Assembly: GCA_030694975.1 (NCBI GenBank)
Contig: JAUYTU010000041.1
Span: 1 to 64,000, forward strand
Reading direction: 5' to 3'
Source: Erysipelotrichaceae bacterium
Lineage (GTDB): Bacteria; Bacillota_I; Bacilli_A; Erysipelotrichales; Erysipelotrichaceae
DNA: 64,000 nt
The notes under the pieces were generated by a model. The model did no database searches and was not told the DNA's origin. It saw nothing but the letters and a program-made list of their open reading frames with translations. Shown in pieces: positions 1-64,000 of the stretch; position 1 is the stretch's first letter, and every line of letters begins with the position of its first letter. A program made the position numbers and the translations under genes.

Positions 1-22
1 GGTTTTTGCGTTCTTTATACAT
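1..22 (-). CDS. First codons of a minus-strand gene, cut by the window edge
   Basis: Read leftwards, an ATG at 22-20 opens MYKERKN and runs off the window. A ribosome site (GAGGGTG, complement of 28-34) stands 5 bases upstream, which makes this a credible gene start. Only seven codons are visible, so no function can be given. Confidence 0.55.
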
Positions 23-48
23 AATTTCACCCTCAAAATGTCCTCTTT

Positions 49-77
49 ATTTTATCATTTTTCGGATATCCGATAAA
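49..77 (-). promoter_or_regulatory. Promoter/operator region of the partial minus-strand gene
   Basis: A perfect 12-base palindrome, TCGGATATCCGA, lies at 62-73, just upstream of a possible minus-strand -10 (TAAAAT, complement of 49-54). A palindrome inside a promoter is the usual place for a repressor site, so the gene at the left edge may be repressor-controlled. The -35 box is poor. Confidence 0.4.
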
Positions 78-92
78 GATTGCCTTTCAAAC

Positions 93-136
93 AAATAAAA
101 AAACTGTCGACATCTACAATTGTATTTGTCAACAGT
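93..136 (-). terminator. Hairpin with minus-strand T-run
   Basis: Arms ACTGTCGACA (103-112) and TGTCAACAGT (127-136) pair with one mismatch; on the minus strand they are followed by a run of T (complement of 93-102). It lies upstream of the left-edge gene, so it may be a leader attenuator or end an unseen minus-strand transcript. Confidence 0.45.
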
Positions 137-139
137 CTG

Positions 140-168
140 AACTGCACTACTTAGTGCAGTTTTCTTTT
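140..168 (+). terminator. Hairpin with plus-strand T-rich tail
   Basis: Arms AACTGCAC (140-147) and GTGCAGTT (154-161) pair perfectly around a 6-base loop, then TTCTTTT. Placed 70 bases before the lactonase gene it is either a leader attenuator or a barrier to read-through; no plus-strand gene precedes it inside the window. Confidence 0.45.
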
Positions 169-234
169 GATGATTTTTCTTTTTTCTTGATTATGCATCG
201 GTTGTTGACTATGATTGAAATGGAGGTACCATTT

Positions 235-1197
235 ATGAAAATTACCATAGGAACCTATACGAAGAATGAAAGCAAAGGAATATATACCGTCGAGCTTCAC
301 GACAAACTTTGGAATATCAATATGATTCATGAAATCAGTAATCCGACCTATCTGACAAAGATGAAGGATACCTTGTTTACCGTGGTCAAAGACGGTGAAA
401 AAGGTGGAATTGCGGCTTTTCGAGCCTCAAAATTTGTGGATCAATATACAGAAGAAGGTTCTGCGCCTTGCTATGTATCCGTAATCAAAGAGCGTAATGT
501 CGTAATGACCGCAAACTATCATAAGGGTTGTGTCGATGTGTTCACTTTTGACGGAAAATTGCATCACATTCAAAAAATAGAATATGTGGAAGGATCGAAA
601 GCTCATTTCATTCAGTATGATGCTCGATACAACCTGGTATTTGTCTGTGATTTGGGATTGGATGCTATCTATGCCTATACCATTGACAAAGACAATAAAC
701 TTTCTTTCTTATCTCATTATCGTTGTGAGAAGGGATCAGGTCCACGTCATTTGGTCGTACACCCGGAAGAAAATTATGTATATGTACTAACTGAACTGAG
801 CAGTGAATTGCTCGTATTAAAGCTGGATAAGAACGGTTTTGAACTGATGAGTAAGAAGAGTTTACTTCCCGAAGGTGAAGATCAGAAGAAATGGGGAGCT
901 GCCATTCGCATGTCGAAGGATGGTAATTTCATTTATGTATCCAATCGCGGTCATGATTCGATCAGTGTGTTTGAAACACTCGAATATGGAAGGTTTGTGA
1001 AGATGATTCAAAACATTCCGACCGAAGGTATTCAACCCAGAGATTTTAATTTGAGTAACGATGATGATTATCTGGTGGTGGGGAATATGGAATCGGACTC
1101 ACTGACGTTGTTTACCAGAAATAAAACATCCGGATTACTTACGTTGGCTCAAAAGGATGTGTATGTTCCGGAACCCACGTGTATTTGGTTTGATTGA
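235..1197 (+). CDS. pgl: 6-phosphogluconolactonase, beta-propeller (lactonase) family
   Basis: A 320-residue protein of the seven-bladed propeller lactonase family (PF10282 type), which hydrolyses 6-phosphogluconolactone in the oxidative pentose phosphate pathway; relatives include YbhE and YkgB. The family features are the opening GTYT, GPRH near residue 165, QPRDF near 263 and repeated blade strands such as YVYVLTE and FIYVSNRG. There is no signal peptide, so it is cytoplasmic. The ATG at 235 was preferred to one at 154 because GGAGG sits at 222-226 and the family begins at this point. It stands alone, with a terminator just after it. Some relatives act on other lactones, so the exact substrate is inferred. 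Confidence 0.82.
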   Translation: MKITIGTYTKNESKGIYTVELHDKLWNINMIHEISNPTYLTKMKDTLFTVVKDGEKGGIAAFRASKFVDQYTEEGSAPCYVSVIKERNVVMTANYHKGCVDVFTFDGKLHHIQKIEYVEGSKAHFIQYDARYNLVFVCDLGLDAIYAYTIDKDNKLSFLSHYRCEKGSGPRHLVVHPEENYVYVLTELSSELLVLKLDKNGFELMSKKSLLPEGEDQKKWGAAIRMSKDGNFIYVSNRGHDSISVFETLEYGRFVKMIQNIPTEGIQPRDFNLSNDDDYLVVGNMESDSLTLFTRNKTSGLLTLAQKDVYVPEPTCIWFD

Positions 1198-1211
1198 AAA
1201 AATGACTTATT

Positions 1212-1240
1212 AACTGTCGGAAATCGACAGTTTTTTTTAT
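1212..1240 (+). terminator. Intrinsic terminator after pgl
   Basis: Arms AACTGTCG (1212-1219) and CGACAGTT (1225-1232), then eight T. Confidence 0.85.
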
Positions 1241-1254
1241 TTTTAGAAAAAGTG

Positions 1255-1301
1255 TTGACAACATAAAATTATGTTGTATTATTGTATTAGGTACTTAGTA
1301 C
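1255..1301 (+). promoter_or_regulatory. Promoter with two operator-like inverted repeats, gntR-ABC operon
   Basis: TTGACA (1255-1260), a 16-base spacer and TATTAT (1277-1282). An inverted repeat AACATA/TATGTT (1260-1275) fills the spacer and a second, GTACTTAGTAC (1291-1301), lies at the expected transcription start. YtrA-type GntR repressors typically control their own operon, so these are the likely binding sites. Confidence 0.7.
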
Positions 1302-1323
1302 AGTAATACAGAAAGGAGATCGC

Positions 1324-1701
1324 ATGGAACTCTTTGAATCCACAAAGCCGATTTATCTTCAAATCATGGATCTGATCAAAAAAGAGATCGCCACAGGCAA
1401 GTTACCGCCGGGCAGTCAAATGACCAGTGTCCGTGAGTTGGCGATGCAATATCAAGTGAATCCCAATACCGTGCAACGCGCATTGAGTGAGTTGGAGCGG
1501 GAAGGGTTGGTTAAAAGCGATCGAACCGTCGGACGGTTTATCAATGATCAAGGCGATATGGTGATGATGTTGAGAAAGCAAATGATTGATGAAGTGATTG
1601 GTGATTTTGTGAAAAAGGCAGTTGAACTGAACATTGAAGAAAAAGCGATATGCTCATTGATTGAGCGTTATTTATCGAGGGAGGAAAGAAAAGATGATTG
1701 A
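1324..1701 (+). CDS. GntR-family repressor, YtrA subfamily
   Basis: A 125-residue regulator. Residues 1-75 are a GntR winged helix (PIYLQIMDLIKKEI at the start, PNTVQRAL in the recognition helix, the GLV wing); the short helical tail lacks the large FadR/HutC effector domain, which defines the YtrA subfamily. Such proteins repress ABC transporter operons involved in envelope stress or antibiotic response. The ribosome site AAGGAG stands at 1313-1318. The gene overlaps the following ATPase gene by 8 bases, so repressor and transporter are made together. The signal it senses cannot be read from sequence. Confidence 0.88.
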   Translation: MELFESTKPIYLQIMDLIKKEIATGKLPPGSQMTSVRELAMQYQVNPNTVQRALSELEREGLVKSDRTVGRFINDQGDMVMMLRKQMIDEVIGDFVKKAVELNIEEKAICSLIERYLSREERKDD

Positions 1702-2383
1702 AATCAAACACGTAAGTAAAAGTTATGAAAAGACGCAGGCTCTTATCAATGTGAATCTGACATTACAGCCGGGGCGGATCATTGGTTTATTAGGTCCTAA
1801 CGGATCCGGTAAGACGACATTGATTAAAATTTTGAATGGATTATTGAGAGATTATGAAGGAGAAGTGTTGGTGGATGGCCAGCCGATTGGTGCTCACAGT
1901 AAAGGGCTGATCAGTTATTTGCCGGATGTGAACTACTTTGCCAATTGGATGAACGGGGAGATGGCTGTCAAACTGTTTAAAGATATGTATGAAGACTTCG
2001 ATGAGCCGCGTTTCCGTGATTTGATGGGTAAGTTGAAACTGGATACCAAACAATCGATGAGGAAGATGTCCAAAGGGATGAAAGAACGTTTCCAATTAGC
2101 CTTGGTCATGAGTCGTAAAGCGAGGATCTATATTTTGGATGAGCCGATTGGCGGCGTCGATCCGGCTGCACGGGAACTTATATTGAATACGATTTTGGAC
2201 AACTACGCTCCGGAGTCGTTGGTATTGATTTCCACTCATCTGATTGCGGATATTGAGAATATCTTTGATACGGTGATCTTCTTAAAAGAAGGGGAAGTCG
2301 TTTTGTTTGATGAGGCTGAGAAAGTAAGAGAAAAGGAAGGTAAGTCAATCGATGAACTCTTCCGGGAGGTATTCAGATGTTAA
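1694..2383 (+). CDS. ABC transporter ATP-binding protein (YtrB-like)
   Basis: A 229-residue ATPase with Walker A GPNGSGKT (34-41), a signature loop of the less usual form SKGMKER (about 127), Walker B ILDEP (about 152) and the H-loop STHL. It energises the membrane proteins encoded next. The ATG at 1694 is chosen over an upstream one because GAGGAAAG sits just before it and the family starts with MIEI. It ends 4 bases into the first permease gene. Its last codons (SIDELFRE) reappear in front of the second permease gene, which marks a duplication. Substrate unknown. Confidence 0.88.
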   Translation: MIEIKHVSKSYEKTQALINVNLTLQPGRIIGLLGPNGSGKTTLIKILNGLLRDYEGEVLVDGQPIGAHSKGLISYLPDVNYFANWMNGEMAVKLFKDMYEDFDEPRFRDLMGKLKLDTKQSMRKMSKGMKERFQLALVMSRKARIYILDEPIGGVDPAARELILNTILDNYAPESLVLISTHLIADIENIFDTVIFLKEGEVVLFDEAEKVREKEGKSIDELFREVFRC

Positions 2384-3225
2384 GAAAATTAGTTAAACAC
2401 GATATTTTGTCGACATACCGCGATTTCGCGGGATTATATATGGGCATGTTTGCATTTGCAATTTTAGCTGCGGTTTCGATCAATATGGATCTACGCCTTT
2501 ACTTGATTGGGATTTCAATATTTTTACTCACCGGGCTTTCCATCGCTACGGCCGTGGTAACCTTTGTTTCCATCATCCGACTCTTTGGTCGACGCATGTT
2601 TACATCTGAAGGTTATCTGACCCTGACTTTGCCAGTCACCAACACTCAGACAGTCCTTGCCAAATTATTGACCGGTGCTTTCTGGTCGGTGATGACATCG
2701 CTGATGTTTATGGTCGTTGCTGCGATATTGGCGGGTAGTGTATGGCTTTCGGTTGCGGATAGAATGTTGATTGAAGGTTATACTTGGTCGCAGTTGTGGA
2801 GCATGTTTATGGAAACCGGGTTTATGCGTATCTTAGGCTCTGGGATTCTGCTGAGCATACCGCTGGGTATAATGGAAATGTTCTACTCTTTGTTAATTCT
2901 GTTATTTGTCATCGTGTTTGTTAACACCAGTTTCGTAAAGAAGAGTAAAACAGGGATTGGCATCGTGGTCTTTCTGGTCATCAATGTGATCCTCAATACC
3001 TTCCGCTCAAACTTTATTGCCGGACCTGTCTCGGCAAACGAGTTAAACATCCAGATTTTACCGGGTATGAATAGTGTGGCTCAAGTGCTTGCAGCGCTTC
3101 GTGGATTTGAATATGAAATCAATTGGTTACAATACGCAGGAATGACAGTGTTCTATATCGTCGTATTGGCAGGCTTTGGTTATCTGACCGTATGGCTATT
3201 AAATAAAAAACTCGAATTAGAGTAG
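2377..3225 (+). CDS. ABC transporter permease, copy 1
   Basis: A 282-residue membrane protein with about six hydrophobic segments, a charged amino end, and the motif EGYLTLTLP in the first cytoplasmic loop, typical of ABC-2 type permeases that accompany YtrB-like ATPases in Bacillota. It overlaps the ATPase gene by 7 bases, so translation is probably coupled. It is a close paralogue of the next gene: both share the RKLV start, SIIRLF.RRMF, FVNTSFVKKSKT and GYLTVWLLN at the end. The pair probably forms a heterodimeric pore. Function in efflux or antibiotic resistance is inferred from the family only. Confidence 0.78.
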   Translation: MLRKLVKHDILSTYRDFAGLYMGMFAFAILAAVSINMDLRLYLIGISIFLLTGLSIATAVVTFVSIIRLFGRRMFTSEGYLTLTLPVTNTQTVLAKLLTGAFWSVMTSLMFMVVAAILAGSVWLSVADRMLIEGYTWSQLWSMFMETGFMRILGSGILLSIPLGIMEMFYSLLILLFVIVFVNTSFVKKSKTGIGIVVFLVINVILNTFRSNFIAGPVSANELNIQILPGMNSVAQVLAALRGFEYEINWLQYAGMTVFYIVVLAGFGYLTVWLLNKKLELE

Positions 3226-3289
3226 TCCAAAATCCGGAAATCCTGTAAAATATGGATAGTCGTTCTGTTATTTGAGAAAGTAGGAGAGT

Positions 3290-3335
3290 GGAAGGAATTT
3301 CTATAGATGAACTCTTCCGGGGGGGTGTTCAAATG
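3290..3335 (+). repeat. Remnant of the ATPase gene end: scar of a tandem duplication
   Basis: The 16-base string GATGAACTCTTCCGGG at 2351-2366 (end of the ATPase gene) recurs exactly at 3306-3321, and in both cases a permease start codon follows 26-27 bases later. The second copy codes for ISIDELFR, matching the ATPase tail. The permease gene was therefore copied together with its upstream junction. Confidence 0.8.
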
Positions 3336-4169
3336 GTAAGGAAATTGGTTCAATTCGACATAATGTCGACGTCTCGTGATTTTGCGGTCTTATATATGGG
3401 AATGTTTGCCTTAGCCATATTAGCCGGAACCCTAGCAAATGATATGATTATATCTTTAGCTCTGTCCATCGCGATTACCATCACAGGAGCTGTAGTGACC
3501 TTTGTTTCGATCATCCGACTGTTTAGCAGAAGAATGTTTTCAACGGAAGGTTATCTCACATTGACCTTGCCGGCAACAAGCACTCAGCAAGTTATCGCCA
3601 TGTTATTGACTGGAGCATTCTGGTCGATTATGACGATGGTGATGTTTGCAATTGCAATATTTACAATGTTTGCGGTTGCCCTATTGATTGAGGTTGGGGG
3701 TCAGTTATCTTTCGCACATGTCGACTGGCAATCTTTGCCGCAACTATGGGAAGCGATTCTCGCTTCCGAACTTACAAAAGATTTGGGCTTTTGGCTTCTG
3801 ACAGGAATTCCCATGGGAATCTTACAAATGTTCTACTCATTGTTGGTTCTGTTATTTGTTATTGTATTTGTTAATACCAGCTTTGTAAAAAAGAGCAAGA
3901 CATTGATTGGCATCGTCGTTTACCTCGCTATCGATATGATTTTAAGTACCTTCCGCGAAAACTTCATTACCCGACCGCGCAGTGATATCAGTTTTCAGAT
4001 TTCAACAGATGTAAATGGTGTTACTCAGTTAATACCTGTGGGTAGCGGATTGGAAAATGAGTTCAGCTGGTTGCAGTACGGGGGAACGGTCTTGTTCTAT
4101 ATCGTCGTACTGGCGGGTTTGGGCTATCTGACGGTTTGGCTGTTAAATAATAAACTCGAACTAGAGTAG
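3333..4169 (+). CDS. ABC transporter permease, copy 2
   Basis: A 278-residue paralogue of the preceding permease, with the same hydrophobic profile, the same EGYLTLTLP loop, the same FVNTSFVKKSKT segment and the same carboxyl end. The frame is open back to 3288, but those codons are the copied ATPase tail; ATG 3333, with a G-rich ribosome site at 3319-3326, aligns with the first codon of copy 1. The middle loop (residues 115-155) has diverged most and carries extra residues, as expected if the two subunits now have different roles. It belongs to the gntR-ABC operon and is followed by a terminator. Confidence 0.78.
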   Translation: MVRKLVQFDIMSTSRDFAVLYMGMFALAILAGTLANDMIISLALSIAITITGAVVTFVSIIRLFSRRMFSTEGYLTLTLPATSTQQVIAMLLTGAFWSIMTMVMFAIAIFTMFAVALLIEVGGQLSFAHVDWQSLPQLWEAILASELTKDLGFWLLTGIPMGILQMFYSLLVLLFVIVFVNTSFVKKSKTLIGIVVYLAIDMILSTFRENFITRPRSDISFQISTDVNGVTQLIPVGSGLENEFSWLQYGGTVLFYIVVLAGLGYLTVWLLNNKLELE

Positions 4170-4188
4170 CATGTGCTACTCTTTTTTG
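4164..4188 (+). terminator. Intrinsic terminator after the ABC operon
   Basis: Arms GAGTAGCA (4164-4171) and TGCTACTC (4174-4181), then TTTTTT. The stop codon of permease 2 is part of the left arm. Confidence 0.8.
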
Positions 4189-4207
4189 TGAATCGTTGCT
4201 CAAACAC

Positions 4208-4236
4208 TTAAAATGAAAGCGCTTTTGTGGTAAAAT
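4208..4236 (+). promoter_or_regulatory. ald promoter with a cre-like site
   Basis: A weak -35 (TTAAAA, 4208-4213), 17 bases, then TAAAAT (4231-4236). The spacer holds ATGAAAGCGCTTTTG (4213-4227), whose core AAAGCGCTTT is palindromic and resembles a CcpA cre site, though its last two positions deviate from consensus. Catabolite control of ald is plausible. Confidence 0.45.
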
Positions 4237-4267
4237 CGGAATGAACCATAAAGGAGAATTAATTAAC

Positions 4268-5383
4268 ATGATAGTAGGGTGCGTAAAAGAAATAAAGAAG
4301 CACGAATACCGGGTCGGATTGACTCCGCCACACGTACACAGCTACGTAGCTGCCGGTCATACCGTGCTCATCCAGTCGTTGGCCGGTGAGGGAAGCGGGT
4401 TTGACGATCAGGAATATGTCAATGCCGGAGCGAACGTTGTGGAAACAGCGGCTGAAGTTTGGGCGAAAGCCGAAATGATCGTTAAGGTCAAAGAACCTTT
4501 GAAGGCTGAATATGAGCATATGTGTGAAGGTCAAATCCTGTATACATATTTACATTTGGCTGCTGATAAAGACTTAACCGATGCTTTGGTTGAAAAAAAG
4601 GTAAAAGGTGTCGCTTATGAGACCATTACCGATAAATACGGTGGCTTACCGTTGTTAAAGCCGATGAGTGAAGTTGCCGGTCGATTAAGTGTTCAAGAAG
4701 GTGCTAAGTATCTGGAAAAACCTTTTGGCGGTCGCGGTGTCTTACTTGCGGGTGTACCGGGGGTTCCGAAGGGGAAAGTCGTGATCATCGGTGGGGGAAC
4801 CGTGGGTACCAATGCTGCGAAAATCGCGATTGGCATGGGTGCTGACGTTTCAATTTTAGATAAAAATATTCGCCGTTTGGAAGAGTTGGATAATTTATTT
4901 GGATCATCGATTCAAACATTGTACAGTACCGACGCTCTTGTCTTGTCACAACTTGAAAGTGCGGACTTAGTCATTGGAGCTGTCTTGATTCCAGGAGCAT
5001 CCGCTCCGAAAGTTATTAAACGCGATATGTTAAAGCGGATGCGCAAAGGGGCAGTCATTGTGGATGTTGCGGTCGATCAAGGCGGTTGCTGTGAAACAAC
5101 CCATGCGACCTATCATGATGAGCCGACCTACATCGTCGATGATGTCGTTCATTACTGCGTAGCCAACATGCCCGGTGCAACACCGCGCACTTCAACCCAA
5201 GCCTTGACCAATGCAACGTTGAGTTACGGATTAATGTTAGCGAAGTATGGATTAGAGAAAGCGTGTGCCATGGATGAACATTTGGCTAAAGGTGTCAATA
5301 CTTATGACGGATACATCACTTGTGCAGAAGTTGCTTCGGCTTTTGGTTATAAGAGTGCTGAACTGATTAAAGTGATAAAGTAA
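4268..5383 (+). CDS. ald: Alanine dehydrogenase
   Basis: A 371-residue NAD-dependent L-alanine dehydrogenase, which interconverts alanine with pyruvate and ammonia. Family marks are [14 protein letters not shown] at the start, the catalytic histidine region YLHLAA (about 93-98), the nucleotide-binding loop [10 protein letters not shown] (about 173) and [13 protein letters not shown] (about 295). The length equals that of characterised Ald. ATG 4268 is chosen over one at 4241 because the family begins MIVG.VKEI and AAGGAG lies at 4251-4256. It is a single-gene unit with its own promoter and a following terminator. Cytoplasmic, normally hexameric. Confidence 0.93.
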
Positions 5384-5417
5384 TATATAAATCGTTTGTT
5401 TATTTCAGTTGGATATT

Positions 5418-5445
5418 AAGGGCACTTTATGTGCCCTTTGCCTTT
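5418..5445 (+). terminator. Intrinsic terminator after ald
   Basis: Arms AAGGGCAC (5418-5425) and GTGCCCTT (5431-5438) followed by a T-rich tail. Confidence 0.75.
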
Positions 5446-5489
5446 GTGAAAAATCAGTGTATAATAAATATCGTGAGTGGAGGCGTATT

Positions 5490-6950
5490 ATGTTTCATAT
5501 TGCCGATGTAAAGAAATTTCGATTCTGTCCGCGCTTCTTCTGGCTTCACAACAACGGTCAGGCACTGCCTCGGATCCAGTTTGTGCGCATGGAAGAAAAA
5601 ATGACGGAATTAGCCAAAGAAAAACTGAAAATCACATCTTTTTTTATGGGTCAGCGCAATGATGGCAATGAAGTGTTTCAACAAGGATTTCAAAAGGAAT
5701 CCTGGGGAATCAATGTCCGCATGGAAGCCAAGCATTTACGCATCAAAGTGCCGTTGATGCAAAAAACCGATGATGGTTACGATATTTATTTTACGTACTT
5801 GGGCGGAAAGCCGAAGGGCGATGATGTCCGTTATTACTCTGATCAGATATGGGTCATGATGGAATTGGGCATTATGATCAAAGATATTTTCGTTATTCAT
5901 TTAAATCAGGAATACGTCCGAGAAGAACTGCTCGATATTGATCAGTGCTTAAGCATCGCCACCCATTTTTATACAAGCAAAGGGTTGCCATCGTATTTGA
6001 TCACCGATCACATTCTTGATCATGTTCATGGATTGTCTTCATCACTGGAAGAAATGGTTCGGGTATATCAGGATACAATACCGGATCCGATTAAATTACC
6101 ACGTTGTTACCGCCGCCAAAAGTGCGGCTATTATCATCAATGCTTTCCTGATGAACTATCCGATGATCACAACAGTGTTTGGACCTTGGTCAACAGCAGC
6201 AACAAGCCGCAGATGGTCAAACAGGGCATCTTGAAACTTGAAGAAATTGAAGGCGATATGATCGAAGGTGACCGGGTTCAGTATGCGCAAATCATGGCAG
6301 CACGCAATGGCGGAATTTTCTTTGATCGATTAGCCATGACCAATTGGTTGTCCAAAGTCATAAAACCGATATCATTTCTAGACTTTGAGTGGGATTTGTA
6401 TGCGATACCGCCATACCCCGGTATGCGACCGATGGAAGTACTACCATTCCAATACTCGTTGCACATGCTTACCGAAGAAGGCTTAAAGCATGAGCAGTTT
6501 CTCGGTGTTGGCGATTGCCGACTGGATTTTATTGAGAGTTTGCTCAAAAATGTACCTTCTGAGGGCACGGTATTTGCTTACAATGCCGATGGCGCAGAGA
6601 AGTTGCGGTTGCTTGAACTTGCCCGTCAGTTTCCTCAATATGAAGAACCGTTAACGGCTTTGGCAGCTCGTTTGCTCGATCTGGCACAACCGCTGTTTAT
6701 GGGATTATTCTATGATGTACGACTGGGTGGAGCTTTTACGCTTAAGAAAGTCATTGAAATCATCAATCCGGAATTTGCTTATGCCAATCTGATGATTCAA
6801 CACGGATTGGACGCGGTTGAGCTTTGGCGAAAGGCCGATATCAGTGATACATTGAGCGAACAGTTACGCGAAGATTTGTTTGCTTATTGCAAACGCGATA
6901 CCGAGGCCATGGTCGAATTATATCAATATTTAGAAAAATTGGTGAAATAG
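5490..6950 (+). CDS. DUF2779 protein: Cas4-like nuclease module joined to a DEDD exonuclease-like domain
   Basis: A 486-residue protein. The amino half resembles PD-(D/E)XK nucleases of the Cas4/AddB kind: one cysteine near the start (FRFCPRFFWL) and a cluster of three near 207-217 (RCYRRQKCGYYHQC) could bind an iron-sulphur cluster. The carboxyl half matches DUF2779, an RNase H-like 3'-5' exonuclease fold, with candidate metal ligands in FLDFEWD, AYNADGAEKL and YCKRDTEAM. It is likely a DNA-processing enzyme; no substrate is established for the family as far as I know. ATG 5490 follows GGAGG at 5478-5482. It is monocistronic, with no CRISPR array or recombination genes nearby. Confidence 0.7.
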   Translation: MFHIADVKKFRFCPRFFWLHNNGQALPRIQFVRMEEKMTELAKEKLKITSFFMGQRNDGNEVFQQGFQKESWGINVRMEAKHLRIKVPLMQKTDDGYDIYFTYLGGKPKGDDVRYYSDQIWVMMELGIMIKDIFVIHLNQEYVREELLDIDQCLSIATHFYTSKGLPSYLITDHILDHVHGLSSSLEEMVRVYQDTIPDPIKLPRCYRRQKCGYYHQCFPDELSDDHNSVWTLVNSSNKPQMVKQGILKLEEIEGDMIEGDRVQYAQIMAARNGGIFFDRLAMTNWLSKVIKPISFLDFEWDLYAIPPYPGMRPMEVLPFQYSLHMLTEEGLKHEQFLGVGDCRLDFIESLLKNVPSEGTVFAYNADGAEKLRLLELARQFPQYEEPLTALAARLLDLAQPLFMGLFYDVRLGGAFTLKKVIEIINPEFAYANLMIQHGLDAVELWRKADISDTLSEQLREDLFAYCKRDTEAMVELYQYLEKLVK

Positions 6951-6970
6951 GTGTGTATTTCACCTTTTTT
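6941..6970 (+). terminator. Terminator overlapping the end of the DUF2779 gene
   Basis: Arms GGTGAAATA (6941-6949) and TATTTCACC (6956-6964), then TTTTTT. The stop codon of the gene lies at the top of the left arm. Confidence 0.75.
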
Positions 6971-7009
6971 CTTTTCTTTTTGTTAGAATGATAAAAAGAG
7001 GTGATGGGT

Positions 7010-7999
7010 ATGCCCAATGTGATTACCCACGGACTATTGGCCAAAGAAACACTGAAACAATTACCGGTTTCAGTGGTGAAGGACGCGATTGCGAAGTATC
7101 CGCAAGCGTACCTGTTTGGCAGCAACGGTCCGGATTTTTTGTTTTATTACAATGTATGGCCTTGGCTCAACCAAAAGGAAAGCCTGCGGGTGGGTGAGTT
7201 TGGTGAGATGATTCATCGGTCGAAGATCAATGACTTTACCGATGCGATGGTCACAAAAACCATGGGACTGACCGGTAAAGCACAAATGATTTTTACTTCG
7301 TTTATAGCCGGGTATCTGACGCATTGGTCGCTCGATACGATCGCGCATCCCTTTGTTTTCTACCGTTCCGGAATCATTGCGGGGGATACCAAATATTGGC
7401 ATTTCCGCTTTGAATCCATGTTGGATGCATTGATGGTTAAGGAAGTGTTTAAGGAAGATTTGTTGAGTTACCCGACCCGAAACTTCATGAAGCTCTCCTC
7501 TGAAGAGAAGAAGGTCATCGCAAGGGGTGTCAGTGAAACTTTTACAGCGGTATATGAGGAAGAAATGAAAGTCAGTGAGGCATTGAAATGTATGAATCAT
7601 GCCTATGGCGTATTGAAATATCTCTTTGATCCGCAAACGAAATGGTTTCATAGGTTACAGGATTATGAGAAAAAAAAGAATATCTTATGGAAGTATTCCA
7701 GTCATTTGGTCATCGGTGAGTTAGATAAAGAGTACGATGTTTTAAATACAGGTCATGCGGTGTGGCGCAATCCCACCGATCCGTTATCGGAATTTACGGA
7801 GAGCTTTCCGGAGTTGTTTGATCAGGCGAAAGAACGTGCGACGTTGGCTATTTGTCGTTTTGATGAAATGCTCCATGGCAATGTACTTTCGATGGCAAAC
7901 GTGCTTCAGGATCGACAATTCAACACCGGCACCAATGATGGAAGAAAGATGGTCGTATTTGATTCTATATACGAAAAAAGCGGGGATTTTTCCCGCTAA
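7010..7999 (+). CDS. Zinc-dependent phospholipase C-like protein
   Basis: A 329-residue protein of the zinc-dependent phospholipase C family (PF00882). Histidine and aspartate motifs typical of the family are ITHGLLAKETL (residues 5-15), GSNGPDFLFYY, the pair YLTHWSLDTIAHPF (about 105-118) and NHAYGVLKYL. There is no signal peptide, unlike secreted bacterial phospholipases, so it may act inside the cell and the substrate is unknown. Three in-frame starts exist (GTG 7001, ATG 7004, ATG 7010); 7010 is preferred because AGAGGTG (6997-7003) is then at normal spacing and MPNVITHG is the usual family start. Confidence 0.7.
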   Translation: MPNVITHGLLAKETLKQLPVSVVKDAIAKYPQAYLFGSNGPDFLFYYNVWPWLNQKESLRVGEFGEMIHRSKINDFTDAMVTKTMGLTGKAQMIFTSFIAGYLTHWSLDTIAHPFVFYRSGIIAGDTKYWHFRFESMLDALMVKEVFKEDLLSYPTRNFMKLSSEEKKVIARGVSETFTAVYEEEMKVSEALKCMNHAYGVLKYLFDPQTKWFHRLQDYEKKKNILWKYSSHLVIGELDKEYDVLNTGHAVWRNPTDPLSEFTESFPELFDQAKERATLAICRFDEMLHGNVLSMANVLQDRQFNTGTNDGRKMVVFDSIYEKSGDFSR

Positions 8000-8058
8000 T
8001 ATAAGTATATCAGTTTATTATTCGTTAGAAAAGACTGATTTTTCGCAAAGAACCGTCA

Positions 8059-8064
8059 TATAAT
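8059..8064 (+). promoter_or_regulatory. -10 box of the hpf promoter
   Basis: TATAAT at 8059-8064, 22 bases before the hpf start codon; no clear -35 partner is visible, so an activator or alternative contact may help. Confidence 0.4.
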
Positions 8065-8085
8065 TAAAAAAAGGAGGATGATGTT

Positions 8086-8634
8086 ATGCGAGTAAACATT
8101 CACGGCAAAAATTTAACGATTACAGAGGCTATGTACCAGCGGGTGGACAAGAAACTCTCATTTCTTGAGAAGTACTTCAACATCGACGAAGATACCACAG
8201 CCAACGTGGTCGTGCGGGTGTTCCCGACGGGGTTAAAACTGGAAATCACGATTTTGACCAAAGTCGGCTACCTTCGTGCGGAGGTTGTCCACGATGACTT
8301 CTATGCGGCTGTGGATCTGGCGATGGACAAGTTGGAAGATCAGATTCGCCGACAGAAAACCCGATTATCGCGACGTCACAGAGAGAAGTTAGCCCTAGCC
8401 TTTGTCAGGCAGAATGAACCGGCTACGGATGAACCTGTTAAAGAAAAAGAAATTCCGGTTCGTACCAAGACGGTTGCTGCCCAACGGATGGACTTGGATG
8501 AAGCCATTATGCGTATGGAAATGTTGGGACACTCGTTCTTTATTTACACAGACAACGAATCGGAGTTGATTGCGGTGGTATACAAACGCAATGACGGTGG
8601 ATACGGTCTGTTGGAGACTGAACCGGCAGAGTAA
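8086..8634 (+). CDS. hpf: Ribosome hibernation-promoting factor, long form
   Basis: A 182-residue protein. Residues 1-100 are the S30AE domain that binds the 30S decoding region (NIHGKNLTITEAM, KKLSFLEKYF, FYAAVDLAMDKLEDQIRRQKTR). After a linker, residues 125-182 (MDLDEAIMRMEMLGHSFFIYTD) form the dimerisation domain that joins two ribosomes into 100S particles, which defines the long form found in Bacillota. A strong AAGGAGG stands at 8071-8077. It is monocistronic, followed by a terminator. Family members are usually induced in stationary phase or stress; no specific regulatory site is visible here. Confidence 0.93.
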   Translation: MRVNIHGKNLTITEAMYQRVDKKLSFLEKYFNIDEDTTANVVVRVFPTGLKLEITILTKVGYLRAEVVHDDFYAAVDLAMDKLEDQIRRQKTRLSRRHREKLALAFVRQNEPATDEPVKEKEIPVRTKTVAAQRMDLDEAIMRMEMLGHSFFIYTDNESELIAVVYKRNDGGYGLLETEPAE

Positions 8635-8640
8635 TAACAT

Positions 8641-8662
8641 GGGAGAAGAAATTCTCCCTTTT
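8641..8662 (+). terminator. Intrinsic terminator after hpf
   Basis: Arms GGGAGAA (8641-8647) and TTCTCCC (8652-8658), then TTTT. Confidence 0.8.
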
Positions 8663-8678
8663 GATTGGGAAATTTTCG

Positions 8679-8705
8679 TTGACAACGTTACTTTTATGTT
8701 ATAAT
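8679..8705 (+). promoter_or_regulatory. sepF promoter
   Basis: Consensus TTGACA (8679-8684) and TATAAT (8700-8705) with a short 15-base spacer. Confidence 0.75.
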
Positions 8706-8728
8706 AATTTAAATGTGGAGGCGATCAT

Positions 8729-9124
8729 ATGAGTTTCAAAGACAAATTGAAAAATTTCATTAATCCGGTAGAAGAAGACGAAGTTCTCGAACTTTCGGTT
8801 GAGGAAGCTCGCATCAGCGAGTATGAAAAACCGAAAAACCGTAATATATCGAAGATTCCTACGGATACAAAAATGGTTTTGTTTGAACCGCGTTCTTTTG
8901 ACGAAGCTGAAGAAGTTGCCCGTCATTTAAAAGGAAAGCGTGCAGCGGTTGTTAATTTACATCGGTTGCCCAGAGAATATTCGCAACGTTCAATCGACTT
9001 TCTGACCGGTGTCGTATTTGCTTTGGATGGCACGATTCAGAAAATCGGACATAACGTTATCTTGTGTACACCGCAAGATATCGGGGTCAGCGGTGAAATC
9101 CGCTTTGATGCAGAAGAAGAATAA
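8729..9124 (+). CDS. sepF: Cell division protein SepF
   Basis: A 131-residue FtsZ-binding protein that anchors and bundles FtsZ at the septum. The amino end (MSFKDKLKNFI) can form the amphipathic membrane-targeting helix; a charged linker follows; residues 50-125 are the SepF core (PRSFDEAEEVARHL, RAAVVNLHRL, FLTGVVFALDGTIQKIG). Ribosome site GGAGGCG at 8717-8723. It leads a unit with divIVA, the usual pairing in the Bacillota division cluster, and ileS follows as it does in many of these genomes. Confidence 0.93.
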   Translation: MSFKDKLKNFINPVEEDEVLELSVEEARISEYEKPKNRNISKIPTDTKMVLFEPRSFDEAEEVARHLKGKRAAVVNLHRLPREYSQRSIDFLTGVVFALDGTIQKIGHNVILCTPQDIGVSGEIRFDAEEE

Positions 9125-9147
9125 AGAAACGAAATGAGGGATTGTAC

Positions 9148-9636
9148 GTGAGTGAAGCTCCAACAAATCGGTTCAGAGTACTCAAACAAGGCTATGACCG
9201 TTTTGAGGTTGACCGAACCATCGAACAAATGACCTTGGAATTGGATGATTTGAAGAGCCGTCTGGATTTGTATATGAAACAGTCGGAATCTTCATCCCAA
9301 CAGCTCAATCTGATCAAGCAGCGTTATCAGACGTTGATCGGAGAGTTGAATATTCGTGAGAAAGCCGCCGATGAAATTGCGAGGTTGGCTTTAAAAGAAG
9401 CGAATCGCATCATTGATACGGCTCAAAACAACGCGGATTCAATTGTGCGTGAAGCACTGTCGACCGCACGGATCATTTTGGTGGAAATCGCGCGAATTTC
9501 GCAAGATGCCAACGAAGTGAAGTCGGAACTGAAAGAAAAACTGGATGCGCTGAGTCGTTCGATTGAAGACTTGGAGATCCCGGTGGTTCCGAAGATGGAA
9601 TTTTTGAAAGACAAAGATCAAGACTTGCCTTTATAG
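9148..9636 (+). CDS. divIVA: DivIVA-family cell pole/septum protein
   Basis: A 162-residue coiled-coil protein. Residues 6-30 (NRFRVLKQGYDRFEVDRTIEQM) correspond to the curvature-sensing DivIVA amino domain, and most of the remainder is predicted coiled coil with heptad spacing (residues 25-65 and 75-150). It recruits partners to curved membrane at division sites. GTG 9148 is chosen because GAGGG lies at 9136-9140 and SEAPTNRF gives a normal amino end. It is separated from sepF by 23 bases and probably shares its promoter. The distal tail differs in length among relatives, so partner specificity cannot be inferred. Confidence 0.85.
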   Translation: MSEAPTNRFRVLKQGYDRFEVDRTIEQMTLELDDLKSRLDLYMKQSESSSQQLNLIKQRYQTLIGELNIREKAADEIARLALKEANRIIDTAQNNADSIVREALSTARIILVEIARISQDANEVKSELKEKLDALSRSIEDLEIPVVPKMEFLKDKDQDLPL

Positions 9637-9639
9637 CAC

Positions 9640-9817
9640 ACTTCAGAGATCCGGCGGTTGGTGCGAGCCGGGGTGTTAAGTAAATGGATATCACTTGGGA
9701 GTCGTATTTCCGATAGGTAGGAAATAACGTTGGCGGCGTTAACGCATAGAGTGCACGGATTTTCCGTGAACTAAGGTGGTACCGCGTAAACACGTCCTTA
9801 GCCGGACGTTTTTTTAT
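9640..9817 (+). promoter_or_regulatory. T-box leader of ileS (isoleucine-responsive)
   Basis: The T-box core AAGGTGGTACCGCG lies at 9773-9786. The terminator has arms ACGTCC (9792-9797) and GGACGT (9804-9809) followed by seven T. The likely specifier codon is ATC at 9690-9692, followed by A and CTTGG as in the phenylalanine leader of this window. Uncharged tRNA-Ile would bind and prevent termination. The leader starts almost at the divIVA stop codon and no clear promoter is seen in between. Confidence 0.9.
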
Positions 9818-9833
9818 TGAAAGGAACAGAGTT

Positions 9834-12566
9834 ATGGAATATAAAAGTACATTAAAAATGCCCAACACTGAGTTTGAAATGAGGGGCAATCTAAGCAAAA
9901 AAGAACCGGATTTCCAATTGCGTTGGGAAAAAATGGATTTGTATGCGCAAATGCAACTGAAAAGAGCGGGTGCGCCAAGTTTTGTGTTGCACGATGGTCC
10001 TCCGTATGCCAACGGACGAATCCATATCGGACACGCATTGAACAAAGTTTTAAAAGATGTGGTCGTGCGCAGTCATTTTATGGCCGGCTATCGTACCCCG
10101 TTTACACCGGGATGGGATACTCATGGATTACCGATTGAAACAGCCATCCAAAAAGAAGGTGTCAATCGCAAGACGATGAGCGTTGCGGAATTCCGTAAAA
10201 AGTGTGAAGCGTATGCGCTGAATCAGGTCAAAATCCAGATGGCGGATATGAAAGCGTTGGGCACAGTGGCGGATTATGATAAGCCTTACATCACCTTGGA
10301 CAAGCATTATGAAGCTCATCAGATCCGCGTCTTTGCGAAGATGGCGATGGATGGGCTGATTTATAAAGGGTTAAAACCGGTTTACTGGTCACCTTCTTCA
10401 GAAAGTGCACTGGCGGAAGCGGAGATTGAGTACCACGATAAGAAGTCACCGTCGATTTACGTCGCTTTTGACGTTGTCGATGGTAAAGGCGTATTAGAGC
10501 CTGGGGATCGTTTGGTCATTTGGACCACAACTCCCTGGACCATTCCGGCGAACTTAGCGATCTCGTTGAATCCGGAATTTGAGTATGCGCTTGTTTCTAC
10601 CGAAAAGGGTCGTTTATTGGTATTAAAAGAGTTTGTGGATGGTTTGATGAAAGAGTTCAAACTTGACACCTATGAAGTCGTTGGTGTATTTGAAGGGAAA
10701 GAATTGGAATTTGTGTTAACACAACATCCGCTTTACCCTGAAAAAACATCGGTCGTACTTTTGGGAAATCATGTCAGTAACGATGCCGGTACCGGTTGTG
10801 TACATACCGCTCCGGGTCATGGGGTCGATGATTTTAACATTGGTTCAAAATATGGATTGGAAGCATACTGTCCGGTGGACGAGCAGGGCAAAATGATGGA
10901 ATCGGCCGGCGATTGGCTGAATGGTGTTTTTGTTGAGGATGCCAATAAACTGATTGTTGAACGCTTGGATCAAAGCGGAGCGCTTTTCGGCTTTGGTTGG
11001 ATCACCCACTCGTATCCGCATGATTGGCGTACCAAAAAACCGGTCATTTATCGGGCAACCACGCAGTGGTTTGCGTCCATCGAGAAAATCCGTGATCAAC
11101 TGCTTTCGGAAATCGATCAGGTCAACTGGGTCACCGGTTGGGGTAAAGTGCGTATGCACAACATGATCAAAGATCGTGGTGACTGGTGTATTTCGCGTCA
11201 GCGCGCCTGGGGTGTGCCGATTCCGATTTTCTACGCACAAGACGGAACGCCGATCATGGAGCAACGCGTGTTTGATCATGTGACCGCATTGTTTGATGCG
11301 TTTGGTTCGCATGTCTGGTTTGAGCGTGAGGCAAAGGATTTGCTTCCTGAAGGATATACCCATCCCAATTCGGCGGATGGTGAGTTTAAGAAAGAGACCG
11401 ACATCATGGATGTCTGGTTTGATTCCGGATCTTCGCATACCGGAGCCATGTTGGCGTATGGCCAGGGCTATCCGGCCGATGTGTATTTGGAGGGTTCCGA
11501 TCAGTATCGCGGTTGGTTTAACAGTTCGCTGATCATCGGAACGGCTTATCATGGTCAATCACCGTACAAAGCGGTGGTATCACATGGTTTTGTTTTGGAT
11601 GGCAAAGGCGAGAAGATGAGTAAATCATTGGGAAATGTCGTGGATCCAAATAAAGTCACTTCAACGTTGGGTGCGGATATTCTGCGCTTGTGGACCATGT
11701 CCATTGACTATCAGGCCGATGTTCGTATTTCGGATGATATTTTAAAGCAAGTGACGGAAAATTATCGTAAGATCCGTAACACATTTAGATTTATGTTGGG
11801 CAATATCCATCCGGAAGATTTCAAGCAAGAAGACTGTCTGGATGTGGCTACGCTGACATCGGCCGATTTGTATGTGTTGGATCAGGTGAATGCAACGTTG
11901 GCGTTGGGGTTGAAGTGCTATCGTGAATACGATTATGTTACTTTTGTCTCAAAAGCAACGACCTTACTGACCAATACCTTATCCGCATATTATCTGGACT
12001 TTACCAAGGACATTCTCTACATTGAAAAGCAAGATTCTCTGCGTCGCCGTCAGGTTCAAACCGTCATTTATTTGGCGTTGGATGGATTGGTACGCATGTT
12101 TGCGCCGATGTTGGTTCATACCGCGGAAGAAGTGTGGGATTTCCTGCATCCGAACAGTGAGAGCGTGCACTTGCAAACCTTCGCTCCTTTATGGGATTTA
12201 CCTTTTTCGGATGCGGATCGCAGCGATTGGGAAGTTCTGATGGAAGTGCGGGAAGATGTGTTTAAAGCGTTGGAAGAAGCGCGTGCGTTGAAGTCGATTG
12301 GTAAATCACTGGAAGCCGAGGTCATCCTTGATTTGAGCGATGAGCAGTTGGCTTTGGTGAAGAAGCATATCGGTGAAGACCGTTTGGCTCAGTGGCTGAT
12401 CGTGTCGAAAGTAACCTTTGCTTCCGTTGAAGTTAAATATGAAGTTTGCGGGGTCAACGTTGTGTTGGCCACCGGCGATACGTGTCCGCGTTGTTGGAAT
12501 GTCACGGAATCGGTGGTGGAAGATCATTTATGTGATCGCTGTTCAAACGTATTGAGTTTATTATGA
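9834..12566 (+). CDS. ileS: Isoleucyl-tRNA synthetase
   Basis: A 910-residue class I synthetase. HIGH is at residues 64-67 within GRIHIGHALN, KMSKS near 594-598, the CP1 editing domain lies between (WTTTPWTIPANLA, GTGCVHTAPGHG), and a carboxyl zinc finger shows CPRC and CDRC near 884-904. It charges tRNA-Ile and edits valine. Length and zinc finger match the bacterial-type enzyme (IleS1), which is normally mupirocin-sensitive. The T-box leader puts it under control of uncharged tRNA-Ile. A strong terminator follows. Confidence 0.97.
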   Translation: MEYKSTLKMPNTEFEMRGNLSKKEPDFQLRWEKMDLYAQMQLKRAGAPSFVLHDGPPYANGRIHIGHALNKVLKDVVVRSHFMAGYRTPFTPGWDTHGLPIETAIQKEGVNRKTMSVAEFRKKCEAYALNQVKIQMADMKALGTVADYDKPYITLDKHYEAHQIRVFAKMAMDGLIYKGLKPVYWSPSSESALAEAEIEYHDKKSPSIYVAFDVVDGKGVLEPGDRLVIWTTTPWTIPANLAISLNPEFEYALVSTEKGRLLVLKEFVDGLMKEFKLDTYEVVGVFEGKELEFVLTQHPLYPEKTSVVLLGNHVSNDAGTGCVHTAPGHGVDDFNIGSKYGLEAYCPVDEQGKMMESAGDWLNGVFVEDANKLIVERLDQSGALFGFGWITHSYPHDWRTKKPVIYRATTQWFASIEKIRDQLLSEIDQVNWVTGWGKVRMHNMIKDRGDWCISRQRAWGVPIPIFYAQDGTPIMEQRVFDHVTALFDAFGSHVWFEREAKDLLPEGYTHPNSADGEFKKETDIMDVWFDSGSSHTGAMLAYGQGYPADVYLEGSDQYRGWFNSSLIIGTAYHGQSPYKAVVSHGFVLDGKGEKMSKSLGNVVDPNKVTSTLGADILRLWTMSIDYQADVRISDDILKQVTENYRKIRNTFRFMLGNIHPEDFKQEDCLDVATLTSADLYVLDQVNATLALGLKCYREYDYVTFVSKATTLLTNTLSAYYLDFTKDILYIEKQDSLRRRQVQTVIYLALDGLVRMFAPMLVHTAEEVWDFLHPNSESVHLQTFAPLWDLPFSDADRSDWEVLMEVREDVFKALEEARALKSIGKSLEAEVILDLSDEQLALVKKHIGEDRLAQWLIVSKVTFASVEVKYEVCGVNVVLATGDTCPRCWNVTESVVEDHLCDRCSNVLSLL

Positions 12567-12569
12567 TAA

Positions 12570-12597
12570 AACTGTGCGCCGTAGCGCACAGTTTTTA
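12570..12597 (+). terminator. Intrinsic terminator after ileS
   Basis: Ten-base arms AACTGTGCGC (12570-12579) and GCGCACAGTT (12584-12593), a 4-base loop, then T. Confidence 0.88.
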
Positions 12598-12624
12598 TGG
12601 TAAAATGAGTCTGCGAGGTAGCGT

Positions 12625-13353
12625 ATGGAAATCATAACATCATTACAGAATAATAAAGTAAAGCAGTGGGTTAAGTATCAGCTTAAGAAGCATCGCGATG
12701 AAGACGGTGTGTTTTTAGCGGTTGGGGATCATTTGGTTAAGGAAGCACAGATGGCCGGAATCTTAAGGGAAGTCATGATTTCTGCTCCGGTTGATTTTGA
12801 TGTGTTGGTTCCCAAAACTGAAGTTTCACCGGAAATATGCAGGAAAATATCCATGACGCAGTCCGGTGTTAACATTGTCGGTCTTTGCGAGTATCCCCGA
12901 AAACACCAGTCCGCTTATCAGCGTTGGTTGTTGTGTGATGACATTCAAGATCCTGGAAATATGGGAACCATCATCCGAACTGCCTTATCCTTTGGATTTG
13001 ATGCGGTAGCTGTATCGGATGGAAGTGCCGATGTGTTTAATGACAAAACGTTAAGAGCTTCGCAGGGAGCTGTGTTTCACTTGCCGATCATTCGTTCGGA
13101 TTTGAAAGACATAATTAAAGAGTTGAAGGAGAATGGCGTTGTGATTCTTGCCAGTACCTTGGACGATGCACAATCGCTGGATTCATTCGAGCCGTTGGAT
13201 CAGGTTGCGGTGATTTTGGGAAATGAAGGTCAAGGTGTCAGTAATCGCCTGTTGGCTTTGGCGGATAATAAGGTTAAAATCGAGATGTCCGGTTTTGATT
13301 CATTGAATGTTGCGGTGGCGGCTGGGATATTCTGCTATCATTGGCGCAGATAA
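12625..13353 (+). CDS. SpoU/TrmH-family RNA 2'-O-methyltransferase
   Basis: A 242-residue SPOUT methyltransferase that uses S-adenosylmethionine to methylate a ribose in rRNA or tRNA. All three family motifs are present: motif 1 DPGNMGTIIRTA (about 112-123), motif 2 ILGNEGQGVS (about 193-202) and motif 3 DSLNVAVAAGIFCY (about 223-236); the preceding substrate-binding domain (residues 1-95) is of the TsnR/YsgA type. In many Bacillota this gene lies next to pheST, as here. The exact modified nucleotide cannot be told from sequence. Confidence 0.85.
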   Translation: MEIITSLQNNKVKQWVKYQLKKHRDEDGVFLAVGDHLVKEAQMAGILREVMISAPVDFDVLVPKTEVSPEICRKISMTQSGVNIVGLCEYPRKHQSAYQRWLLCDDIQDPGNMGTIIRTALSFGFDAVAVSDGSADVFNDKTLRASQGAVFHLPIIRSDLKDIIKELKENGVVILASTLDDAQSLDSFEPLDQVAVILGNEGQGVSNRLLALADNKVKIEMSGFDSLNVAVAAGIFCYHWRR

Positions 13354-13364
13354 CAAGGGCAATG

Positions 13365-13393
13365 TTGTAATTTTTTAAAACTTCCGATATAAT
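13365..13393 (+). promoter_or_regulatory. pheST promoter
   Basis: TTGTAA (13365-13370), 17-base spacer, TATAAT (13388-13393), directly before the T-box leader. Confidence 0.75.
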
Positions 13394-13399
13394 AAGCGT

Positions 13400-13603
13400 G
13401 TAAATCGTTGAACAGACATAGTAACAAATGCAATGCGGGTAGCGAGGGTCGGTTGGTGTAAAGGACCTGCGCAGCGGTTTGTGAATTCATCTGGAAGAGG
13501 AGTTAATCACTCCCGTACTCCGCGTTAAGGAATACAAGGTGCACGCGATGCGTGAATCAGGATGGTACCGCGGTCAAACGTTCCTGTTGGGGACGTTTTT
13601 TTA
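13400..13603 (+). promoter_or_regulatory. T-box leader of pheST (phenylalanine-responsive)
   Basis: The T-box core reads AGGATGGTACCGCG at 13559-13572. A TTC specifier codon at 13486-13488 matches phenylalanine. The terminator has arms AACGTTCC (13577-13584) and GGGACGTT (13590-13597), then seven T. Uncharged tRNA-Phe should favour the antiterminator. Confidence 0.92.
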
Positions 13604-13623
13604 TTTAGAAAAAGAGGGAACAT

Positions 13624-14658
13624 ATGAAAGAAATCACAGATGTCAAAGAGGCGGGGTTAGCCGCCATTGAGCAGAGTTCGGACTTAACGGAATTGACCCA
13701 TGTCCGAAATGAGTATTTGAGTAAAAAAGGCTTGGTAGCTAATCTGATGAGCGGTATGAAGGATTTGGATGCTTCGATGCGACCAGCTTTTGGGGCGCTT
13801 ATTAATAATTGTAAGGAGGAGTTGGAGAGTGCTCTGCGGGAAAAGCAAGAATCTCTTGCAATCGTTGCTTTGCAAGCCAAAATGGCGAATGACTGGATTG
13901 ATATTACCTTGCCGGCCACTGATTTTCCGGTTGCGAATTTACATCCGTTAACGTTGGTTCAACAGGAAATCGAGGATATTTTCCGTTCGATGGGATATAA
14001 AGTCGTTGAAGGTCCGGAAGTTGAATTGGATTTGTACAACTTTGAACGTGCCAATATTCCGGCGGATCATCCGGCGCGCGATATGCAGGATACCTTTTAT
14101 GTGGATGCGCAATGGCTGTTGCGTACCCATACCACCGCGATTCAAACGCGGACATTGGAAAAATCGGCGAAGGATTTGCCGATTAAAGTTGTCTGTCCGG
14201 GCAAAGTGTATCGTCGGGATGATGACGATGCGACGCACAGTCACCAATTTGTTCAAATCGAGGGATTGGTCGTGGGTGAGAATATTACGTTGGCTGATTT
14301 AAAGGGTACGTTGCAACTGTTGGCGAAGTCCATGTTTGGGGAGGCGAGAGTCATTCGTTTCCGTCCGAGTTATTTCCAGTTTACCGAGCCGAGCGTTGAG
14401 GTCGATGTGTCGTGTCATATTTGCAATGGCAAGGGCTGTAATGTGTGTAAAGGTTCGGGTTGGATTGAAATATTAGGGGCTGGGATGGTTCATCCGCATG
14501 TGTTGGACATGGCCGGAATCGATGGTACTGAATATACCGGATTTGCTTTTGGTTTGGGTGTTGAGCGAGTAGCTATGTTGAAGTATGGCATTGATGATAT
14601 TCGTCATTGTTATATCAATGATGCGCGTTTCTTAAGCTTGTTTAAGCGCTTTGAGTAG
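13624..14658 (+). CDS. pheS: Phenylalanyl-tRNA synthetase alpha subunit
   Basis: A 344-residue class II catalytic subunit. The amino coiled-coil arm (1-85) contacts tRNA; the catalytic core shows HPLTLVQQEIEDIFRSMGY (motif 1 region), HTTAIQTR and VYRRDDDDATHSHQFVQIEG (motif 2), and GFAFGLGVERVAML (motif 3). With PheT it forms an alpha2-beta2 enzyme that charges tRNA-Phe. It is the first gene after the T-box, 9 bases before pheT. Confidence 0.97.
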   Translation: MKEITDVKEAGLAAIEQSSDLTELTHVRNEYLSKKGLVANLMSGMKDLDASMRPAFGALINNCKEELESALREKQESLAIVALQAKMANDWIDITLPATDFPVANLHPLTLVQQEIEDIFRSMGYKVVEGPEVELDLYNFERANIPADHPARDMQDTFYVDAQWLLRTHTTAIQTRTLEKSAKDLPIKVVCPGKVYRRDDDDATHSHQFVQIEGLVVGENITLADLKGTLQLLAKSMFGEARVIRFRPSYFQFTEPSVEVDVSCHICNGKGCNVCKGSGWIEILGAGMVHPHVLDMAGIDGTEYTGFAFGLGVERVAMLKYGIDDIRHCYINDARFLSLFKRFE

Positions 14659-14667
14659 GAGGGTACA

Positions 14668-17046
14668 ATGAAAGTAAGTAAAAAATGGTTGAACGATTAC
14701 GTTTCAATCAACGATATATCTTCCGTGGAGTTGGCGGAGCGATTAACGATTGCGGGTTTAGAGGTTGAAGGTATAGAACCTTTGGCTTGCAAGGCGGATT
14801 TGGTGATTGGTCAGGTGTTGACGTGTGAGCGTCATCCGGATTCTGATCATTTAAGTGTCACCACCGTGGATTGTGGCGATAAGGTCGAACAAATCGTGTG
14901 TGGTGCACCGAATGTTGCGCAAGGTCAGAAGGTCATTGTGGCGCGTCTGGGAGCGGTTTTACCGCAGTTAACGATTAAGAAAGCCGTGGTTCGCGGGGTT
15001 GAGTCTTGTGGGATGATCTGCTCGTTGAATGAGTTGGGTGTGGATGAGAAGTTCTTACGTCCTGATTCAAGTGCTGGTATTGAAGTTCTGGGGGATGATG
15101 CGATTGTCGGAAGTGATCCTTTGGTCTATTTGGGATTGGATGATGAAATCCTTGATGTCAAACAAACGCCCAATCGTGCGGACTTTAATGCGCTTTGGAA
15201 TGTGGCGAAGGAAGTCGGTGCGATTTTCAATCGTGACGTTACGTGGCCGGATTGTGAATGTGCGGCATCTGTAGGAAAACTAACAGAACTTAAGGTTGGA
15301 TCAACGACGTTGGGCTGTACATTGTTTCTTGGCAAAGTTATCAATAAGCTTACGGTCAAAGAGTCGCCGCGCTGGTTAAAGGAGCGCTTGATGGCCGGTG
15401 GGGTCAAGCCGATCAATAATGTGGTCGACATTTCTAATTTTGTGATGATGGAGACCGGACAGCCGTTGCATTTTTATGATTTGGCGAAGATGAGTGTTCA
15501 GGAAATTACCGTGATGGATCAGCGCGCCGGGAAGTTGGTGGCGTTGGATGAAAACGAGTATGAACTGTTGGATAGCGATTTAGTGATTACTTCTTTAGGG
15601 AAGGTCATTGGTATTGCGGGGATTATGGGTGGCGATGATTCGAAGATTGATGTGACGACGACCGGTATTATTATTGAGGCAGCGAGTTTCTCGCAGGTTT
15701 CCATTCGAAACACGTCTCGTCGGTTGGATTTGATTACCGAAGCGGCATCCCGGTTTACCAAGGGTATTGAGCCGTTAGCTCCGTTCAAAGCGTTGGATCG
15801 TGCCGTACAGTTATTAGTTGAATTGGCGGATGCCGATGAGTTTGAAGAAACGGTTCAGTTTGGCGAAGTGAATCATGTGGATAAAGAAGTACGTGTGACG
15901 TTGAGTCATGTCAATGCACTGCTTGGTACATCGCTTACGATGGATGAAGTTGTCGATGCGTTGGCTCGATTGCACTTGCGTCCGGTGGTTGAGGGGGATC
16001 AGATCACAACGACGGTGCCTTCGTTCCGTACGGATGTAGTGATTGCTCAGGATTTAATAGAAGAAGTCATCCGGATGGTCGGATATGAGAAAGTTGTAGC
16101 GACGTTACCGCTGATGCCTCAGACCATTGGATTATTAAATGAACAACAGATTGTGCGTCGCAGTATTCAGAGAATGTTGACTTCTTTGGGTTTACAGGAA
16201 GTCGTTACGTATACCTTGGTTAAGGAATCCTTTTTGGAGGGTGTGTTGCCGATGGCGGATCCAATCGCTTTGGCATCGCCACTGTCCGAAGATCGTAAAT
16301 ATGTCCGTAACAATTTGTCTCAAAGTGTTTTGGAAGTCGTGGCTTATAATCAGGCACATAAAAATGAGAATTTCAATGTGTTTGAGCTTTCGCAGGTATA
16401 TGGCAAGGCCGGTTCGCAGTGGCGTTTAAGTATTGCGCTTAATGGCGAATTGTTGGGTAATCCGTGGTCAAAACAAACGATAAAGTCTGATTTTTATGCG
16501 CTGAAAGGCTTGTTGGAAAGTTTATTTGCGCAATTGGGATTTGAGGGAAGTCGTTTGCGACTGTTGAGAAATGAGTTGGATCATCAGAACTTCCATCCGT
16601 ATCGAAGTGCTGTGATTCAACTAGGCAAAGAGGTGCTTGCGATTTTCGGTGATGTACATCCCAATCTTGCGAAGAATAAAGGTGTTAAAAATGTGGTTAT
16701 GGCGGAAGTGATGTTGGATGTCTTGTACGCTCAATCGCCGGCTAAGATTAAGTTTAGTGTCATCAACAAGTATCCGAAGGTCGTACGCGATGTCGCCTTG
16801 GTTGCGGATGTGAAGTTGGAAGTTGACACGTTAATTACGGCGATTAATAAAGCCGGGAAACCGTTGGTTCAATCGGTGGAAGTGTTTGATATCTTCACTT
16901 CATCGGAGTTAGGAGCAGATAAAAAATCAGTTGCGCTTACAATTGCGTATCAAGCCAAGGATCATACCTTGACTGAGGAGGAAGTTTCGATGGTACATGG
17001 TAAGATTTTGGATCATCTGGCGAAAGCCGGAGCGGTGTTGCGATGA
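14668..17046 (+). CDS. pheT: Phenylalanyl-tRNA synthetase beta subunit
   Basis: A 792-residue subunit with the complete bacterial layout: amino domain with EMAP-like tRNA-binding fold (residues 40-150, CERHPDSDHLSVTTVDCG), B3/B4 editing domain (about 205-395, GGVKPINNVVDISNFVM), B5 domain (about 400-475), catalytic-like core, and the ferredoxin-fold anticodon-binding domain at the end (KYPKVVRDVALV, about 700-792). It edits mischarged tyrosine and binds tRNA. Its stop overlaps the start of the next gene by 4 bases (ATGA), so the SDR gene is translationally coupled. Confidence 0.97.
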   Translation: MKVSKKWLNDYVSINDISSVELAERLTIAGLEVEGIEPLACKADLVIGQVLTCERHPDSDHLSVTTVDCGDKVEQIVCGAPNVAQGQKVIVARLGAVLPQLTIKKAVVRGVESCGMICSLNELGVDEKFLRPDSSAGIEVLGDDAIVGSDPLVYLGLDDEILDVKQTPNRADFNALWNVAKEVGAIFNRDVTWPDCECAASVGKLTELKVGSTTLGCTLFLGKVINKLTVKESPRWLKERLMAGGVKPINNVVDISNFVMMETGQPLHFYDLAKMSVQEITVMDQRAGKLVALDENEYELLDSDLVITSLGKVIGIAGIMGGDDSKIDVTTTGIIIEAASFSQVSIRNTSRRLDLITEAASRFTKGIEPLAPFKALDRAVQLLVELADADEFEETVQFGEVNHVDKEVRVTLSHVNALLGTSLTMDEVVDALARLHLRPVVEGDQITTTVPSFRTDVVIAQDLIEEVIRMVGYEKVVATLPLMPQTIGLLNEQQIVRRSIQRMLTSLGLQEVVTYTLVKESFLEGVLPMADPIALASPLSEDRKYVRNNLSQSVLEVVAYNQAHKNENFNVFELSQVYGKAGSQWRLSIALNGELLGNPWSKQTIKSDFYALKGLLESLFAQLGFEGSRLRLLRNELDHQNFHPYRSAVIQLGKEVLAIFGDVHPNLAKNKGVKNVVMAEVMLDVLYAQSPAKIKFSVINKYPKVVRDVALVADVKLEVDTLITAINKAGKPLVQSVEVFDIFTSSELGADKKSVALTIAYQAKDHTLTEEEVSMVHGKILDHLAKAGAVLR

Positions 17047-17834
17047 AGGGTTGGGCGTTGGTGACCGGTGCTTCTTCAGGTATCGGACGTCAGATTGCGA
17101 TTGATTTGGCTAAAGAAGGATATGCGAGTATTCTTCTGGCACGCCGTGAAAGTGCGTTGATTGAGTTGAAGAAGGAGATTTTGGACACGTACGGTATCAG
17201 TTCACTGGTGTTGCCATTGGATTTGTCGGCGGTGGGCAGTGTTGATGAAATTGTCCGTTTGATTAAAAGTGAAGACATCGTTCTTTCGATATTGATCAAT
17301 AATGCGGGTTTTGGGGATCATAATGCGTTTGAGGATGCGGATATTGCTAAGCTGATTTCGATGATTGATCTCAATTGTACGAAGTTGGTCGAGTTGACGC
17401 ATGCGATGATTCCGCTGATGTTAAAGAATTCCTATATTATGAATGTGGCTTCGTTGGCTGGCTTTATGCCCGGTCCGTTAATGTCGGTGTATTATGCAAC
17501 CAAAGCGTTTGTGTTGTCATTCTCTCAGGCATTACATACCGAATTGTTGCCACTGAATATATCTTCGAGTGCCTTATGTCCGGGACCGGTTCACACGGAG
17601 TTCGGTCAGGTTGCGGTGACCGGTGATTTAGCGGCGTTTAATTCAATTTCGGCGCAAAATGTTGAAGAGGTATCCGCGCTTGCGTTAAAGCAGATGTTTA
17701 AGCGCAAGCAAATCATTTTGACACATCCGACGCACCGTTTTGTTGTATTTCTGTTACGTTTGGCACCGCGTAAAGTGGTGGGTCCGATTGTTTATAAAGC
17801 TCAAAGTAAACGATTAGCTAAAAAAAGCCATTGA
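17043..17834 (+). CDS. Short-chain dehydrogenase/reductase
   Basis: A 263-residue classical SDR. NAD(P) is bound by GASSGIGRQIA (residues 8-18); NNAGFGD (about 86) stabilises the fold; the catalytic serine lies in MNVASLAGF (about 138) and YYATKAFV (about 151) holds the YxxxK pair. Such proteins reduce carbonyls of small or lipid substrates; the substrate here is unknown. Coupling to pheT by an ATGA overlap suggests it is expressed under the phenylalanine T-box, although no link in function is evident. An A/T-only stem at 17817-17845 follows and may act as a weak terminator. Confidence 0.85.
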   Translation: MKGWALVTGASSGIGRQIAIDLAKEGYASILLARRESALIELKKEILDTYGISSLVLPLDLSAVGSVDEIVRLIKSEDIVLSILINNAGFGDHNAFEDADIAKLISMIDLNCTKLVELTHAMIPLMLKNSYIMNVASLAGFMPGPLMSVYYATKAFVLSFSQALHTELLPLNISSSALCPGPVHTEFGQVAVTGDLAAFNSISAQNVEEVSALALKQMFKRKQIILTHPTHRFVVFLLRLAPRKVVGPIVYKAQSKRLAKKSH

Positions 17835-17858
17835 TTTTTTTTAGCCTTTGAGTTGAGA

Positions 17859-17887
17859 TTGTAAGGGTTTTTGTGTCATGGTATAAT
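17859..17887 (+). promoter_or_regulatory. yebC promoter
   Basis: TTGTAA (17859-17864), 17 bases, TATAAT (17882-17887). Confidence 0.75.
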
Positions 17888-17917
17888 GTCTACGTTAAAA
17901 AAGGAAGGTCGATCAAC

Positions 17918-18643
17918 ATGGGAAGAGCGTTTGAAGTACGCAAGTCGGCGATGGCAAAGACCTCCGCCGCAAAAACGAAGATTTATTCGCGTTTCGGTAA
18001 GGAAATTTATGTCGCTGCGAAAGCCGGTATTCCTGATCCGGAGATGAATGTCAGTTTGCGTCGGATCATAGAAAAAGCAAGAGCCAATCAGGTGCCTGCG
18101 GATATCATTAAGCGGGCCATAGAGAAGGCGAAGGGCGGCGGTTCCGAGCAATATACCGATGTCCGTTATGAAGGTTTTGGTCCGGGAGCATCGACGGTCG
18201 TCATTGACTGTCTGACGGATAATGTCAATCGTACGTACAGTGAAATTCGTAACTGTTTCAATAAGTCCAAATCAAAAATCGGGGTTCAGGGCAGCGTGTT
18301 ACATACGTATGATTCTTTGGGTATTTTATCTTTTGTGTATGATGATGAAGATAAAATGTTGGAAGCGCTGATCGAACATGAGGTTGACGTTAAGGATTTG
18401 GAGTTGGAAGACGGTGTGATGACGTTGTATGTTGAGCCGACGGATTTGTATAAGGCGAAGGATGCGGTGGACACGATTTTGCCGGAGTGTGAGTTTAGTA
18501 CTTTGGAAAATACGTTGTTACCTCAGGATTATGTTTCACTTTCATCGGATGAAGACAAGCAAATGTTTGAACGTCTGATGGGTATGATTGATGAAATCGA
18601 TGACGTTCAAAATGTGTTTCACAACGTTTCGTCGGACGAATAA
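17918..18643 (+). CDS. yebC: YebC/PmpR-family protein
   Basis: A 241-residue member of the YebC/TACO1 family. The amino part (MGRAFEVRKSAMAKTSAAKTKIYSRFGKEI as consecutive conserved blocks) and the central YEGFGPGASTVVIDCLTDNVNRT block are diagnostic. Members were long annotated as transcription regulators; more recent work ties them to translation of difficult peptide stretches, such as polyproline. This protein has MGRAFEVRK where many have MAGHSKW, the YeeN-like variant common in Bacillota. ATG 17918 follows AAGGAAGG. The stop codon is directly followed by the start codon of tagD. Confidence 0.88.
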   Translation: MGRAFEVRKSAMAKTSAAKTKIYSRFGKEIYVAAKAGIPDPEMNVSLRRIIEKARANQVPADIIKRAIEKAKGGGSEQYTDVRYEGFGPGASTVVIDCLTDNVNRTYSEIRNCFNKSKSKIGVQGSVLHTYDSLGILSFVYDDEDKMLEALIEHEVDVKDLELEDGVMTLYVEPTDLYKAKDAVDTILPECEFSTLENTLLPQDYVSLSSDEDKQMFERLMGMIDEIDDVQNVFHNVSSDE

Positions 18644-19042
18644 ATGAGACGCGTGATTACCTATGGTACCTATGATTTGTTGCATGTCGGTCATATCAAC
18701 ATGCTCAAGCGGGCCAGGGGATTAGGGGACTATCTGATTGTCGGATTAAGCAATGATGCGATCAATGCGTTTAAAGGTAAGAAGGTTTATCATGATTATC
18801 AGGAGCGCAAAGCGATGCTTGAGGCTGTTCGTTATGTGGATTTGGTCATTGAAGAGCATGATTGGGATCAGAAGCGTTTGGATATTGAGAAGTATCAGAT
18901 TGATCTATTGGTTGCCGGTGAAGAGTGGAAAGGCGATTTTGATTATCTGAGTGATCTTTGTGAGGTCATTTATCTGCCTCGTACCGAAGGTGTTTCAACC
19001 AGTAAAATCATGCATGACTTACTGAAGAACCATAAAAAGTAG
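18644..19042 (+). CDS. tagD: Glycerol-3-phosphate cytidylyltransferase family protein
   Basis: A 132-residue nucleotidyltransferase, the same size as TagD/TarD, which makes CDP-glycerol for teichoic acid. Key motifs are GTYDLLHVGHINML (residues 8-21, with the HxGH pair) and RTEGVSTSKI (about 112-121). It starts on the base after the yebC stop codon. No teichoic acid genes flank it here, so the product may serve wall teichoic acid made elsewhere or decorate a surface polymer. The family also contains other cytidylyltransferases, so the substrate is inferred. Confidence 0.85.
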   Translation: MRRVITYGTYDLLHVGHINMLKRARGLGDYLIVGLSNDAINAFKGKKVYHDYQERKAMLEAVRYVDLVIEEHDWDQKRLDIEKYQIDLLVAGEEWKGDFDYLSDLCEVIYLPRTEGVSTSKIMHDLLKNHKK

Positions 19043-19054
19043 CGCTAGCGCTAC
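19039..19054. terminator. Palindromic terminator shared by tagD and tmcAL
   Basis: A perfect 16-base palindrome GTAGCGCTAGCGCTAC. On the minus strand it is followed by TTTTT (complement of 19034-19038) and so ends tmcAL; it also includes the tagD stop codon. Confidence 0.7.
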
Positions 19055-20169
19055 CGTTGAATAATAACAGGACCCTGACTTTCGCGAGAAATGATGCGGT
19101 CCTTTTCTTTTGAATCAAAGACAGAAGCGTAGACTTGGGTGGCTTTGTGCTCCATCACTCGATAGGGAAGTGGAATCTGATTGAAACGCGAAGCCACCTT
19201 GATTTCCTTTTCTTTGTACATTTGTAAAGCTTTGAGACCTTGTTGATTGAAACCTAAGACGCGCAAAGTGTCGATTTTAGGTAACTCTCTGACATTTTTC
19301 TTGGTGTTATGTAATAACAATTGGACCATCGTGCGTTGGATGCGTGCTTTGCTGTATCGACGATTGACGCATGCGTCAATGAAATGACCGGCATCGTCAA
19401 ATTTAGTGGCTTGTTTGATCATATGAGATTCAATCCCTTCACTGACCAAAAATACTTCTTGAAGATAGCTTTTTGGTAAGGTCAGCAGGATGTGTTTGAG
19501 AAGTGGATAGTACAATTGCCAATCCGGATAGGTGGATTGTTCCATCAGAAAGCCCATGGGCGTCATATGGCTTATATTCGTATTATCTTTCAACGCCTTT
19601 CGAATGGCGGTTGCACTGGCAATCGGGTTATCGGTATCGATGCTGTGATAACTGTTGGTTCGTAAGATCGTGTGGGGTGATATGTTAAAGCTCTGTGCGG
19701 CTTTGCAATAGCCAATGCCTAAGATATCGTTAGGATCATATTCGCCAGATAAAAGTCCGAGTGCTTTGGGATAACTGTTTCCGGTGCGCATACTTTCTTT
19801 AAGTCCGTCGATATTAATACTGAGTTCGGCAATTTCTTTGATGGTTTGAAGATCGTTGGACTCACTGCCAAATACGATGTCACTTGCTTGTGCTAAGGCT
19901 AGGATTTCTACGGATTTATAGGCAAAGGTTTGTGCACTTTGGGTTGCGAAGGCTACGGGAAGTTCAATCACCAGATCAACACCGTGTTGAAGTGCGATTT
20001 GGGTTCGTTGCCATTTATCGCAAATGGCTGGTTCGCCGCGTTGGACAAAGTGTCCCGACATGACCGCAATCAAAACGTCCGGCTGCATCAGTTGTCGGGT
20101 TTGTTCGATATGATATTGATGACCGTTGTGAAACGGGTTGTACTCGGTTACGATTCCGGTTATTTTCAT
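19051..20169 (-). CDS. tmcAL: tRNA(Met) cytidine acetate ligase
   Basis: A 372-residue protein of the TmcAL (YlbM) family, which makes N4-acetylcytidine at the wobble position of elongator tRNA-Met from acetate and ATP. The nucleotidyltransferase fold starts with GIVTEYNPFHNGHQYHI (HxGH at about 14-17), followed by MSGHFVQRGEPAICDKW and ELPVAFATQSA, all conserved. Length fits the family. It is convergent with tagD and divergent from the lipase gene, so it is monocistronic. The stop codon falls inside the shared palindromic terminator. Confidence 0.9.
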   Translation of the reverse strand: MKITGIVTEYNPFHNGHQYHIEQTRQLMQPDVLIAVMSGHFVQRGEPAICDKWQRTQIALQHGVDLVIELPVAFATQSAQTFAYKSVEILALAQASDIVFGSESNDLQTIKEIAELSINIDGLKESMRTGNSYPKALGLLSGEYDPNDILGIGYCKAAQSFNISPHTILRTNSYHSIDTDNPIASATAIRKALKDNTNISHMTPMGFLMEQSTYPDWQLYYPLLKHILLTLPKSYLQEVFLVSEGIESHMIKQATKFDDAGHFIDACVNRRYSKARIQRTMVQLLLHNTKKNVRELPKIDTLRVLGFNQQGLKALQMYKEKEIKVASRFNQIPLPYRVMEHKATQVYASVFDSKEKDRIISRESQGPVIIQR

Positions 20170-20201
20170 GGTATCACCGTGTGTATTTTAGCATATTTTC
20201 T

Positions 20202-20230
20202 TTGACTATTCACAAATTGTTTCTTATGAT
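20202..20230 (+). promoter_or_regulatory. Promoter of the alpha/beta hydrolase gene
   Basis: TTGACT (20202-20207), 17 bases, TATGAT (20225-20230). Confidence 0.65.
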
Positions 20231-20251
20231 GAAAGAAAAGGGAGGTCCGTT

Positions 20252-21169
20252 ATGGAAATTATCAGAACACAGTCTGAATTTGACGGGCAAACGATTACTT
20301 CATCTTTATATATGCCTGAGTCGCCTAAAGCGCTTGTTGTCATATTTCACGGACTGATGGAACATCGTCATCGTTATCAGGATTTTGCGCAGGCCTTGGT
20401 GAATGAGGGGTATGCGGTTTTGAGTCCGGATCATCGTGGTCATGGGGATAGTCCGTATGATGGAAAACTATACGGCTATTTTGCGGATCACAATGGCTGG
20501 TTGGCTAATCTGGAAGATTTGCAGCGCATCATTTATCAGGCGAAAATCAGAACCGGTTCGGTGGAGATTTTCTTGTTTGGTCACAGCATGGGCTCCTTGG
20601 CGGCGCGCAGTTATTTGAAGCGCTATGAAAATGAGTTGAGTGGTGTGTATTTGTCCGGTTCCTCCGCGTATTCACCCATGATTTATGTGGGTCGGTTTCT
20701 GGCGGAGATATTTTCAGTTCTTCGCGGCAAGCGTCCATGCAATTTATTGTTTCATATGATTTTTGATCCGTTTAATAAAGGAATTTCACCGTTGCGCACA
20801 CCGTTTGATTGGTTGAGTATCGATTCGGACAATGTCGATCGCTATATCGCTGATCCAAAATGTGGATTTGTCTTGCCGGCAAAGGGCTATCGGGATTTGT
20901 TTGATGGTTTGTTGGATGTTTATAAATCCAAAGGTTGGACGGTCATGCGTCCGCAACTGCCGATTCATTTTGTGACGGGGGAGTTCGATGTGCCGGCGGG
21001 GTTGGCGAAGGGTGTTGAACATGCGGTGAAGGCGTTACAAAAAGAAGGATATAAGAAGGTCACTTCGACCATGTATCCGGGGGTTCGTCATGAGTTGCTT
21101 CAAGAAAAAATAAAAGAGCAAGTCACGCACGATTTCTTGCTCTGGTTGGAGGATTTGATTAGTAAATAA
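20252..21169 (+). CDS. Alpha/beta hydrolase, monoacylglycerol lipase/lysophospholipase type
   Basis: A 305-residue serine hydrolase. The oxyanion region is VVIFHGLMEHRHRY (about 30-43), DHRGHGDS is the strand-helix turn, the nucleophile lies in GHSMGSLA (about 110-117), and the acid and histidine of the triad are probably in EFDVPAG and GVRHELLQE (about 281). A cap domain of about 85 residues separates the halves. There is no signal peptide, so it acts in the cytoplasm, probably on monoacylglycerols or lysophospholipids. GGAGG stands at 20241-20245. Its end overlaps the convergent gene on the other strand by 11 bases. Confidence 0.83.
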   Translation: MEIIRTQSEFDGQTITSSLYMPESPKALVVIFHGLMEHRHRYQDFAQALVNEGYAVLSPDHRGHGDSPYDGKLYGYFADHNGWLANLEDLQRIIYQAKIRTGSVEIFLFGHSMGSLAARSYLKRYENELSGVYLSGSSAYSPMIYVGRFLAEIFSVLRGKRPCNLLFHMIFDPFNKGISPLRTPFDWLSIDSDNVDRYIADPKCGFVLPAKGYRDLFDGLLDVYKSKGWTVMRPQLPIHFVTGEFDVPAGLAKGVEHAVKALQKEGYKKVTSTMYPGVRHELLQEKIKEQVTHDFLLWLEDLISK

Positions 21170-21806
21170 GCCAAATGAGAATTTGAATGGTGATCCATCC
21201 GGCGGTAAGCACGCCTTTGCGCTTGGGAATCATTTGCATACTCAGTATAAAGATAATGGCTAAGACCAGACTGATGATCCAGTCGCGGGGCAGCAGCTGA
21301 AAACTCCATGAAAGTGCTGTCAGTGTCAGTAGGGTTAGAATTGCTAGCATTGGAACGCTCTGTTTGACGGGGCGTTTTATTTTGTCTGGTTTTCTTGTTT
21401 CTGAGGTAACATGTTCATCGGTATGAATAAATATATACCCATATTTCTCACAGCTCTTCTTTAAAAAGTCAGTGATTTCTTCGGGGTCGAGATAGATGTG
21501 TTTGGTTTTTCCGGTAATCGTCTGATAACTGACGAATTGGTGAAAGCCTTCGATTGGGTTTGCCAGCAATACTCTGCTGTTGCCGTTATCGATGTATTCA
21601 CTTACGCGGTGATAGTATTTCAATTGATTTTGTTTCTCATCAATTGAAACAGCGAGGACCAAATTGATTTTTGAGGGTTCTTCATCGCTGTTGTGACAAT
21701 CAAAAAACATGTCCGAGTAAAGATCGTATTTCGGATGATAGGTGCATATAAAGTTCATTTGATTAAGTTGGGATGTCAGGTCTTGAATTATGATAGCTTT
21801 TGACAT
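21159..21806 (-). CDS. Unrecognised protein with a cytosolic domain and three C-terminal membrane segments
   Basis: I do not recognise this 215-residue protein. Residues 1-125 are soluble and acidic with several aromatic strands, residues 126-145 are a basic linker (RKPDKIKRPVK), and residues 146-166, 172-190 and 197-215 are hydrophobic, so the protein ends in the membrane with its head in the cytoplasm. The start follows AAAGAGG. A minus-strand -10 (TATACT, complement of 21830-21835) lies upstream. It overlaps the end of the convergent lipase gene by 11 bases. Codon use resembles neighbouring genes, so it is probably real. Confidence 0.65.
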   Translation of the reverse strand: MSKAIIIQDLTSQLNQMNFICTYHPKYDLYSDMFFDCHNSDEEPSKINLVLAVSIDEKQNQLKYYHRVSEYIDNGNSRVLLANPIEGFHQFVSYQTITGKTKHIYLDPEEITDFLKKSCEKYGYIFIHTDEHVTSETRKPDKIKRPVKQSVPMLAILTLLTLTALSWSFQLLPRDWIISLVLAIIFILSMQMIPKRKGVLTAGWITIQILIWLIY

Positions 21807-21961
21807 TGATGAACCTCTTTTATTGTTTTAGTATATCATTTGTTGAGTAAAAGTGCATGTCTATTTCTGATGAAAAGCTCAGTTTTTTATCTGCTAATTT
21901 ATATGAAGGTTGCCAAGTCCAAAAAGACAATTAATGATAGTTGAAAAGCGGTTTTCTCTTG

Positions 21962-21990
21962 TTGACATGTTTTTAATAATTTCGGATAAT
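21962..21990 (+). promoter_or_regulatory. Promoter of the 22014 lipoprotein gene
   Basis: TTGACA (21962-21967), 17 bases, GATAAT (21985-21990). Confidence 0.75.
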
Positions 21991-22013
21991 ATTGGCAAAT
22001 GGGGGATAATGAT

Positions 22014-22670
22014 ATGTTCATAATTAGAAAGCAAGTGTTGATGGTTCTTTGTCTTGTTCTTTTGTTTCTGAGTGGTTGCTCGTCGAAGCCGAAGCTCACA
22101 TTTGAACAGTTGGCAGCATGGAAGGACGAGGTTTTTGTCAGTGAATTCGGTGGGTTTTCAGTTGATGCACCTCAAAAGTGGACTTATTTAAGTGATGAGG
22201 AAATAAAAACTCAACTCGAAGGTTTGGATAATGTGATTTACGAAACGCCGCAGGTGAGTCTGGATGAATTTCAGAAGTCGACCGGTTTATATCCGTTGGT
22301 ATTCGTACATGAAGGTCAGGATGATGAAGGGGAAGGTTTTGTTGCCTATGCTTTTGTCATTTTTGAGCGATTGGGTGTTTTGGAACGTTTGTCGGTCAAG
22401 ACCTCGGATAAGTATCTGGAGTTGTTGAAAGATGATTATATAAAGGAAGATACCCATGGCATTTATTATAGTTATGGGGATGTATATTCGATGAACATCG
22501 GTGAAGATGAGTATCGTTGTCTGCCGATGGTGTTGAATGCATATCAATTAAAGCAGGTTATTGCGGTGAGGATCAAGGATGATTTTGTGATTGCGTTGCT
22601 CATAACGGCTCCATTGAATCATTCGGAACTGATTGATGAAGCGCTTGATGCATTCGCAGTTTTTCAATGA
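22014..22670 (+). CDS. Predicted lipoprotein of unknown function
   Basis: A 218-residue exported protein. The signal sequence ends in the lipobox LSGC (cysteine near residue 24), so it should be diacylated and held on the outer face of the membrane. The rest has no domain I recognise; it looks like a mixed alpha/beta fold, with FSVDAPQKWTYLSDEE resembling the start of photosystem II PsbP-like or similar sensor lipoprotein folds, which is only an impression. ATG 22014 is preferred over 21999, because GGGGGAT (22001-22007) then serves as ribosome site. Single gene with its own promoter. Confidence 0.72.
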   Translation: MFIIRKQVLMVLCLVLLFLSGCSSKPKLTFEQLAAWKDEVFVSEFGGFSVDAPQKWTYLSDEEIKTQLEGLDNVIYETPQVSLDEFQKSTGLYPLVFVHEGQDDEGEGFVAYAFVIFERLGVLERLSVKTSDKYLELLKDDYIKEDTHGIYYSYGDVYSMNIGEDEYRCLPMVLNAYQLKQVIAVRIKDDFVIALLITAPLNHSELIDEALDAFAVFQ

Positions 22671-22701
22671 GTTGCCCATTTCGGTGATTGTTTACTTTTT
22701 G

Positions 22702-22737
22702 TTGACTTTACCCGTGATTTTACATATAATTATCACG
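22702..22737 (+). promoter_or_regulatory. yceD-rpmF promoter with an inverted repeat
   Basis: TTGACT (22702-22707), 17 bases, TATAAT (22725-22730). CGTGAT (22713-22718) and ATCACG (22732-22737) form an inverted repeat spanning the -10, a possible repressor site. Confidence 0.65.
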
Positions 22738-22757
22738 TTAACGAATAGGGTGATTTT

Positions 22758-23270
22758 GTGAAGTGGTCGAAAACCGAGCTGTATCAGCATGCAGATGAAG
22801 TAATGCCTTTTGAAGAGCGGATTCAGTTTAGTGTCGGTGCTTTTCAACACAGTGACCGCTTGCGAGAAGTAAGAGACGTTGTTGTCAAAGGCGAAGGCCG
22901 TTATGACAGTAACTGTAACCGGTTCGTCGTGAATTTTTCCATTCAAGGAACCATGGTCGTACCTTGTGCGGTAACATTGGAAGATGTGATCGTACCACTG
23001 CAGACTACGGCAACCGAAGTGTTCTCATTTATTCCCAGTGAAAATGAGAGTGAGGATGTTGAGGTTGTCAAAGGCGATGTGATAGAGTTGTTCGAGCTCG
23101 TTTATCAGTTGATCTTAATGGAAGCCCCGTTGAAAGTCGTTCGGGCGGATTTAAAAGAATATCCCAAGGGCGATGGCTGGGAAGTCATTAAAGAAGAAGA
23201 TTACGAAGCTTTGAGGAAGTCAGAGATTGATCCACGGTTAGCAAAGCTCAAAGATTATAACCCGCAATGA
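22758..23270 (+). CDS. yceD: YceD/DUF177 protein
   Basis: A 170-residue protein of the DUF177 (YceD) family, nearly always encoded just before rpmF in bacteria and linked to 23S rRNA processing or large-subunit assembly in several organisms. Typical blocks are RDVVVKGEGRYD, MVVPCAVTLEDVIVPL and the acidic strand VVKGDVIELFELVYQLILMEAP, with the closing PRLAKL. Starts with GTG 22758 behind AGGGTGA. The rpmF start is 17 bases after its stop, which confirms the pairing. Confidence 0.88.
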   Translation: MKWSKTELYQHADEVMPFEERIQFSVGAFQHSDRLREVRDVVVKGEGRYDSNCNRFVVNFSIQGTMVVPCAVTLEDVIVPLQTTATEVFSFIPSENESEDVEVVKGDVIELFELVYQLILMEAPLKVVRADLKEYPKGDGWEVIKEEDYEALRKSEIDPRLAKLKDYNPQ

Positions 23271-23287
23271 ACAGGAGGTGTTGAAAC

Positions 23288-23452
23288 ATGGCAGTTCAAC
23301 AAAGAAGAAATTCGAAGACCCGTAAGGCAAAACGCAGAACGCACTACAAATTACCACAAGTAACGTTGGTAAAGTGTCCCTCATGCGGAGAATTCAAGCA
23401 ACCGCATCGCTTATGCGAATGTGGCCACTATGAAGGTCTTAAGAGCGCTTAA
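23288..23452 (+). CDS. rpmF: Large ribosomal subunit protein bL32
   Basis: A 54-residue ribosomal protein, too short for usual gene-length filters. It begins [19 protein letters not shown], as bL32 does, and has a four-cysteine zinc site, CPSC (30-33) and CECG (43-46 region). The zinc-binding form is the usual one when the gene pairs with yceD. AGGAGGTG at 23274-23281 is a very strong ribosome site. The stop codon lies inside the following terminator. Confidence 0.96.
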
Positions 23453-23463
23453 GCGCTTTTTTC
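23444..23463 (+). terminator. Terminator overlapping the rpmF stop codon
   Basis: Palindrome AGCGCTTAAGCGCT (23444-23457), then TTTTTTC. The last codons and stop of rpmF form the left arm. Confidence 0.8.
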
Positions 23464-23512
23464 TTTTGGAAAATCGCGAGTTTGACGGAAGGTTGACGAG
23501 AACCTGACGATG

Positions 23513-23541
23513 TTCACTTTAATTTTTTATTGTGATATAAT
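23513..23541 (+). promoter_or_regulatory. Promoter of the FemX-like gene
   Basis: TTCACT (23513-23518), 17 bases, TATAAT (23536-23541). Confidence 0.65.
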
Positions 23542-23559
23542 GTGCGCGGAGGGATGCTT

Positions 23560-24783
23560 GTGAGTATTGTATTCAGAAACGACCCAGATATTGCGCTATA
23601 TGATTCGTTTGTTAAGAATCATCCGGATAGCTCTATGTATCAAATGTCAGGTTGGTCAACCGTTAAAAAAGAGTGGGAATGTTTGCGGATCATTGGTGAA
23701 TCTGATGGTAATATTGTGTGTGCGGTACAGATTCTAATCCGCACTTTTCCTTTTGGCAAAAAACTTTTCTATATTCCGCGGGGTCCGCTGATGGCTGATA
23801 AAAGGTTTTCAAAAGAGTTCTTTGCTTATATCAAAGAGATGGCGAAAAAACAGGGTGCTTTTTGTGTAAAGTTTGATCCCAATCAGGTTTATCAGCAGCT
23901 GGATTCGAAGGGCAATGTGTTGTTACAACATTCGGAATTAATTGATTTTTATCTTGAATGTGATAAGAAGATGTTTCATAAAGGCTTTGATAAGGCGATG
24001 GGAGCTTATGCTCAGCCTCGCTATAATGCGGTTGCACAACTTAGTGATACGATGGATGAGAATTTTACGAATTCAGCGAAGAGAAACATTAAAATCGCTG
24101 TGAAGAAGAATGTGAGAGTTGAGATTTTTTCAAGGGATAAGCTTGACTCATTTGCATATCTGATGGAACTGACGGAGCAGCGCAAGGGGATTTCTCTTCG
24201 AAACCGCGAGTATTTTCAGCGTTTCTTTGATGCTTTTGATTCGCAGGTAATCTTGTTTATGGCTAGTATCGATTTTGTAAGTAGTATTCAAGTGTGTCAA
24301 CAGTCTATTGAAGAGCTTCAAGGTGCACTTGCCATCGCTAAGAAAGAGACGAATCGAGTGATTGAACAACGGGTTCAACTTGAGAATTTTATAAAAGAGA
24401 AGGATTTTTTCATTGAAAAGCAAATAAAGTATGGAGATGAGGCGGATGTTGGTGGGTTGCTTGTACTTTTTCATAAGGATACAGCCGAATATGTATATTC
24501 AGGGATGAACATTGAATTTTCGAAATATGAGCCGGGCTATCTGGTTTGGTCAAAAGCGATGGAATATTCAAGATCGGTTGGTTGTGAGTTTGTCAATTTT
24601 GGCGGAGTTAATGGTGAATTGGATGATCGTTTATGGGAGTTTAAACGTTCGTTAGGTTCGTTTGTTTATGAATATGTCGGGGAGTTTGATTTAGTCATTC
24701 AGCCCTTGGTGTATACACTTTTTGAAAGTGGGTTGCCTTTAGCTAAGAAGGTCGTGCGAAAATTGAAACGTTTAAACAAATAG
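23560..24783 (+). CDS. FemX/FemAB-type aminoacyltransferase (peptidoglycan bridge formation)
   Basis: A 407-residue non-ribosomal peptidyltransferase of the FemABX family, which moves amino acids from aminoacyl-tRNA to the peptide of lipid II on the inner face of the membrane. Two GNAT-like halves are visible (KKLFYIPRGPL near 70-80; VYSGMNIEFSKYEPGYLVWSKAMEYS near 310-335; the NFGGVNG turn), separated by a helical arm (about 245-300) of heptad-like QQSIEEL repeats, as in FemA/FemX. GTG 23560 is chosen because GGAGGG is at 23548-23553. The amino acid used cannot be predicted. It is followed at 17 bases by a VanY-like gene, suggesting a small cell-wall unit. Confidence 0.85.
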   Translation: MSIVFRNDPDIALYDSFVKNHPDSSMYQMSGWSTVKKEWECLRIIGESDGNIVCAVQILIRTFPFGKKLFYIPRGPLMADKRFSKEFFAYIKEMAKKQGAFCVKFDPNQVYQQLDSKGNVLLQHSELIDFYLECDKKMFHKGFDKAMGAYAQPRYNAVAQLSDTMDENFTNSAKRNIKIAVKKNVRVEIFSRDKLDSFAYLMELTEQRKGISLRNREYFQRFFDAFDSQVILFMASIDFVSSIQVCQQSIEELQGALAIAKKETNRVIEQRVQLENFIKEKDFFIEKQIKYGDEADVGGLLVLFHKDTAEYVYSGMNIEFSKYEPGYLVWSKAMEYSRSVGCEFVNFGGVNGELDDRLWEFKRSLGSFVYEYVGEFDLVIQPLVYTLFESGLPLAKKVVRKLKRLNK

Positions 24784-24800
24784 GGAATAACGGAGAAGAA

Positions 24801-25565
24801 ATGAAGAAATTTCTATGGGTTCTATTGTTGTTGTTAGCTGGGTGTGTTTCAAGTGTGTCGGAAGAACCGCAATTGAATCCAGTGAAGGGTACGTATCGTT
24901 TTGTAGAGGAAACGGAGGGTAATTTGTCGTTGGTCGATGATGCATTGCGCTTTTCACTGTATGATAAATTCATCAGTGAACTGAGATTATCCAGAGATCC
25001 TCACTATTACTATCGTTCAATCACGTTGTTGGTAAATAAGAAGATTGGCTTGCCTGTGGACTTTGTTCCAAAAGATCTGATAAAGACTTCAGTGGCGCTG
25101 TCGCCTAGCAGCAGTTTTACTTCGATTCGCAGGGATGTCAACAATGCTCTCACTGTCATGTTTGATGCTGCTTTAGAAGATGGATACCAGCTACGGTTTC
25201 ATTCGGGATATCGCAGCTACTCAGCGCAAAAGCGCATCTATGAAAACTATGCTCAGAAATTTGGAAAAGCGCAGGCCGATGTGTTTTCGGCAAAGGCGGG
25301 TCATAGTGAACATCAGACCGGTTTAGCGATTGATATCACTTCGCCAAGCAGTACTGGATTGTTCGCTGTTGACTTTGGGGATAGTAATGAGGGTATGTGG
25401 GTTGCAAAGCATGCCCATATCTTTGGTTTTATCATACGATATCCTAAAGACAAAAATGAAATCACCGGCTACATCTACGAGCCATGGCATATTCGCTATG
25501 TAGGTATCCCTTTGGCAACTCAATTGTATGAGTCGGGCTTAGTGATGGAAGAATTAGACAATTAA
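24801..25565 (+). CDS. VanY/DacB-type D-alanyl-D-alanine carboxypeptidase lipoprotein
   Basis: A 254-residue lipoprotein (lipobox LAGC, cysteine near 15). Residues 125-245 form a VanY-type zinc peptidase: SGYRSY, the ligand pair in SEHQTGLAIDI (His and Asp), and EPWHIRY with the third ligand. It should trim the terminal D-alanine from stem peptides at the outer face of the membrane. It is cotranscribed with the FemX-like gene, both acting on the peptidoglycan stem. A strong terminator follows. Confidence 0.9.
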   Translation: MKKFLWVLLLLLAGCVSSVSEEPQLNPVKGTYRFVEETEGNLSLVDDALRFSLYDKFISELRLSRDPHYYYRSITLLVNKKIGLPVDFVPKDLIKTSVALSPSSSFTSIRRDVNNALTVMFDAALEDGYQLRFHSGYRSYSAQKRIYENYAQKFGKAQADVFSAKAGHSEHQTGLAIDITSPSSTGLFAVDFGDSNEGMWVAKHAHIFGFIIRYPKDKNEITGYIYEPWHIRYVGIPLATQLYESGLVMEELDN

Positions 25566-25588
25566 CAGAACCAAGTTCTGTTTTTTTT
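25564..25588 (+). terminator. Intrinsic terminator after the carboxypeptidase gene
   Basis: Arms AACAGAAC (25564-25571) and GTTCTGTT (25575-25582), then eight T. Confidence 0.88.
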
Positions 25589-25641
25589 GGTGAGTTCAGT
25601 GATATAATGCTTATGAAAGGCTAAGTTTCGGGGGGATATTT

Positions 25642-27282
25642 ATGCGACATGGAGTAAAATTTATCATTTTGATAATGGTTGTTTCTTTGGGGGGAATATT
25701 TGTGCGTGCGGCATCGTTGTCAACGTCGATATCCGGAAACAATTCCATTGACATTGGCAGTGAGATCATGCTGACATTTTTTTTGGATGTTGATGAATCT
25801 GTTAAGCTGTTGACGGCTAAGTTGAATGTTGATTTGAGTTTATTGGACATTGTTGGAAGTCCGACAGCGCTAAATGGCCTGAATGTACAATTGGATGAGA
25901 ACAATGTAATCACGGTCAGTTCATCCGAGGGCGTCAGCGGTTCAATATCTTTTATGAAGATGACGTTTAAAGCGAAGGAAACTTTGTCCGCGGATAGTCA
26001 GACCATTGTTTCGTTAAGTGATGTATCAGGGATTCTTTTTGAATCCGATGATTCGGTTTTGGGAAGCGGCAGTTCAAACCTGATTACGGCAGTTGCACCG
26101 AAATCAAACAATAATTTTCTTTCGGATTTATATACCAATGAAGGAGACATCGGTTTCAGTCGTAATACACTGGTTTATTCGTTGACGGTGGATAATGATG
26201 TCAGCCGTATTCGGATTGTTGCTAAGGCGGAAAATGAGAAGGCGACGGTCAGAGAAGATGCTATCTATAATTTGGCTGTTTATCAGAATGCGATTGATAT
26301 CGTTGTGACCGCTGAGAACGGTGTGAAACGTACGTATACGATCAATGTTATACGTAAGGATGTTTTGGGTAATACAAAACTGATGTCATCCAATGTGGAG
26401 TTGAAGAGTTTGGCTATAGAAGGTTATGAAATTGAGTTTTCTGCTTCGGTGGTTGAGTATCGGCTGACCGTTGGTAATATTGTGGATAATGTATTGGTTT
26501 ATGCGGAGGCAAGCGATCCGAAGAGCAGTGTGATTATTGATAATTTACCGCTGTTGAAGTTGGGTGAAAATCGTGTGCAAGTGACAGTCGTAGCGGAGAA
26601 CGGTCAGTCGAAAATCTATGCGATCTTTGTGACTCGTTCACTGGAAGCGCCGGTCATCGATTTGGAAGATTTGGATGAATTTGTGTATCAGACAACGGCG
26701 ACAGTGTTACCAATCCTGTTAAATGATTCGCGTTGGCTGAGTGCGAGTGTGTTGGATAAAGTGCGTCGGGCCGCGAAGGTTTTGGATATTTCCAAACTGG
26801 ATGATCAGGGCATGTTGTTGTATCGTTGGACGATTGACGGTCGTTCGGTAACGGCTGGAACAAGCATCGACTTGAACATTCGTTTTGATTCGATGTATAT
26901 GGATCAAATGGAGGAATTGCTCAACAGTCCGAACTTTAAAATCATCGGATTCTCGCATCAGGGTGAATTGCCGGTGGGGACGATGGTGCGTGTTTATATC
27001 GGGAATATGTTTTCAAATCTGTCATCGTTAAATCTGTATCGTTATGACGCGGAGTCCAAGACGTTGGAACTCAATTCTCAATCGTTGCGGGCAGATAACG
27101 GCTATGTGGAGTTTGAGGTTTTACTGGCGGGGGAGTATGTGGTGAGTGATATAGAAATCCAACAGAAACATCCTCTGGACTTCGTATTATTTGTGGCTCT
27201 GGCGATTATTGTTCTGATCATTGTAGCTTTGATTTGGCTGTTGATCAGCAGAAACAGAATGAATATCAAAACCATGGCATAG
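25642..27282 (+). CDS. Surface protein: cohesin-like domain plus two cadherin-like beta-sandwich domains, membrane anchored
   Basis: A 546-residue exported protein. Signal peptide at about 5-30; residues 30-150 resemble a cohesin-type beta sandwich (SGNNSIDIGSEIMLTFFLD, ISFMKMTFKAKE); residues 155-235 and 248-333 are two cadherin-like beta-sandwich repeats (PF12733 type), each ending in NVIR or FVTR after an AENG turn; residues 340-500 are a further beta-rich region; a membrane helix at about 513-537 and the basic tail anchor it. No LPXTG is present. The role is unknown; similar architectures occur in surface proteins next to polysaccharide loci. TATAAT lies at 25603-25608. Confidence 0.72.
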   Translation: MRHGVKFIILIMVVSLGGIFVRAASLSTSISGNNSIDIGSEIMLTFFLDVDESVKLLTAKLNVDLSLLDIVGSPTALNGLNVQLDENNVITVSSSEGVSGSISFMKMTFKAKETLSADSQTIVSLSDVSGILFESDDSVLGSGSSNLITAVAPKSNNNFLSDLYTNEGDIGFSRNTLVYSLTVDNDVSRIRIVAKAENEKATVREDAIYNLAVYQNAIDIVVTAENGVKRTYTINVIRKDVLGNTKLMSSNVELKSLAIEGYEIEFSASVVEYRLTVGNIVDNVLVYAEASDPKSSVIIDNLPLLKLGENRVQVTVVAENGQSKIYAIFVTRSLEAPVIDLEDLDEFVYQTTATVLPILLNDSRWLSASVLDKVRRAAKVLDISKLDDQGMLLYRWTIDGRSVTAGTSIDLNIRFDSMYMDQMEELLNSPNFKIIGFSHQGELPVGTMVRVYIGNMFSNLSSLNLYRYDAESKTLELNSQSLRADNGYVEFEVLLAGEYVVSDIEIQQKHPLDFVLFVALAIIVLIIVALIWLLISRNRMNIKTMA

Positions 27283-27412
27283 AGAAACTATTTGTGTTCT
27301 AATATGTTTAATAATCGTTTGTGTTATGAAGAATCTTTGAGTAAAACACTTTCGATTTGCATCAACATATCCGTATGACGTAATTTTCTCTATGAAATTT
27401 TAAAAAACATGA

Positions 27413-27418
27413 TATAAT
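27413..27418 (+). promoter_or_regulatory. -10 box before the LCP gene
   Basis: TATAAT 22 bases before the start codon, in an otherwise A+T-rich 157-base gap; no good -35 is visible. Confidence 0.4.
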
Positions 27419-27439
27419 TTCATGCGTTAGGTGAAAAAT

Positions 27440-28828
27440 ATGAATAAAAAGAAGAAGATTGTTAAATATAAAGTTGCATCCTTAATAGCTTTGACTGTAT
27501 TTCTGATAACTCTGTTTGCAAATTACATTTTGCCTTTGCGTTATGAGTTGGTGATTTCGATTGTTTCCATAATGCTTTTTCTGTTTGCAATCAGGATAAG
27601 ATCGAAAACTGTGCATATCGTATTTATAGTAATGATGCTAGTTCCGACCTTCGGGCTTTTCTATTCGCAGAGTGTTTTTAACCGGATTTTTGAAAATTCT
27701 GATTTTGAGACAAATAAGATTTCTTTCATTAAACTGACGAAAAGTGATTTAACCGTTGACTCAATTAACACCGATACAGTCTTTGGTCAGTCCATAGGAT
27801 TTGACAATGACAGTTTCGATCAGATCAATGAAGATCTTAACTCACGGTTTGATTTTAATGTAAATATGCTAACATCGGAGTCAGATTTTGATACAGTTCA
27901 AAAACTGTACGACCGTGAATTTGAAATTGGTATTATTGATAATGCGGTTATCGAGACGATTGCCGAGACGTATCCTTGGTTTGGTGTTGATTTTGAGGTG
28001 TTATGGACAATTGAGCGAGAGATCAAAAGAGATGACATTACAAAAGAAGTTTCTGTTGATAAAGATGCTTTTGTTGTGTTGATTAGCGGAATAGACATTA
28101 CCGGTCCTATTTCCTTACGTTCGCGCAGTGATGTCAATATTCTAATGGTCGTAAACCCCAACAAAGGATCTATAACTTTAGTTTCAATTCCCAGAGATAT
28201 GTTTGTACCTTTTTCTTGCCAAAATGACGCACTAGATAAACTGACTCATACAGGTATTTATGGAATTAACTGTACAGTTCAGACCATAGAGAATTTCGTA
28301 GATATCGATATTAACTACTATGTCCGGATGAACTTTACGTCGTTTATTAAAATTATCGATGTTATTGGGAATATTGATGTTTATTCCAATTATAATTTTA
28401 CTACCACAGGTGGTTTGCATACTTTTAAAAAAGGTATGAATATACTTAATTCTGAGCAGGCACTAGCATTTGCAAGAGAACGCAAAGTCTTTGAAGAGGG
28501 AGACGTGCAACGAGGGCTCAATCAACAAGAAGTTATAAAGTCAGTTATAAAGAAATTGATCAGTCCTAACACATTAACAAAAATCGATAAAATTGTAAGC
28601 TCCGTTGCAAAAAGTATCGATACAAACTTGGATCCGGCAGATTTGCAAAAGCTGATAGCATTACAAATAGACAAAGGTATTGACTGGAAGTTTAGCTCAT
28701 ATCATATTTCGGGTACAGAATCTCGAAGAGAAACCTATAGTATTCCTGGTCAGGAATTATTCGTTGTGCTGCCTTCAAGTGAGTCAGTGGAAAATATTAA
28801 AGAAGTAATATTGGATGCCACGCGATAG
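27440..28828 (+). CDS. LytR-CpsA-Psr (LCP) family cell-wall ligase
   Basis: A 462-residue membrane protein. Three hydrophobic segments (about 8-28, 33-48, 56-76) precede an extracellular region: an accessory domain (about 85-205) and the LCP catalytic domain (about 210-400) with ISGIDI, RSRSDVNILMVVNP, LVSIPRDMFV and FARERK. The conserved arginines and aspartate bind the polyprenyl pyrophosphate head. Three helices with an accessory domain is the CpsA-like form. LCP enzymes attach capsule or teichoic acid from the lipid carrier to peptidoglycan, so this is probably the attachment enzyme of the neighbouring cassette. Start ATG 27440 follows TAGGTG. Confidence 0.9.
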   Translation: MNKKKKIVKYKVASLIALTVFLITLFANYILPLRYELVISIVSIMLFLFAIRIRSKTVHIVFIVMMLVPTFGLFYSQSVFNRIFENSDFETNKISFIKLTKSDLTVDSINTDTVFGQSIGFDNDSFDQINEDLNSRFDFNVNMLTSESDFDTVQKLYDREFEIGIIDNAVIETIAETYPWFGVDFEVLWTIEREIKRDDITKEVSVDKDAFVVLISGIDITGPISLRSRSDVNILMVVNPNKGSITLVSIPRDMFVPFSCQNDALDKLTHTGIYGINCTVQTIENFVDIDINYYVRMNFTSFIKIIDVIGNIDVYSNYNFTTTGGLHTFKKGMNILNSEQALAFARERKVFEEGDVQRGLNQQEVIKSVIKKLISPNTLTKIDKIVSSVAKSIDTNLDPADLQKLIALQIDKGIDWKFSSYHISGTESRRETYSIPGQELFVVLPSSESVENIKEVILDATR

Positions 28829-28951
28829 ATATAAGTATTGTACTTAAATTCTTATGAGTAAATAGCCTGTAAGATAACGAAATTCAAAAACCTTATCACT
28901 TTTACAATTATAAGCAAAGATTAGCTTATAAAGCATAGGATTTAGGGCATA

Positions 28952-28980
28952 TTGTGAACTTGTGCTATTTATTGTATAAT
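28952..28980 (+). promoter_or_regulatory. Promoter of polysaccharide cassette A
   Basis: TTGTGA (28952-28957), 17 bases, TATAAT (28975-28980), 26 bases before the first gene. The promoter proposed for cassette B (52329-52357) has the same TTGTGA -35 and 17-base spacing. Confidence 0.65.
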
Positions 28981-29005
28981 TACATCGTATTTATGGGGTA
29001 AATAA

Positions 29006-30865
29006 ATGAAACTTTTTCTGCGTTCAACTTTGTTGATACTCTTGGATTTAATTATTGTGTCTGTCTCTTACATGGTTGCACTTTGGATGAGATATGATTT
29101 TTCTTTCTCAAATCGTGCATCTTTTTTACTATTGATATATTACTTACCATGGATAGCCTTGGTATATTTAGTGTTATATAAGTTGTTTAAAGTAGACAGA
29201 ACCTTATGGAAAGTAGCAGGAATTGAAGAAGCATTCCGTATTGGCATTAGTGTGTTTTTCTCGGCTCTGTTGGTTGGTATGTTTTTTCTAATCAGAGGGA
29301 TAACTATTCCGAGAAGTATTCACATTATTGCTTTTTTATTGGTCGTGGTAGCTATGGAAATAACTCGTTTTTTTTATAGAATCAATCGGATGTTTATGTC
29401 CATTCAACAACAGAATGAGCCGGATTTAGTAAATACTTTGGTTGTTGGTGCAGGGAAAGCCGGAGCGATGTTGGTTCGGGAAATTTTGGATAACAATGAT
29501 TATAAAAACAGAATTGTTGGTTTTATTGATGACGATCTTTATAAAAGCGGTAAATTAGTTTCTGGTATTCCGATTTTAGGGACAACAGAGGATATTGCTG
29601 AGGTTGTTAAAGACAAGAAAGTCAATCATGTAATTATTGCGATGCCAAGTGTTTCTATCAAGAGGCAAAACGATATCATCAAGCAATTCTATGAGTTGAG
29701 AGTGAAAACGGAAATCCTGACTCGATCTTCAGATATGATTAATCAGCCTTCAAAGAAAATAAGTATTCGAAATCTTAGTATTGAAGATTTACTTGGTCGT
29801 AAAGAGATTGTGCTCGATAACCAAGAAATTTCAAAATTAGTGGCTTCAAGTATTGTATTAGTTACCGGTGCCGGTGGCTCGATAGGAAGTGAGTTGTGCA
29901 GGCAAATCGTTAATTATAAACCGAAGATGTTGATTATGATGGATATAAATGAGAATTCATTATATGAATTAGACAATGAACTCAGTTATTTGATCAGTGA
30001 AGGTCGATTGCCTTCGAATGTTGAAATTCTTCCCATAATTAAATCGATTCGCGACAGTAGGGCAGTGAATGAGTTACTAGGTGATTATAAAGTGAATATT
30101 GTGTTTCACGCAGCTGCACATAAGCATGTTCCGTTAATGGAGACGGTGCCTGATGAAGCAATTAAGAATAATATTTTCGGTTCTTACAATATGATTGAGG
30201 CCGCAAAGAAGCATAAAGTTAAGTTATTTGTCTCAATTTCAACAGATAAGGCAGTAAATCCGACCAATGTAATGGGTGCGACGAAGCGATTTGTGGAAAA
30301 GATGATACAATCAATTGGTATGAATAGTAATACGAAGTTCGTTGCGGTTCGCTTTGGCAATGTGTTGGGTTCAAGTGGTTCGGTTATTCCTGTCTTTCGA
30401 AAACAGATCGAGGCGGGGGGGCCGGTCATGGTTACACATAAAGATATCATTCGCTATTTCATGACGATTCCTGAAGCGGTGTCGCTGGTATTACAAGCCG
30501 CAACCTTTGGCAATGGTGGTGAAATATTCGTTTTGGAAATGGGAGAACCTGTTAAAATTCTTGATCTTGCCGAAAAGATGATCAGATTATCTGGGTTTAA
30601 GCCATATGATGATATTGATATTAAGTTCACGGGGCTTCGGCCAGGTGAAAAACTTTATGAAGAGATTATGATGAGCGAAGAAGGTTTGCGCAAGACGACC
30701 AATGATCTGATTTACATTGCCAAGCCCTTGGAAATCACTTCTGAAGAAGTACTAAATGATTTGGCTTATTTAAGGGCTGTACTGGATGATGATCACAACA
30801 AAGAAGATTTGGTTAAAGCATTAAGTAAAGTAGTAGATACTTATCACTATACGAAGGGAGAATAG
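29006..30865 (+). CDS. capD: CapD/PglF-type membrane nucleotide-sugar 4,6-dehydratase
   Basis: A 619-residue enzyme. Four membrane helices (residues 1-110) are followed by a Rossmann regulatory domain (VVGAGKAGAMLVREIL, about 148) and the catalytic SDR domain (VTGAGGSIGSELCRQI, about 287). The active site has STDKAVNPTNVMGATKR, in which methionine replaces the usual tyrosine of YxxxK, as in CapD and PglF. These enzymes turn UDP-GlcNAc into UDP-4-keto-6-deoxy-GlcNAc. With the CapN- and CapM-like genes downstream the product would be UDP-D-FucNAc. A paralogue (52382-54232) heads cassette B. The next gene starts at the base after the stop codon. Confidence 0.9.
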   Translation: MKLFLRSTLLILLDLIIVSVSYMVALWMRYDFSFSNRASFLLLIYYLPWIALVYLVLYKLFKVDRTLWKVAGIEEAFRIGISVFFSALLVGMFFLIRGITIPRSIHIIAFLLVVVAMEITRFFYRINRMFMSIQQQNEPDLVNTLVVGAGKAGAMLVREILDNNDYKNRIVGFIDDDLYKSGKLVSGIPILGTTEDIAEVVKDKKVNHVIIAMPSVSIKRQNDIIKQFYELRVKTEILTRSSDMINQPSKKISIRNLSIEDLLGRKEIVLDNQEISKLVASSIVLVTGAGGSIGSELCRQIVNYKPKMLIMMDINENSLYELDNELSYLISEGRLPSNVEILPIIKSIRDSRAVNELLGDYKVNIVFHAAAHKHVPLMETVPDEAIKNNIFGSYNMIEAAKKHKVKLFVSISTDKAVNPTNVMGATKRFVEKMIQSIGMNSNTKFVAVRFGNVLGSSGSVIPVFRKQIEAGGPVMVTHKDIIRYFMTIPEAVSLVLQAATFGNGGEIFVLEMGEPVKILDLAEKMIRLSGFKPYDDIDIKFTGLRPGEKLYEEIMMSEEGLRKTTNDLIYIAKPLEITSEEVLNDLAYLRAVLDDDHNKEDLVKALSKVVDTYHYTKGE

Positions 30866-31609
30866 ATGGTTAATCATCAAATTGAGAAGGAAATTGATGT
30901 CGTTTTATTCCTTAAACACTTTTACAGAAACAGGAGACTTGTATTTCGCATATTAATTTTTCTATTAGTGCTTTCTGTTTTATATTCTTTAATATCATCA
31001 ATGTTCAATCCCCCAATTTATAGATATACTTCTCATTCGGTTATAGATATGACGATTAGTGAAGGAGCAGAATATCAAAAGCCGATTTTTATTTCTTATC
31101 TTGGCAGTCAGAAAATATTCAATGAGTCAGCGAAGTCGATAGGACTCGAAGCTTCTTTTTCATCCTATCGAGATTTTATCGTTATTGAAGACATCAGAGA
31201 TACAACTCAAATCCTACTTAAAATTTCCTCTACAAGAACGGATAAACTCGTTGAGTTGAATCGTCGAATAGTGAGTAACACAATATTTCAGACAAGTGAT
31301 ATATTGACTGGCATAAATGTACAGACGGTTGAAGATGCTGAATTACTTGAAGATGTGATAGAAATAAGAAAGAATGTCAATTATTTCGCAAATATGTTTA
31401 TATTTACCACATTGGGATTACTAACAGTTTTTGGTTTGATGACGTTTCAGGTGATAGCCGACAGGAAGATTAAACGTGCAAAGGACATTGAATTCTATAC
31501 CGGTTTGTCTGTAATCGGATTAATTCCAGATTTTAAGAACCTATCAGAATCTGAAGAGATCAATTTGAAGAATTTTGTAAGGGGGTTAATATGGAAGAAG
31601 AAAAAGTAA
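30866..31609 (+). CDS. Polysaccharide chain-length regulator / BY-kinase modulator
   Basis: A 247-residue Wzz-type protein (CapA/CpsC/YveK). A helix at 30-54 and another at about 170-193 flank an extracellular domain; the cytoplasmic tail follows (DRKIKRAKDIEFYTGLSVIGLIP). In Bacillota such proteins switch on the tyrosine kinase encoded next to them and set chain length. Here the next gene is a kinase homologue without the ATP-binding lysine, so activation in the ordinary way is doubtful. The extracellular part is shorter and more divergent than in the cassette B copy. Ends 18 bases inside the following gene. Confidence 0.82.
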   Translation: MVNHQIEKEIDVVLFLKHFYRNRRLVFRILIFLLVLSVLYSLISSMFNPPIYRYTSHSVIDMTISEGAEYQKPIFISYLGSQKIFNESAKSIGLEASFSSYRDFIVIEDIRDTTQILLKISSTRTDKLVELNRRIVSNTIFQTSDILTGINVQTVEDAELLEDVIEIRKNVNYFANMFIFTTLGLLTVFGLMTFQVIADRKIKRAKDIEFYTGLSVIGLIPDFKNLSESEEINLKNFVRGLIWKKKK

Positions 31610-32238
31610 TGTTAAGATTTGAAAGCATTGAAAGTCCTTGGTTAAAAGAGTCAATTCGTTCTTTAAGGAATAAATTATTGATTGATAATCAACACCACAA
31701 AGTCTTTTGCTTTTCAAGTCTGTACCCAGAAGAGGGAGTCTCGACCATTGTTCGACTACTCGCTTTTTATTTAAGTGACGTCGAAAAGAATGTTATTATT
31801 GTTTCTGCAGATTTAAAAAACGTTTATAGTGAGATTTCTACCGCAACATATACACTCAAAGATTACTTAAGCAATCGATGCTCAAGGGAAAATATTGTTA
31901 TTAGTGTGAATGAACATTTTAAGATCATTGCCGGTTCGAATTCGAATGAAGATTATTCAGACTTATTACATTTGGATACATTTGCTGACTTGATTAAACA
32001 GCTTAAAAATGAGTATGATTTGGTTTTGATTGATGCACCTAGTTTTTCGGTAGCATCAGAGGCAATAATTCTATCGCGATTGGCAGATTCTCTGATTTTG
32101 GTAGTAAAGGAGAATAATGTTAAGATTGATGATTTTTCGGAGTTTTCCAGGAAATTGCAAAAACAAAACATTACAATTAAAGGTGTTGTGTTAAATCGAA
32201 TATGTGAGACTGAGAATCTGGAAATAAAGGCGATTTAA
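31591..32238 (+). CDS. BY-kinase (CpsD/CapB-type) homologue lacking the Walker A lysine: probable pseudokinase
   Basis: A 215-residue protein aligned along its length with bacterial tyrosine autokinases such as the gene at 49528-50334. Where those have EGKST, this reads PEEGVST (46-52), with valine 50 in place of the catalytic lysine. Walker A' (VIIVSADLK, 68-76) keeps one of two aspartates; Walker B (LVLIDAPSF) is intact. The tyrosine-rich tail is absent: the end is NLEIKAI. The frame is clean and lies between well-kept genes, so it looks like a functional protein that has lost kinase activity, perhaps a scaffold for the modulator before it. ATP could still bind weakly. Confidence 0.8.
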   Translation: MEEEKVMLRFESIESPWLKESIRSLRNKLLIDNQHHKVFCFSSLYPEEGVSTIVRLLAFYLSDVEKNVIIVSADLKNVYSEISTATYTLKDYLSNRCSRENIVISVNEHFKIIAGSNSNEDYSDLLHLDTFADLIKQLKNEYDLVLIDAPSFSVASEAIILSRLADSLILVVKENNVKIDDFSEFSRKLQKQNITIKGVVLNRICETENLEIKAI

Positions 32239-32264
32239 ATTTGCTCTGTGTTGGAGGTGTTGAG

Positions 32265-32783
32265 GTGGAATTTTGGCAAGTAGTTCATGTTTTAGGTGGA
32301 TATGAGAGTAAAATTTGTGACTTCATAAACAAGGATTCTCGAAACATTGCCTTTATTCCCAAAAAGAAGAAGGTCTTTCGAAAACGGGGTATAAACAAAG
32401 TAGATGAATCGGTGTTATTTGCTAATTATGTTTTTGTGAAAACGAAGATGGAATTCTTTGAGTTTATAGAATATGTTCAACTATTTCTTGTTGGGATTGA
32501 AGGCTTTATAAAACTTCTTAAACATGATAATGTTGGTACGGAATCATTACTGCCTGAGGAAATAGATTTTCTAAGACGATTTTTAAATGAGAATTTCATA
32601 GTAGATGAGTCATTTGGGATATTGGAAGGTGACTCGGTTATCGTTTTAGATGGACCTTTGGTAGGATGTGAAAGTCTGATAACTAAGATCGATAGGCATA
32701 AACGATTGGCATGGATTCAGTTCAGCATGTTTGGTGAAATCAGAACAATTAGTGTCTCATTGGAGATTATCAGTAAAAAGTGA
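32265..32783 (+). CDS. loaP: LoaP-type NusG paralogue, antiterminator of cassette A
   Basis: A 172-residue specialised NusG. The amino NGN domain begins EFWQVVHVLGGYESK and includes LFANYVFVK and GFIKLLKHDN; the carboxyl KOW domain is LEGDSVIVLDGPLVG. This is the LoaP group, which promotes read-through of terminators in long biosynthetic operons of Bacillota and binds an RNA hairpin. GTG 32265 is chosen because GGAGGTG (32253-32259) precedes it; the frame opens earlier at 32241. About half its residues match the second LoaP (54232-54744), including LLKHDN.GTESL and IKKIDRHKR-like blocks. A structured RNA starts right at its stop codon. Confidence 0.88.
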   Translation: MEFWQVVHVLGGYESKICDFINKDSRNIAFIPKKKKVFRKRGINKVDESVLFANYVFVKTKMEFFEFIEYVQLFLVGIEGFIKLLKHDNVGTESLLPEEIDFLRRFLNENFIVDESFGILEGDSVIVLDGPLVGCESLITKIDRHKRLAWIQFSMFGEIRTISVSLEIISKK

Positions 32784-32886
32784 TTTATCACAAGTACATT
32801 GGTTGCATGGGCACCATGTAATAAGATAAATCAAATGGCATAGTTGGCTGCGATACTCGTTTGTGGGCGTAGCCATGTTCACAAAC
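32781..32886 (+). promoter_or_regulatory. Structured RNA after loaP of cassette A: likely LoaP target
   Basis: Outer stem TGATTTATC (32781-32789) with GATAAATCA (32825-32833). Inside it a hairpin: TACAT, bulged T, GG, bulged T, TGC, loop ATGG, then GCACCATGTA. A second domain can form a pseudoknot: GGCTGCG (32846-32852) with CGTAGCC (32868-32874), and GTTTGTG (32859-32865) with CACAAAC (32880-32886). The first hairpin keeps its two bulged T and its tip in the copy at 54751-54786 while outer pairs change. Binding by LoaP is inference. Confidence 0.72.
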
Positions 32887-32908
32887 TGAATAGATTGAGG
32901 AGGTTCAT

Positions 32909-33547
32909 GTGAATTATTTAAAAATAAAGAGATTAATAGATATCATTGTTTCATTCATTGGAATCGTTGTATTGATTCCAGTATTTGGATTGATTTCTAT
33001 TTTTATAAAGATTGACTCTACAGGTCCGATACTTTTTAAACAAAGAAGATTTGGAATACATAAACAGCATTTTGATATCTTGAAATTTAGAACAATGAGA
33101 ATTGATACACCAAAGGATTCTCCGACCCATTTATTGGAAAATCCCGAGTACTGGATCACCAAAGTAGGTAAATTTCTAAGGAAAACCAGTTTGGACGAGT
33201 TACCTCAGATTTTTAACATTTTAAAAGGTGATATGAGCATAATTGGTCCACGCCCGGCTTTATGGAATCAATTTGATCTGATTGATGAAAGAGATAAGTA
33301 CGGAGCTAATGATGTTCCTGTTGGTTTGACAGGGTGGGCGCAGATCAACGGAAGAGATGAGTTGGAAATCGATGTAAAGGCAAGGTTGGATGGAGAATAT
33401 ACAAGAAATATCGGTTTGATTATGGATATTAAATGCTTCTTTGGAACTATATTTAGTGTTTTAAAGAGTGAAGGCGTAGTAGAGGGTGGGACAAGCAAAG
33501 TAAGTTCCGGCCAGGACAATGAAACCAAAGAAACGGTGATAAAATGA
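32909..33547 (+). CDS. Undecaprenyl-phosphate sugar phosphotransferase (CapM-like)
   Basis: A 212-residue initiating transferase of the bacterial sugar transferase family (PF02397). A membrane hairpin at residues 8-30 is followed by FKQRRFG, ILKFRTM, TSLDELPQIFNILKGDMSIIGPRP and GLTGWAQINGRDEL, which hold the catalytic Asp-Glu pair. It transfers a sugar-1-phosphate to undecaprenyl phosphate on the inner membrane face. With CapD- and CapN-like genes present, D-FucNAc-1-phosphate, as for S. aureus CapM, is the likely substrate. GTG 32909 follows AGGAGG (32898-32903). Its stop overlaps the next start (ATGA). Confidence 0.88.
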   Translation: MNYLKIKRLIDIIVSFIGIVVLIPVFGLISIFIKIDSTGPILFKQRRFGIHKQHFDILKFRTMRIDTPKDSPTHLLENPEYWITKVGKFLRKTSLDELPQIFNILKGDMSIIGPRPALWNQFDLIDERDKYGANDVPVGLTGWAQINGRDELEIDVKARLDGEYTRNIGLIMDIKCFFGTIFSVLKSEGVVEGGTSKVSSGQDNETKETVIK

Positions 33548-34401
33548 AGAAGATATTAATCACTGGTAGAAATAGTTTTATCGGTACATCTGTTAAGAAT
33601 TGGTTATTGCTCGAGCCATCAAAATATTCGGTTGATACTCTAGACATGAAGGGCCAGGCGTGGAAACAGAATGATTTCTCTAGTTACGATGTAGTTTTTC
33701 ACGTAGCTGGAATTGCACATATTTCGGCTAATCCTAAGTTGAAGGATTTATATTTTCAGGTAAACAGGGATCTCGCGATCGAAACTGCTCAGAAAGCAAA
33801 ATTTGATGGTGTTAAGCAGTTTATCTTCATGAGTAGCATAATAGTTTACGGTGAAAGCAGCGGAAGTGAGAGAATCATTGATATCAATACAATTCCAACT
33901 CCAAGCAATTACTATGGTGATAGTAAACTTCAGGCAGATGAAGGCATTAGGAGAATTGAATCTGAAAACTTTAAAGTAGTTATTCTGCGACCACCAATGA
34001 TATATGGTAAAGGTTCCAAAGGTAACTATCCGAAATTGGTAAGTGTAGCAAAGATGTTACCTATATTTCCAGACTTCGACAATCAAAGAAGTATGCTTCA
34101 TATCGATAATTTCTGCGAATTTGTTAAAGTGATGATTGACCATGAAGAAACGGGTTTGTTTTTTCCGCAAAACACTGATTATGTCGAGACAAGTAAAATG
34201 GTAAAACTGATTAGAGAAGTAAATGGAAAAAGGACGTTGTTGACGAAAAAATTCAACTGGATTATTCGATTGTTGTTCAAATTAGGTATTACTAGGAAGT
34301 TATTTGGCAATTTGGTGTATGAAAAGTCTATGAGTGATTATAAAAGTCAAAATTACAGAATTAGGACGTTCAAAGAATCAATTGAGTTAACTGAAAAGTA
34401 A
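33544..34401 (+). CDS. Nucleotide-sugar reductase/epimerase, CapN-like
   Basis: A 285-residue extended SDR. The nucleotide loop is GRNSFIG (about 7-13), then VVFHVAGIAHIS, FMSSIIVYGE and the catalytic pair in YYGDSKLQAD. This profile fits WbpV/CapN reductases, which reduce the 4-keto group of UDP-4-keto-6-deoxy-GlcNAc to UDP-D-FucNAc or UDP-QuiNAc. It follows the initiating transferase, in the same order as capM-capN partners elsewhere. The stereochemistry of its product is inferred from context. Confidence 0.78.
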   Translation: MKKILITGRNSFIGTSVKNWLLLEPSKYSVDTLDMKGQAWKQNDFSSYDVVFHVAGIAHISANPKLKDLYFQVNRDLAIETAQKAKFDGVKQFIFMSSIIVYGESSGSERIIDINTIPTPSNYYGDSKLQADEGIRRIESENFKVVILRPPMIYGKGSKGNYPKLVSVAKMLPIFPDFDNQRSMLHIDNFCEFVKVMIDHEETGLFFPQNTDYVETSKMVKLIREVNGKRTLLTKKFNWIIRLLFKLGITRKLFGNLVYEKSMSDYKSQNYRIRTFKESIELTEK

Positions 34402-34421
34402 GCAGAAACGGTGGAATCAAC

Positions 34422-35639
34422 TTGAAAAAACATATTTTGGTAATTTCGCAGTATTTCTACCCAGAGCAGTTTCGTATCAACGATATTTGCTCTGAATGGG
34501 TCAAAAGAGGGTATAAAGTAACGGTTTTAACCGGTATACCAAATTATCCTCAGGGTAAATTCTATGATGGTTACGGTTTTTTCTGGAAGCGGCAAGAAAT
34601 ATATAATGGAGTTCAGATTATAAGGATTCCACTTGTACCAAGAGGAAAAAATTCTTTAATGTTGGCTTTAAATTATCTGTCTTTTGTCGTTTCTGGCTTC
34701 TTTTGGAATGTGTTTACCAAGATTTCTGCTGATTTTGTATTTATTTTTGAAGTCTCACCAATGACACAAGCGCTTCCTGGTGTTTGGTACGCAAAGAAGT
34801 TAAACATTCCTTGTTACCTATATGTTCAAGATTTGTGGCCTGAAAATGTTCAGGTCATAACTGGAATAACCAATAAGAATGTAATTGGAGCTATTGGGAA
34901 AATGGTTGATTATATATACAAAAGATGCACAATGATATTCACAACTTCAGAAAGTTTTGTTAAATCCATCCATGACCGAGATGTACCAATGAGTAAAATT
35001 GAATTCTGGCCTCAATATGCGGAAGATTTTTATGTACCACTTGAAAAATGCGAGATTTCTGAGATTCCGAATGATGGTGTATTGAACATTATCTATGCGG
35101 GAAATGTTGGAACTGCCCAAGGTTTGGATGTACTTCCTAAGGCTGCAGAAATAATTAAACGTACCAATGATATTGACATTCGATTTAATGTTATTGGCGA
35201 TGGCAGATATAAAGATGAGTTGGTGAATATTGTTGATTCGATGGGATTAAGTGAGATGTTCAATTTTGTTGCTAGTCAGGAAGCTACTAAAATACCTGAA
35301 CTGATTGCTGCATGTGATGCTGCTTTTCTCAGTTTAAATGACAATTCATTGTTTTCAATGACAATTCCAGCGAAGTTGCAAACCTATTTAGCTTGTGGAG
35401 TTCCTATCATTGCGTCTGCTGAAGGTGAAACCAGTATGATAATTGATGAGTCAGATTCAGGATTGTGCAGTAGACCCGGTGATGCAGAAGAACTGGCTGT
35501 TAACTTTACAAAACTAGCGAGAATGTCTAAATCAGAATTAAGGCAATTAGGAAAGAATGCTCGAGATTACTATGAAGCACATTTCAGCAAAAATGTTCTT
35601 TTAGATAGAATGGATCAATACTTTAATGTATTGCATTGA
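34422..35639 (+). CDS. Glycosyltransferase family 4, CapL/WbuB-like (probable L-FucNAc transferase)
   Basis: A 405-residue GT-B fold transferase. The start HILVISQYFYPEQFRINDICSEW and the central VQDLWPENVQ are hallmarks of the WbuB/CapL subgroup that is nearly always encoded with the CapEFG (FnlABC) enzymes. The nucleotide-sugar site region is YAGNVGTAQGLDVL and the acidic end EX7E region follows near 300. It probably adds L-FucNAc to the lipid-linked first sugar. The start codon is TTG 34422 behind GGTGGA (34410-34415). The next gene's frame touches its stop codon. Confidence 0.83.
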   Translation: MKKHILVISQYFYPEQFRINDICSEWVKRGYKVTVLTGIPNYPQGKFYDGYGFFWKRQEIYNGVQIIRIPLVPRGKNSLMLALNYLSFVVSGFFWNVFTKISADFVFIFEVSPMTQALPGVWYAKKLNIPCYLYVQDLWPENVQVITGITNKNVIGAIGKMVDYIYKRCTMIFTTSESFVKSIHDRDVPMSKIEFWPQYAEDFYVPLEKCEISEIPNDGVLNIIYAGNVGTAQGLDVLPKAAEIIKRTNDIDIRFNVIGDGRYKDELVNIVDSMGLSEMFNFVASQEATKIPELIAACDAAFLSLNDNSLFSMTIPAKLQTYLACGVPIIASAEGETSMIIDESDSGLCSRPGDAEELAVNFTKLARMSKSELRQLGKNARDYYEAHFSKNVLLDRMDQYFNVLH

Positions 35640-35653
35640 TGGAGGTAAAAATC

Positions 35654-36673
35654 ATGTTTAAAGATAAGACTTTGTTAATAACGGGTGGAACGGGTTCTTT
35701 TGGAAATGCTGTAATGAAGAGGTTTCTTGACTCTGATATTAAAGAAATTCGAATTTTCTCTCGTGATGAGAAAAAACAAGATGATATGAGAAAAATCTAT
35801 AATAGTGACAAGTTAAAGTTTTACATAGGAGACGTTAGGGATCAATCCAGCGTTCGAAATGCAATGCATAATGTTGATTTTGTTTTTCATGCTGCGGCAT
35901 TGAAGCAAGTGCCATCTTGTGAGTTTTTCCCATTAGAAGCCGTCAAAACCAATGTTATCGGCACAGATAATGTTCTGACATGTGCTATTGAGATGAGTGT
36001 GAAAAAGGTAATTTGTCTTTCAACTGATAAGGCAGCGTATCCTATTAATGCGATGGGGATTTCCAAAGCGATGATGGAAAAAGTTTTTGTGGCAAAAGCA
36101 AGGACCATTGACCCTCAAAAAACACTTATATGTGGAACACGGTATGGCAATGTGATGGCATCAAGAGGTTCAGTTATTCCACTATTTATTGATCAGATAA
36201 AGAGTGGTAAACCGTTGACTATAACCGATCCTAACATGACGAGATTTTTAATGAGTTTGGATGAGGCAGTAGAACTTGTTGTTTTTGCATTTCACAACGC
36301 CGAAGCTGGGGACATAATGGTTCAAAAATCTCCTGCATCGACCATTGGTGATTTAGCTCAGGCAGTTAAGGAGTTGTTCAATTCAAACAGCGAGATCAGA
36401 ATTATTGGAACCAGACACGGCGAAAAACTATATGAGACACTTTTAACTAAGGAAGAACATAGGGTTGCCTTAGACATGGGTGATTTTTATCGAGTTCCTG
36501 CGGATAAAAGAGATCTCAATTATGATAAGTTCTTTGTTGAAGGTGATAGTGAGTTAACTTCCGAAGAAGAGTACAATTCGCATAATACAATTCGATTGAC
36601 AATCGAACAAATTAAGGAAAAACTGCTGCAACTGGATTATGTTAGAGGTGAGTTAGAAAGTTGGAATAAATAA
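35654..36673 (+). CDS. capE: UDP-GlcNAc 4,6-dehydratase/5-epimerase CapE
   Basis: A 339-residue SDR of the CapE/FnlA/WbjB group, which makes UDP-2-acetamido-2,6-dideoxy-4-keto-L-hexose from UDP-GlcNAc, the first step toward UDP-L-FucNAc. Motifs: TGGTGSFGNAVMKRFL (about 10-25), VFHAAALKQVPSCEFFP, LSTDKAAYPINAMGISKA with the catalytic methionine-lysine pair, and RYGNVMASRGSVIPLF. ATG 35654 has GGAGGT at 35641-35646. No membrane segments, unlike CapD. capE, capF and capG follow each other without gaps. Confidence 0.93.
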   Translation: MFKDKTLLITGGTGSFGNAVMKRFLDSDIKEIRIFSRDEKKQDDMRKIYNSDKLKFYIGDVRDQSSVRNAMHNVDFVFHAAALKQVPSCEFFPLEAVKTNVIGTDNVLTCAIEMSVKKVICLSTDKAAYPINAMGISKAMMEKVFVAKARTIDPQKTLICGTRYGNVMASRGSVIPLFIDQIKSGKPLTITDPNMTRFLMSLDEAVELVVFAFHNAEAGDIMVQKSPASTIGDLAQAVKELFNSNSEIRIIGTRHGEKLYETLLTKEEHRVALDMGDFYRVPADKRDLNYDKFFVEGDSELTSEEEYNSHNTIRLTIEQIKEKLLQLDYVRGELESWNK

Positions 36674-37782
36674 TGAATATTCTTGTTACAGGTGCAAAAG
36701 GGTTTATTGGTAAAAACTTAGTCACTGAGCTCAGAAACAAGGGTTTTAATTACGTTTACGAGTTCGATACAGATACCGATCTCAATTTGCTAGATGATTA
36801 CTGTAAACAAGCTGATTTTGTATTCCATCTAGCCGGAGTAAATCGACCCAAAGAAACCTCTGAGTTTATGTCTGGGAATTTCGGTTTCACTTCAACATTG
36901 CTACAGAAACTCAAATATTTCAAAAATTCATGCCCTGTAATGCTGTCTTCATCAATTCAAGCGGAACTTGCAAATCCTTATGGGGAAAGCAAAAAAGCTG
37001 GCGAGGATTTGATGTTGAAGTACAGTCAAGAAACGGGTGCAAGGGTTTTGGTATACAGATTTCCCAATGTTTTCGGTAAATGGTGCAGACCAAACTATAA
37101 CAGTGCGATAGCTACTTTTTGTTATAACATTGCCAATGATTTGCCAATACAGATAAATGATCCTTCAACCGTGTTAAATCTGGTTTATATTGATGATGTA
37201 GTGGAAGACCTGATTAGTAATCTCAATGAAAACGCAATCTCCAGAGAAGGTTATTTTCAGATTTCCAAAGTTTACACAGTCACACTTGAAGAGGTTGTTA
37301 ACCTGATATATAAATATAAAAACAGCAGATCGGATCTTTTAATTCCTGACATGTCAGATGAGTTTACAAAAAAGCTTTACAGTACATATTTGAGTTATTT
37401 ACCAGAGGATAAATTTAGTTATGACTTAAAAATGAATGTAGACCTTCGCGGTTCGTTTACTGAGTTTGTGAGAACTCCTGATCGAGGGCAGGTTTCGATC
37501 AACATAAGCAAGCCGGGAATAACGAAAGGTAATCATTGGCATCATACAAAAAATGAGAAATTTCTAGTTGTCAGCGGTAAAGGAGTCATTCGATTCAGAG
37601 ATATTCATTCTAGTAAAGTAGTAGAATATTTTGTCAGTGGAGAGAAACTAGAAGTCGTGGATATACCTGTGGGTTATACGCATAACATTGAGAATTTAGC
37701 AGATGTTGACATGGTTACTATCATGTGGGCAAATGAGACGTTTGATTCTGAAAAACCAGATACTTATTACTTGGAGGTATAA
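36673..37782 (+). CDS. capF: CapF bifunctional reductase/epimerase
   Basis: A 369-residue protein, the usual length of CapF/FnlB/WbjC. The amino SDR domain (TGAKGFIGKNL, FHLAGVNRPK, NPYGESKKAGED) reduces the 4-keto intermediate, and the carboxyl cupin domain (about 250-369, GNHWHHTKNEKFLVVSG with zinc-binding histidines) performs C3 epimerisation, giving UDP-2-acetamido-2,6-dideoxy-L-talose. The start overlaps the stop of capE by one base. Confidence 0.93.
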   Translation: MNILVTGAKGFIGKNLVTELRNKGFNYVYEFDTDTDLNLLDDYCKQADFVFHLAGVNRPKETSEFMSGNFGFTSTLLQKLKYFKNSCPVMLSSSIQAELANPYGESKKAGEDLMLKYSQETGARVLVYRFPNVFGKWCRPNYNSAIATFCYNIANDLPIQINDPSTVLNLVYIDDVVEDLISNLNENAISREGYFQISKVYTVTLEEVVNLIYKYKNSRSDLLIPDMSDEFTKKLYSTYLSYLPEDKFSYDLKMNVDLRGSFTEFVRTPDRGQVSINISKPGITKGNHWHHTKNEKFLVVSGKGVIRFRDIHSSKVVEYFVSGEKLEVVDIPVGYTHNIENLADVDMVTIMWANETFDSEKPDTYYLEV

Positions 37783-37785
37783 CGT

Positions 37786-38910
37786 ATGGAAAAATTAAAA
37801 GTGATGACGGTGGTAGGCACCAGACCTGAAATAATTCGGCTTTCTGCTGTAATCAGCAAACTGAATGAATCGGATGCAATAGAACACGTTTTGGTACATA
37901 CCGGACAGAATTATGACTATGAGTTGAATGAAGTATTCTTTAAGGATTTCAATTTAAAGTCTCCGGATTACTTTTTAAATGCTGCAACGGGTACAGCGGT
38001 TGAAACCATCGGAAATATTCTGAATAAAATTGATCCGATTCTAGCTGAAGTAATGCCTGATGCCTTCCTGGTTCTTGGTGATACAAACAGTTGTTTAAGT
38101 GCGATCGCAGCGAAAAGAAGACATATTCCAATATTTCATATGGAAGCGGGTAACCGTTGTTTTGATCAAAGGGTTCCAGAGGAAACAAACAGGAAAATAG
38201 TTGATCACATTGCAGATATTAACTTAACTTATAGTGATATTGCCAGAGAATATCTGTTACGAGAAGGCCTTCCTGCGGATAGAATCATCAAAACAGGAAG
38301 TCCAATGTTTGAAGTTCTAAATTCCAGAAAAGAAGACATTGAGAAATCCGATGTATTAATGAGGTTAGGACTTGAAAAAGGCAAATATTTCGTTGTTTCA
38401 GCTCATAGAGAAGAAAATATCAATTCAGAAATTAATTTTTTGAACTTGGTTGACAGTCTTAATACAGTTGCCGAAATTTACAAGTTGCCGATCATACTAA
38501 GTACTCATCCAAGAACCAGAAATATGCTCGAACTTAAGGGTATAGAGTTTAATGAGCTTATAAATGTTTTGAAACCACTTGGGTTTAATGATTACGTTAA
38601 ACTTCAAAAGAATGCACACGTAGTTTTAAGTGACAGTGGTACCATAAGTGAGGAATCATCTATCTTGGGATTCAAAGCGTTAAACATACGAGAGGCACAT
38701 GAAAGACCGGAAGCAATGGAAGAGGCTGTTGTCATGATGGTTGGGCTCAAAAAAGAAAGAATTCTTCAAGCTCTTGAAGTATTAAGCACACAAAAAGAAA
38801 GCTTATTAAGATTAGTTTCGGATTATAGTATGCCTAATGTTTCAGATAAAGTGTTAAGGATTATCTTGTCATATACGGATTATGTGAATAGGGTCGTTTG
38901 GAGTAAATGA
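37786..38910 (+). CDS. capG: UDP-N-acetyl-L-fucosamine synthase CapG (UDP-HexNAc 2-epimerase)
   Basis: A 374-residue 2-epimerase of the WecB fold. Motifs: VGTRPEIIRLSAVI (about 7-20), HTGQNYDYELNE, VLGDTNSCLSAIAAKR, HMEAGNRCFDQRVPEE, and SDSGTISEESSILG. It converts the talose intermediate of CapF to UDP-L-FucNAc, completing the CapEFG pathway. Three bases separate it from capF. The general WecB (UDP-GlcNAc to ManNAc) reaction is an alternative that the gene order makes unlikely. Confidence 0.92.
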   Translation: MEKLKVMTVVGTRPEIIRLSAVISKLNESDAIEHVLVHTGQNYDYELNEVFFKDFNLKSPDYFLNAATGTAVETIGNILNKIDPILAEVMPDAFLVLGDTNSCLSAIAAKRRHIPIFHMEAGNRCFDQRVPEETNRKIVDHIADINLTYSDIAREYLLREGLPADRIIKTGSPMFEVLNSRKEDIEKSDVLMRLGLEKGKYFVVSAHREENINSEINFLNLVDSLNTVAEIYKLPIILSTHPRTRNMLELKGIEFNELINVLKPLGFNDYVKLQKNAHVVLSDSGTISEESSILGFKALNIREAHERPEAMEEAVVMMVGLKKERILQALEVLSTQKESLLRLVSDYSMPNVSDKVLRIILSYTDYVNRVVWSK

Positions 38911-39986
38911 GCATGATACGGGAAGATTTGAAGGTTCTACTAATTTCGCCATTACCACCACCTGCTGGTGGTATTGCCTCGTGGACAACTCAATATCTAA
39001 ACTGGTCTGAAAAGAATGCTCTAGAAGTTGAAATTGTTAACACTGCGGTCATTGGTATAAGGGCGCAGAAGATTAATAACAGAACTAGAATACTCGATGA
39101 GATTAGAAGAACCTACAACATACTTGATGATCTCAAAGTTAAGATTGATCGATTAAAACCTCAAATCGTACACTTGAATACTCCTTGTGGAAAACTCGGG
39201 ATCATCAGAGATTATTTGTGCGCGAGACGAGCGAAAAAAAGTGGTGTAAAACTTTTTGTTCATTATCGATGCAATATTAGGGATCAGGTAAAAAAAAGCA
39301 AGGTTTCGAATTTTTTCTTAAGAAAACTGGCAAAGATCGCTGATGTTAATTTAGTTCTAAATGATTCATCAAGAGAGTACCTTGAAAATCTGGCTAATTG
39401 TTATGGCATTAAGATTGCTAACTTTATTGATGAAAACTCCATTATCATGGATTCCAAGAGGATAGATGTGCGGATTCGAACTGTTTCTTTTATAGGTCAT
39501 GTTCAAAAATCCAAAGGTGTTATTGAGATTATTCATGCCGCAAAGATGTTACCTGAAATTACCTTTAAACTTGCAGGTCCTGTTGCCGCTGAGATTAAAG
39601 AAATGGATACACCTGAAAACCTGCAATTTTTGGATGCAATTCTAAAAAATGAAGTTAGAGATTTATTGATGGAATCCGATGTTTTTCTGCTTCCTTCATA
39701 TACCGAGGGTTTTTCCAATGCTCTTCTTGAGGCTATGGCTATGGGTTTGCCAATTATTACAACTCCGGTTGGTGCAAATGAAGATATGATAGAACATATG
39801 GGTGGCTTAATTGTTGAAGTAGGGGACTCAACAAACATTATTAAGGCTATAACTGAGCTTAGTGATTATGATAAACGATTGAATATGTCGCAATGGAATC
39901 TCGATAAGGTAAAGAATTTTTATACAACGGACAAAGTCATGCATGAGTTAGTATTTCATTACTTAAAATCATTAACAAATAGATAA
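38907..39986 (+). CDS. Glycosyltransferase family 4
   Basis: A 359-residue GT4. The amino domain shows the glycine-rich ISPLPPPAGGIASW and HLNTPCGKLGI; the carboxyl domain has FIGHVQKSKGVIEI and SYTEGFSNALLEAMAMGLPIITTPVGANEDMI, where the EX7E motif binds the nucleotide sugar. It should add the third or fourth sugar of the repeat unit. The start overlaps the capG stop by 4 bases; a second ATG two codons later is also possible. Donor specificity is unknown. Confidence 0.87.
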   Translation: MSMIREDLKVLLISPLPPPAGGIASWTTQYLNWSEKNALEVEIVNTAVIGIRAQKINNRTRILDEIRRTYNILDDLKVKIDRLKPQIVHLNTPCGKLGIIRDYLCARRAKKSGVKLFVHYRCNIRDQVKKSKVSNFFLRKLAKIADVNLVLNDSSREYLENLANCYGIKIANFIDENSIIMDSKRIDVRIRTVSFIGHVQKSKGVIEIIHAAKMLPEITFKLAGPVAAEIKEMDTPENLQFLDAILKNEVRDLLMESDVFLLPSYTEGFSNALLEAMAMGLPIITTPVGANEDMIEHMGGLIVEVGDSTNIIKAITELSDYDKRLNMSQWNLDKVKNFYTTDKVMHELVFHYLKSLTNR

Positions 39987-39999
39987 AGGTGGGAAAATT

Positions 40000-41319
40000 A
40001 TGAATCTATACGAGAAAATTAAGAACAGAGAAGCAAAGATTTCATTAATAGGTCTTGGTTATGTAGGAATGCCAATTGCTGTTGCGTTCTCAAAGAAGGC
40101 TGATGTCATCGGTTTTGATATTAGCAAAGAGAAAATTGATCTCTATAAAATGGGGGTGGATCCGACAAAAGAGGTTGGTGATGATGTAATAAAGAATACA
40201 AAGGTCGAGTTTACATCGGATGAAACAAAACTTAGGGAGGCTATGTTTCATATTGTCGCTGTACCAACACCGGTAAATGCTGATCATACACCGAATTTAA
40301 AGCCAGTAGAGTCTGCAAGCAGAATATTAGCCAGAAATCTGACCAAAGGTTCAATTGTTGTTTTTGAGTCTACGGTGTACCCCGGTGTGACTGAGGAGAT
40401 TTGTGTTCCAATACTTGAAAAAGAATCAGGTCTGAGGTGTGGTATTGATTTTAAAGTTGGTTATTCACCGGAAAGAATCAATCCGGGTGATAAAGTGCAT
40501 AGACTGGAGACCATTATAAAGGTTGTATCAGGTATGGACGATGAGTCGTTGGATGTTATTGCGAAGGTATACGAACTTGTGGTTGATGCAGGTGTGTACA
40601 GAGCTGAATCCATCCGAGTAGCTGAAGCTGCTAAAGTGATTGAGAATTCGCAAAGAGATATCAATATTGCATTTATGAATGAGCTTTCGATTATTTTTAA
40701 TAAGATGGGAATCGACACGAAGGCAGTGTTAAAAGCAGCGGGAACCAAATGGAACTTTCTGAACTTTCACCCAGGACTTGTCGGAGGTCATTGTATTGGG
40801 ATAGATCCGTATTATTTGACCTATAAAGCCGAGCAATTAGGGTATCATTCGCAGATTATCCTTTCGGGCAGACGGATTAACGATGATATGGGAAAATACG
40901 TAGTTGAGAATTTGATTAAAAAACTTATTAAAGCAGATATTTCGGTAAAGGATGCTAAGGTTGCGATTTTGGGATTTACTTTTAAAGAAAATTGCCCGGA
41001 TACCAGAAATACTAAAATCATTGATATCGTTAATGAGCTTAAGGAATATGGAATAAGTCCGATGATTTCCGATCCTGAGGCTGATATCAATGAAGCAAAA
41101 CATGAGTATGGGATCACGTTTGATTCTTTTGATGAAATTAAAGATATGGATGCTGTAGTCGTTGCTGTTGCACATGACAAATTTTTGGGTCTTAAACAAG
41201 AAGACTTAAACGAAATGTTTAAAGAAGGTTTAAATAGCCATAAAGTACTAATTGACATTAAGGGAATTTTAGATAGAAAAGAGTATGAATCCGCCGGATA
41301 TAATTATTGGAGACTGTAA
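40000..41319 (+). CDS. UDP-N-acetylglucosamine 6-dehydrogenase (WbpA/TviB-type)
   Basis: A 439-residue nucleotide-sugar dehydrogenase, which oxidises C6 twice with NAD. Motifs: GLGYVGMPIAVAF (about 18-30), STVYPGVTEEICVPILE, YSPERINPGDK, AEAAKVIENSQRDINIAF and the catalytic cysteine in LVGGHCIGIDPYYL (about 265). The PERINPGDK and NFHPGLVGGHC forms are those of TviB/WbpA enzymes that make UDP-GlcNAc uronate, rather than WecC/CapO. The following TviC-like gene would epimerise the product to UDP-GalNAc uronate. Confidence 0.87.
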   Translation: MNLYEKIKNREAKISLIGLGYVGMPIAVAFSKKADVIGFDISKEKIDLYKMGVDPTKEVGDDVIKNTKVEFTSDETKLREAMFHIVAVPTPVNADHTPNLKPVESASRILARNLTKGSIVVFESTVYPGVTEEICVPILEKESGLRCGIDFKVGYSPERINPGDKVHRLETIIKVVSGMDDESLDVIAKVYELVVDAGVYRAESIRVAEAAKVIENSQRDINIAFMNELSIIFNKMGIDTKAVLKAAGTKWNFLNFHPGLVGGHCIGIDPYYLTYKAEQLGYHSQIILSGRRINDDMGKYVVENLIKKLIKADISVKDAKVAILGFTFKENCPDTRNTKIIDIVNELKEYGISPMISDPEADINEAKHEYGITFDSFDEIKDMDAVVVAVAHDKFLGLKQEDLNEMFKEGLNSHKVLIDIKGILDRKEYESAGYNYWRL

Positions 41320-41328
41320 GGAAAGGTT

Positions 41329-42312
41329 GTGACTGTTATGGGATATGATAATGTAGAATTTGATAGAGAAAGTGTGTTTCTAGTTACTGGAGGAGCAGGG
41401 TTTATCGGGTCAAATTTATGTGAGGTCCTGCTTAATAAAGGGTACAGAGTCCGGTGTCTTGATGATCTTTCAAATGGGAAACAAGCCAATGTTGATCTGT
41501 TTATTGAAAATCCGAACTATACGTTCATCAAGGGTGACATCCGAGATTTAGATACATGTTTAGATGCCTGTGATGGGGTTGATTACGTTTTGCATCAGGC
41601 GGCTTGGGGAAGTGTTCCAAGAAGTATTGAAATGCCTTTACTTTATGAGGAAATCAATATAAAAGGTACGCTCAACATGATGGAATCAGCAAGACAAAAG
41701 GGTGTTAAAAAGTTTGTATATGCATCCAGTTCTTCTGTATATGGTGATGAACCGAATCTGCCCAAACAGGAAGGTAGAGAAGGGAATCTTCTGTCACCTT
41801 ACGCTGTTACAAAAAAGGTCGATGAAGTTTACGGTCAGATCTACTCGCGACTTTACGACTTGGACACATATGGTCTGCGTTATTTTAATGTTTTTGGAAA
41901 ACGACAAGATCCAAACGGTGCCTATGCAGCTGTTATTCCGAAACTTATCAAGCAATTATTGGATGATGAACGGCCTACGATTCATGGTGATGGAAAACAA
42001 AGCAGAGACTTTACTTATATTGAAAATGTCATTGAAGCAAATTTAAAAGCTTGCAAGGCATCGTCTGAATTTGCGGGAGAGGCTTTTAATATTGCCTATG
42101 GTGGTAGAGAATATTTAATTGATGTATACAATTCACTATGTAAAGCACTTAATAAAGATATTCAACCCATATTTGGACCAGATAGAAAAGGCGATATTAA
42201 GCATAGCAATGCTGATGTTGGTAAAGCCAGAGAAAAGTTAAATTATGATCCGAGTTGGAGTTTTGAAAGAGGAATTCAAGCAGTGATTGAATGGTATAAA
42301 GAGAATTTGTAA
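41329..42312 (+). CDS. UDP-hexosamine(uronate) 4-epimerase (WbpP/TviC-type)
   Basis: A 327-residue SDR epimerase. Nucleotide loop TGGAGFIGSNL (about 20-30); HQAAWGSVPRSIEMP is typical of WbpP/TviC, which act on N-acetylated sugars; serine in ASSSSVYGD and the YAVTK pair are catalytic; RYFNVFGKRQDPNGAYAAVIP follows. It probably interconverts UDP-GlcNAc uronate and UDP-GalNAc uronate with the preceding dehydrogenase. The start is GTG 41329 or ATG 41338; both lie close to AAGGAAAGG (41318-41326). Confidence 0.85.
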   Translation: MTVMGYDNVEFDRESVFLVTGGAGFIGSNLCEVLLNKGYRVRCLDDLSNGKQANVDLFIENPNYTFIKGDIRDLDTCLDACDGVDYVLHQAAWGSVPRSIEMPLLYEEINIKGTLNMMESARQKGVKKFVYASSSSVYGDEPNLPKQEGREGNLLSPYAVTKKVDEVYGQIYSRLYDLDTYGLRYFNVFGKRQDPNGAYAAVIPKLIKQLLDDERPTIHGDGKQSRDFTYIENVIEANLKACKASSEFAGEAFNIAYGGREYLIDVYNSLCKALNKDIQPIFGPDRKGDIKHSNADVGKAREKLNYDPSWSFERGIQAVIEWYKENL

Positions 42313-42388
42313 TGACTTTTGGGTTGACTTATTTTTTCATCAAGTTATGATGTATTGCTCGTTTAAGAGCTCAGTAAGGGTGATCATA

Positions 42389-43540
42389 ATGCAAATTTTG
42401 ATTATTTCATATAATAACTTCCCTGGTGGTGATGCAGGTGCTGTCAGGGAATATTCACTATCTAAATTATTTGAGTCTTTGGGTCACAAGGTAACAATTT
42501 TCACTATGGGAAAAGGAGATTCCGGTATTAAGAATCAATATAAAGGGATCGAATATTACTCGTTGCGTGTTGCTGCCCATAGTTTGATTGGGAAAATAAA
42601 GAATTATATTGATTATTCAAATAGATTGAGTAAAGAACTTAGTTCTGTTGATCATAAAATAGATGCAATATTGGTTGTGAATATTCCGGTGAATGCTTTA
42701 CAAATGGTTAAGCATTATGCAAAAATGAATAATTGTCTTTTGATTCATGACAGTGTAGAATGGTACTCACCTGATCAGTTTAAACTCAGATATTTCTCGC
42801 CGTCTTTCATTATTAAAGAGTTATACAATCGGGTATTGATTAACAATCAGTTTCGAGTAATTGCAATCAGCAGATATTTGCAAGAACATTTTTTGAAACG
42901 AGGATTACTTGTAGAAAGAATTCCTATTGTTTTTCCAACTAATGAGATCAGTTATGAGAAGATTTGCTGCTTTGATAAACTTAAATTATTATATGCCGGG
43001 TCACCTGGAAAGAAGGATTATTTGCTGGAAATGCTTAAGGGTCTTTCGTTATTGTCTGTTTCAAATTTAAATAGAATTGAATTTCAGATTTTTGGAGTTA
43101 GTGTAAACGCAATCGAGAAATTGTTAGGTATGGAACTTTTTTTGAGACTTAAGGATTGTCTTGTTATCTATGGAAAAGTTTCAAGACTGACAGTTTTGGA
43201 AAATCTTAAGCATACTCATTTTACGGTTATGCTCAGAAATTCATCCATGAGATATGCTAAAGCCGGATTTCCTACAAAAGTTATTGAGAGTTTAGTTTCG
43301 GCTACTCCTGTTATTACGAATATCTCATCTGATTTGGCAGATTTTTTAATAGATGGAAAAAATAGTATTATTGTTGATGGTTGTTCGGCGGAAGATTTCA
43401 AATTGAGTGTAGAAAAAGCTTTGAAGTTGGAAAGTGATGAAATTGAGAAAATGTTTGTTGAGTCACGAAGAACTGCAGTTGATTCCTTTGATATAGAGAG
43501 TTATACATCTCAAATGGCTAACATCTTGAGAATTTTGTAG
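42389..43540 (+). CDS. Glycosyltransferase, GT-B fold
   Basis: A 383-residue transferase. The start QILIISYNNFPGGDAGAVREYSL resembles GT4 enzymes with a glycine-rich loop; DSVEWYSPDQF is near 118; the carboxyl domain has LYAGSPGKKDYL and an EX7E-like region with AGFPTKVIESL. It is more divergent than the other transferases. ATG 42389 is chosen because AAGGG lies at 42376-42380 and the frame upstream runs back into the epimerase gene without resemblance to the family. Role in repeat-unit assembly is inferred from position. Confidence 0.8.
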   Translation: MQILIISYNNFPGGDAGAVREYSLSKLFESLGHKVTIFTMGKGDSGIKNQYKGIEYYSLRVAAHSLIGKIKNYIDYSNRLSKELSSVDHKIDAILVVNIPVNALQMVKHYAKMNNCLLIHDSVEWYSPDQFKLRYFSPSFIIKELYNRVLINNQFRVIAISRYLQEHFLKRGLLVERIPIVFPTNEISYEKICCFDKLKLLYAGSPGKKDYLLEMLKGLSLLSVSNLNRIEFQIFGVSVNAIEKLLGMELFLRLKDCLVIYGKVSRLTVLENLKHTHFTVMLRNSSMRYAKAGFPTKVIESLVSATPVITNISSDLADFLIDGKNSIIVDGCSAEDFKLSVEKALKLESDEIEKMFVESRRTAVDSFDIESYTSQMANILRIL

Positions 43541-43559
43541 CAGATTAACTGAAAGAGAG

Positions 43560-44957
43560 GTGGATTATATTACTTCAAATTTCATTATAATATGCCTGGT
43601 AATATTAAGCCTATTCTTTATCAAGAAATATCGCTTTCTAGGCATTGTTATCGCAGCCGCGCTTATCGGTTCGGATACTGATTCAGCAGGAATATTGTAT
43701 GCTGTATTGGAGTATATACCATTTTATAAGGTTGTTGTACGCGGCATAATCTTGACTGTCTATTTATATAGCATTTACGCTGTGTTCAGGTACTATTTGC
43801 AAGGTAAGATAAAGTCCGTATTTATGTATTGGTATTATCTGCCTTTGCTGATCTTGACTTTTTTGGTTTTTATTATCAACTTTACCCGAGGGAATGGCCT
43901 TATTGTTTCGCTTTCAGAAGTCATTTGGTTGGGAATTCCATTTTTCTCAATTTGGACTTTAGGGGCTATTGAATTGAATTCAGACGAGGCATTGAAAAAA
44001 CTTTTGATATTTCAGGCAGTTGTAACGATGATTGTTTTATTGCTTGGACCGATGGTCAGATCGATTAATGGTGTGAGTTATGCATATATTATTGGGGCGG
44101 ATAGTTGGAAAGACTTATCCGAAATTGTAATTAACTCTAAAATCTCCATTGGAAGTTTCAGTAAGCAGAGTCTTGAAGTCTTGAAATTTGCTCAATTTCA
44201 TAATCCGAATTCTTTAGGTGTGTATTCAACAGTTTTTCTTGTTGTTGCTATCAGTTTCTTTCTTCAAAGAAAGCCGAGAATAAATAAGTACTTATCTGCT
44301 GTTTTCTTCCTTGTCGTGGGACTAATCGGATGGTTCAATTCTTTAACAAGAGGTCCGATTTTTATTGTTATGCTTATTTTGATGGTTTATTTTCTTGGAG
44401 TATTGGTAAAGCCACTTTCAAAAAAGCGAATTATTCTTTTTTATGCAATCTGTTATTTTGCTTTGTTGAATTTTAATACGTTGAGCAAACTGACGGATTA
44501 TTTGTTCGTTGATTCTACTAATATTTCTGTCACATCTCGTATCAGTGGATTTGAGTATGCTTTCAATGCTATTTCTGATAATCCGATGTTTGGTGTGGAA
44601 ACGAGTGAAAAAGACCCTATACCCCATATTTTACCATTAAAAATTGCTACTAATTATGGTTTGCCGGCTGCAATTTTGATAACTGTTCCGTTTTTACATT
44701 TAATTATTACCACAATCAAAGGTTTCATTGGTGATTTCATGAAAGAGAAACCCGAGAATGCACTATATCCAAGTATGATTGCTGGGGTTATTATTGGAGC
44801 ATATCTGACAAATGGGATTGTTGTTTATGTCTTGTTTTGGATTTTGCTTTTGGAAGCTTTGGATAAGTTCCATGTTTTAAAACCAATAGATAGACCTAGA
44901 ATTAACGAAATAGCGGAGATATCACAAGATTTCCTTCCAATTGTCTACAGCGAATGA
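43560..44957 (+). CDS. wzy: O-antigen/capsule polymerase (Wzy-like), cassette A
   Basis: A membrane protein of up to 465 residues with about eleven hydrophobic segments and a long extracellular loop (about 170-230), the usual Wzy layout; RGNGLIVSLSEV, SLTRGPIF and the loop before the last helices fit the Wzy_C-like group. It should polymerise lipid-linked repeat units on the outer face. The start is unclear: GTG 43560 overlaps the only ribosome site (AGAGG 43556-43560), and the codon at proper spacing is ATT 43569. Identification rests on topology and neighbours. Confidence 0.75.
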   Translation: MDYITSNFIIICLVILSLFFIKKYRFLGIVIAAALIGSDTDSAGILYAVLEYIPFYKVVVRGIILTVYLYSIYAVFRYYLQGKIKSVFMYWYYLPLLILTFLVFIINFTRGNGLIVSLSEVIWLGIPFFSIWTLGAIELNSDEALKKLLIFQAVVTMIVLLLGPMVRSINGVSYAYIIGADSWKDLSEIVINSKISIGSFSKQSLEVLKFAQFHNPNSLGVYSTVFLVVAISFFLQRKPRINKYLSAVFFLVVGLIGWFNSLTRGPIFIVMLILMVYFLGVLVKPLSKKRIILFYAICYFALLNFNTLSKLTDYLFVDSTNISVTSRISGFEYAFNAISDNPMFGVETSEKDPIPHILPLKIATNYGLPAAILITVPFLHLIITTIKGFIGDFMKEKPENALYPSMIAGVIIGAYLTNGIVVYVLFWILLLEALDKFHVLKPIDRPRINEIAEISQDFLPIVYSE

Positions 44958-45068
44958 GTGATGTTTGACATTTTTGGATTAATTCGATGAATAGCAATTT
45001 TAAGTGGTGGAAGGGATAGCTTTAACTTATTGCCAATGAGCTTGGGCTGTGTAAAAGGAAGAGGGAAT

Positions 45069-46586
45069 ATGAAAAGATATATTATCGTCGTGATGATTCT
45101 GACCATACTTTCAAAAGCATTTGGTTTTGCAAGAGATATAATTCTGTCTTATTACTATGGAGCCGGTGGCATTAGTGATGCATTTTTGATATCCACTACG
45201 ATTCCGTTAGCTATTTTTGCGATGGTTGGTGTCGGAGTGACTACAGGATTTATTCCGATTTACACTAAAATATCAAGTGGAGAATCTAAGGTTAAAGGTG
45301 ATGATTTCACCAACAATGTTTTAAATATAATGATTTTTCTTACTATTCTGATAATGTCGGTTTCTCTAATATTTACCGAGCAGATCGTCCGAGTTTTTGC
45401 GATAGGTTTTGATGACATCACCTTTACGTTGGCCGTTAATTTTACAAGGATCAGCTTGGTTGGCATCATTTTTTCCGGCATTATTTCAATTTTTACTTCT
45501 TATCTTCAGGCGAACAATAAGTTTTACTTTATTGCACTTATTGGACTGCCACTTAACTTCTTTACGATTCTAGCAATTTTTCTAAGTTATCAGTTTAATG
45601 TGATGATTCTCCCCGTAGGAGCGACCGTTGCATTGTTGGCACAGGCGATTTTTTTGGTATTATTTGCTTTCAGATCCGGCTATAAATATAGATTCAGATT
45701 TGGCTATATCGATTCAAATATCATCAGTATGATAAAGGTTTCAGTTCCTGCGATTATTGGTGTTTCTGCGGGTCAGATTAACTTATTAATTGACAGAACT
45801 CTAGCATCTTCAATTACGGTTGGTGGGATCTCTGCTCTAAATTATTCGCATAGATTGATCGACTTTGTAATTGGAATTTTCATTGCTCCAATTATTACGG
45901 TAACTTATCCGAGGCTTGCTCAGTCATCGGTCGAGAGGAACCTGTTGGCATTCAAGAGAACTCTTGGTGAATCAATCGTTGCGATGAGTTTATTCGTTCT
46001 GCCTTGCATGGTTGGATTTTTCTTTTTTTCAGCGCAGATTATCAGATTTCTATTTGGGCGTGGGAACTTTGATGAGTATTCTGTTTTACTAACTTCAGGA
46101 GCATTGGTTTTCTATTCGGTCGGTATCATCGGTTTGGGACTAAGAGAAATCATCTCAAGGTCTTTTTATGCGCTTAGTGAAACCAGAATTCCTGTGACAA
46201 ATGCAATCATATCGGTAGTTTTAAACATCGTTTTGAATATAGTACTATCGAAGTACATGGGCATTGACGGATTGGCGTTAGCGACTAGCTTATCCGCAAT
46301 TATTGCTACATTTTTAATGTTTGCGAGTTTGAGAAAGCACATTGGTCCTTTCGGAATGAGGCACATTTCGATTTCATTTTTAAAGATCACATTTTCTTCT
46401 GTTTTGATGGGTATACTTTCTAAATTGAGCTTTGATTTTATGGTTTCATCTGGATTAAGTCAAAACAATTCTTTACTTATTGCAATTTCGATTGGTGCTG
46501 TTTTGTACTTCATTTTTGTTTCTTTGACGAAAATAAAGGATATTGATATAGTTTTGGGAGATATTAAGAAGAGATTTTCAAGGTAA
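45069..46586 (+). CDS. MurJ/MVF-family lipid flippase, probable exporter of cassette A repeat unit
   Basis: A 505-residue protein with 13-14 helices. The start region SKAFGFARDIILSYYYGAGGISDAFLISTTIP and later ALNYSHRLIDF and LARTLGESIVAMS-like blocks belong to the MurJ (MviN) family, not to ordinary Wzx. MurJ flips lipid II; in polysaccharide loci of Bacillota such members probably flip the repeat unit. No other flippase gene lies in cassette A, supporting that role. ATG 45069 has AGAGGGA at 45060-45066; an upstream in-frame ATG at 45030 lacks one. Confidence 0.82.
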   Translation: MKRYIIVVMILTILSKAFGFARDIILSYYYGAGGISDAFLISTTIPLAIFAMVGVGVTTGFIPIYTKISSGESKVKGDDFTNNVLNIMIFLTILIMSVSLIFTEQIVRVFAIGFDDITFTLAVNFTRISLVGIIFSGIISIFTSYLQANNKFYFIALIGLPLNFFTILAIFLSYQFNVMILPVGATVALLAQAIFLVLFAFRSGYKYRFRFGYIDSNIISMIKVSVPAIIGVSAGQINLLIDRTLASSITVGGISALNYSHRLIDFVIGIFIAPIITVTYPRLAQSSVERNLLAFKRTLGESIVAMSLFVLPCMVGFFFFSAQIIRFLFGRGNFDEYSVLLTSGALVFYSVGIIGLGLREIISRSFYALSETRIPVTNAIISVVLNIVLNIVLSKYMGIDGLALATSLSAIIATFLMFASLRKHIGPFGMRHISISFLKITFSSVLMGILSKLSFDFMVSSGLSQNNSLLIAISIGAVLYFIFVSLTKIKDIDIVLGDIKKRFSR

Positions 46587-46604
46587 TTGTTGTTTGAATC
46601 AGTG

Positions 46605-46610
46605 TATAAT
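46605..46610 (+). promoter_or_regulatory. -10 box before the DUF3048 gene
   Basis: TATAAT, 31 bases before the GTG start; the -35 region is not recognisable. Confidence 0.4.
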
Positions 46611-46641
46611 AATGTAGTAAGCGGAGAAAGAAGGTATCTGA

Positions 46642-47676
46642 GTGAAGAAGTTACTGATAACTTTATTTGTTATTTTTCTGTTATTGGGTTGTGGCCCAAA
46701 GGCAGTTGTTGATCCTGAGCCTGAAGATCCAGAGGATCCGATTGATATCGAGGAACCGGTAATTATCGAGGAGCCGATTAAACGTTCAGTTTTTAACGGT
46801 ATGGAGTATGATGATGAAGAATATGAAGCATTTGCGATTATGATTGAAAACACGGCGGCTGCCCGACCTCAATCGGGTTTGTCTCTGGCGGATATTGTCT
46901 ATGAGATAGCGGTTGACGGTTGGAATATTTCGCGTTTATTTGCTATTTTTGGTACGGAACATCCGACGAAGGTAGGTCCGGTTCGTAGTGCTCGAGTTCC
47001 GTTTGCGAATCTTCAGAAGGAATGGAGACTGCCATTTGCCCATTTCGGAAGTGCGACAACTGGTCAAGGAGATGCTTTGGTCATTTTAAAAGCAATCAAT
47101 CTTCCCATCCGCTTCGATGGTCACAAAGGATTGAATGATGAGTTTTATTCTCGAGACAGCGCCAGATCGTCACCTCATAATGCCTATTTCAATTCTGAGA
47201 AGGCAAGGGTCAAGATTCCGGAGTTAGCATATGAAGAGCGTTTTACTTTTGATGATGTTTCCAATGTGGATGACGCGGATGTCCTGTCGGTGTCGATGAA
47301 ATATTCAACGATCAATGTTGTGAAGTATGAATATGATGCGACGACGAAGAAGTTCTTGCGTTTTGTGAATGGTGATCCGCATATGGATGCTTATACCAAA
47401 AAGCAGTTAGCCATTACCAATATTATTGTTTTACATGCACCTCATCGCTCTGTTGAGAAGGTACAATATGTCCTGGTGGATTTTGTTGGGGAAGGCAAAG
47501 CGGAGTTTTTTGTTAATGGAAAGCACGAAGTTGGTTCTTGGTTGAAGTCATCGGATACAGCCATTACCAAGTTCTTTAACAGTGCCGGGGAAGAAATTGT
47601 TTTATTGCCTGGCAATACGTGGATTCAGGTTGTGCATAGTAAGATTGCGATTGTAGTTGTACCTTTAGCACAATAA
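46642..47676 (+). CDS. DUF3048 (YerB-like) lipoprotein
   Basis: A 344-residue lipoprotein: lipobox LLGC (cysteine near 16) followed by an acidic low-complexity linker (PEPEDPEDPIDIEEP, about 24-40), then a two-part DUF3048 domain (FAIMIENTAAARPQSGLSLADIVYE, about 65-90; KVGPVRSARVPF; GSATTGQGDA). YerB-like proteins are exported and of unknown biochemical role. The start codon is GTG behind GAAAGAAGG. It stands alone between cassettes; a terminator follows at 47692. Confidence 0.87.
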   Translation: MKKLLITLFVIFLLLGCGPKAVVDPEPEDPEDPIDIEEPVIIEEPIKRSVFNGMEYDDEEYEAFAIMIENTAAARPQSGLSLADIVYEIAVDGWNISRLFAIFGTEHPTKVGPVRSARVPFANLQKEWRLPFAHFGSATTGQGDALVILKAINLPIRFDGHKGLNDEFYSRDSARSSPHNAYFNSEKARVKIPELAYEERFTFDDVSNVDDADVLSVSMKYSTINVVKYEYDATTKKFLRFVNGDPHMDAYTKKQLAITNIIVLHAPHRSVEKVQYVLVDFVGEGKAEFFVNGKHEVGSWLKSSDTAITKFFNSAGEEIVLLPGNTWIQVVHSKIAIVVVPLAQ

Positions 47677-47691
47677 TTTAGTTCTCAGTAT

Positions 47692-47730
47692 GTGTCGTAA
47701 TCTCATTTGAGTTTGCGGCACTTCTTTTTT
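47692..47730 (+). terminator. Intrinsic terminator after the DUF3048 gene
   Basis: Thirteen-base arms (47692-47704 and 47709-47721) with two G-T pairs and one mismatch, 4-base loop, then TTCTTTTTT. Confidence 0.8.
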
Positions 47731-47740
47731 GTTTTGTTGA

Positions 47741-47769
47741 ATGACTTCTCTGGGTCAATTGTATATAAT
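47741..47769 (+). promoter_or_regulatory. Promoter of the four-repeat lipoprotein gene
   Basis: ATGACT (47741-47746), 17 bases, TATAAT (47764-47769). Confidence 0.5.
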
Positions 47770-47812
47770 TGTGACGTGTGTTAGAATGAAGAATATTAAA
47801 AGGGGGTAGTAC

Positions 47813-49348
47813 ATGAGAAACAATCGTAATCACTTTCTGATTTATGTTTCCATAGCAGTTATACTTATGCTCATTGTTTCGGGTTGTTCTAAAAAGCCGG
47901 GTAATGATTTATTGAATATGAAATTTACGAAAGTTTATGTGGGTGGTTGGATGATGGAGACGGCGGACAGAGTGAAGCCGTTGGCTGAGTCAGATCGTAA
48001 GGAGATTACCCAGGCGTTAAAAATGGATTCTTGGACCTTTCAAAAGGATTTTTCAATTAACACGTTAAAGCCGATCATTGTGCTTTATGATGATTCGGGT
48101 GCGAAGGTTTCGGTAAGTGAATATGAAGGTAAAGCATTGGTTTATTATGTGGATGCTTCAAGTCGTAATCGTGAGTACTACTTTGCATCGGGTGATATTA
48201 TTGAGGTTATTCAGGCGTTTAATGCGCGCATCGAGCCGGATTTGGTCGTTGGTGATAATGACGAACTGCCGGAAGAATTGTTGAGTGTATGGTTTCTGAG
48301 CGCGTATGTCGGTCTTTCCAGTTTGGCTACAGAGGATAAGTGGTTTGTTTTAAAACAGGAGGACAGTCTCTATATTCGCGCGATGATGGATTTGGGCAGT
48401 TGGACGGAAGCGAAAGATTTGGCTGGGTTTGCCTTTGAAACGTATTATATGTTAAAGGGTGAAGGCGGTTGGATGTTGAGTGTCGGTGTTCTTCAGGAGA
48501 AGGCGTTGGTTTCCATCATTAATCCGACGACCGGGTTTACACGTAAGGTCTATTATGCGCCGATCAGTATTTTGGGTGAAGTTGAAGAAGTACTACGTCG
48601 GATCAGTCCGGTCGTTGAAATAGAAGTGAATGAGTTTATTAATGCCAATCTTACGCGGGCGTATGTCGGTGATGGAATGGCTGAATGGGATGAGAAGTGG
48701 TTTGATTTAAGTGAGTTGCAGGCCAGTGATTTGCGCAGTTTATTGCGCATTGAAGATTGGATCATCGCTCAGGATTTACCGGCGGTCGGGTTGGATGTGT
48801 TATATTCTCTGTCGACCGATGATGGTATTGATTTTTGGGTCAGTCCGTGGGATGAAGGTCGCGCATTGGTTGGGGTAACAGTTTCGCAAGATGATGTGTT
48901 GCGCAGAGAGTTCTACTATGCGCCGAGTTCCATTATTTTGGATGGTCAGAACATGTTGGCGTTAATTCGTCCGGCTTCGAAGTATCCGGTGTTGAGCGAT
49001 GCGTTGCGCAATGTCGTGCTTAATGGAGTGTTTAGCGGTGTTTGGACCGATAATCCCGATGATTTTGTGGATGAGTGGTCACCGATAACCTTAGAAAACT
49101 CGGCTGCTGTGGTATTTACCTTGACCTTTGATTCGTGGATCGTTGCGGAGAATTTGCCGCCGATGGGTATTAAGCCGCAGTTTATGGTGAGAAGTGCCGA
49201 TGGTATTCAAATCTTTGGAACTTATTATGAAGGTAAGTCGTTGATTGGTGTAACCAATTCTAAAGTGGATGCGCCGGGTGAATATTACTTTGCGCCGGAT
49301 TGGGTGGTTGAGTTTACACTTGATTATTTGAATTCGTTGGGAAATTAG
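47813..49348 (+). CDS. Lipoprotein with four tandem repeats of about 115 residues, function unknown
   Basis: A 511-residue exported lipoprotein (lipobox VSGC, cysteine near 25). Four diverged copies of one unit follow, beginning near residues 38, 165, 280 and 400. Each has an early YVG or FSGVW-type strand, a SW(T/I) before a D(L/F) turn, an EGKALV/EGRALVGV strand and a closing YY(F)A(P/S) strand before a helix (EYYFASGD, VYYAPISI, FYYAPSSI, EYYFAPDW). I do not recognise the family. The unit is probably a beta-rich adhesion or binding domain held outside the membrane. GGGGG stands 7 bases before ATG 47813. Confidence 0.78.
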   Translation: MRNNRNHFLIYVSIAVILMLIVSGCSKKPGNDLLNMKFTKVYVGGWMMETADRVKPLAESDRKEITQALKMDSWTFQKDFSINTLKPIIVLYDDSGAKVSVSEYEGKALVYYVDASSRNREYYFASGDIIEVIQAFNARIEPDLVVGDNDELPEELLSVWFLSAYVGLSSLATEDKWFVLKQEDSLYIRAMMDLGSWTEAKDLAGFAFETYYMLKGEGGWMLSVGVLQEKALVSIINPTTGFTRKVYYAPISILGEVEEVLRRISPVVEIEVNEFINANLTRAYVGDGMAEWDEKWFDLSELQASDLRSLLRIEDWIIAQDLPAVGLDVLYSLSTDDGIDFWVSPWDEGRALVGVTVSQDDVLRREFYYAPSSIILDGQNMLALIRPASKYPVLSDALRNVVLNGVFSGVWTDNPDDFVDEWSPITLENSAAVVFTLTFDSWIVAENLPPMGIKPQFMVRSADGIQIFGTYYEGKSLIGVTNSKVDAPGEYYFAPDWVVEFTLDYLNSLGN

Positions 49349-49354
49349 TACATA

Positions 49355-49390
49355 AAAAAATCGAAGGTCATGATTGACTTTCGATTTTTT
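49355..49390. terminator. Bidirectional terminator between the repeat lipoprotein and the BY-kinase unit
   Basis: Sixteen-base arms (49355-49370 and 49375-49390) with one G-T pair and a TGAT loop; T-runs exist on both strands. The last codons of the minus-strand 52-residue gene are in the stem. Confidence 0.85.
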
Positions 49391-49526
49391 CTTTTTCTTC
49401 AATTACCATGCCACCGGAACAACAACCATGCACTTTATCCGCATCGTCGCCGATGACGCGATAAATGAATTTCACAAATAATCCAAATACTACCAGAAAT
49501 ATACCGCCAATAATAATATCTTGCAT
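49368..49526 (-). CDS. 52-residue membrane protein with a paired-cysteine tail
   Basis: Too short for usual ORF cut-offs. It starts MQDIIIGGIFLVVFGL, one helix (residues 3-24), then a basic-acidic stretch and HGCCSGG (33-39) before a charged end. A ribosome site AAGGAGA stands just upstream and the start codon lies one base after the stop of the BY-kinase gene, which implies translational coupling. The layout, one helix and a Cys-rich tail, resembles the FeoB-associated Cys-rich membrane proteins, but no iron transport gene is near and the match is weak. It could be a partner of the kinase or bind metal. Confidence 0.75.
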   Translation of the reverse strand: MQDIIIGGIFLVVFGLFVKFIYRVIGDDADKVHGCCSGGMVIEEKEKIESQS

Positions 49527-49527
49527 A

Positions 49528-50334
49528 TCAGTCTCCTTGACTCAGAGATTTACTCTTTTTTGCACTGCGAGTTTTTTTCCTCTTTAACTTCAATTGTTGT
49601 CCCAGTGTCTTGTTCTGTAAGTTGTTGTAATTATAACTGTAATAAGAATTGCGTTCTTCTTTGATCATGGTCACACATGTCCCAATTACGTTGATGCCCG
49701 CCCGCTTGCATTGCGTCAAAGCGACTTTTGCGTGCTCTTTTTTAGTTTGTTCACTGGCTACACAAAAGAGCATGCCATCGGCCGCCAGACCAACCGGAAT
49801 GGCGTCAGGGACCGGCAAAACTGGTGGGCCATCCATGATGATCATATCGAAGCGCAATTTAAGGAATTCAATGAATTCACGGAAGCGTTTGGATGATAAC
49901 ATTTCCGCAGGATTGGGGACAATAGGTCCCGCAGTCATAAGATAGAGATCATTGCTTATATTAGGATGTTTAATTTGTTGAACATATTTCAATACATTGA
50001 AACCTTCTGATTTAAAGTTTAGTAATGCATCAGACAATCCCGTAGCATTGGAAACTTGGAACTGTCGGTGAATATCTGGAATCCGAAGATCACAGTCAAT
50101 GAGTAATACACGTTGGCGATGAGAAGCCATAACAACCGCCAGATTGCAGGAAGTCGTACTTTTTCCCTCTGCAGCATTAGCGGATGTGACCACAAGCACA
50201 TTGATTTCGCTGTTAAAAGCGGAAAATTCGATATTGGTGCGTAAATGCCTATAGGCTTCACTGTGATCGAATATGTATCCACCGTTTGGATTCTTTGTTT
50301 TTTCTTTTAGTGTTACTAAGTTGGTTTTTTCCAT
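49528..50334 (-). CDS. BY-type tyrosine autokinase (CpsD/YwqD-like)
   Basis: A 268-residue cytoplasmic kinase that controls polysaccharide export and length. Walker A AAEGKST (lysine near 58), Walker A' VLLIDCDLR, Walker B MIIMDGPP, and a carboxyl tyrosine cluster (SYYSYNY, near 240-246) for autophosphorylation. All features lost in the homologue at 31591 are present here. ATG 50334 has GGGGG upstream; the longer reading frame to 50430 lies in the promoter. It is transcribed divergently from its modulator and phosphatase, whereas most loci have all three on one strand. Confidence 0.93.
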   Translation of the reverse strand: MEKTNLVTLKEKTKNPNGGYIFDHSEAYRHLRTNIEFSAFNSEINVLVVTSANAAEGKSTTSCNLAVVMASHRQRVLLIDCDLRIPDIHRQFQVSNATGLSDALLNFKSEGFNVLKYVQQIKHPNISNDLYLMTAGPIVPNPAEMLSSKRFREFIEFLKLRFDMIIMDGPPVLPVPDAIPVGLAADGMLFCVASEQTKKEHAKVALTQCKRAGINVIGTCVTMIKEERNSYYSYNYNNLQNKTLGQQLKLKRKKTRSAKKSKSLSQGD

Positions 50335-50508
50335 GATTACCCCCTTTAAGCATAGGTCAATTATAGCTTTGAAGAAGAACATTGTAAAGAGTAGAGGGTA
50401 ATTTGTGACTTTTTCACAACTAAAAAGCACTTATCATCTTGCATTTTTCATTTAAAGTATTCCATCTTTGCATTAGTTTGGTATAATGGTTCGGTAGGGG
50501 GTAGTGCA
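50335..50508. promoter_or_regulatory. Divergent promoter region, BY-kinase and modulator-phosphatase
   Basis: Minus strand: TTTACA (complement of 50383-50388), 17 bases, TATAAT (complement of 50360-50365). Plus strand: TATAAT at 50482-50487 with a poor -35. Between them TTGTGA (50403-50408) and TCACAA (50414-50419) form an inverted repeat that could be a shared operator. Confidence 0.6.
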
Positions 50509-51210
50509 ATGGAAGAAAAGTATTTTGAGGAAAACGAGCGCGAGTTTGAAATTGACTTGGTTGAGTTACTAGCCATTTTATATAAGCATGCGCTTTTAAT
50601 TATGTTGATGACGGCTTTGGGATTGACAGTGGCCTTCGCGTATACGCGCTTCTTTGTAAGTCCGACGTATCGAAGTGAATCAACGGTTTATATCCAACCG
50701 TTAGTCAAAGAGGGTAATTTGAATTTAAATGATTTGAATGTTAATCAGCGGTTGGTCGGTACGTATACGCAATTAGCGAAGAGCAATGCGGTGTTAAATC
50801 AGGTCGTACCGTTCTTTCTGCGGGACGATTTGGATGTGGATACTATTCGTGAGGCTGTATCGGTTTCCGCAATAGGGGATACGCAGATCATTAAGGTGTC
50901 GGCGGTTACGATTGATCCGGAGCTTTCCGCGCGGTTGACCAATCGGGTGGTCAGTGTGTTTATTGAGGAAGTCGTGGAAACGATGACGATTGATAACTTA
51001 AGGGTTATTGATGCGGCGACGGTCAGTACGAAGAAGTTGGGTCCAAACACGATGTTGAATACGGCGATTGGCGGTTTGCTCGGGTTGATGTTGTCGGTCG
51101 GTTTTGTATTTTTGAAATTAATGTTGGATCGTACGATTCACAATCGACATGATGCGGAGAAAGTATTGAATTTGCCGGTATTGGGCGAAATCAATTTCTA
51201 TGAAGAATAA
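50509..51210 (+). CDS. Polysaccharide chain-length regulator / kinase modulator (CpsC/YwqC-like)
   Basis: A 233-residue Wzz-domain protein. Helices at about 28-50 and 177-200 flank the extracellular domain (YRSESTVYIQPLVKEGN, VSAVTIDPELSARLTNRVVSVF), and the cytoplasmic tail ends VLGEINFYEE. It should bind and activate the kinase encoded divergently. It ends 11 bases inside the phosphatase gene. GGGGG lies 8 bases before ATG 50509. Compared with the cassette A paralogue it has the canonical tail near the membrane. Confidence 0.9.
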   Translation: MEEKYFEENEREFEIDLVELLAILYKHALLIMLMTALGLTVAFAYTRFFVSPTYRSESTVYIQPLVKEGNLNLNDLNVNQRLVGTYTQLAKSNAVLNQVVPFFLRDDLDVDTIREAVSVSAIGDTQIIKVSAVTIDPELSARLTNRVVSVFIEEVVETMTIDNLRVIDAATVSTKKLGPNTMLNTAIGGLLGLMLSVGFVFLKLMLDRTIHNRHDAEKVLNLPVLGEINFYEE

Positions 51211-51973
51211 GTTTGTTGATACACATTGTCATGCTTTGTGGGATTTTGATGATGGTGTTAAGTCTATGGATGAATCATTGGCGTTGCTTCGCTGTGCTCA
51301 GATCACAGGGATTGTGACGCTTTTTGTCACTCCGCATATCAATGGGATTTATAATCCGACACAAGAGGAAATTAAAAGTAAAACGCAGGAGTTGATTGAC
51401 TTAAAAAATCAAAACAGTATACCGATTGAAGTTAAGTATGCCTGTGAGTTTCGGGTAAGTGATGAATCAATGCAAGAGATCATAGATAAAAAATATGTTT
51501 GTTATCAGGATACGGACTATCTTTTGGTTGAATTTGTGCGAAGAATCATTGATTTGCGTTTGATTGAGGATGCTCTGTATGAATTGAAAATTTTGGGCGT
51601 TAAGCCGATCATTGCTCATCCGGAGCGCTATTTTGATTCGGAAAGGCAGGCTATCGATTACTGTAAGAAATGGTTGAGTTGGGGAGCTTTCTTTCAAATC
51701 AACCGAACGAGTCTGCTGGGTTTTCATGGGGAGAGAATCGATAAGATATCGTGGCGTTTGGTAAGTGAAGGTTTGGCTCATATCGTCGCTTCCGATGCGC
51801 ATCAGGGTGAGGGACGTAGGGAGTGTCGTTTGGACGATGTGCATGGCGCAATTGAGAGAAGATTTACGACAAGTATAGCCGATGATCTGTGCATCCATAA
51901 TCCCAAGGCGTTAAGTTTAAATGAAGAGCTCAAGCAGATTTCGGTTAAGAAGCCTTGGTGGCACAAAAAATAG
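51200..51973 (+). CDS. PHP-type protein-tyrosine phosphatase (CpsB/YwqE-like)
   Basis: A 257-residue manganese-dependent phosphatase that removes phosphate from the kinase tyrosine cluster. PHP metal ligands: DTHCHALWDFDDG (about 8-20), FVTPHING, the glutamate in YACEFRV, AHPERY (about 140), and ASDAHQGEGR (about 198). It overlaps the modulator gene and is followed by a strong terminator. Kinase, modulator and phosphatase together form one control module, likely serving both cassettes because cassette A's own kinase homologue seems inactive. Confidence 0.93.
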   Translation: MKNKFVDTHCHALWDFDDGVKSMDESLALLRCAQITGIVTLFVTPHINGIYNPTQEEIKSKTQELIDLKNQNSIPIEVKYACEFRVSDESMQEIIDKKYVCYQDTDYLLVEFVRRIIDLRLIEDALYELKILGVKPIIAHPERYFDSERQAIDYCKKWLSWGAFFQINRTSLLGFHGERIDKISWRLVSEGLAHIVASDAHQGEGRRECRLDDVHGAIERRFTTSIADDLCIHNPKALSLNEELKQISVKKPWWHKK

Positions 51974-51978
51974 CAATT

Positions 51979-52007
51979 AAAAAGCGTTTCTTAGGGAAGC
52001 GCTTTTT
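51979..52007 (+). terminator. Intrinsic terminator after the phosphatase gene
   Basis: Twelve-base arms (51979-51990, 51996-52007) with one G-T pair, loop TTAGG, ending in TTTTT. Confidence 0.85.
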
Positions 52008-52010
52008 CAT

Positions 52011-52152
52011 AAAGAAAACCAGCACCGGGGGGCGGTGCTGGCTTTATAGGATTCGTAGTCCCTAATGATTTTGTGACGTCTTGGGGAAGCCGCCACGGGA
52101 TTCGTAATCCGTGTCGGAAATGTGTGTGGGGGGGGGATTGCATTTCCGACAA
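52011..52152 (-). ncRNA. Candidate small structured RNA on the minus strand
   Basis: Four hairpins occupy this gene-free stretch: 11-base perfect arms at 52112-52122/52141-52151 with a loop of nine C on the minus strand, a bulged stem at 52094-52113, a small hairpin at 52049-52061, and a final stem 52019-52026/52034-52041, after which the minus strand reads TTTTCTTT, so it acts as a terminator. A minus-strand promoter ATGACA-17-TAACAT (complement of 52181-52186 and 52158-52163) would start transcription right at the first hairpin. No reading frame of note. Alternatively, these hairpins belong to a plus-strand leader; the terminator polarity argues against that. Confidence 0.5.
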
Positions 52153-52186
52153 TTGCAATGTTATCACATATTTTACGTGTTGTCAT

Positions 52187-52328
52187 CAGTTATTATGTAA
52201 GATGAGATAAAATTCACTGAATACTAAAATTCATTAAAGCATCTGTCCGAAAATTGTGGCAATGAAAGTATTTACAAACAGTTGTTTGATAATATATATC
52301 GATTAATGTGAAATCTTCCATTAGAAAC
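52187..52328. other. Gap without recognisable content
   Basis: A+T-rich sequence between the candidate RNA promoter and the cassette B promoter. TTTACA (52271) and TATATA (52293) with 16-base spacing could be a weak second promoter; nothing else is seen. Confidence 0.5.
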
Positions 52329-52357
52329 TTGTGAAAATTTGTGACCTATGTTATATT
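52329..52357 (+). promoter_or_regulatory. Promoter of polysaccharide cassette B
   Basis: TTGTGA (52329-52334), 17 bases, TATATT (52352-52357). A second TTGTGA begins 10 bases downstream of the first. Same -35 as cassette A. Confidence 0.55.
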
Positions 52358-52381
52358 CATTACGTTAGGGGTGTGGGGCTC

Positions 52382-54232
52382 TTGAAAAAATATCGCAATG
52401 TTCTTTTATCAATATTTGACATCGTGATGGTTATAGTAGCGTATTTTGTAGCGTTGTGGATCCGTCTCGACTTTTCTTTGCGCAGTATTGCATATTTTCA
52501 TCATCTAGTAGAACTGCTACCCGTCATTGTGATCGCGTATTTTATTGCATTCAAATTGGCTAAAATCGATAAAACGTTGTGGACTTCGCCAAGTGTTGAT
52601 GAAGCTTTGCGAGTTTCGATGGCATCCTTGTTAGGATTTGCGATTGTGTTTGTCTTCTGTGAGTACGTCACGCCTGTTCAGTTGCCGTTGAGTGTTCATT
52701 TCATTGCGCTGATGCTGGTTGTGCTTTCTATGATATTTGTACGTTTCTCGTATCGCATCTACCGGCTGTTATCGTCGTTGAGTGGGAATAACTCGGAGCA
52801 TTGCAAGCGGACGTTGATCGTGGGTGCCGGTGAGGCGGGTACGATGCTTCTGAAGGAAATTCTTCAAAATAAAAAATACAATAATAAAGTCATCGGCTTT
52901 TTGGATGATGATGCGTATAAAATTGGAAAATTAGTGATGGGTATTCCAGTATTAGCTAAGTCTGAAGAAGTAGGAACGTTGGCGATCAAGGAAAATATTG
53001 ATGTTATCTATATTGCGATGCCTTCGGTGTCTGTGAAAAAGCAAAATGAAATTGCGAAGCTGTGTTATGGAAGTCAGGCGAAGGTATATATGCTTACCGG
53101 TTCGCAAGATATGATTCAGGCGGCCGGGATTCATCGTTCGATTCGGGAAATGTCGATTGAGGATTTGTTGGGCCGTAAGGAAGTTCACTTAAAGCATGAG
53201 GATCTAAAAGAACTGATACACGATAAGAGCATTTTGGTTACGGGAGCCGGGGGTTCGATTGGCAGTGAGTTGGTGCGTCAGATCGTGCTCTACCAACCCA
53301 AAAGTGTCATTATGTTGGATATCAGTGAGAACTCGATCTACGATTTACAGTCGGAGTTGAATATTTGGCGCAAAGAGAAGAAAATTGCGAAGGATGTTGA
53401 GTTTCTGCCGATCATTGGGTCCATACGGGACATCGCCGTGCTCGATATGATCTTTGAAAGAAGTAAGTTTGACCTTGTGTTTCATGCGGCAGCGCATAAG
53501 CATGTGCCTCTGATGGAGTCCATGCCGGCTGAAGCCGTGAAGAACAATATCTTTGGCTCTCACCACATCATCGAACTTTGTAAGAAACACAAAGTAAAAC
53601 AGATGGTTCATATTTCTACGGATAAGGCGGTCAATCCGACCAATGTCATGGGTGCGACCAAACGCTTTGTGGAGAAGATGATTCAGACCATCGGTAAAGA
53701 TGGTCCGACCAAGTTTGTGGCGGTGAGGTTTGGTAATGTATTGGGCTCCAGTGGCAGTGTCATTCCATTGTTTAAAAAGCAGATTGCCAGTGGCGGTCCG
53801 GTGACGGTCACGGATCCGGAAATGATTCGTTACTTTATGACCATAACGGAAGCTGTATCGCTGATTCTTCAAGCCGCGTCTTATGGCGAAGGCGGGGAGA
53901 TATTTGTTCTCGATATGGGAGAACCCGTGAAAATTTTGGATCTTGCGGAAAAAATGATATCTTTAGCCGGTTATGTTCCGTATCAGGATATTGATATTGA
54001 ATTTACGGGGTTAAGACCGGGGGAAAAACTGTTTGAAGAATTGTTAATGGGGGAGGAGGGTCTTAAAGAAACGCCGAATCCGCTCATTAAAGTAACTAAG
54101 CCCATGGAGATTTCCAGAGAGCAGATCATCCGTGAGATTGAATACCTCAGAAAAGTCGTAGCGGTCGATCAGTCGCGCGGAGAGATAATTAAAGCGCTGA
54201 TGGAGACAGTTCCGACGTATAGGCAGAGTTAA
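52382..54232 (+). CDS. capD: CapD/PglF-type membrane nucleotide-sugar 4,6-dehydratase, cassette B
   Basis: A 616-residue paralogue of the enzyme at 29006, with the same four amino helices, the regulatory Rossmann domain (IVGAGEAGTMLLKEIL), the catalytic loop VTGAGGSIGSELVRQI and STDKAVNPTNVMGATKR with the methionine-lysine pair. The product is probably UDP-4-keto-6-deoxy-GlcNAc. TTG 52382 is chosen because AGGGGTG (52368-52374) precedes it and LLKKYRN aligns with the paralogue's start; the frame is open back to 52331 through promoter sequence. No reductase, aminotransferase or initiating transferase follows within this cassette, so it may share those of cassette A. Confidence 0.88.
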   Translation: MKKYRNVLLSIFDIVMVIVAYFVALWIRLDFSLRSIAYFHHLVELLPVIVIAYFIAFKLAKIDKTLWTSPSVDEALRVSMASLLGFAIVFVFCEYVTPVQLPLSVHFIALMLVVLSMIFVRFSYRIYRLLSSLSGNNSEHCKRTLIVGAGEAGTMLLKEILQNKKYNNKVIGFLDDDAYKIGKLVMGIPVLAKSEEVGTLAIKENIDVIYIAMPSVSVKKQNEIAKLCYGSQAKVYMLTGSQDMIQAAGIHRSIREMSIEDLLGRKEVHLKHEDLKELIHDKSILVTGAGGSIGSELVRQIVLYQPKSVIMLDISENSIYDLQSELNIWRKEKKIAKDVEFLPIIGSIRDIAVLDMIFERSKFDLVFHAAAHKHVPLMESMPAEAVKNNIFGSHHIIELCKKHKVKQMVHISTDKAVNPTNVMGATKRFVEKMIQTIGKDGPTKFVAVRFGNVLGSSGSVIPLFKKQIASGGPVTVTDPEMIRYFMTITEAVSLILQAASYGEGGEIFVLDMGEPVKILDLAEKMISLAGYVPYQDIDIEFTGLRPGEKLFEELLMGEEGLKETPNPLIKVTKPMEISREQIIREIEYLRKVVAVDQSRGEIIKALMETVPTYRQS

Positions 54233-54744
54233 TGAACTGGCATATACTGTTTGTCCGTGGTGGTCAAGAAGAAAAAATATTAACCAAAGTAAATGATGCT
54301 AATCATGAAGCATTTATCCCAAAAGTTACGAAGGTTTTTAAGAGAAAAAATGAGCTTAGAAAAGAAGATGTGCCATTATTCAAGAATTATGTATTTGTGA
54401 AGTCACAGAGTAACACAAGAGAATTTCAAGAATATATCCAACATGAAATTCAACATATGACTGGATTTATCAGATTATTAAAACATGATAACGAAGGAAC
54501 TGAATCACTTTATCCTCATGAGAAGGAATTTCTGATGAAGTTTGCGAATAAAGATCATGTGATCAATCAATCACAGGGATTTATAGAAGGTGATAAGATC
54601 GTCATCACCGAAGGACCACTAATTGGGCATGAAAGCTTAATTAAGAAGATTGACCGTCATAAAAGAATCGCACAGTTAGACATTGAAATGTTTGGGGACA
54701 AAAGAACAATTACCGTCGGACTCGAGATTATAAGTAAACGATAA
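54232..54744 (+). CDS. loaP: LoaP-type NusG paralogue, antiterminator of cassette B
   Basis: A 170-residue specialised NusG with the NGN domain (NWHILFVRGGQEEKIL, LFKNYVFVK, GFIRLLKHDNEGTESL) and KOW domain (IEGDKIVITEGPLIGHESLIKKIDRHKR). It is clearly homologous to the LoaP of cassette A yet has many differences, so the two may recognise different RNA. The start codon overlaps the stop of capD by one base, so dehydratase and antiterminator are made together. The conserved structured RNA begins 6 bases after its stop. Confidence 0.9.
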   Translation: MNWHILFVRGGQEEKILTKVNDANHEAFIPKVTKVFKRKNELRKEDVPLFKNYVFVKSQSNTREFQEYIQHEIQHMTGFIRLLKHDNEGTESLYPHEKEFLMKFANKDHVINQSQGFIEGDKIVITEGPLIGHESLIKKIDRHKRIAQLDIEMFGDKRTITVGLEIISKR

Positions 54745-54750
54745 TTCTAT

Positions 54751-54870
54751 GAGGTTGTATTGGTTGCAAGTGGCACCATACACCTCTTTAGATTTTATTG
54801 AAGTAGTTAACTGCGGTATTCGTCTGTGGGCGAAGCCGAATCTGTGTCGAGTTGGTAGTTCACACAAGAT
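54751..54870 (+). promoter_or_regulatory. Structured RNA after loaP of cassette B: likely LoaP target
   Basis: Hairpin: GAGGT, bulged T, GTAT, bulged T, GG, bulged T, TGC, loop AAGTG, then GCACCATACACCTC (54751-54786). The upper part and its bulges match the copy at 32795-32820 while lower pairs differ but still pair. The second domain shares CTGCG, TCGTYTGTGGGCG and AGCC with that copy; here GTCTGTG (54822-54828) could pair with CACAAGAT (54863-54870) with one bulge, but a competing stem (54840-54847 with 54862-54870) is also possible. Confidence 0.7.
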
Positions 54871-55133
54871 CAATGTTTAGTTGAGTTGAATGTTTCATTA
54901 TTGATTACAACAATATGCTAATAGAATAATCAGAATGAAAAAAATCCGTTTCTAAAGATTTTGTAATGATACTTTCAGATAATTAGAATATTTATGGTGC
55001 TTCGAGATTTAAAGTTTACATATGGACTTCTTTGAATCTAAGCACACCTTTATACACTAATAGAATTCAAATAGAGAATCAAATGTAGCATTTAACTAAA
55101 TTTTTGAATCACATTAAAAGAGCGGAGTAAAAG
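54871..55133. other. Long leader before the flippase gene, no clear feature
   Basis: About 260 bases of very A+T-rich sequence with no gene, no GC-rich terminator stem and no consensus promoter. If LoaP acts here, terminators it overcomes must be weak or lie inside the genes. Confidence 0.5.
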
Positions 55134-56462
55134 ATGAGGAACAAAAAGATCTTAATCAATATGATTCTGTCAGTTGGTATTAAAGGTTTTGGAATGGTGC
55201 TATCACTATACCTTATGCCAGCATATATTGAATATTTTCAGAATCAACATATTTTGGGATTATGGTTTACTTTGCTTTCTGTACTTAACTGGATTCTTAC
55301 TTTTGATTTTGGAATTGGAAACGGACTTCGGAATAAATTAACTGCAGCATTGGCAAGAAATGATACTACTGATGCAAGATCTCTGATATCTACTACATAT
55401 GGAATATCAATAACAATTTCATTGTTCTTTTTTGTAGCATGTATTTTATCTGTTAATTTTGTTAATTGGAATTTGTTTTTTAACATTTCGCCTAAAATCA
55501 TTCCAACAATAATTTTGAGGAAAGCAGTTTTGATTGTACTAATTGGGATAATTTTTCAATTTATTTTGAAAGTAATCACAAGTATTCTGTTGGCATTTCA
55601 GATGCCATCAATTTCGAATTTCTTAGGATTTTTGACGAACTTAATAATTTTCTTAGCAGTTTTGTCACTTAACAAAACTAATGACTCTTCTGGTCTTATT
55701 GTACTATCAATTATTTACTCTGTTTCATCAAATCTTCCACTACTGGTCGCAACAATAATTGTTTTTACAACAAAACTAAAAGATTCAAGACCAAGCATCA
55801 GAATGATTGATAGAAATTTGGGAAAATCAATTTTAAAGCTTGGTGTGGCTTTTTTCTCACTCCAAATTCTATCTCTGGCTTTATTCAACATGAAAGAGTT
55901 TCTAATTTCATGGACAACATCACCGGAATATGTTGTTGAGTTTCAGATTTATAATAGATTATTTAGTTTTATAGTTAGTGTAGCGTGGATTGCACTTATT
56001 CCAGTTTGGTCTGCTGTTACGGAAGCTTATACTAAAAATGATCACGTTTGGATCAGTTTAATTTATAGCAACCTTAGAAAAGTAATGGTATTAGTTATTA
56101 TTACTCTTTTAGTTTTAGTCTTTAATCTTCAAACTATCATAGATTTATGGCTTGGATTAAATTATATTAAAATTCAAATAAACTATAGTCTTGCATTTGG
56201 TGTTTACTGTTTATTGTATATTTGGTGGGGTGTTATCGCGAGTTTTGCAAATGGAACTGGGAAAATAAAGACACAATTAATTTATTCTACATTAGGAGTT
56301 ATTGTTAATCTTACTCTAACAATTATATTTGTCAATATATTCAAGTCTTGGATTGGAATAATCTATGCAGGGATTATTTCTATGTTACCATACTGCGTGG
56401 TAGAACCGGTAAATATTAATAAGCTAATTAAAGGTGATTCATATGAACAAAAAAACTGTTAA
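55134..56462 (+). CDS. wzx: Polysaccharide flippase (Wzx/MATE-like), cassette B
   Basis: A 442-residue membrane protein with about 12 helices; the start (KKILINMILSVGIKGFGMVLSLYL) and GIGNGLRNKLTAALARND are typical of the PST exporter family (Wzx). It should flip the lipid-linked repeat unit. Base composition is near 30% G+C, far below the housekeeping genes, consistent with recent transfer. Ribosome site CGGAG (55123-55127). It overlaps the next gene by about 20 bases. Confidence 0.85.
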   Translation: MRNKKILINMILSVGIKGFGMVLSLYLMPAYIEYFQNQHILGLWFTLLSVLNWILTFDFGIGNGLRNKLTAALARNDTTDARSLISTTYGISITISLFFFVACILSVNFVNWNLFFNISPKIIPTIILRKAVLIVLIGIIFQFILKVITSILLAFQMPSISNFLGFLTNLIIFLAVLSLNKTNDSSGLIVLSIIYSVSSNLPLLVATIIVFTTKLKDSRPSIRMIDRNLGKSILKLGVAFFSLQILSLALFNMKEFLISWTTSPEYVVEFQIYNRLFSFIVSVAWIALIPVWSAVTEAYTKNDHVWISLIYSNLRKVMVLVIITLLVLVFNLQTIIDLWLGLNYIKIQINYSLAFGVYCLLYIWWGVIASFANGTGKIKTQLIYSTLGVIVNLTLTIIFVNIFKSWIGIIYAGIISMLPYCVVEPVNINKLIKGDSYEQKNC

Positions 56463-57771
56463 CACACCACTAGTTTTCGTAGTTATTTACATCTTAATGA
56501 CGATATTATTATCTTTTATTGGACCAGTTAAGTATTATAATTATTCGTATGGGTATATGTTATTCTTCATGACCCTAGTTATTATAGCAATAGTTACTGG
56601 ATATTTGTCAACATCCAAAAGTTATATACTAAATCAAAAAAGATTTCTTTTTAAATCAAGTAGATTTTTTGCCAAAGAGAGTACAATTGATTTAATTGTT
56701 CAATTCTCTATAATAATTGCTTTGGCTTTTGAGGTTATGATTTTTGTCTCATACTCTAAATCAATTAGTAGTTTTAGTCTTCAAACAATATTTTATAACA
56801 TTATAAATATTGGTAAGATTTATCAAATATCACTTGATGTTGCCAGAGAATCCCGAGATGTGAGTCTTTTACGACAATTTATCACTTTATTTGGGGTATT
56901 TAAACAAATTGCAATAGTGGGATATCTAATAAGAAGCGATCGACTTGTAAAATTCAAAATATTTTTCTGGATAACTCTTATTTTGAGTATGGTAAATGTG
57001 TTAGCTTTTAAAGGAACACAAAAAGAAATAGGTGATTTAGCTATTTATTTCTTAAGCGTTTGGATGATTAAGCATGCAATGAGGGGGAATATTAAACTTA
57101 GTAAAATACTAGTACCTATTTTAATTCTTGTCTTTGGGGTTTTTGGTTTTATGCAACTATCGAGAGCTAGTACATATAATATAAATATAAAAGAATTTCA
57201 CAACTCATTTTTTATGTTCAATTCAAATCATATTGTTTACAAGTTATTTGGTAGCAAAATGGGGTTTGCAATTACTTCAGTTATTTTTTATGTTTCAGGT
57301 GGCTACTATGGATTAACTAAATCGCTTCTAGTTCCATTCAGGTGGACCTATGGATTAGGGAATTCATTTGCATTATCCTCATATGCTGCACAATATTTTG
57401 GCTTTGAAAATATGATAGTAAACTCAATTCCTTCTAGAGCAGAAGCGATTACAGGTTATCCTGCATTAATGTATTGGAGTACAATGTTTCCATGGATTGC
57501 ATCTGATTTGACTTTCCCTGGAAGCATTGTCTTTATGTTTGCTATAGCAAGAATATACTCAATCTGTTGGAAAGAATCAGTACATAGAAATAACTTACTG
57601 TCCGCTTTATTGTTCTCAAGACTAAATATTATGTGGGCATTCTTACCAGCAAACAATCAACTAATGCAGACTAGAGAATCAACATTAGCTACTCTTTTTT
57701 TATTGATTATATGGTTTTTCTTTCATAATAGATTTAGTTCAATGACGGTAAAAGTAGGGAGAAAAAAATGA
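56443..57771 (+). CDS. wzy: O-antigen/capsule polymerase-like protein (Wzy), cassette B
   Basis: A 442-residue protein with about ten helices and a loop with conserved-looking NSFALSSYAAQYFG and PSRAEAITGYPALMYWSTMF before the last helices, as in oligosaccharide repeat unit polymerases. Same low G+C as its neighbours. ATG 56443 follows AAGGTG (56429-56434); a GTG three codons earlier is possible. It ends in an ATGA overlap with the glycosyltransferase gene. Function is inferred from topology and from lying between a flippase and a transferase. Confidence 0.75.
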   Translation: MNKKTVNTPLVFVVIYILMTILLSFIGPVKYYNYSYGYMLFFMTLVIIAIVTGYLSTSKSYILNQKRFLFKSSRFFAKESTIDLIVQFSIIIALAFEVMIFVSYSKSISSFSLQTIFYNIINIGKIYQISLDVARESRDVSLLRQFITLFGVFKQIAIVGYLIRSDRLVKFKIFFWITLILSMVNVLAFKGTQKEIGDLAIYFLSVWMIKHAMRGNIKLSKILVPILILVFGVFGFMQLSRASTYNINIKEFHNSFFMFNSNHIVYKLFGSKMGFAITSVIFYVSGGYYGLTKSLLVPFRWTYGLGNSFALSSYAAQYFGFENMIVNSIPSRAEAITGYPALMYWSTMFPWIASDLTFPGSIVFMFAIARIYSICWKESVHRNNLLSALLFSRLNIMWAFLPANNQLMQTRESTLATLFLLIIWFFFHNRFSSMTVKVGRKK

Positions 57772-59039
57772 AAAAAATCTTAGTCGTTAATGTTGCTTTG
57801 ATAGGGGAAGAATCTGGCACTGGCTATTCCTTGAACAGCATTTTCTGTGATTACCCTCAAACTGACATAATGCAAGTCAGTTTACAGATTGCACCTCAAC
57901 ATTATGTGACAACAATTGATAATACATTATTTATTAGTAGAAGCTGTATTCCTATAGATTATAGTGTAAGAAAGCTATTATCGATGATTAGAAGTAAAAA
58001 AAAGAGAGTTTCAGATTTGTTGATACTCTCAGCAAATATACCTCAAAAGAACATAAAAGGTGCACTTCATGACTTCTTTAGAGGTTTATTGGATATGTCT
58101 TATGCAAAACTGAATAAAGAGATTATGAATAAAATAAAGCTATTTGAACCTGATTTAATATACACTTGCGGAAGTACAATAAGAATACACAAAATTGTTA
58201 ATATGATTTCTAAAAAACTTGAGATTCCAATTATATTACACTTAATGGACGACTGGCCTGAAACAATCTATACATCATCTTTTCTTTCTTCATTTGCAAA
58301 ATCAAAGATAATGAAAGAACTTTTCATCACGAATTTATTATCAAAGCAAAATTTTGCAATTAGCAATGCTTTATGCAAGAAATACGAGGAGAAATATAAA
58401 AAAACATACATAGCACTTATGAATCCTGCAAAATATATTGTAAGTAATCCAATAGTCAGTGATAATAGAACAGTAGAATTTATTTATGCAGGATCACTTT
58501 CGTTAAATAGATGGAAAAGTCTCTTAGAAATTGCGAAAGGAATTTATGAGTTAAATTTGCAAGGAAAGCATGCCTGTTTTAAGTTGTACATACCTACAAG
58601 TTGGAATACTAGAGAAATTAATGAAATTTTCGGACAATTTAACGTTGAAATCAATAACTATGTATCAAATTCTGAAGTAAATGAGGTATATAGCAAAGCA
58701 GATGTATTAGTGCACGTCGAGAGTTTTGATGAGACTTTTAGGAAATTCACTAAGTATTCACTGTCTACAAAAATACCTGAATATATGGGTGCAGGCAAGC
58801 CAATTTTAGCTTATGTGCCAGCTGAGTTATATGGGGGTTGTTTTATTAGTGAAAACAAAGCAGGATTAGTAGCAAATAATCTAGATGAATTGAATTTATG
58901 CCTAACTCAAATGATTGATGATAAGTTAAAAAGACTAATTCTTGCGAATGGAGGGATTACCTGTGCAAGAAATAACCTATCTATCAATTCAACAACCGAA
59001 AAACTAAACAGTGTCATATTACATACGTCGCATAAATAG
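57768..59039 (+). CDS. Glycosyltransferase, GT-B fold, cassette B
   Basis: A 423-residue protein. TGYSLNSIFCDYP near the start is the glycine-containing acceptor loop; LHLMDDWPETIY lies in the middle; FIYAGSLSLNRWKSLLEI begins the donor domain and ADVLVHVESFDETFRKFTKYSLSTKIPEYMGAGKPIL holds the nucleotide-sugar site. It is the only transferase left in cassette B, too few for a complete repeat unit, so the cassette looks truncated at its right end. Very A+T-rich. Terminator after it at 59130. Confidence 0.8.
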   Translation: MKKILVVNVALIGEESGTGYSLNSIFCDYPQTDIMQVSLQIAPQHYVTTIDNTLFISRSCIPIDYSVRKLLSMIRSKKKRVSDLLILSANIPQKNIKGALHDFFRGLLDMSYAKLNKEIMNKIKLFEPDLIYTCGSTIRIHKIVNMISKKLEIPIILHLMDDWPETIYTSSFLSSFAKSKIMKELFITNLLSKQNFAISNALCKKYEEKYKKTYIALMNPAKYIVSNPIVSDNRTVEFIYAGSLSLNRWKSLLEIAKGIYELNLQGKHACFKLYIPTSWNTREINEIFGQFNVEINNYVSNSEVNEVYSKADVLVHVESFDETFRKFTKYSLSTKIPEYMGAGKPILAYVPAELYGGCFISENKAGLVANNLDELNLCLTQMIDDKLKRLILANGGITCARNNLSINSTTEKLNSVILHTSHK

Positions 59040-59114
59040 TGCCACTGTGGCGCCAAATCAGTGCCCCACGAATCGGAAAGTGAGAGCCAATGAATTTGCA
59101 CTGGTTGTGCCACT
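59039..59114 (+). repeat. Short direct repeats GTGCCACT after cassette B
   Basis: GTGCCACT occurs at 59039-59046 and 59107-59114, with a related GTGCCCCAC at 59063 between. The segment is GC-richer than its surroundings and codes for nothing evident; it may be the remnant of an insertion sequence end. The identity is unproven. Confidence 0.35.
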
Positions 59115-59129
59115 TGAAAACTTTACAAT

Positions 59130-59160
59130 AAGTCTGTACGAAAATGTGCAGACTTTTTTG
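59130..59160 (+). terminator. Intrinsic terminator of cassette B
   Basis: Ten-base arms AAGTCTGTAC (59130-59139) and GTGCAGACTT (59146-59155) with one G-T pair, then TTTTTT. Confidence 0.85.
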
Positions 59161-59209
59161 GGATCTTTACGGAACTTTTAGAATATAAGTTGCAAGCATT
59201 GCGGAAGTT

Positions 59210-59910
59210 TTAGATGTTAGATTTAAGGGACTTTAGAAACTTAATTTTCGTATTTATACAGTATATGATTCGCCTACGAAGGTAATCTAAATTGCGATAT
59301 GCTGCGTTTCTTATCAGTAATTTAATGGTATTATTGCGAGACTCGATAGGACCAGTGGATAATCTTTTTCCATTAAACAATTAAAATGAGTTGACTATTT
59401 CAGGCTTCCATTTTAGCAGGGTACGTCCAACACGCTTTACTTCTGAATGAGGATGAGCTAAAAAACTCTTGATAATGGCATCCAATTGATGAGAAGCACC
59501 CTGAACGCTTTTGACTCGATTGAACAATATGTACGATTCTTTCAGATTACAGCTTTCTTTAATGAGCGGATGGATGTTAAACAAAAGCTCCCGGTATATC
59601 ATCAAATAAACGATATATCCCAGTTATGATTGTATTACTGTCGATACCATTCAATGCTTGAAACGTTGCGAAGTAACACGAATCGCTTCTGTTTGAGCAA
59701 ATAGTATTCAAAAGAACCTCGATCATAGCGTCTTAGAAACCCTTTAACTGCACATCCAACATACTCAAGGCCAATTAGATAACATGAAAGGAATCGTCAC
59801 ATAGCTTCGCTAGCTTGAAATAATGTTGTTGAAAAAAACGATATCCTTCATACATATCCGAGCTGATGAATTTGACCTTTCGTAGTACTTCAGAAAAGGC
59901 GATTACCGTA
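59210..59910 (-). pseudogene. Decayed ISL3-family transposase
   Basis: On the minus strand, from right to left: KFISSDMYEGYRFFQQH and a DSFHV block (the catalytic DDE region of ISL3 transposases) near 59800-59900, broken by frameshifts and stops; an open piece of 74 residues (59381-59605) with LLKWKPEIVNSF; then, after one in-frame TAA at 59381-59383, the typical ISL3 ending NGKRLSTGPIESRNNTIKLL and RNLDYLRRRIIY, stopping at 59210. The amino part is missing. The element is long dead; no terminal inverted repeats were recognised. Confidence 0.8.
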
Positions 59911-59953
59911 TATAATCATCATGACAAGAAAACGTACAAACTGTCAAAGTGAG

Positions 59954-59976
59954 AACTGCTTCGGCAGTTTTTTTTA
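59954..59976 (+). terminator. Terminator with UUCG loop before ugd
   Basis: Arms AACTGC (59954-59959) and GCAGTT (59964-59969), loop TTCG, then eight T. No intact plus-strand gene precedes it; it insulates ugd from read-through. Confidence 0.8.
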
Positions 59977-60066
59977 CTTTGTAGGTATAGAATTATTCCG
60001 ATGAGTGCTGCTATTTTAACAATCAAAACTTAACGTTTAATTCATGAACAATGTACAATGCCTGAT

Positions 60067-60072
60067 TATAAT
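60067..60072 (+). promoter_or_regulatory. -10 box of the ugd promoter
   Basis: TATAAT at 60067-60072, 34 bases before the start codon; the -35 is weak. Confidence 0.45.
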
Positions 60073-60105
60073 AAGGATTGTTTATTGAAATAAACGGAGG
60101 ATAAA

Positions 60106-61275
60106 ATGTCCAAGATTACAGTAGCGGGAATTGGTTATGTCGGATTATCGAATGCTGTGTTATTTGCACAGAACAATGAAGTAATTGCTCTAGACATTAT
60201 TAAGGAAAAAGTTGAGATGATCAATAATAGAAAGTCTCCAATTATGGATTATGAGATTGAGGATTTTCTTGTTAACAAGAAACATAATTTGTTTGCTACA
60301 ACTGATAATTACGAAGCATACAAAGATGCGGAGTATGTAATCATCTGTACGCCAACCAATTATGATTCTGAGAAGAATTACTTCAATACGCGAACCGTTG
60401 AAGCGGTGATTGCGACTGTATTATCGATTAATCCATCGGCTGTTATGGTGATAAAATCTACCGTACCTGTCGGATATACGGAGAGAGTTAAGAATATGTT
60501 TGATACGGAGAATATCATCTTCTCCCCAGAGTTTTTACGTGAGGGCAAAGCGCTTTACGACAACCTCTATCCATCTCGTATCGTGGTGGGGGAGGATTCT
60601 GAGCGTGGACGACATTTCGCGTCTCTGCTGGCTCAGGGAGCGCTTAAAAGCGATATTCCCATGTTATTCACTGGATCTACGGAGGCGGAGGCTATTAAGT
60701 TATTTGCGAATACGTATTTAGCGATGCGTGTCGCATTCTTTAATGAGTTGGACTCCTATGCGGAGGTTCGTGGATTAGTCAGTAAGGAAATTATTGAAGG
60801 TGTAGGACTGGATCCTCGCATTGGATCCCATTATAACAACCCATCCTTTGGCTATGGCGGGTATTGTTTACCTAAGGATACAAAGCAATTGCTTGCGAAT
60901 TATAGTGATGTTCCTCAAAATATCATGTCCGCAATCGTGGATGCTAATCGTACCCGAAAAGATCATATAGCGGAAATGATTTTAAGAAGAAAGCCTGCCA
61001 TCGTCGGTATCTATCGCTTAACCATGAAAATGGATTCGGATAACTTTCGTCAATCCGCTATTCAGGGAGTTATGAAGCGAATTAAAGCAAAAGGGGTGGA
61101 GGTTGTTATCTTTGAGCCGGCCATGACAGAAGAGTTATTCTTTAATTCCAGAGTCATTCGTGATTTCTCAGATTTTAAGGAGATGTGTGATGTAATCGTC
61201 GCAAATCGCATGTCATCTGAACTGGCGGATGTCAGTGATAAGATATATTCCCGGGACATCTTTAGCAGGGATTAA
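60106..61275 (+). CDS. ugd: UDP-glucose 6-dehydrogenase
   Basis: A 389-residue dehydrogenase that makes UDP-glucuronate. Motifs: [17 protein letters not shown] (about 4-20), [41 protein letters not shown], and the catalytic cysteine in [14 protein letters not shown] (about 261). The short form with FNT after TPTNYD is that of the Gram-positive HasB/Cps enzymes and E. coli Ugd. CGGAGG lies before the start. It is a separate unit from the cassettes; a UDP-glucuronate-containing polymer is implied, or supply to either cassette. Confidence 0.92.
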
Positions 61276-61282
61276 GGTATTT

Positions 61283-61320
61283 ATAACGGAAATGGCAATT
61301 TTCTATTTCCGTTATTTTAT
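61283..61320 (+). terminator. Intrinsic terminator after ugd
   Basis: Eleven-base perfect arms ATAACGGAAAT (61283-61293) and ATTTCCGTTAT (61305-61315), then TTTATTG. Confidence 0.8.
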
Positions 61321-61328
61321 TGTTTCTG

Positions 61329-61334
61329 TATAAT
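61329..61334 (+). promoter_or_regulatory. -10 box before the ligase-like gene
   Basis: TATAAT 27 bases before ATG 61361; no good -35. Confidence 0.4.
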
Positions 61335-61360
61335 AAATGGTAGATTCGGGGGAATTTTAT

Positions 61361-62638
61361 ATGCGTGAGAGAAGAGATATAATTCCGACGTTAATCATAG
61401 TGACACTAGCTGTTATACCGCTCGTGTTTTTTCCGGTTGGGGAAGATGGTTTCTTTACACCGCCCAAACTTCTGATTTTGCGCTTAATCGTGATCACTTA
61501 CTTGTTTTGGATATTTAAAAACCGGGACAAAGTTAGTGATAATGTTTCAACGGACTGGATCAATCGAATATTGCTATTGTACTTTGCCTGGCTGGTATTT
61601 TCTACCCTATTTTCAATTGATATACGCCAATCAATTCTTGGAAATCTGTATCGTGATGAAGGACTCACAACAATCTTGATATATTTTGCAATTTTTTTAA
61701 TTGCCCGACAACAAGGCACGATTTCTAAGAAGAACATTTACTATATGTTGATTGCCGGATGTTTCGTTGTGATGTACGGTATCTTACAGAGTTATGGACT
61801 GGAATTCTTTCCCAGAGATTATATTCGAGAAAAGTGGATATTGCCATTTTCGACGATTGGTAATCCGAATTTTTTAGGTACTTACATCGTGCTGTTACTG
61901 CCATTTGCGGTGCATTTATTTGTCATTGAAAAGAAAAAGATTGGACTATTCATTTATGCTTTATTGTTCTATGGTTTACTTACAACGATGACTCGCGGAA
62001 CTTGGATCGGTGCATTTATTTCAGTTTTACTTTATCTCGGCATCCTTTTTATATATCGCCAACGTTTCAAGTTCGCAATTAAAGATGTCATGATCTTTGG
62101 CTTAGTAACGTTTTTATGTCTGTTAGTTTTTGATATTTCGACATCGGGAAGTTTCTTTTTAAGACTTCTATCCATCACACTGGAATTTGGAAGAGTGATT
62201 AAGGGCGGGGAAAACTTAGAACTCGCCGGGTCCTACAGAATGTTTATATGGCTCAAAACGATAGAGTTAATTAAGATGCGACCTTTTGTTGGGTTTGGAC
62301 TTGAAAACCTTCAATTGGCATTCGAACAATACTATGCAGTAGATATCATAAAGGTAATTGGTGGTCCCCTGATCATAGACAGAGCACACAACGAATACTT
62401 GCACATTGCCGTATCTTCCGGTATTCCAGCACTTATTCTTTATTTAAGTTTTATCACTCTTGTTATTCGAAAGGGAGTTGCTCGATTATTGGATTTACCT
62501 TATGCGATACCATTGCTTGTTGCTATTTTCGGATATCTTGTACAAGCCTTCTTTAATATTAGCGTCGTATCGGTCGCCTACATCTTCTGGGCATTTCTGG
62601 GATTTTTAGCTTCAAGCAAACCTATTGAAACAGAATAG
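61361..62638 (+). CDS. O-antigen ligase/polymerase family membrane protein (Wzy_C domain)
   Basis: A 425-residue protein with about 11 helices and the Wzy_C (PF04932) core: GNPNFLGTYIVLLLPFAVHLF (about 167-187), TMTRGTWIGAFISVLLYLG and, in the large outer loop, GFGLENLQLAFEQYY with DRAHNEYLHIAVSSGIPAL, where the arginine and histidine are those needed in WaaL/PglL-type enzymes. It joins lipid-linked glycans to an acceptor or polymerises them. In a Gram-positive this suggests protein or lipid glycosylation or polymerisation. ATG 61361 follows GGGGG at 61348-61352. It stands alone between terminators. Confidence 0.85.
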   Translation: MRERRDIIPTLIIVTLAVIPLVFFPVGEDGFFTPPKLLILRLIVITYLFWIFKNRDKVSDNVSTDWINRILLLYFAWLVFSTLFSIDIRQSILGNLYRDEGLTTILIYFAIFLIARQQGTISKKNIYYMLIAGCFVVMYGILQSYGLEFFPRDYIREKWILPFSTIGNPNFLGTYIVLLLPFAVHLFVIEKKKIGLFIYALLFYGLLTTMTRGTWIGAFISVLLYLGILFIYRQRFKFAIKDVMIFGLVTFLCLLVFDISTSGSFFLRLLSITLEFGRVIKGGENLELAGSYRMFIWLKTIELIKMRPFVGFGLENLQLAFEQYYAVDIIKVIGGPLIIDRAHNEYLHIAVSSGIPALILYLSFITLVIRKGVARLLDLPYAIPLLVAIFGYLVQAFFNISVVSVAYIFWAFLGFLASSKPIETE

Positions 62639-62671
62639 AACCGATTTTATTTGAGTTTCATTTTGTTCATT

Positions 62672-62693
62672 ATGCCCACTTTGGGCATTTTTT
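62672..62693 (+). terminator. Intrinsic terminator after the ligase-like gene
   Basis: Arms ATGCCCA (62672-62678) and TGGGCAT (62682-62688), then TTTTTT. Confidence 0.85.
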
Positions 62694-62776
62694 ATTAATG
62701 CCTGAATTTCAAATTCCTTTCATTATCTGTTATCATTTAAGTAATGATATTTTATTTGTTTGAAAGGAGTGAAGGT

Positions 62777-64000
62777 ATGAAAGTATTAGAGTTTAATTTG
62801 CGGAAGAAATACAGTGAGGCCAGTGGCGTATGTGCGGTAGTCAGTGATGACATTGTCATGGAACTCAATGAATATGGGGATTATGAGGAGAGGGTACTTT
62901 TACTTAATGATATGGTTCTTGATTCTGATATTGAGTTTGTTTCGCCGAATTTCAGTTCAGAAGTAAATGAGACAGATATTGCGGATAGGTTATTTAAGTC
63001 GGATGATGTTTCTTTTGATCAGCGACTGGGATATTATCGCTCACTCTACGCCGGACATGTGCTTGAGGGAGATTATCGGATAAATGCCAGTTCAGGGGGC
63101 ATTGGGACCTGGATATTCAAAGAACTGTTAGAGCGTGATTACATTGATGGGGTCATCCATGTGAAGGAGAATTTGGATAAAGGAAGTCCGATTTTGTTTC
63201 AATACGGTATTTCACGATCGGTTGAGGAGATCCGTGTCGGTTCACGCTCAAAGTACTACCCGGTTGAGATGTCTGAGGTTTTGAGAACTGTACGTGAAGT
63301 TGAGGGCAGGTATGCGATCATCGGAATTCCGAGTTTCATCATGGCTGTACGGCTGATATGTGAGAAAGACGAAGTTTTGAAATCGCGGATTAAGTATACG
63401 GTCGGATTGATTTGTGGGCATCAGAAAAGCAGTAAATTCGGTGAATTTCTGGCTTGGCAAGTCGGTATCAAACCCGGTAACTTGAAGGTTATGACTATCG
63501 TAAGAAACTGATGGACCGACCGGCCGATGACTATGGTGTAGAGATGGTTGGGACGATCGATGGCGTTGAGGTCAATATAGTTAAACCGATGAGTGAATTG
63601 CTTGGACATGATTGGGGTGAGGGGTTTTTCAAAGTTCTGGCATCCGACTATACCGATGATGTATTCAATGAAACTGCCGATATTACCATCGGTGATGCTT
63701 GGTTGCCTGAATATTCTGATGACAGCTTAGGGAGCAGCGTTGTTATTGTCAGAAACGCTGCATTGAATGATTTGATTGATTCGGGAATTAGTTCTGGTCG
63801 TTTGAAATTAAATGTTATTGACAAAGAAGCGATGTTTTTGTCTCAAGCCTCACATTACCGCCATACCCACGATGAACTGGCTTATCGCTTATTTAAAAAG
63901 GATATTTCAGGTCAATGGCGTCCGCAGAAAAGGGTAGAAGCATCGGGCGAACTGTTGGAGCGCAGAAAAAAAATTCAAGACCTGCGCGAAGAAATATCCG
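62777..64000 (+). pseudogene. FrhB/FdhB-like (coenzyme F420 hydrogenase beta subunit family) gene with a frameshift, cut by the window edge
   Basis: The first frame codes 244 residues (62777-63511): SSGGIGTWIFKELLERDYIDGVIHV and the region ending WQVGIKPGNLK belong to the FrhB/FdhB family, which in polysaccharide loci is found beside pyruvyltransferases. At about 63485 the frame breaks, ending MTIVRN. The matching continuation, GYDYRKKLMDRPADDYG, lies in another frame and stays open to the window end (TADITIGDAWLPEYSDD is a family hallmark). One missing base restores the frame. The amino iron-sulphur CxxC motifs are not visible. Start ATG 62777 follows AAAGGAG. The break could be mutation or a sequencing error. 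Confidence 0.72.

Follow-up and report, generated by a model that had tools for sequence, protein, structure and literature searches.

Introduction

Pairing of C-rich small RNAs (sRNAs) with the Shine-Dalgarno (SD) sequence is established in the Firmicutes (PMC8216469; PMC4132741; PMC3961350). In Bacillus subtilis, RoxS/RsaE and FsrA are C-rich sRNAs that act on G-rich ribosome sites, and RosA is a stand-alone G-rich sponge (PMC8216469). The LhrC1-5 sRNAs of Listeria monocytogenes, which are induced by envelope stress, carry redundant C-rich loop motifs and bind surface-protein mRNA (PMC4132741). In Staphylococcus aureus, the C-rich motif of RsaA (RF01816) masks the SD sequence, and the capsule is affected indirectly via MgrA (PMC3961350). 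The alpha-r14, NfeR1 and cuckoo RNAs (RF02344) are Hfq-independent molecules of 123 nt made up of three hairpins, each with an anti-SD C-rich loop (PMC10746234). A literature search on sRNAs specific to the lineage studied here turned up nothing specific.

The original prediction placed a small RNA gene on the minus strand of the window (the whole stretch of 64,000 nucleotides analysed) at 52011-52186. We propose that this strand very probably does encode a genuine small regulatory RNA, here termed X, as judged from its sequence and its relatives. The genome concerned (G000; 2.19 Mb in 42 contigs), of which the window is contig C27, was compared with six congeners (G001-G006), giving a set of seven genomes of the genus. 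One X-bearing congener is the metagenome-assembled genome 'Firmicutes bacterium HGW-Firmicutes-10' (PHAF01000002.1). The assemblies of G002, G003 and G004 are 98%, 69% and 79% complete.

Results and discussion

Genomic setting and architecture of X

X lies between a cpsB-type phosphatase gene and an epsC-like gene, and the features of the locus are as follows.

51200..51973, plus strand: cpsB/capC-type phosphatase gene, convergent neighbour of X (Pfam PF19567, 1.6e-47)
51979..52007, plus strand: cpsB terminator, convergent with X (fold -14.1 kcal/mol)
52011..52152, minus strand: sRNA X, with a predicted length of about 142 nt
52011..52045, minus strand: rho-independent terminator of X, with a 13-bp stem, a CCCCC loop (52032-52028) and a U-rich tail
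52049..52110, minus strand: branched middle domain of X, where the second of the C-rich loops is CCCC (52086-52083; CCCCC in relatives)
52112..52151, minus strand: 5' hairpin of X, with an 11-bp stem and an 18-nt loop, the proposed seed, in which C9 (52136-52128) precedes ACACACA
52158..52186, minus strand: promoter of X, with -35 ATGACA (52186-52181), a 17-nt spacer and an extended -10, TG-A-TAACAT (ending at 52158)
52329..52357, plus strand: epsC promoter, TTGTGA-17-TATATT, conserved in relatives
52365..52392, plus strand: epsC 5' leader and TTG start
52382..54232, plus strand: epsC-like membrane-bound nucleotide-sugar dehydratase/epimerase (Polysacc_synt_2; PF02719, 1.6e-118), a predicted target of X

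A NusG-domain gene follows the epsC-like gene at its 3' side. The window holds two LoaP-like NusG-paralogue genes (54232-54744 and 32241-32783), each downstream of an epsC-type gene, and the NusG domain was confirmed for 54232-54744 alone of the two; this arrangement suggests processive antitermination of polysaccharide operons. The window also contains a T-box leader (RF00230, 119 bits) at 9605-9802 on the plus strand, ahead of what looks like an isoleucyl-tRNA synthetase gene. It was the only element of the window to pass in the Rfam scan, which returned nothing at gathering score for X.

The 176 bases of the minus strand (52011-52186) fold at -57 kcal/mol (z -6.1), a value equalled by none of 200 shuffles, against a z of only -1.7 for the plus strand. 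The terminal stem with TTTTCTTT on the minus strand that had been proposed reaches -20.8 kcal/mol alone. The minus-strand promoter at 17-base spacing was likewise borne out, including a TG before the -10, although by itself the match is at chance level (three sites found in the stretch, 2.2 expected); it is kept in three relatives nonetheless, where the -10 reads TAATAT. The position of the -10 places the 5' end of X near 52152, so that 52158-52186 is promoter and the small first hairpin predicted there falls outside the RNA. Within the RNA, a hairpin at the 5' end is followed by a branched middle domain and then by the terminator hairpin, with loops formed by C-runs and CCCCACACACA. The loop of nine C was present as described, but as one of three C-rich loops (C9, C4 and C5) and not as the only one. 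These unpaired UCCC-type motifs are conserved across four species as C7-9, C4-5 and C5, and at the level of sequence X has the promoter and rho-independent terminator of its own that are expected of a trans-acting sRNA with C-rich loops.

Conservation of X and the alternatives at the locus

X was found in three of the six congeners (G001, G005 and G006), every time beside epsC. Among 273 genomes of the family its covariance model matched four, each belonging to this genus. X is absent from G002 and was not detected in G003 or G004, where its absence is not certain given the incomplete assemblies. Neither the plasmid and phage collections nor an exact-pattern scan of IMG/VR gave a match. Over the four species, 120 of 141 positions of the transcript and 28 of 33 of the promoter region (52158-52190) are invariant. 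The flanks are poorly conserved, at 4/37 from the cpsB stop to the terminator and 52/135 between the X and epsC promoters; the corresponding figures are 70/174 for the 3' coding end of cpsB and 28/28 for the epsC leader and start. The alignment brings out a near-invariant promoter block (TGATGACAACAC..AAAATATGTGATAATAT), the loop with the C-run, the branched middle domain and the terminator stem; the 5' loop is invariant save for the length of its C-run, which varies by two bases, and the remaining gaps are of 1-2 bases. Two pairs of the middle domain are altered on both sides, and as 71 of 500 shuffles reach the same covariation this is suggestive only. From the conserved promoter, structure and terminator, together with the loop shared with other RNAs described below, we infer that X is transcribed.

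The convergent layout with the phosphatase gene that had been pointed out is itself conserved, since relatives have a different hairpin at the same place; the position of the cpsB terminator is thus retained and its sequence is not. G006 has an additional gene between cpsB and X, with the element itself undisturbed, which indicates that X is a free-standing gene. The inserted gene (stretch L012, about 493-792, minus strand) encodes a small membrane protein and occupies this place in that congener only.

One alternative assigns the function to the plus strand, which would be a leader or attenuator at the 5' side of epsC or else the 3' UTR of cpsB. The element does lie between these two genes, it is palindromic enough to fold on either strand, and the plus strand gives a sub-threshold Rfam match to Hrs10 (24.8 of 108 bits). 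However, the conserved promoter that belongs to epsC itself is situated well downstream, past the element, so that epsC does not have the plus strand of X as its leader; the cpsB terminator precedes the element, and in G006 the extra gene intervenes. The plus-strand fold is not significant, the minus-strand promoter is conserved, and 182 of 184 cells of the consensus structure are paired on the minus strand as opposed to 173 of 184 when read as plus, a usage of G-U pairs that favours the minus strand. We regard a plus-strand function, which the original prediction had held open as a leader, as improbable.

It could also be argued that the conservation reflects a DNA-level element, bound by a transcription factor or otherwise, with no RNA made. 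The adjacent intergenic region is regulatory and palindromic stems could bind proteins, but the element has the full architecture of an sRNA gene (promoter, hairpins and U-tract terminator) with changes that preserve pairing, and the other loci with this loop have only the loop and the promoter-hairpin-terminator layout in common with X, on different stems. This explanation is very improbable. As a separate observation, in relatives (stretches L011, L012 and L013) the interval from the X promoter to the epsC promoter contains a pair of imperfect TGAAA-N4/5-TTTCA palindromes, which are possibly operator sites and are degenerate in the window (52191-52325). A TGAAA-N4-TTTCA palindrome as a shared operator was rejected for the window, its occurrence there being not above chance.

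The statement that the region has no reading frame needs qualification, as a formal 59-amino-acid ORF runs from 52186 to 52007 on the minus strand. A short peptide would thus be conceivable, but the ORF starts within the -35 box, it has an internal stop in G006, and the variable length of the C-run and the gaps of 1-2 bases break this sole ORF in relatives by a frameshift after the C-run. Frame analysis refuted it as a coding sequence, and the chance that a peptide accounts for the conservation is negligible.

Other RNAs with the same loop

A search across the genus with GTGTGNGGGG, which is complementary to the X loop, led to further small genes, named A, C, E and B.

G000 contig C34, stretch L216 1897-1962, minus strand: sRNA A, about 61-65 nt, with the loop of X
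G000 contig C34, stretch L216 2023-2100, minus strand: sRNA-like gene E, about 75 nt, in tandem directly upstream of A
G005, stretch L218 2295-2352, minus strand: sRNA-like gene C, the third with the same loop (UCCCCCCACAC), with promoter and terminator
G000 contig C10 about 57206-57275 (stretch L217 2207-2276), plus strand: G-rich RNA gene B, about 67-70 nt

Gene A, unlinked to X, is present in G000, G001, G002, G005 and G006 and consists of a promoter (TTGAAA-N17-TATGAT, the -10 being TATTAT in the window's genome), a GATTGC/GCAATC stem with the loop UCUAUCCCCCCCACACAC, and a terminator. Its neighbour E (promoter TTGATA-N17-TAATAT, loop CCCCC) has 98% mean identity in the five A-bearing genomes. 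Gene C, found in G005 only, presents the loop UCCCCCCACACUUU on an ACCCTAT/ATAGGGT stem. The stems of X and A are unrelated, yet their loops have a 15-mer (ATCCCCCCCACACAC) in common in G001 and G005; in G000 and G006 the common stretch is a 13-mer. When 268 family genomes were scanned with TCCCCCCN{0,3}ACAC (TCCCCCCN0-3ACAC), every site in the genus fell within X, A or C; of the copies inspected outside the genus, most lie inside long ORFs and none forms a comparable hairpin with a terminator. Covariance-model matches for A and B outside the genus were rejected, as they consist of terminator-type stems only and do not share the loop.

Two paralogous elements were also seen in the same genome, near 5833 of stretch L060 and near 8911 of stretch L061 (both minus strand). 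Each has a hairpin with a CUUCCCCCA or CUCCCCCCA loop and then a GUACCCC...GGGGUAC terminator, and their upstream sequences (ATGTGYTACGTTTTTCATC...) are near-identical; they may represent a repeat family or additional C-rich sRNAs.

RNA B as a candidate sponge

Gene B, conserved in G000, G002, G003, G005 and G006, has a terminator as well as a promoter (TTTACA-N16-TATAAT), and its sequence includes UAUAUGAUUGC...GUGUGUGGGGAGAGAUAGAG. Like RosA, it is G-rich, stands alone and is complementary to C-rich sRNAs, with a match to most of the 5' hairpin of A. In the four genomes in which both were compared (G000, G002, G005 and G006) the predicted A-B duplex reaches -53.9, -55.8, -42.5 and -51.8 kcal/mol (z -7.6, -7.5, -4.9 and -6.3). 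With the loop of X, B can form an uninterrupted duplex of 10 bp in G000 and G006 (a length reached by 0 and 1 of 300 shuffles) and only 7 bp in G005. B is therefore a good candidate for an antisense RNA or sponge acting on A, and a weaker candidate with respect to X; its complementarity to A is evident in the sequences.

Predicted targets of the X loop

The X loop was ranked against 736 predicted translation starts from about 39% of the genome. A lipoprotein gene came first (z -2.4 relative to shuffles), an M48 membrane peptidase second (z -3.8) and epsC twelfth (z -1.2). Complementarity of the C-rich loop to the ribosome sites of capsule genes, which had been put forward for checking, was present at epsC, where GTGTGGGG of the leader (52371-52378) can form 8 bp with CCCCACAC of the loop; this is not beyond shuffles, the whole of X fares no better (z 0.1), and epsC was rejected as a proven target. 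The epsC leader TTAGGGGTGTGGGGCTCTTG is perfectly kept in the four X-bearing genomes, as a good ribosome site would be in any case. The M48 site, TGTGTGAGGGG, is conserved in G000, G001 and G006, even though the upstream sequence of G006 diverges. The GTGTGGGGG site upstream of the lipoprotein gene is retained in G003, in which X was not detected (69% complete), and so need not depend on X.

Any C-run would pair with a G-rich ribosome site. In G000, hydrophobic N-termini are encoded by 27 of 46 genes with G-run ribosome sites against 175 of 580 (59% v 30%; P 1e-4), and in G001 by 8 of 14 (57% v 27%; P 0.03); the enrichment is weaker in G003 (8/17, P 0.09) and was not seen in G002 (9/26, P 0.5). 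The difference between sRNA-bearing and sRNA-lacking genomes is only suggestive, and the enrichment for hydrophobic N-termini fits an envelope regulon without amounting to proof.

Another possibility is that X is a real sRNA whose C-rich loops mainly bind a protein or RNA B, as a decoy or anti-sponge, and not mRNAs. B is indeed the better match for the loop of X, at 10 bp (z -3.7 in G000) as compared with 8 bp for epsC (z -1.2), and the occurrence of the loop in sRNAs with unrelated stems is what a common ligand would produce. Against this, B matches A best and not X, the X-B pairing is weak in G005, and G002 keeps A and B without X; furthermore, mRNA ribosome sites well complementary to X exist, the M48 site being conserved in three X-bearing genomes. 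We consider a decoy function unlikely.

Proposed function

Our preferred explanation, to which we assign a probability of roughly 0.7, is that X is a trans-acting sRNA that blocks G-rich ribosome sites, mainly of envelope genes, through its C-rich loops, and that X, A and C form a set with B as a partly shared partner. X would be transcribed independently from its own sigma-70 type promoter as an RNA of about 142 nt. Its 5' loop, AUCCCCCCC(CC)ACACACA, above the other C-rich loops, would dock on G-rich ribosome-binding sites, and the docked RNA would block translation initiation, a mode of action shown for RoxS/FsrA, RsaA and LhrC (PMC8216469; PMC3961350; PMC4132741), or destabilise the mRNA. 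Contact of the C-run with purine-rich ribosome sites, as first suggested, remains the best mechanism: the loop is invariant apart from the length of its C-run, it is re-used by other sRNAs, and pairing is predicted with the epsC leader and other G-rich ribosome sites. Both the targets and the direction of regulation are predicted; cell-envelope genes would be preferred, with the divergent capsule gene epsC and the M48 membrane peptidase as leading candidates and lipoproteins as further probable targets. A and C may act via the same seed loop on different stems, and B may titrate A, its main partner, and partly also X, in the way that RosA titrates RoxS and FsrA.

A broader and more tentative proposal, which we think could well be wrong, is that these RNAs make up a genus-specific envelope circuit in which a seed, UCCCCCC(C)ACAC(AC), has been grafted onto unrelated stems, the sRNAs act together to repress capsule, lipoprotein and membrane-protease genes at their G-rich ribosome sites, and one G-rich antisense RNA titrates them, the whole having evolved independently of RoxS/FsrA-RosA and alpha-r14. 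If real, it would offer compact testable pairs (X-epsC, X-M48 and A-B), and the retention of a seed loop on different stems would help to find sRNAs that whole-molecule models miss.

Comparison with known systems

By its sequence features X is an sRNA gene of a known functional kind with a genus-specific network around it, and none of these RNAs matched an Rfam family at gathering score. X aligns with the full model of alpha-r14 at 29.4 bits (26.4-27.9 for its homologues; gathering score 58.8) and is likewise laid out as hairpins with C-rich loops. However, the defining anti-SD motif CCUCCUCCC, present in each of the three alpha-r14 hairpins, is absent from X and the phylum differs; X is thus an analogue and not a member, and the resemblance is most likely convergent. 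The predicted action of X, a C-rich motif over an SD sequence, is that of RsaA, although X did not match the RsaA model and the A/E tandem region stayed under its gathering score (29.4 of 50 bits). To the RoxS/RsaE and FsrA systems these RNAs showed no relation in sequence or in Rfam. Like LhrC1-5, X, A and C are several sRNAs with redundant C-rich loop motifs, but the LhrC copies are virtually identical whereas X, A and C share the loop only. The plan of C-rich sRNAs with a G-rich RNA complementary to several of them is that of RoxS/FsrA-RosA in B. subtilis and of the RsaI sponge in S. aureus, with the differences that RosA is about 225 nt and B about 67 nt, that RoxS and FsrA target central metabolism and X likely envelope genes, and that the C-rich stretch is here a hairpin loop shared as a 13-15-mer. 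If the network is real, the design of C-rich sRNA and G-rich sponge exists outside Bacillus and Staphylococcus in RNAs of unrelated sequence, which bears on the convergence of such networks.
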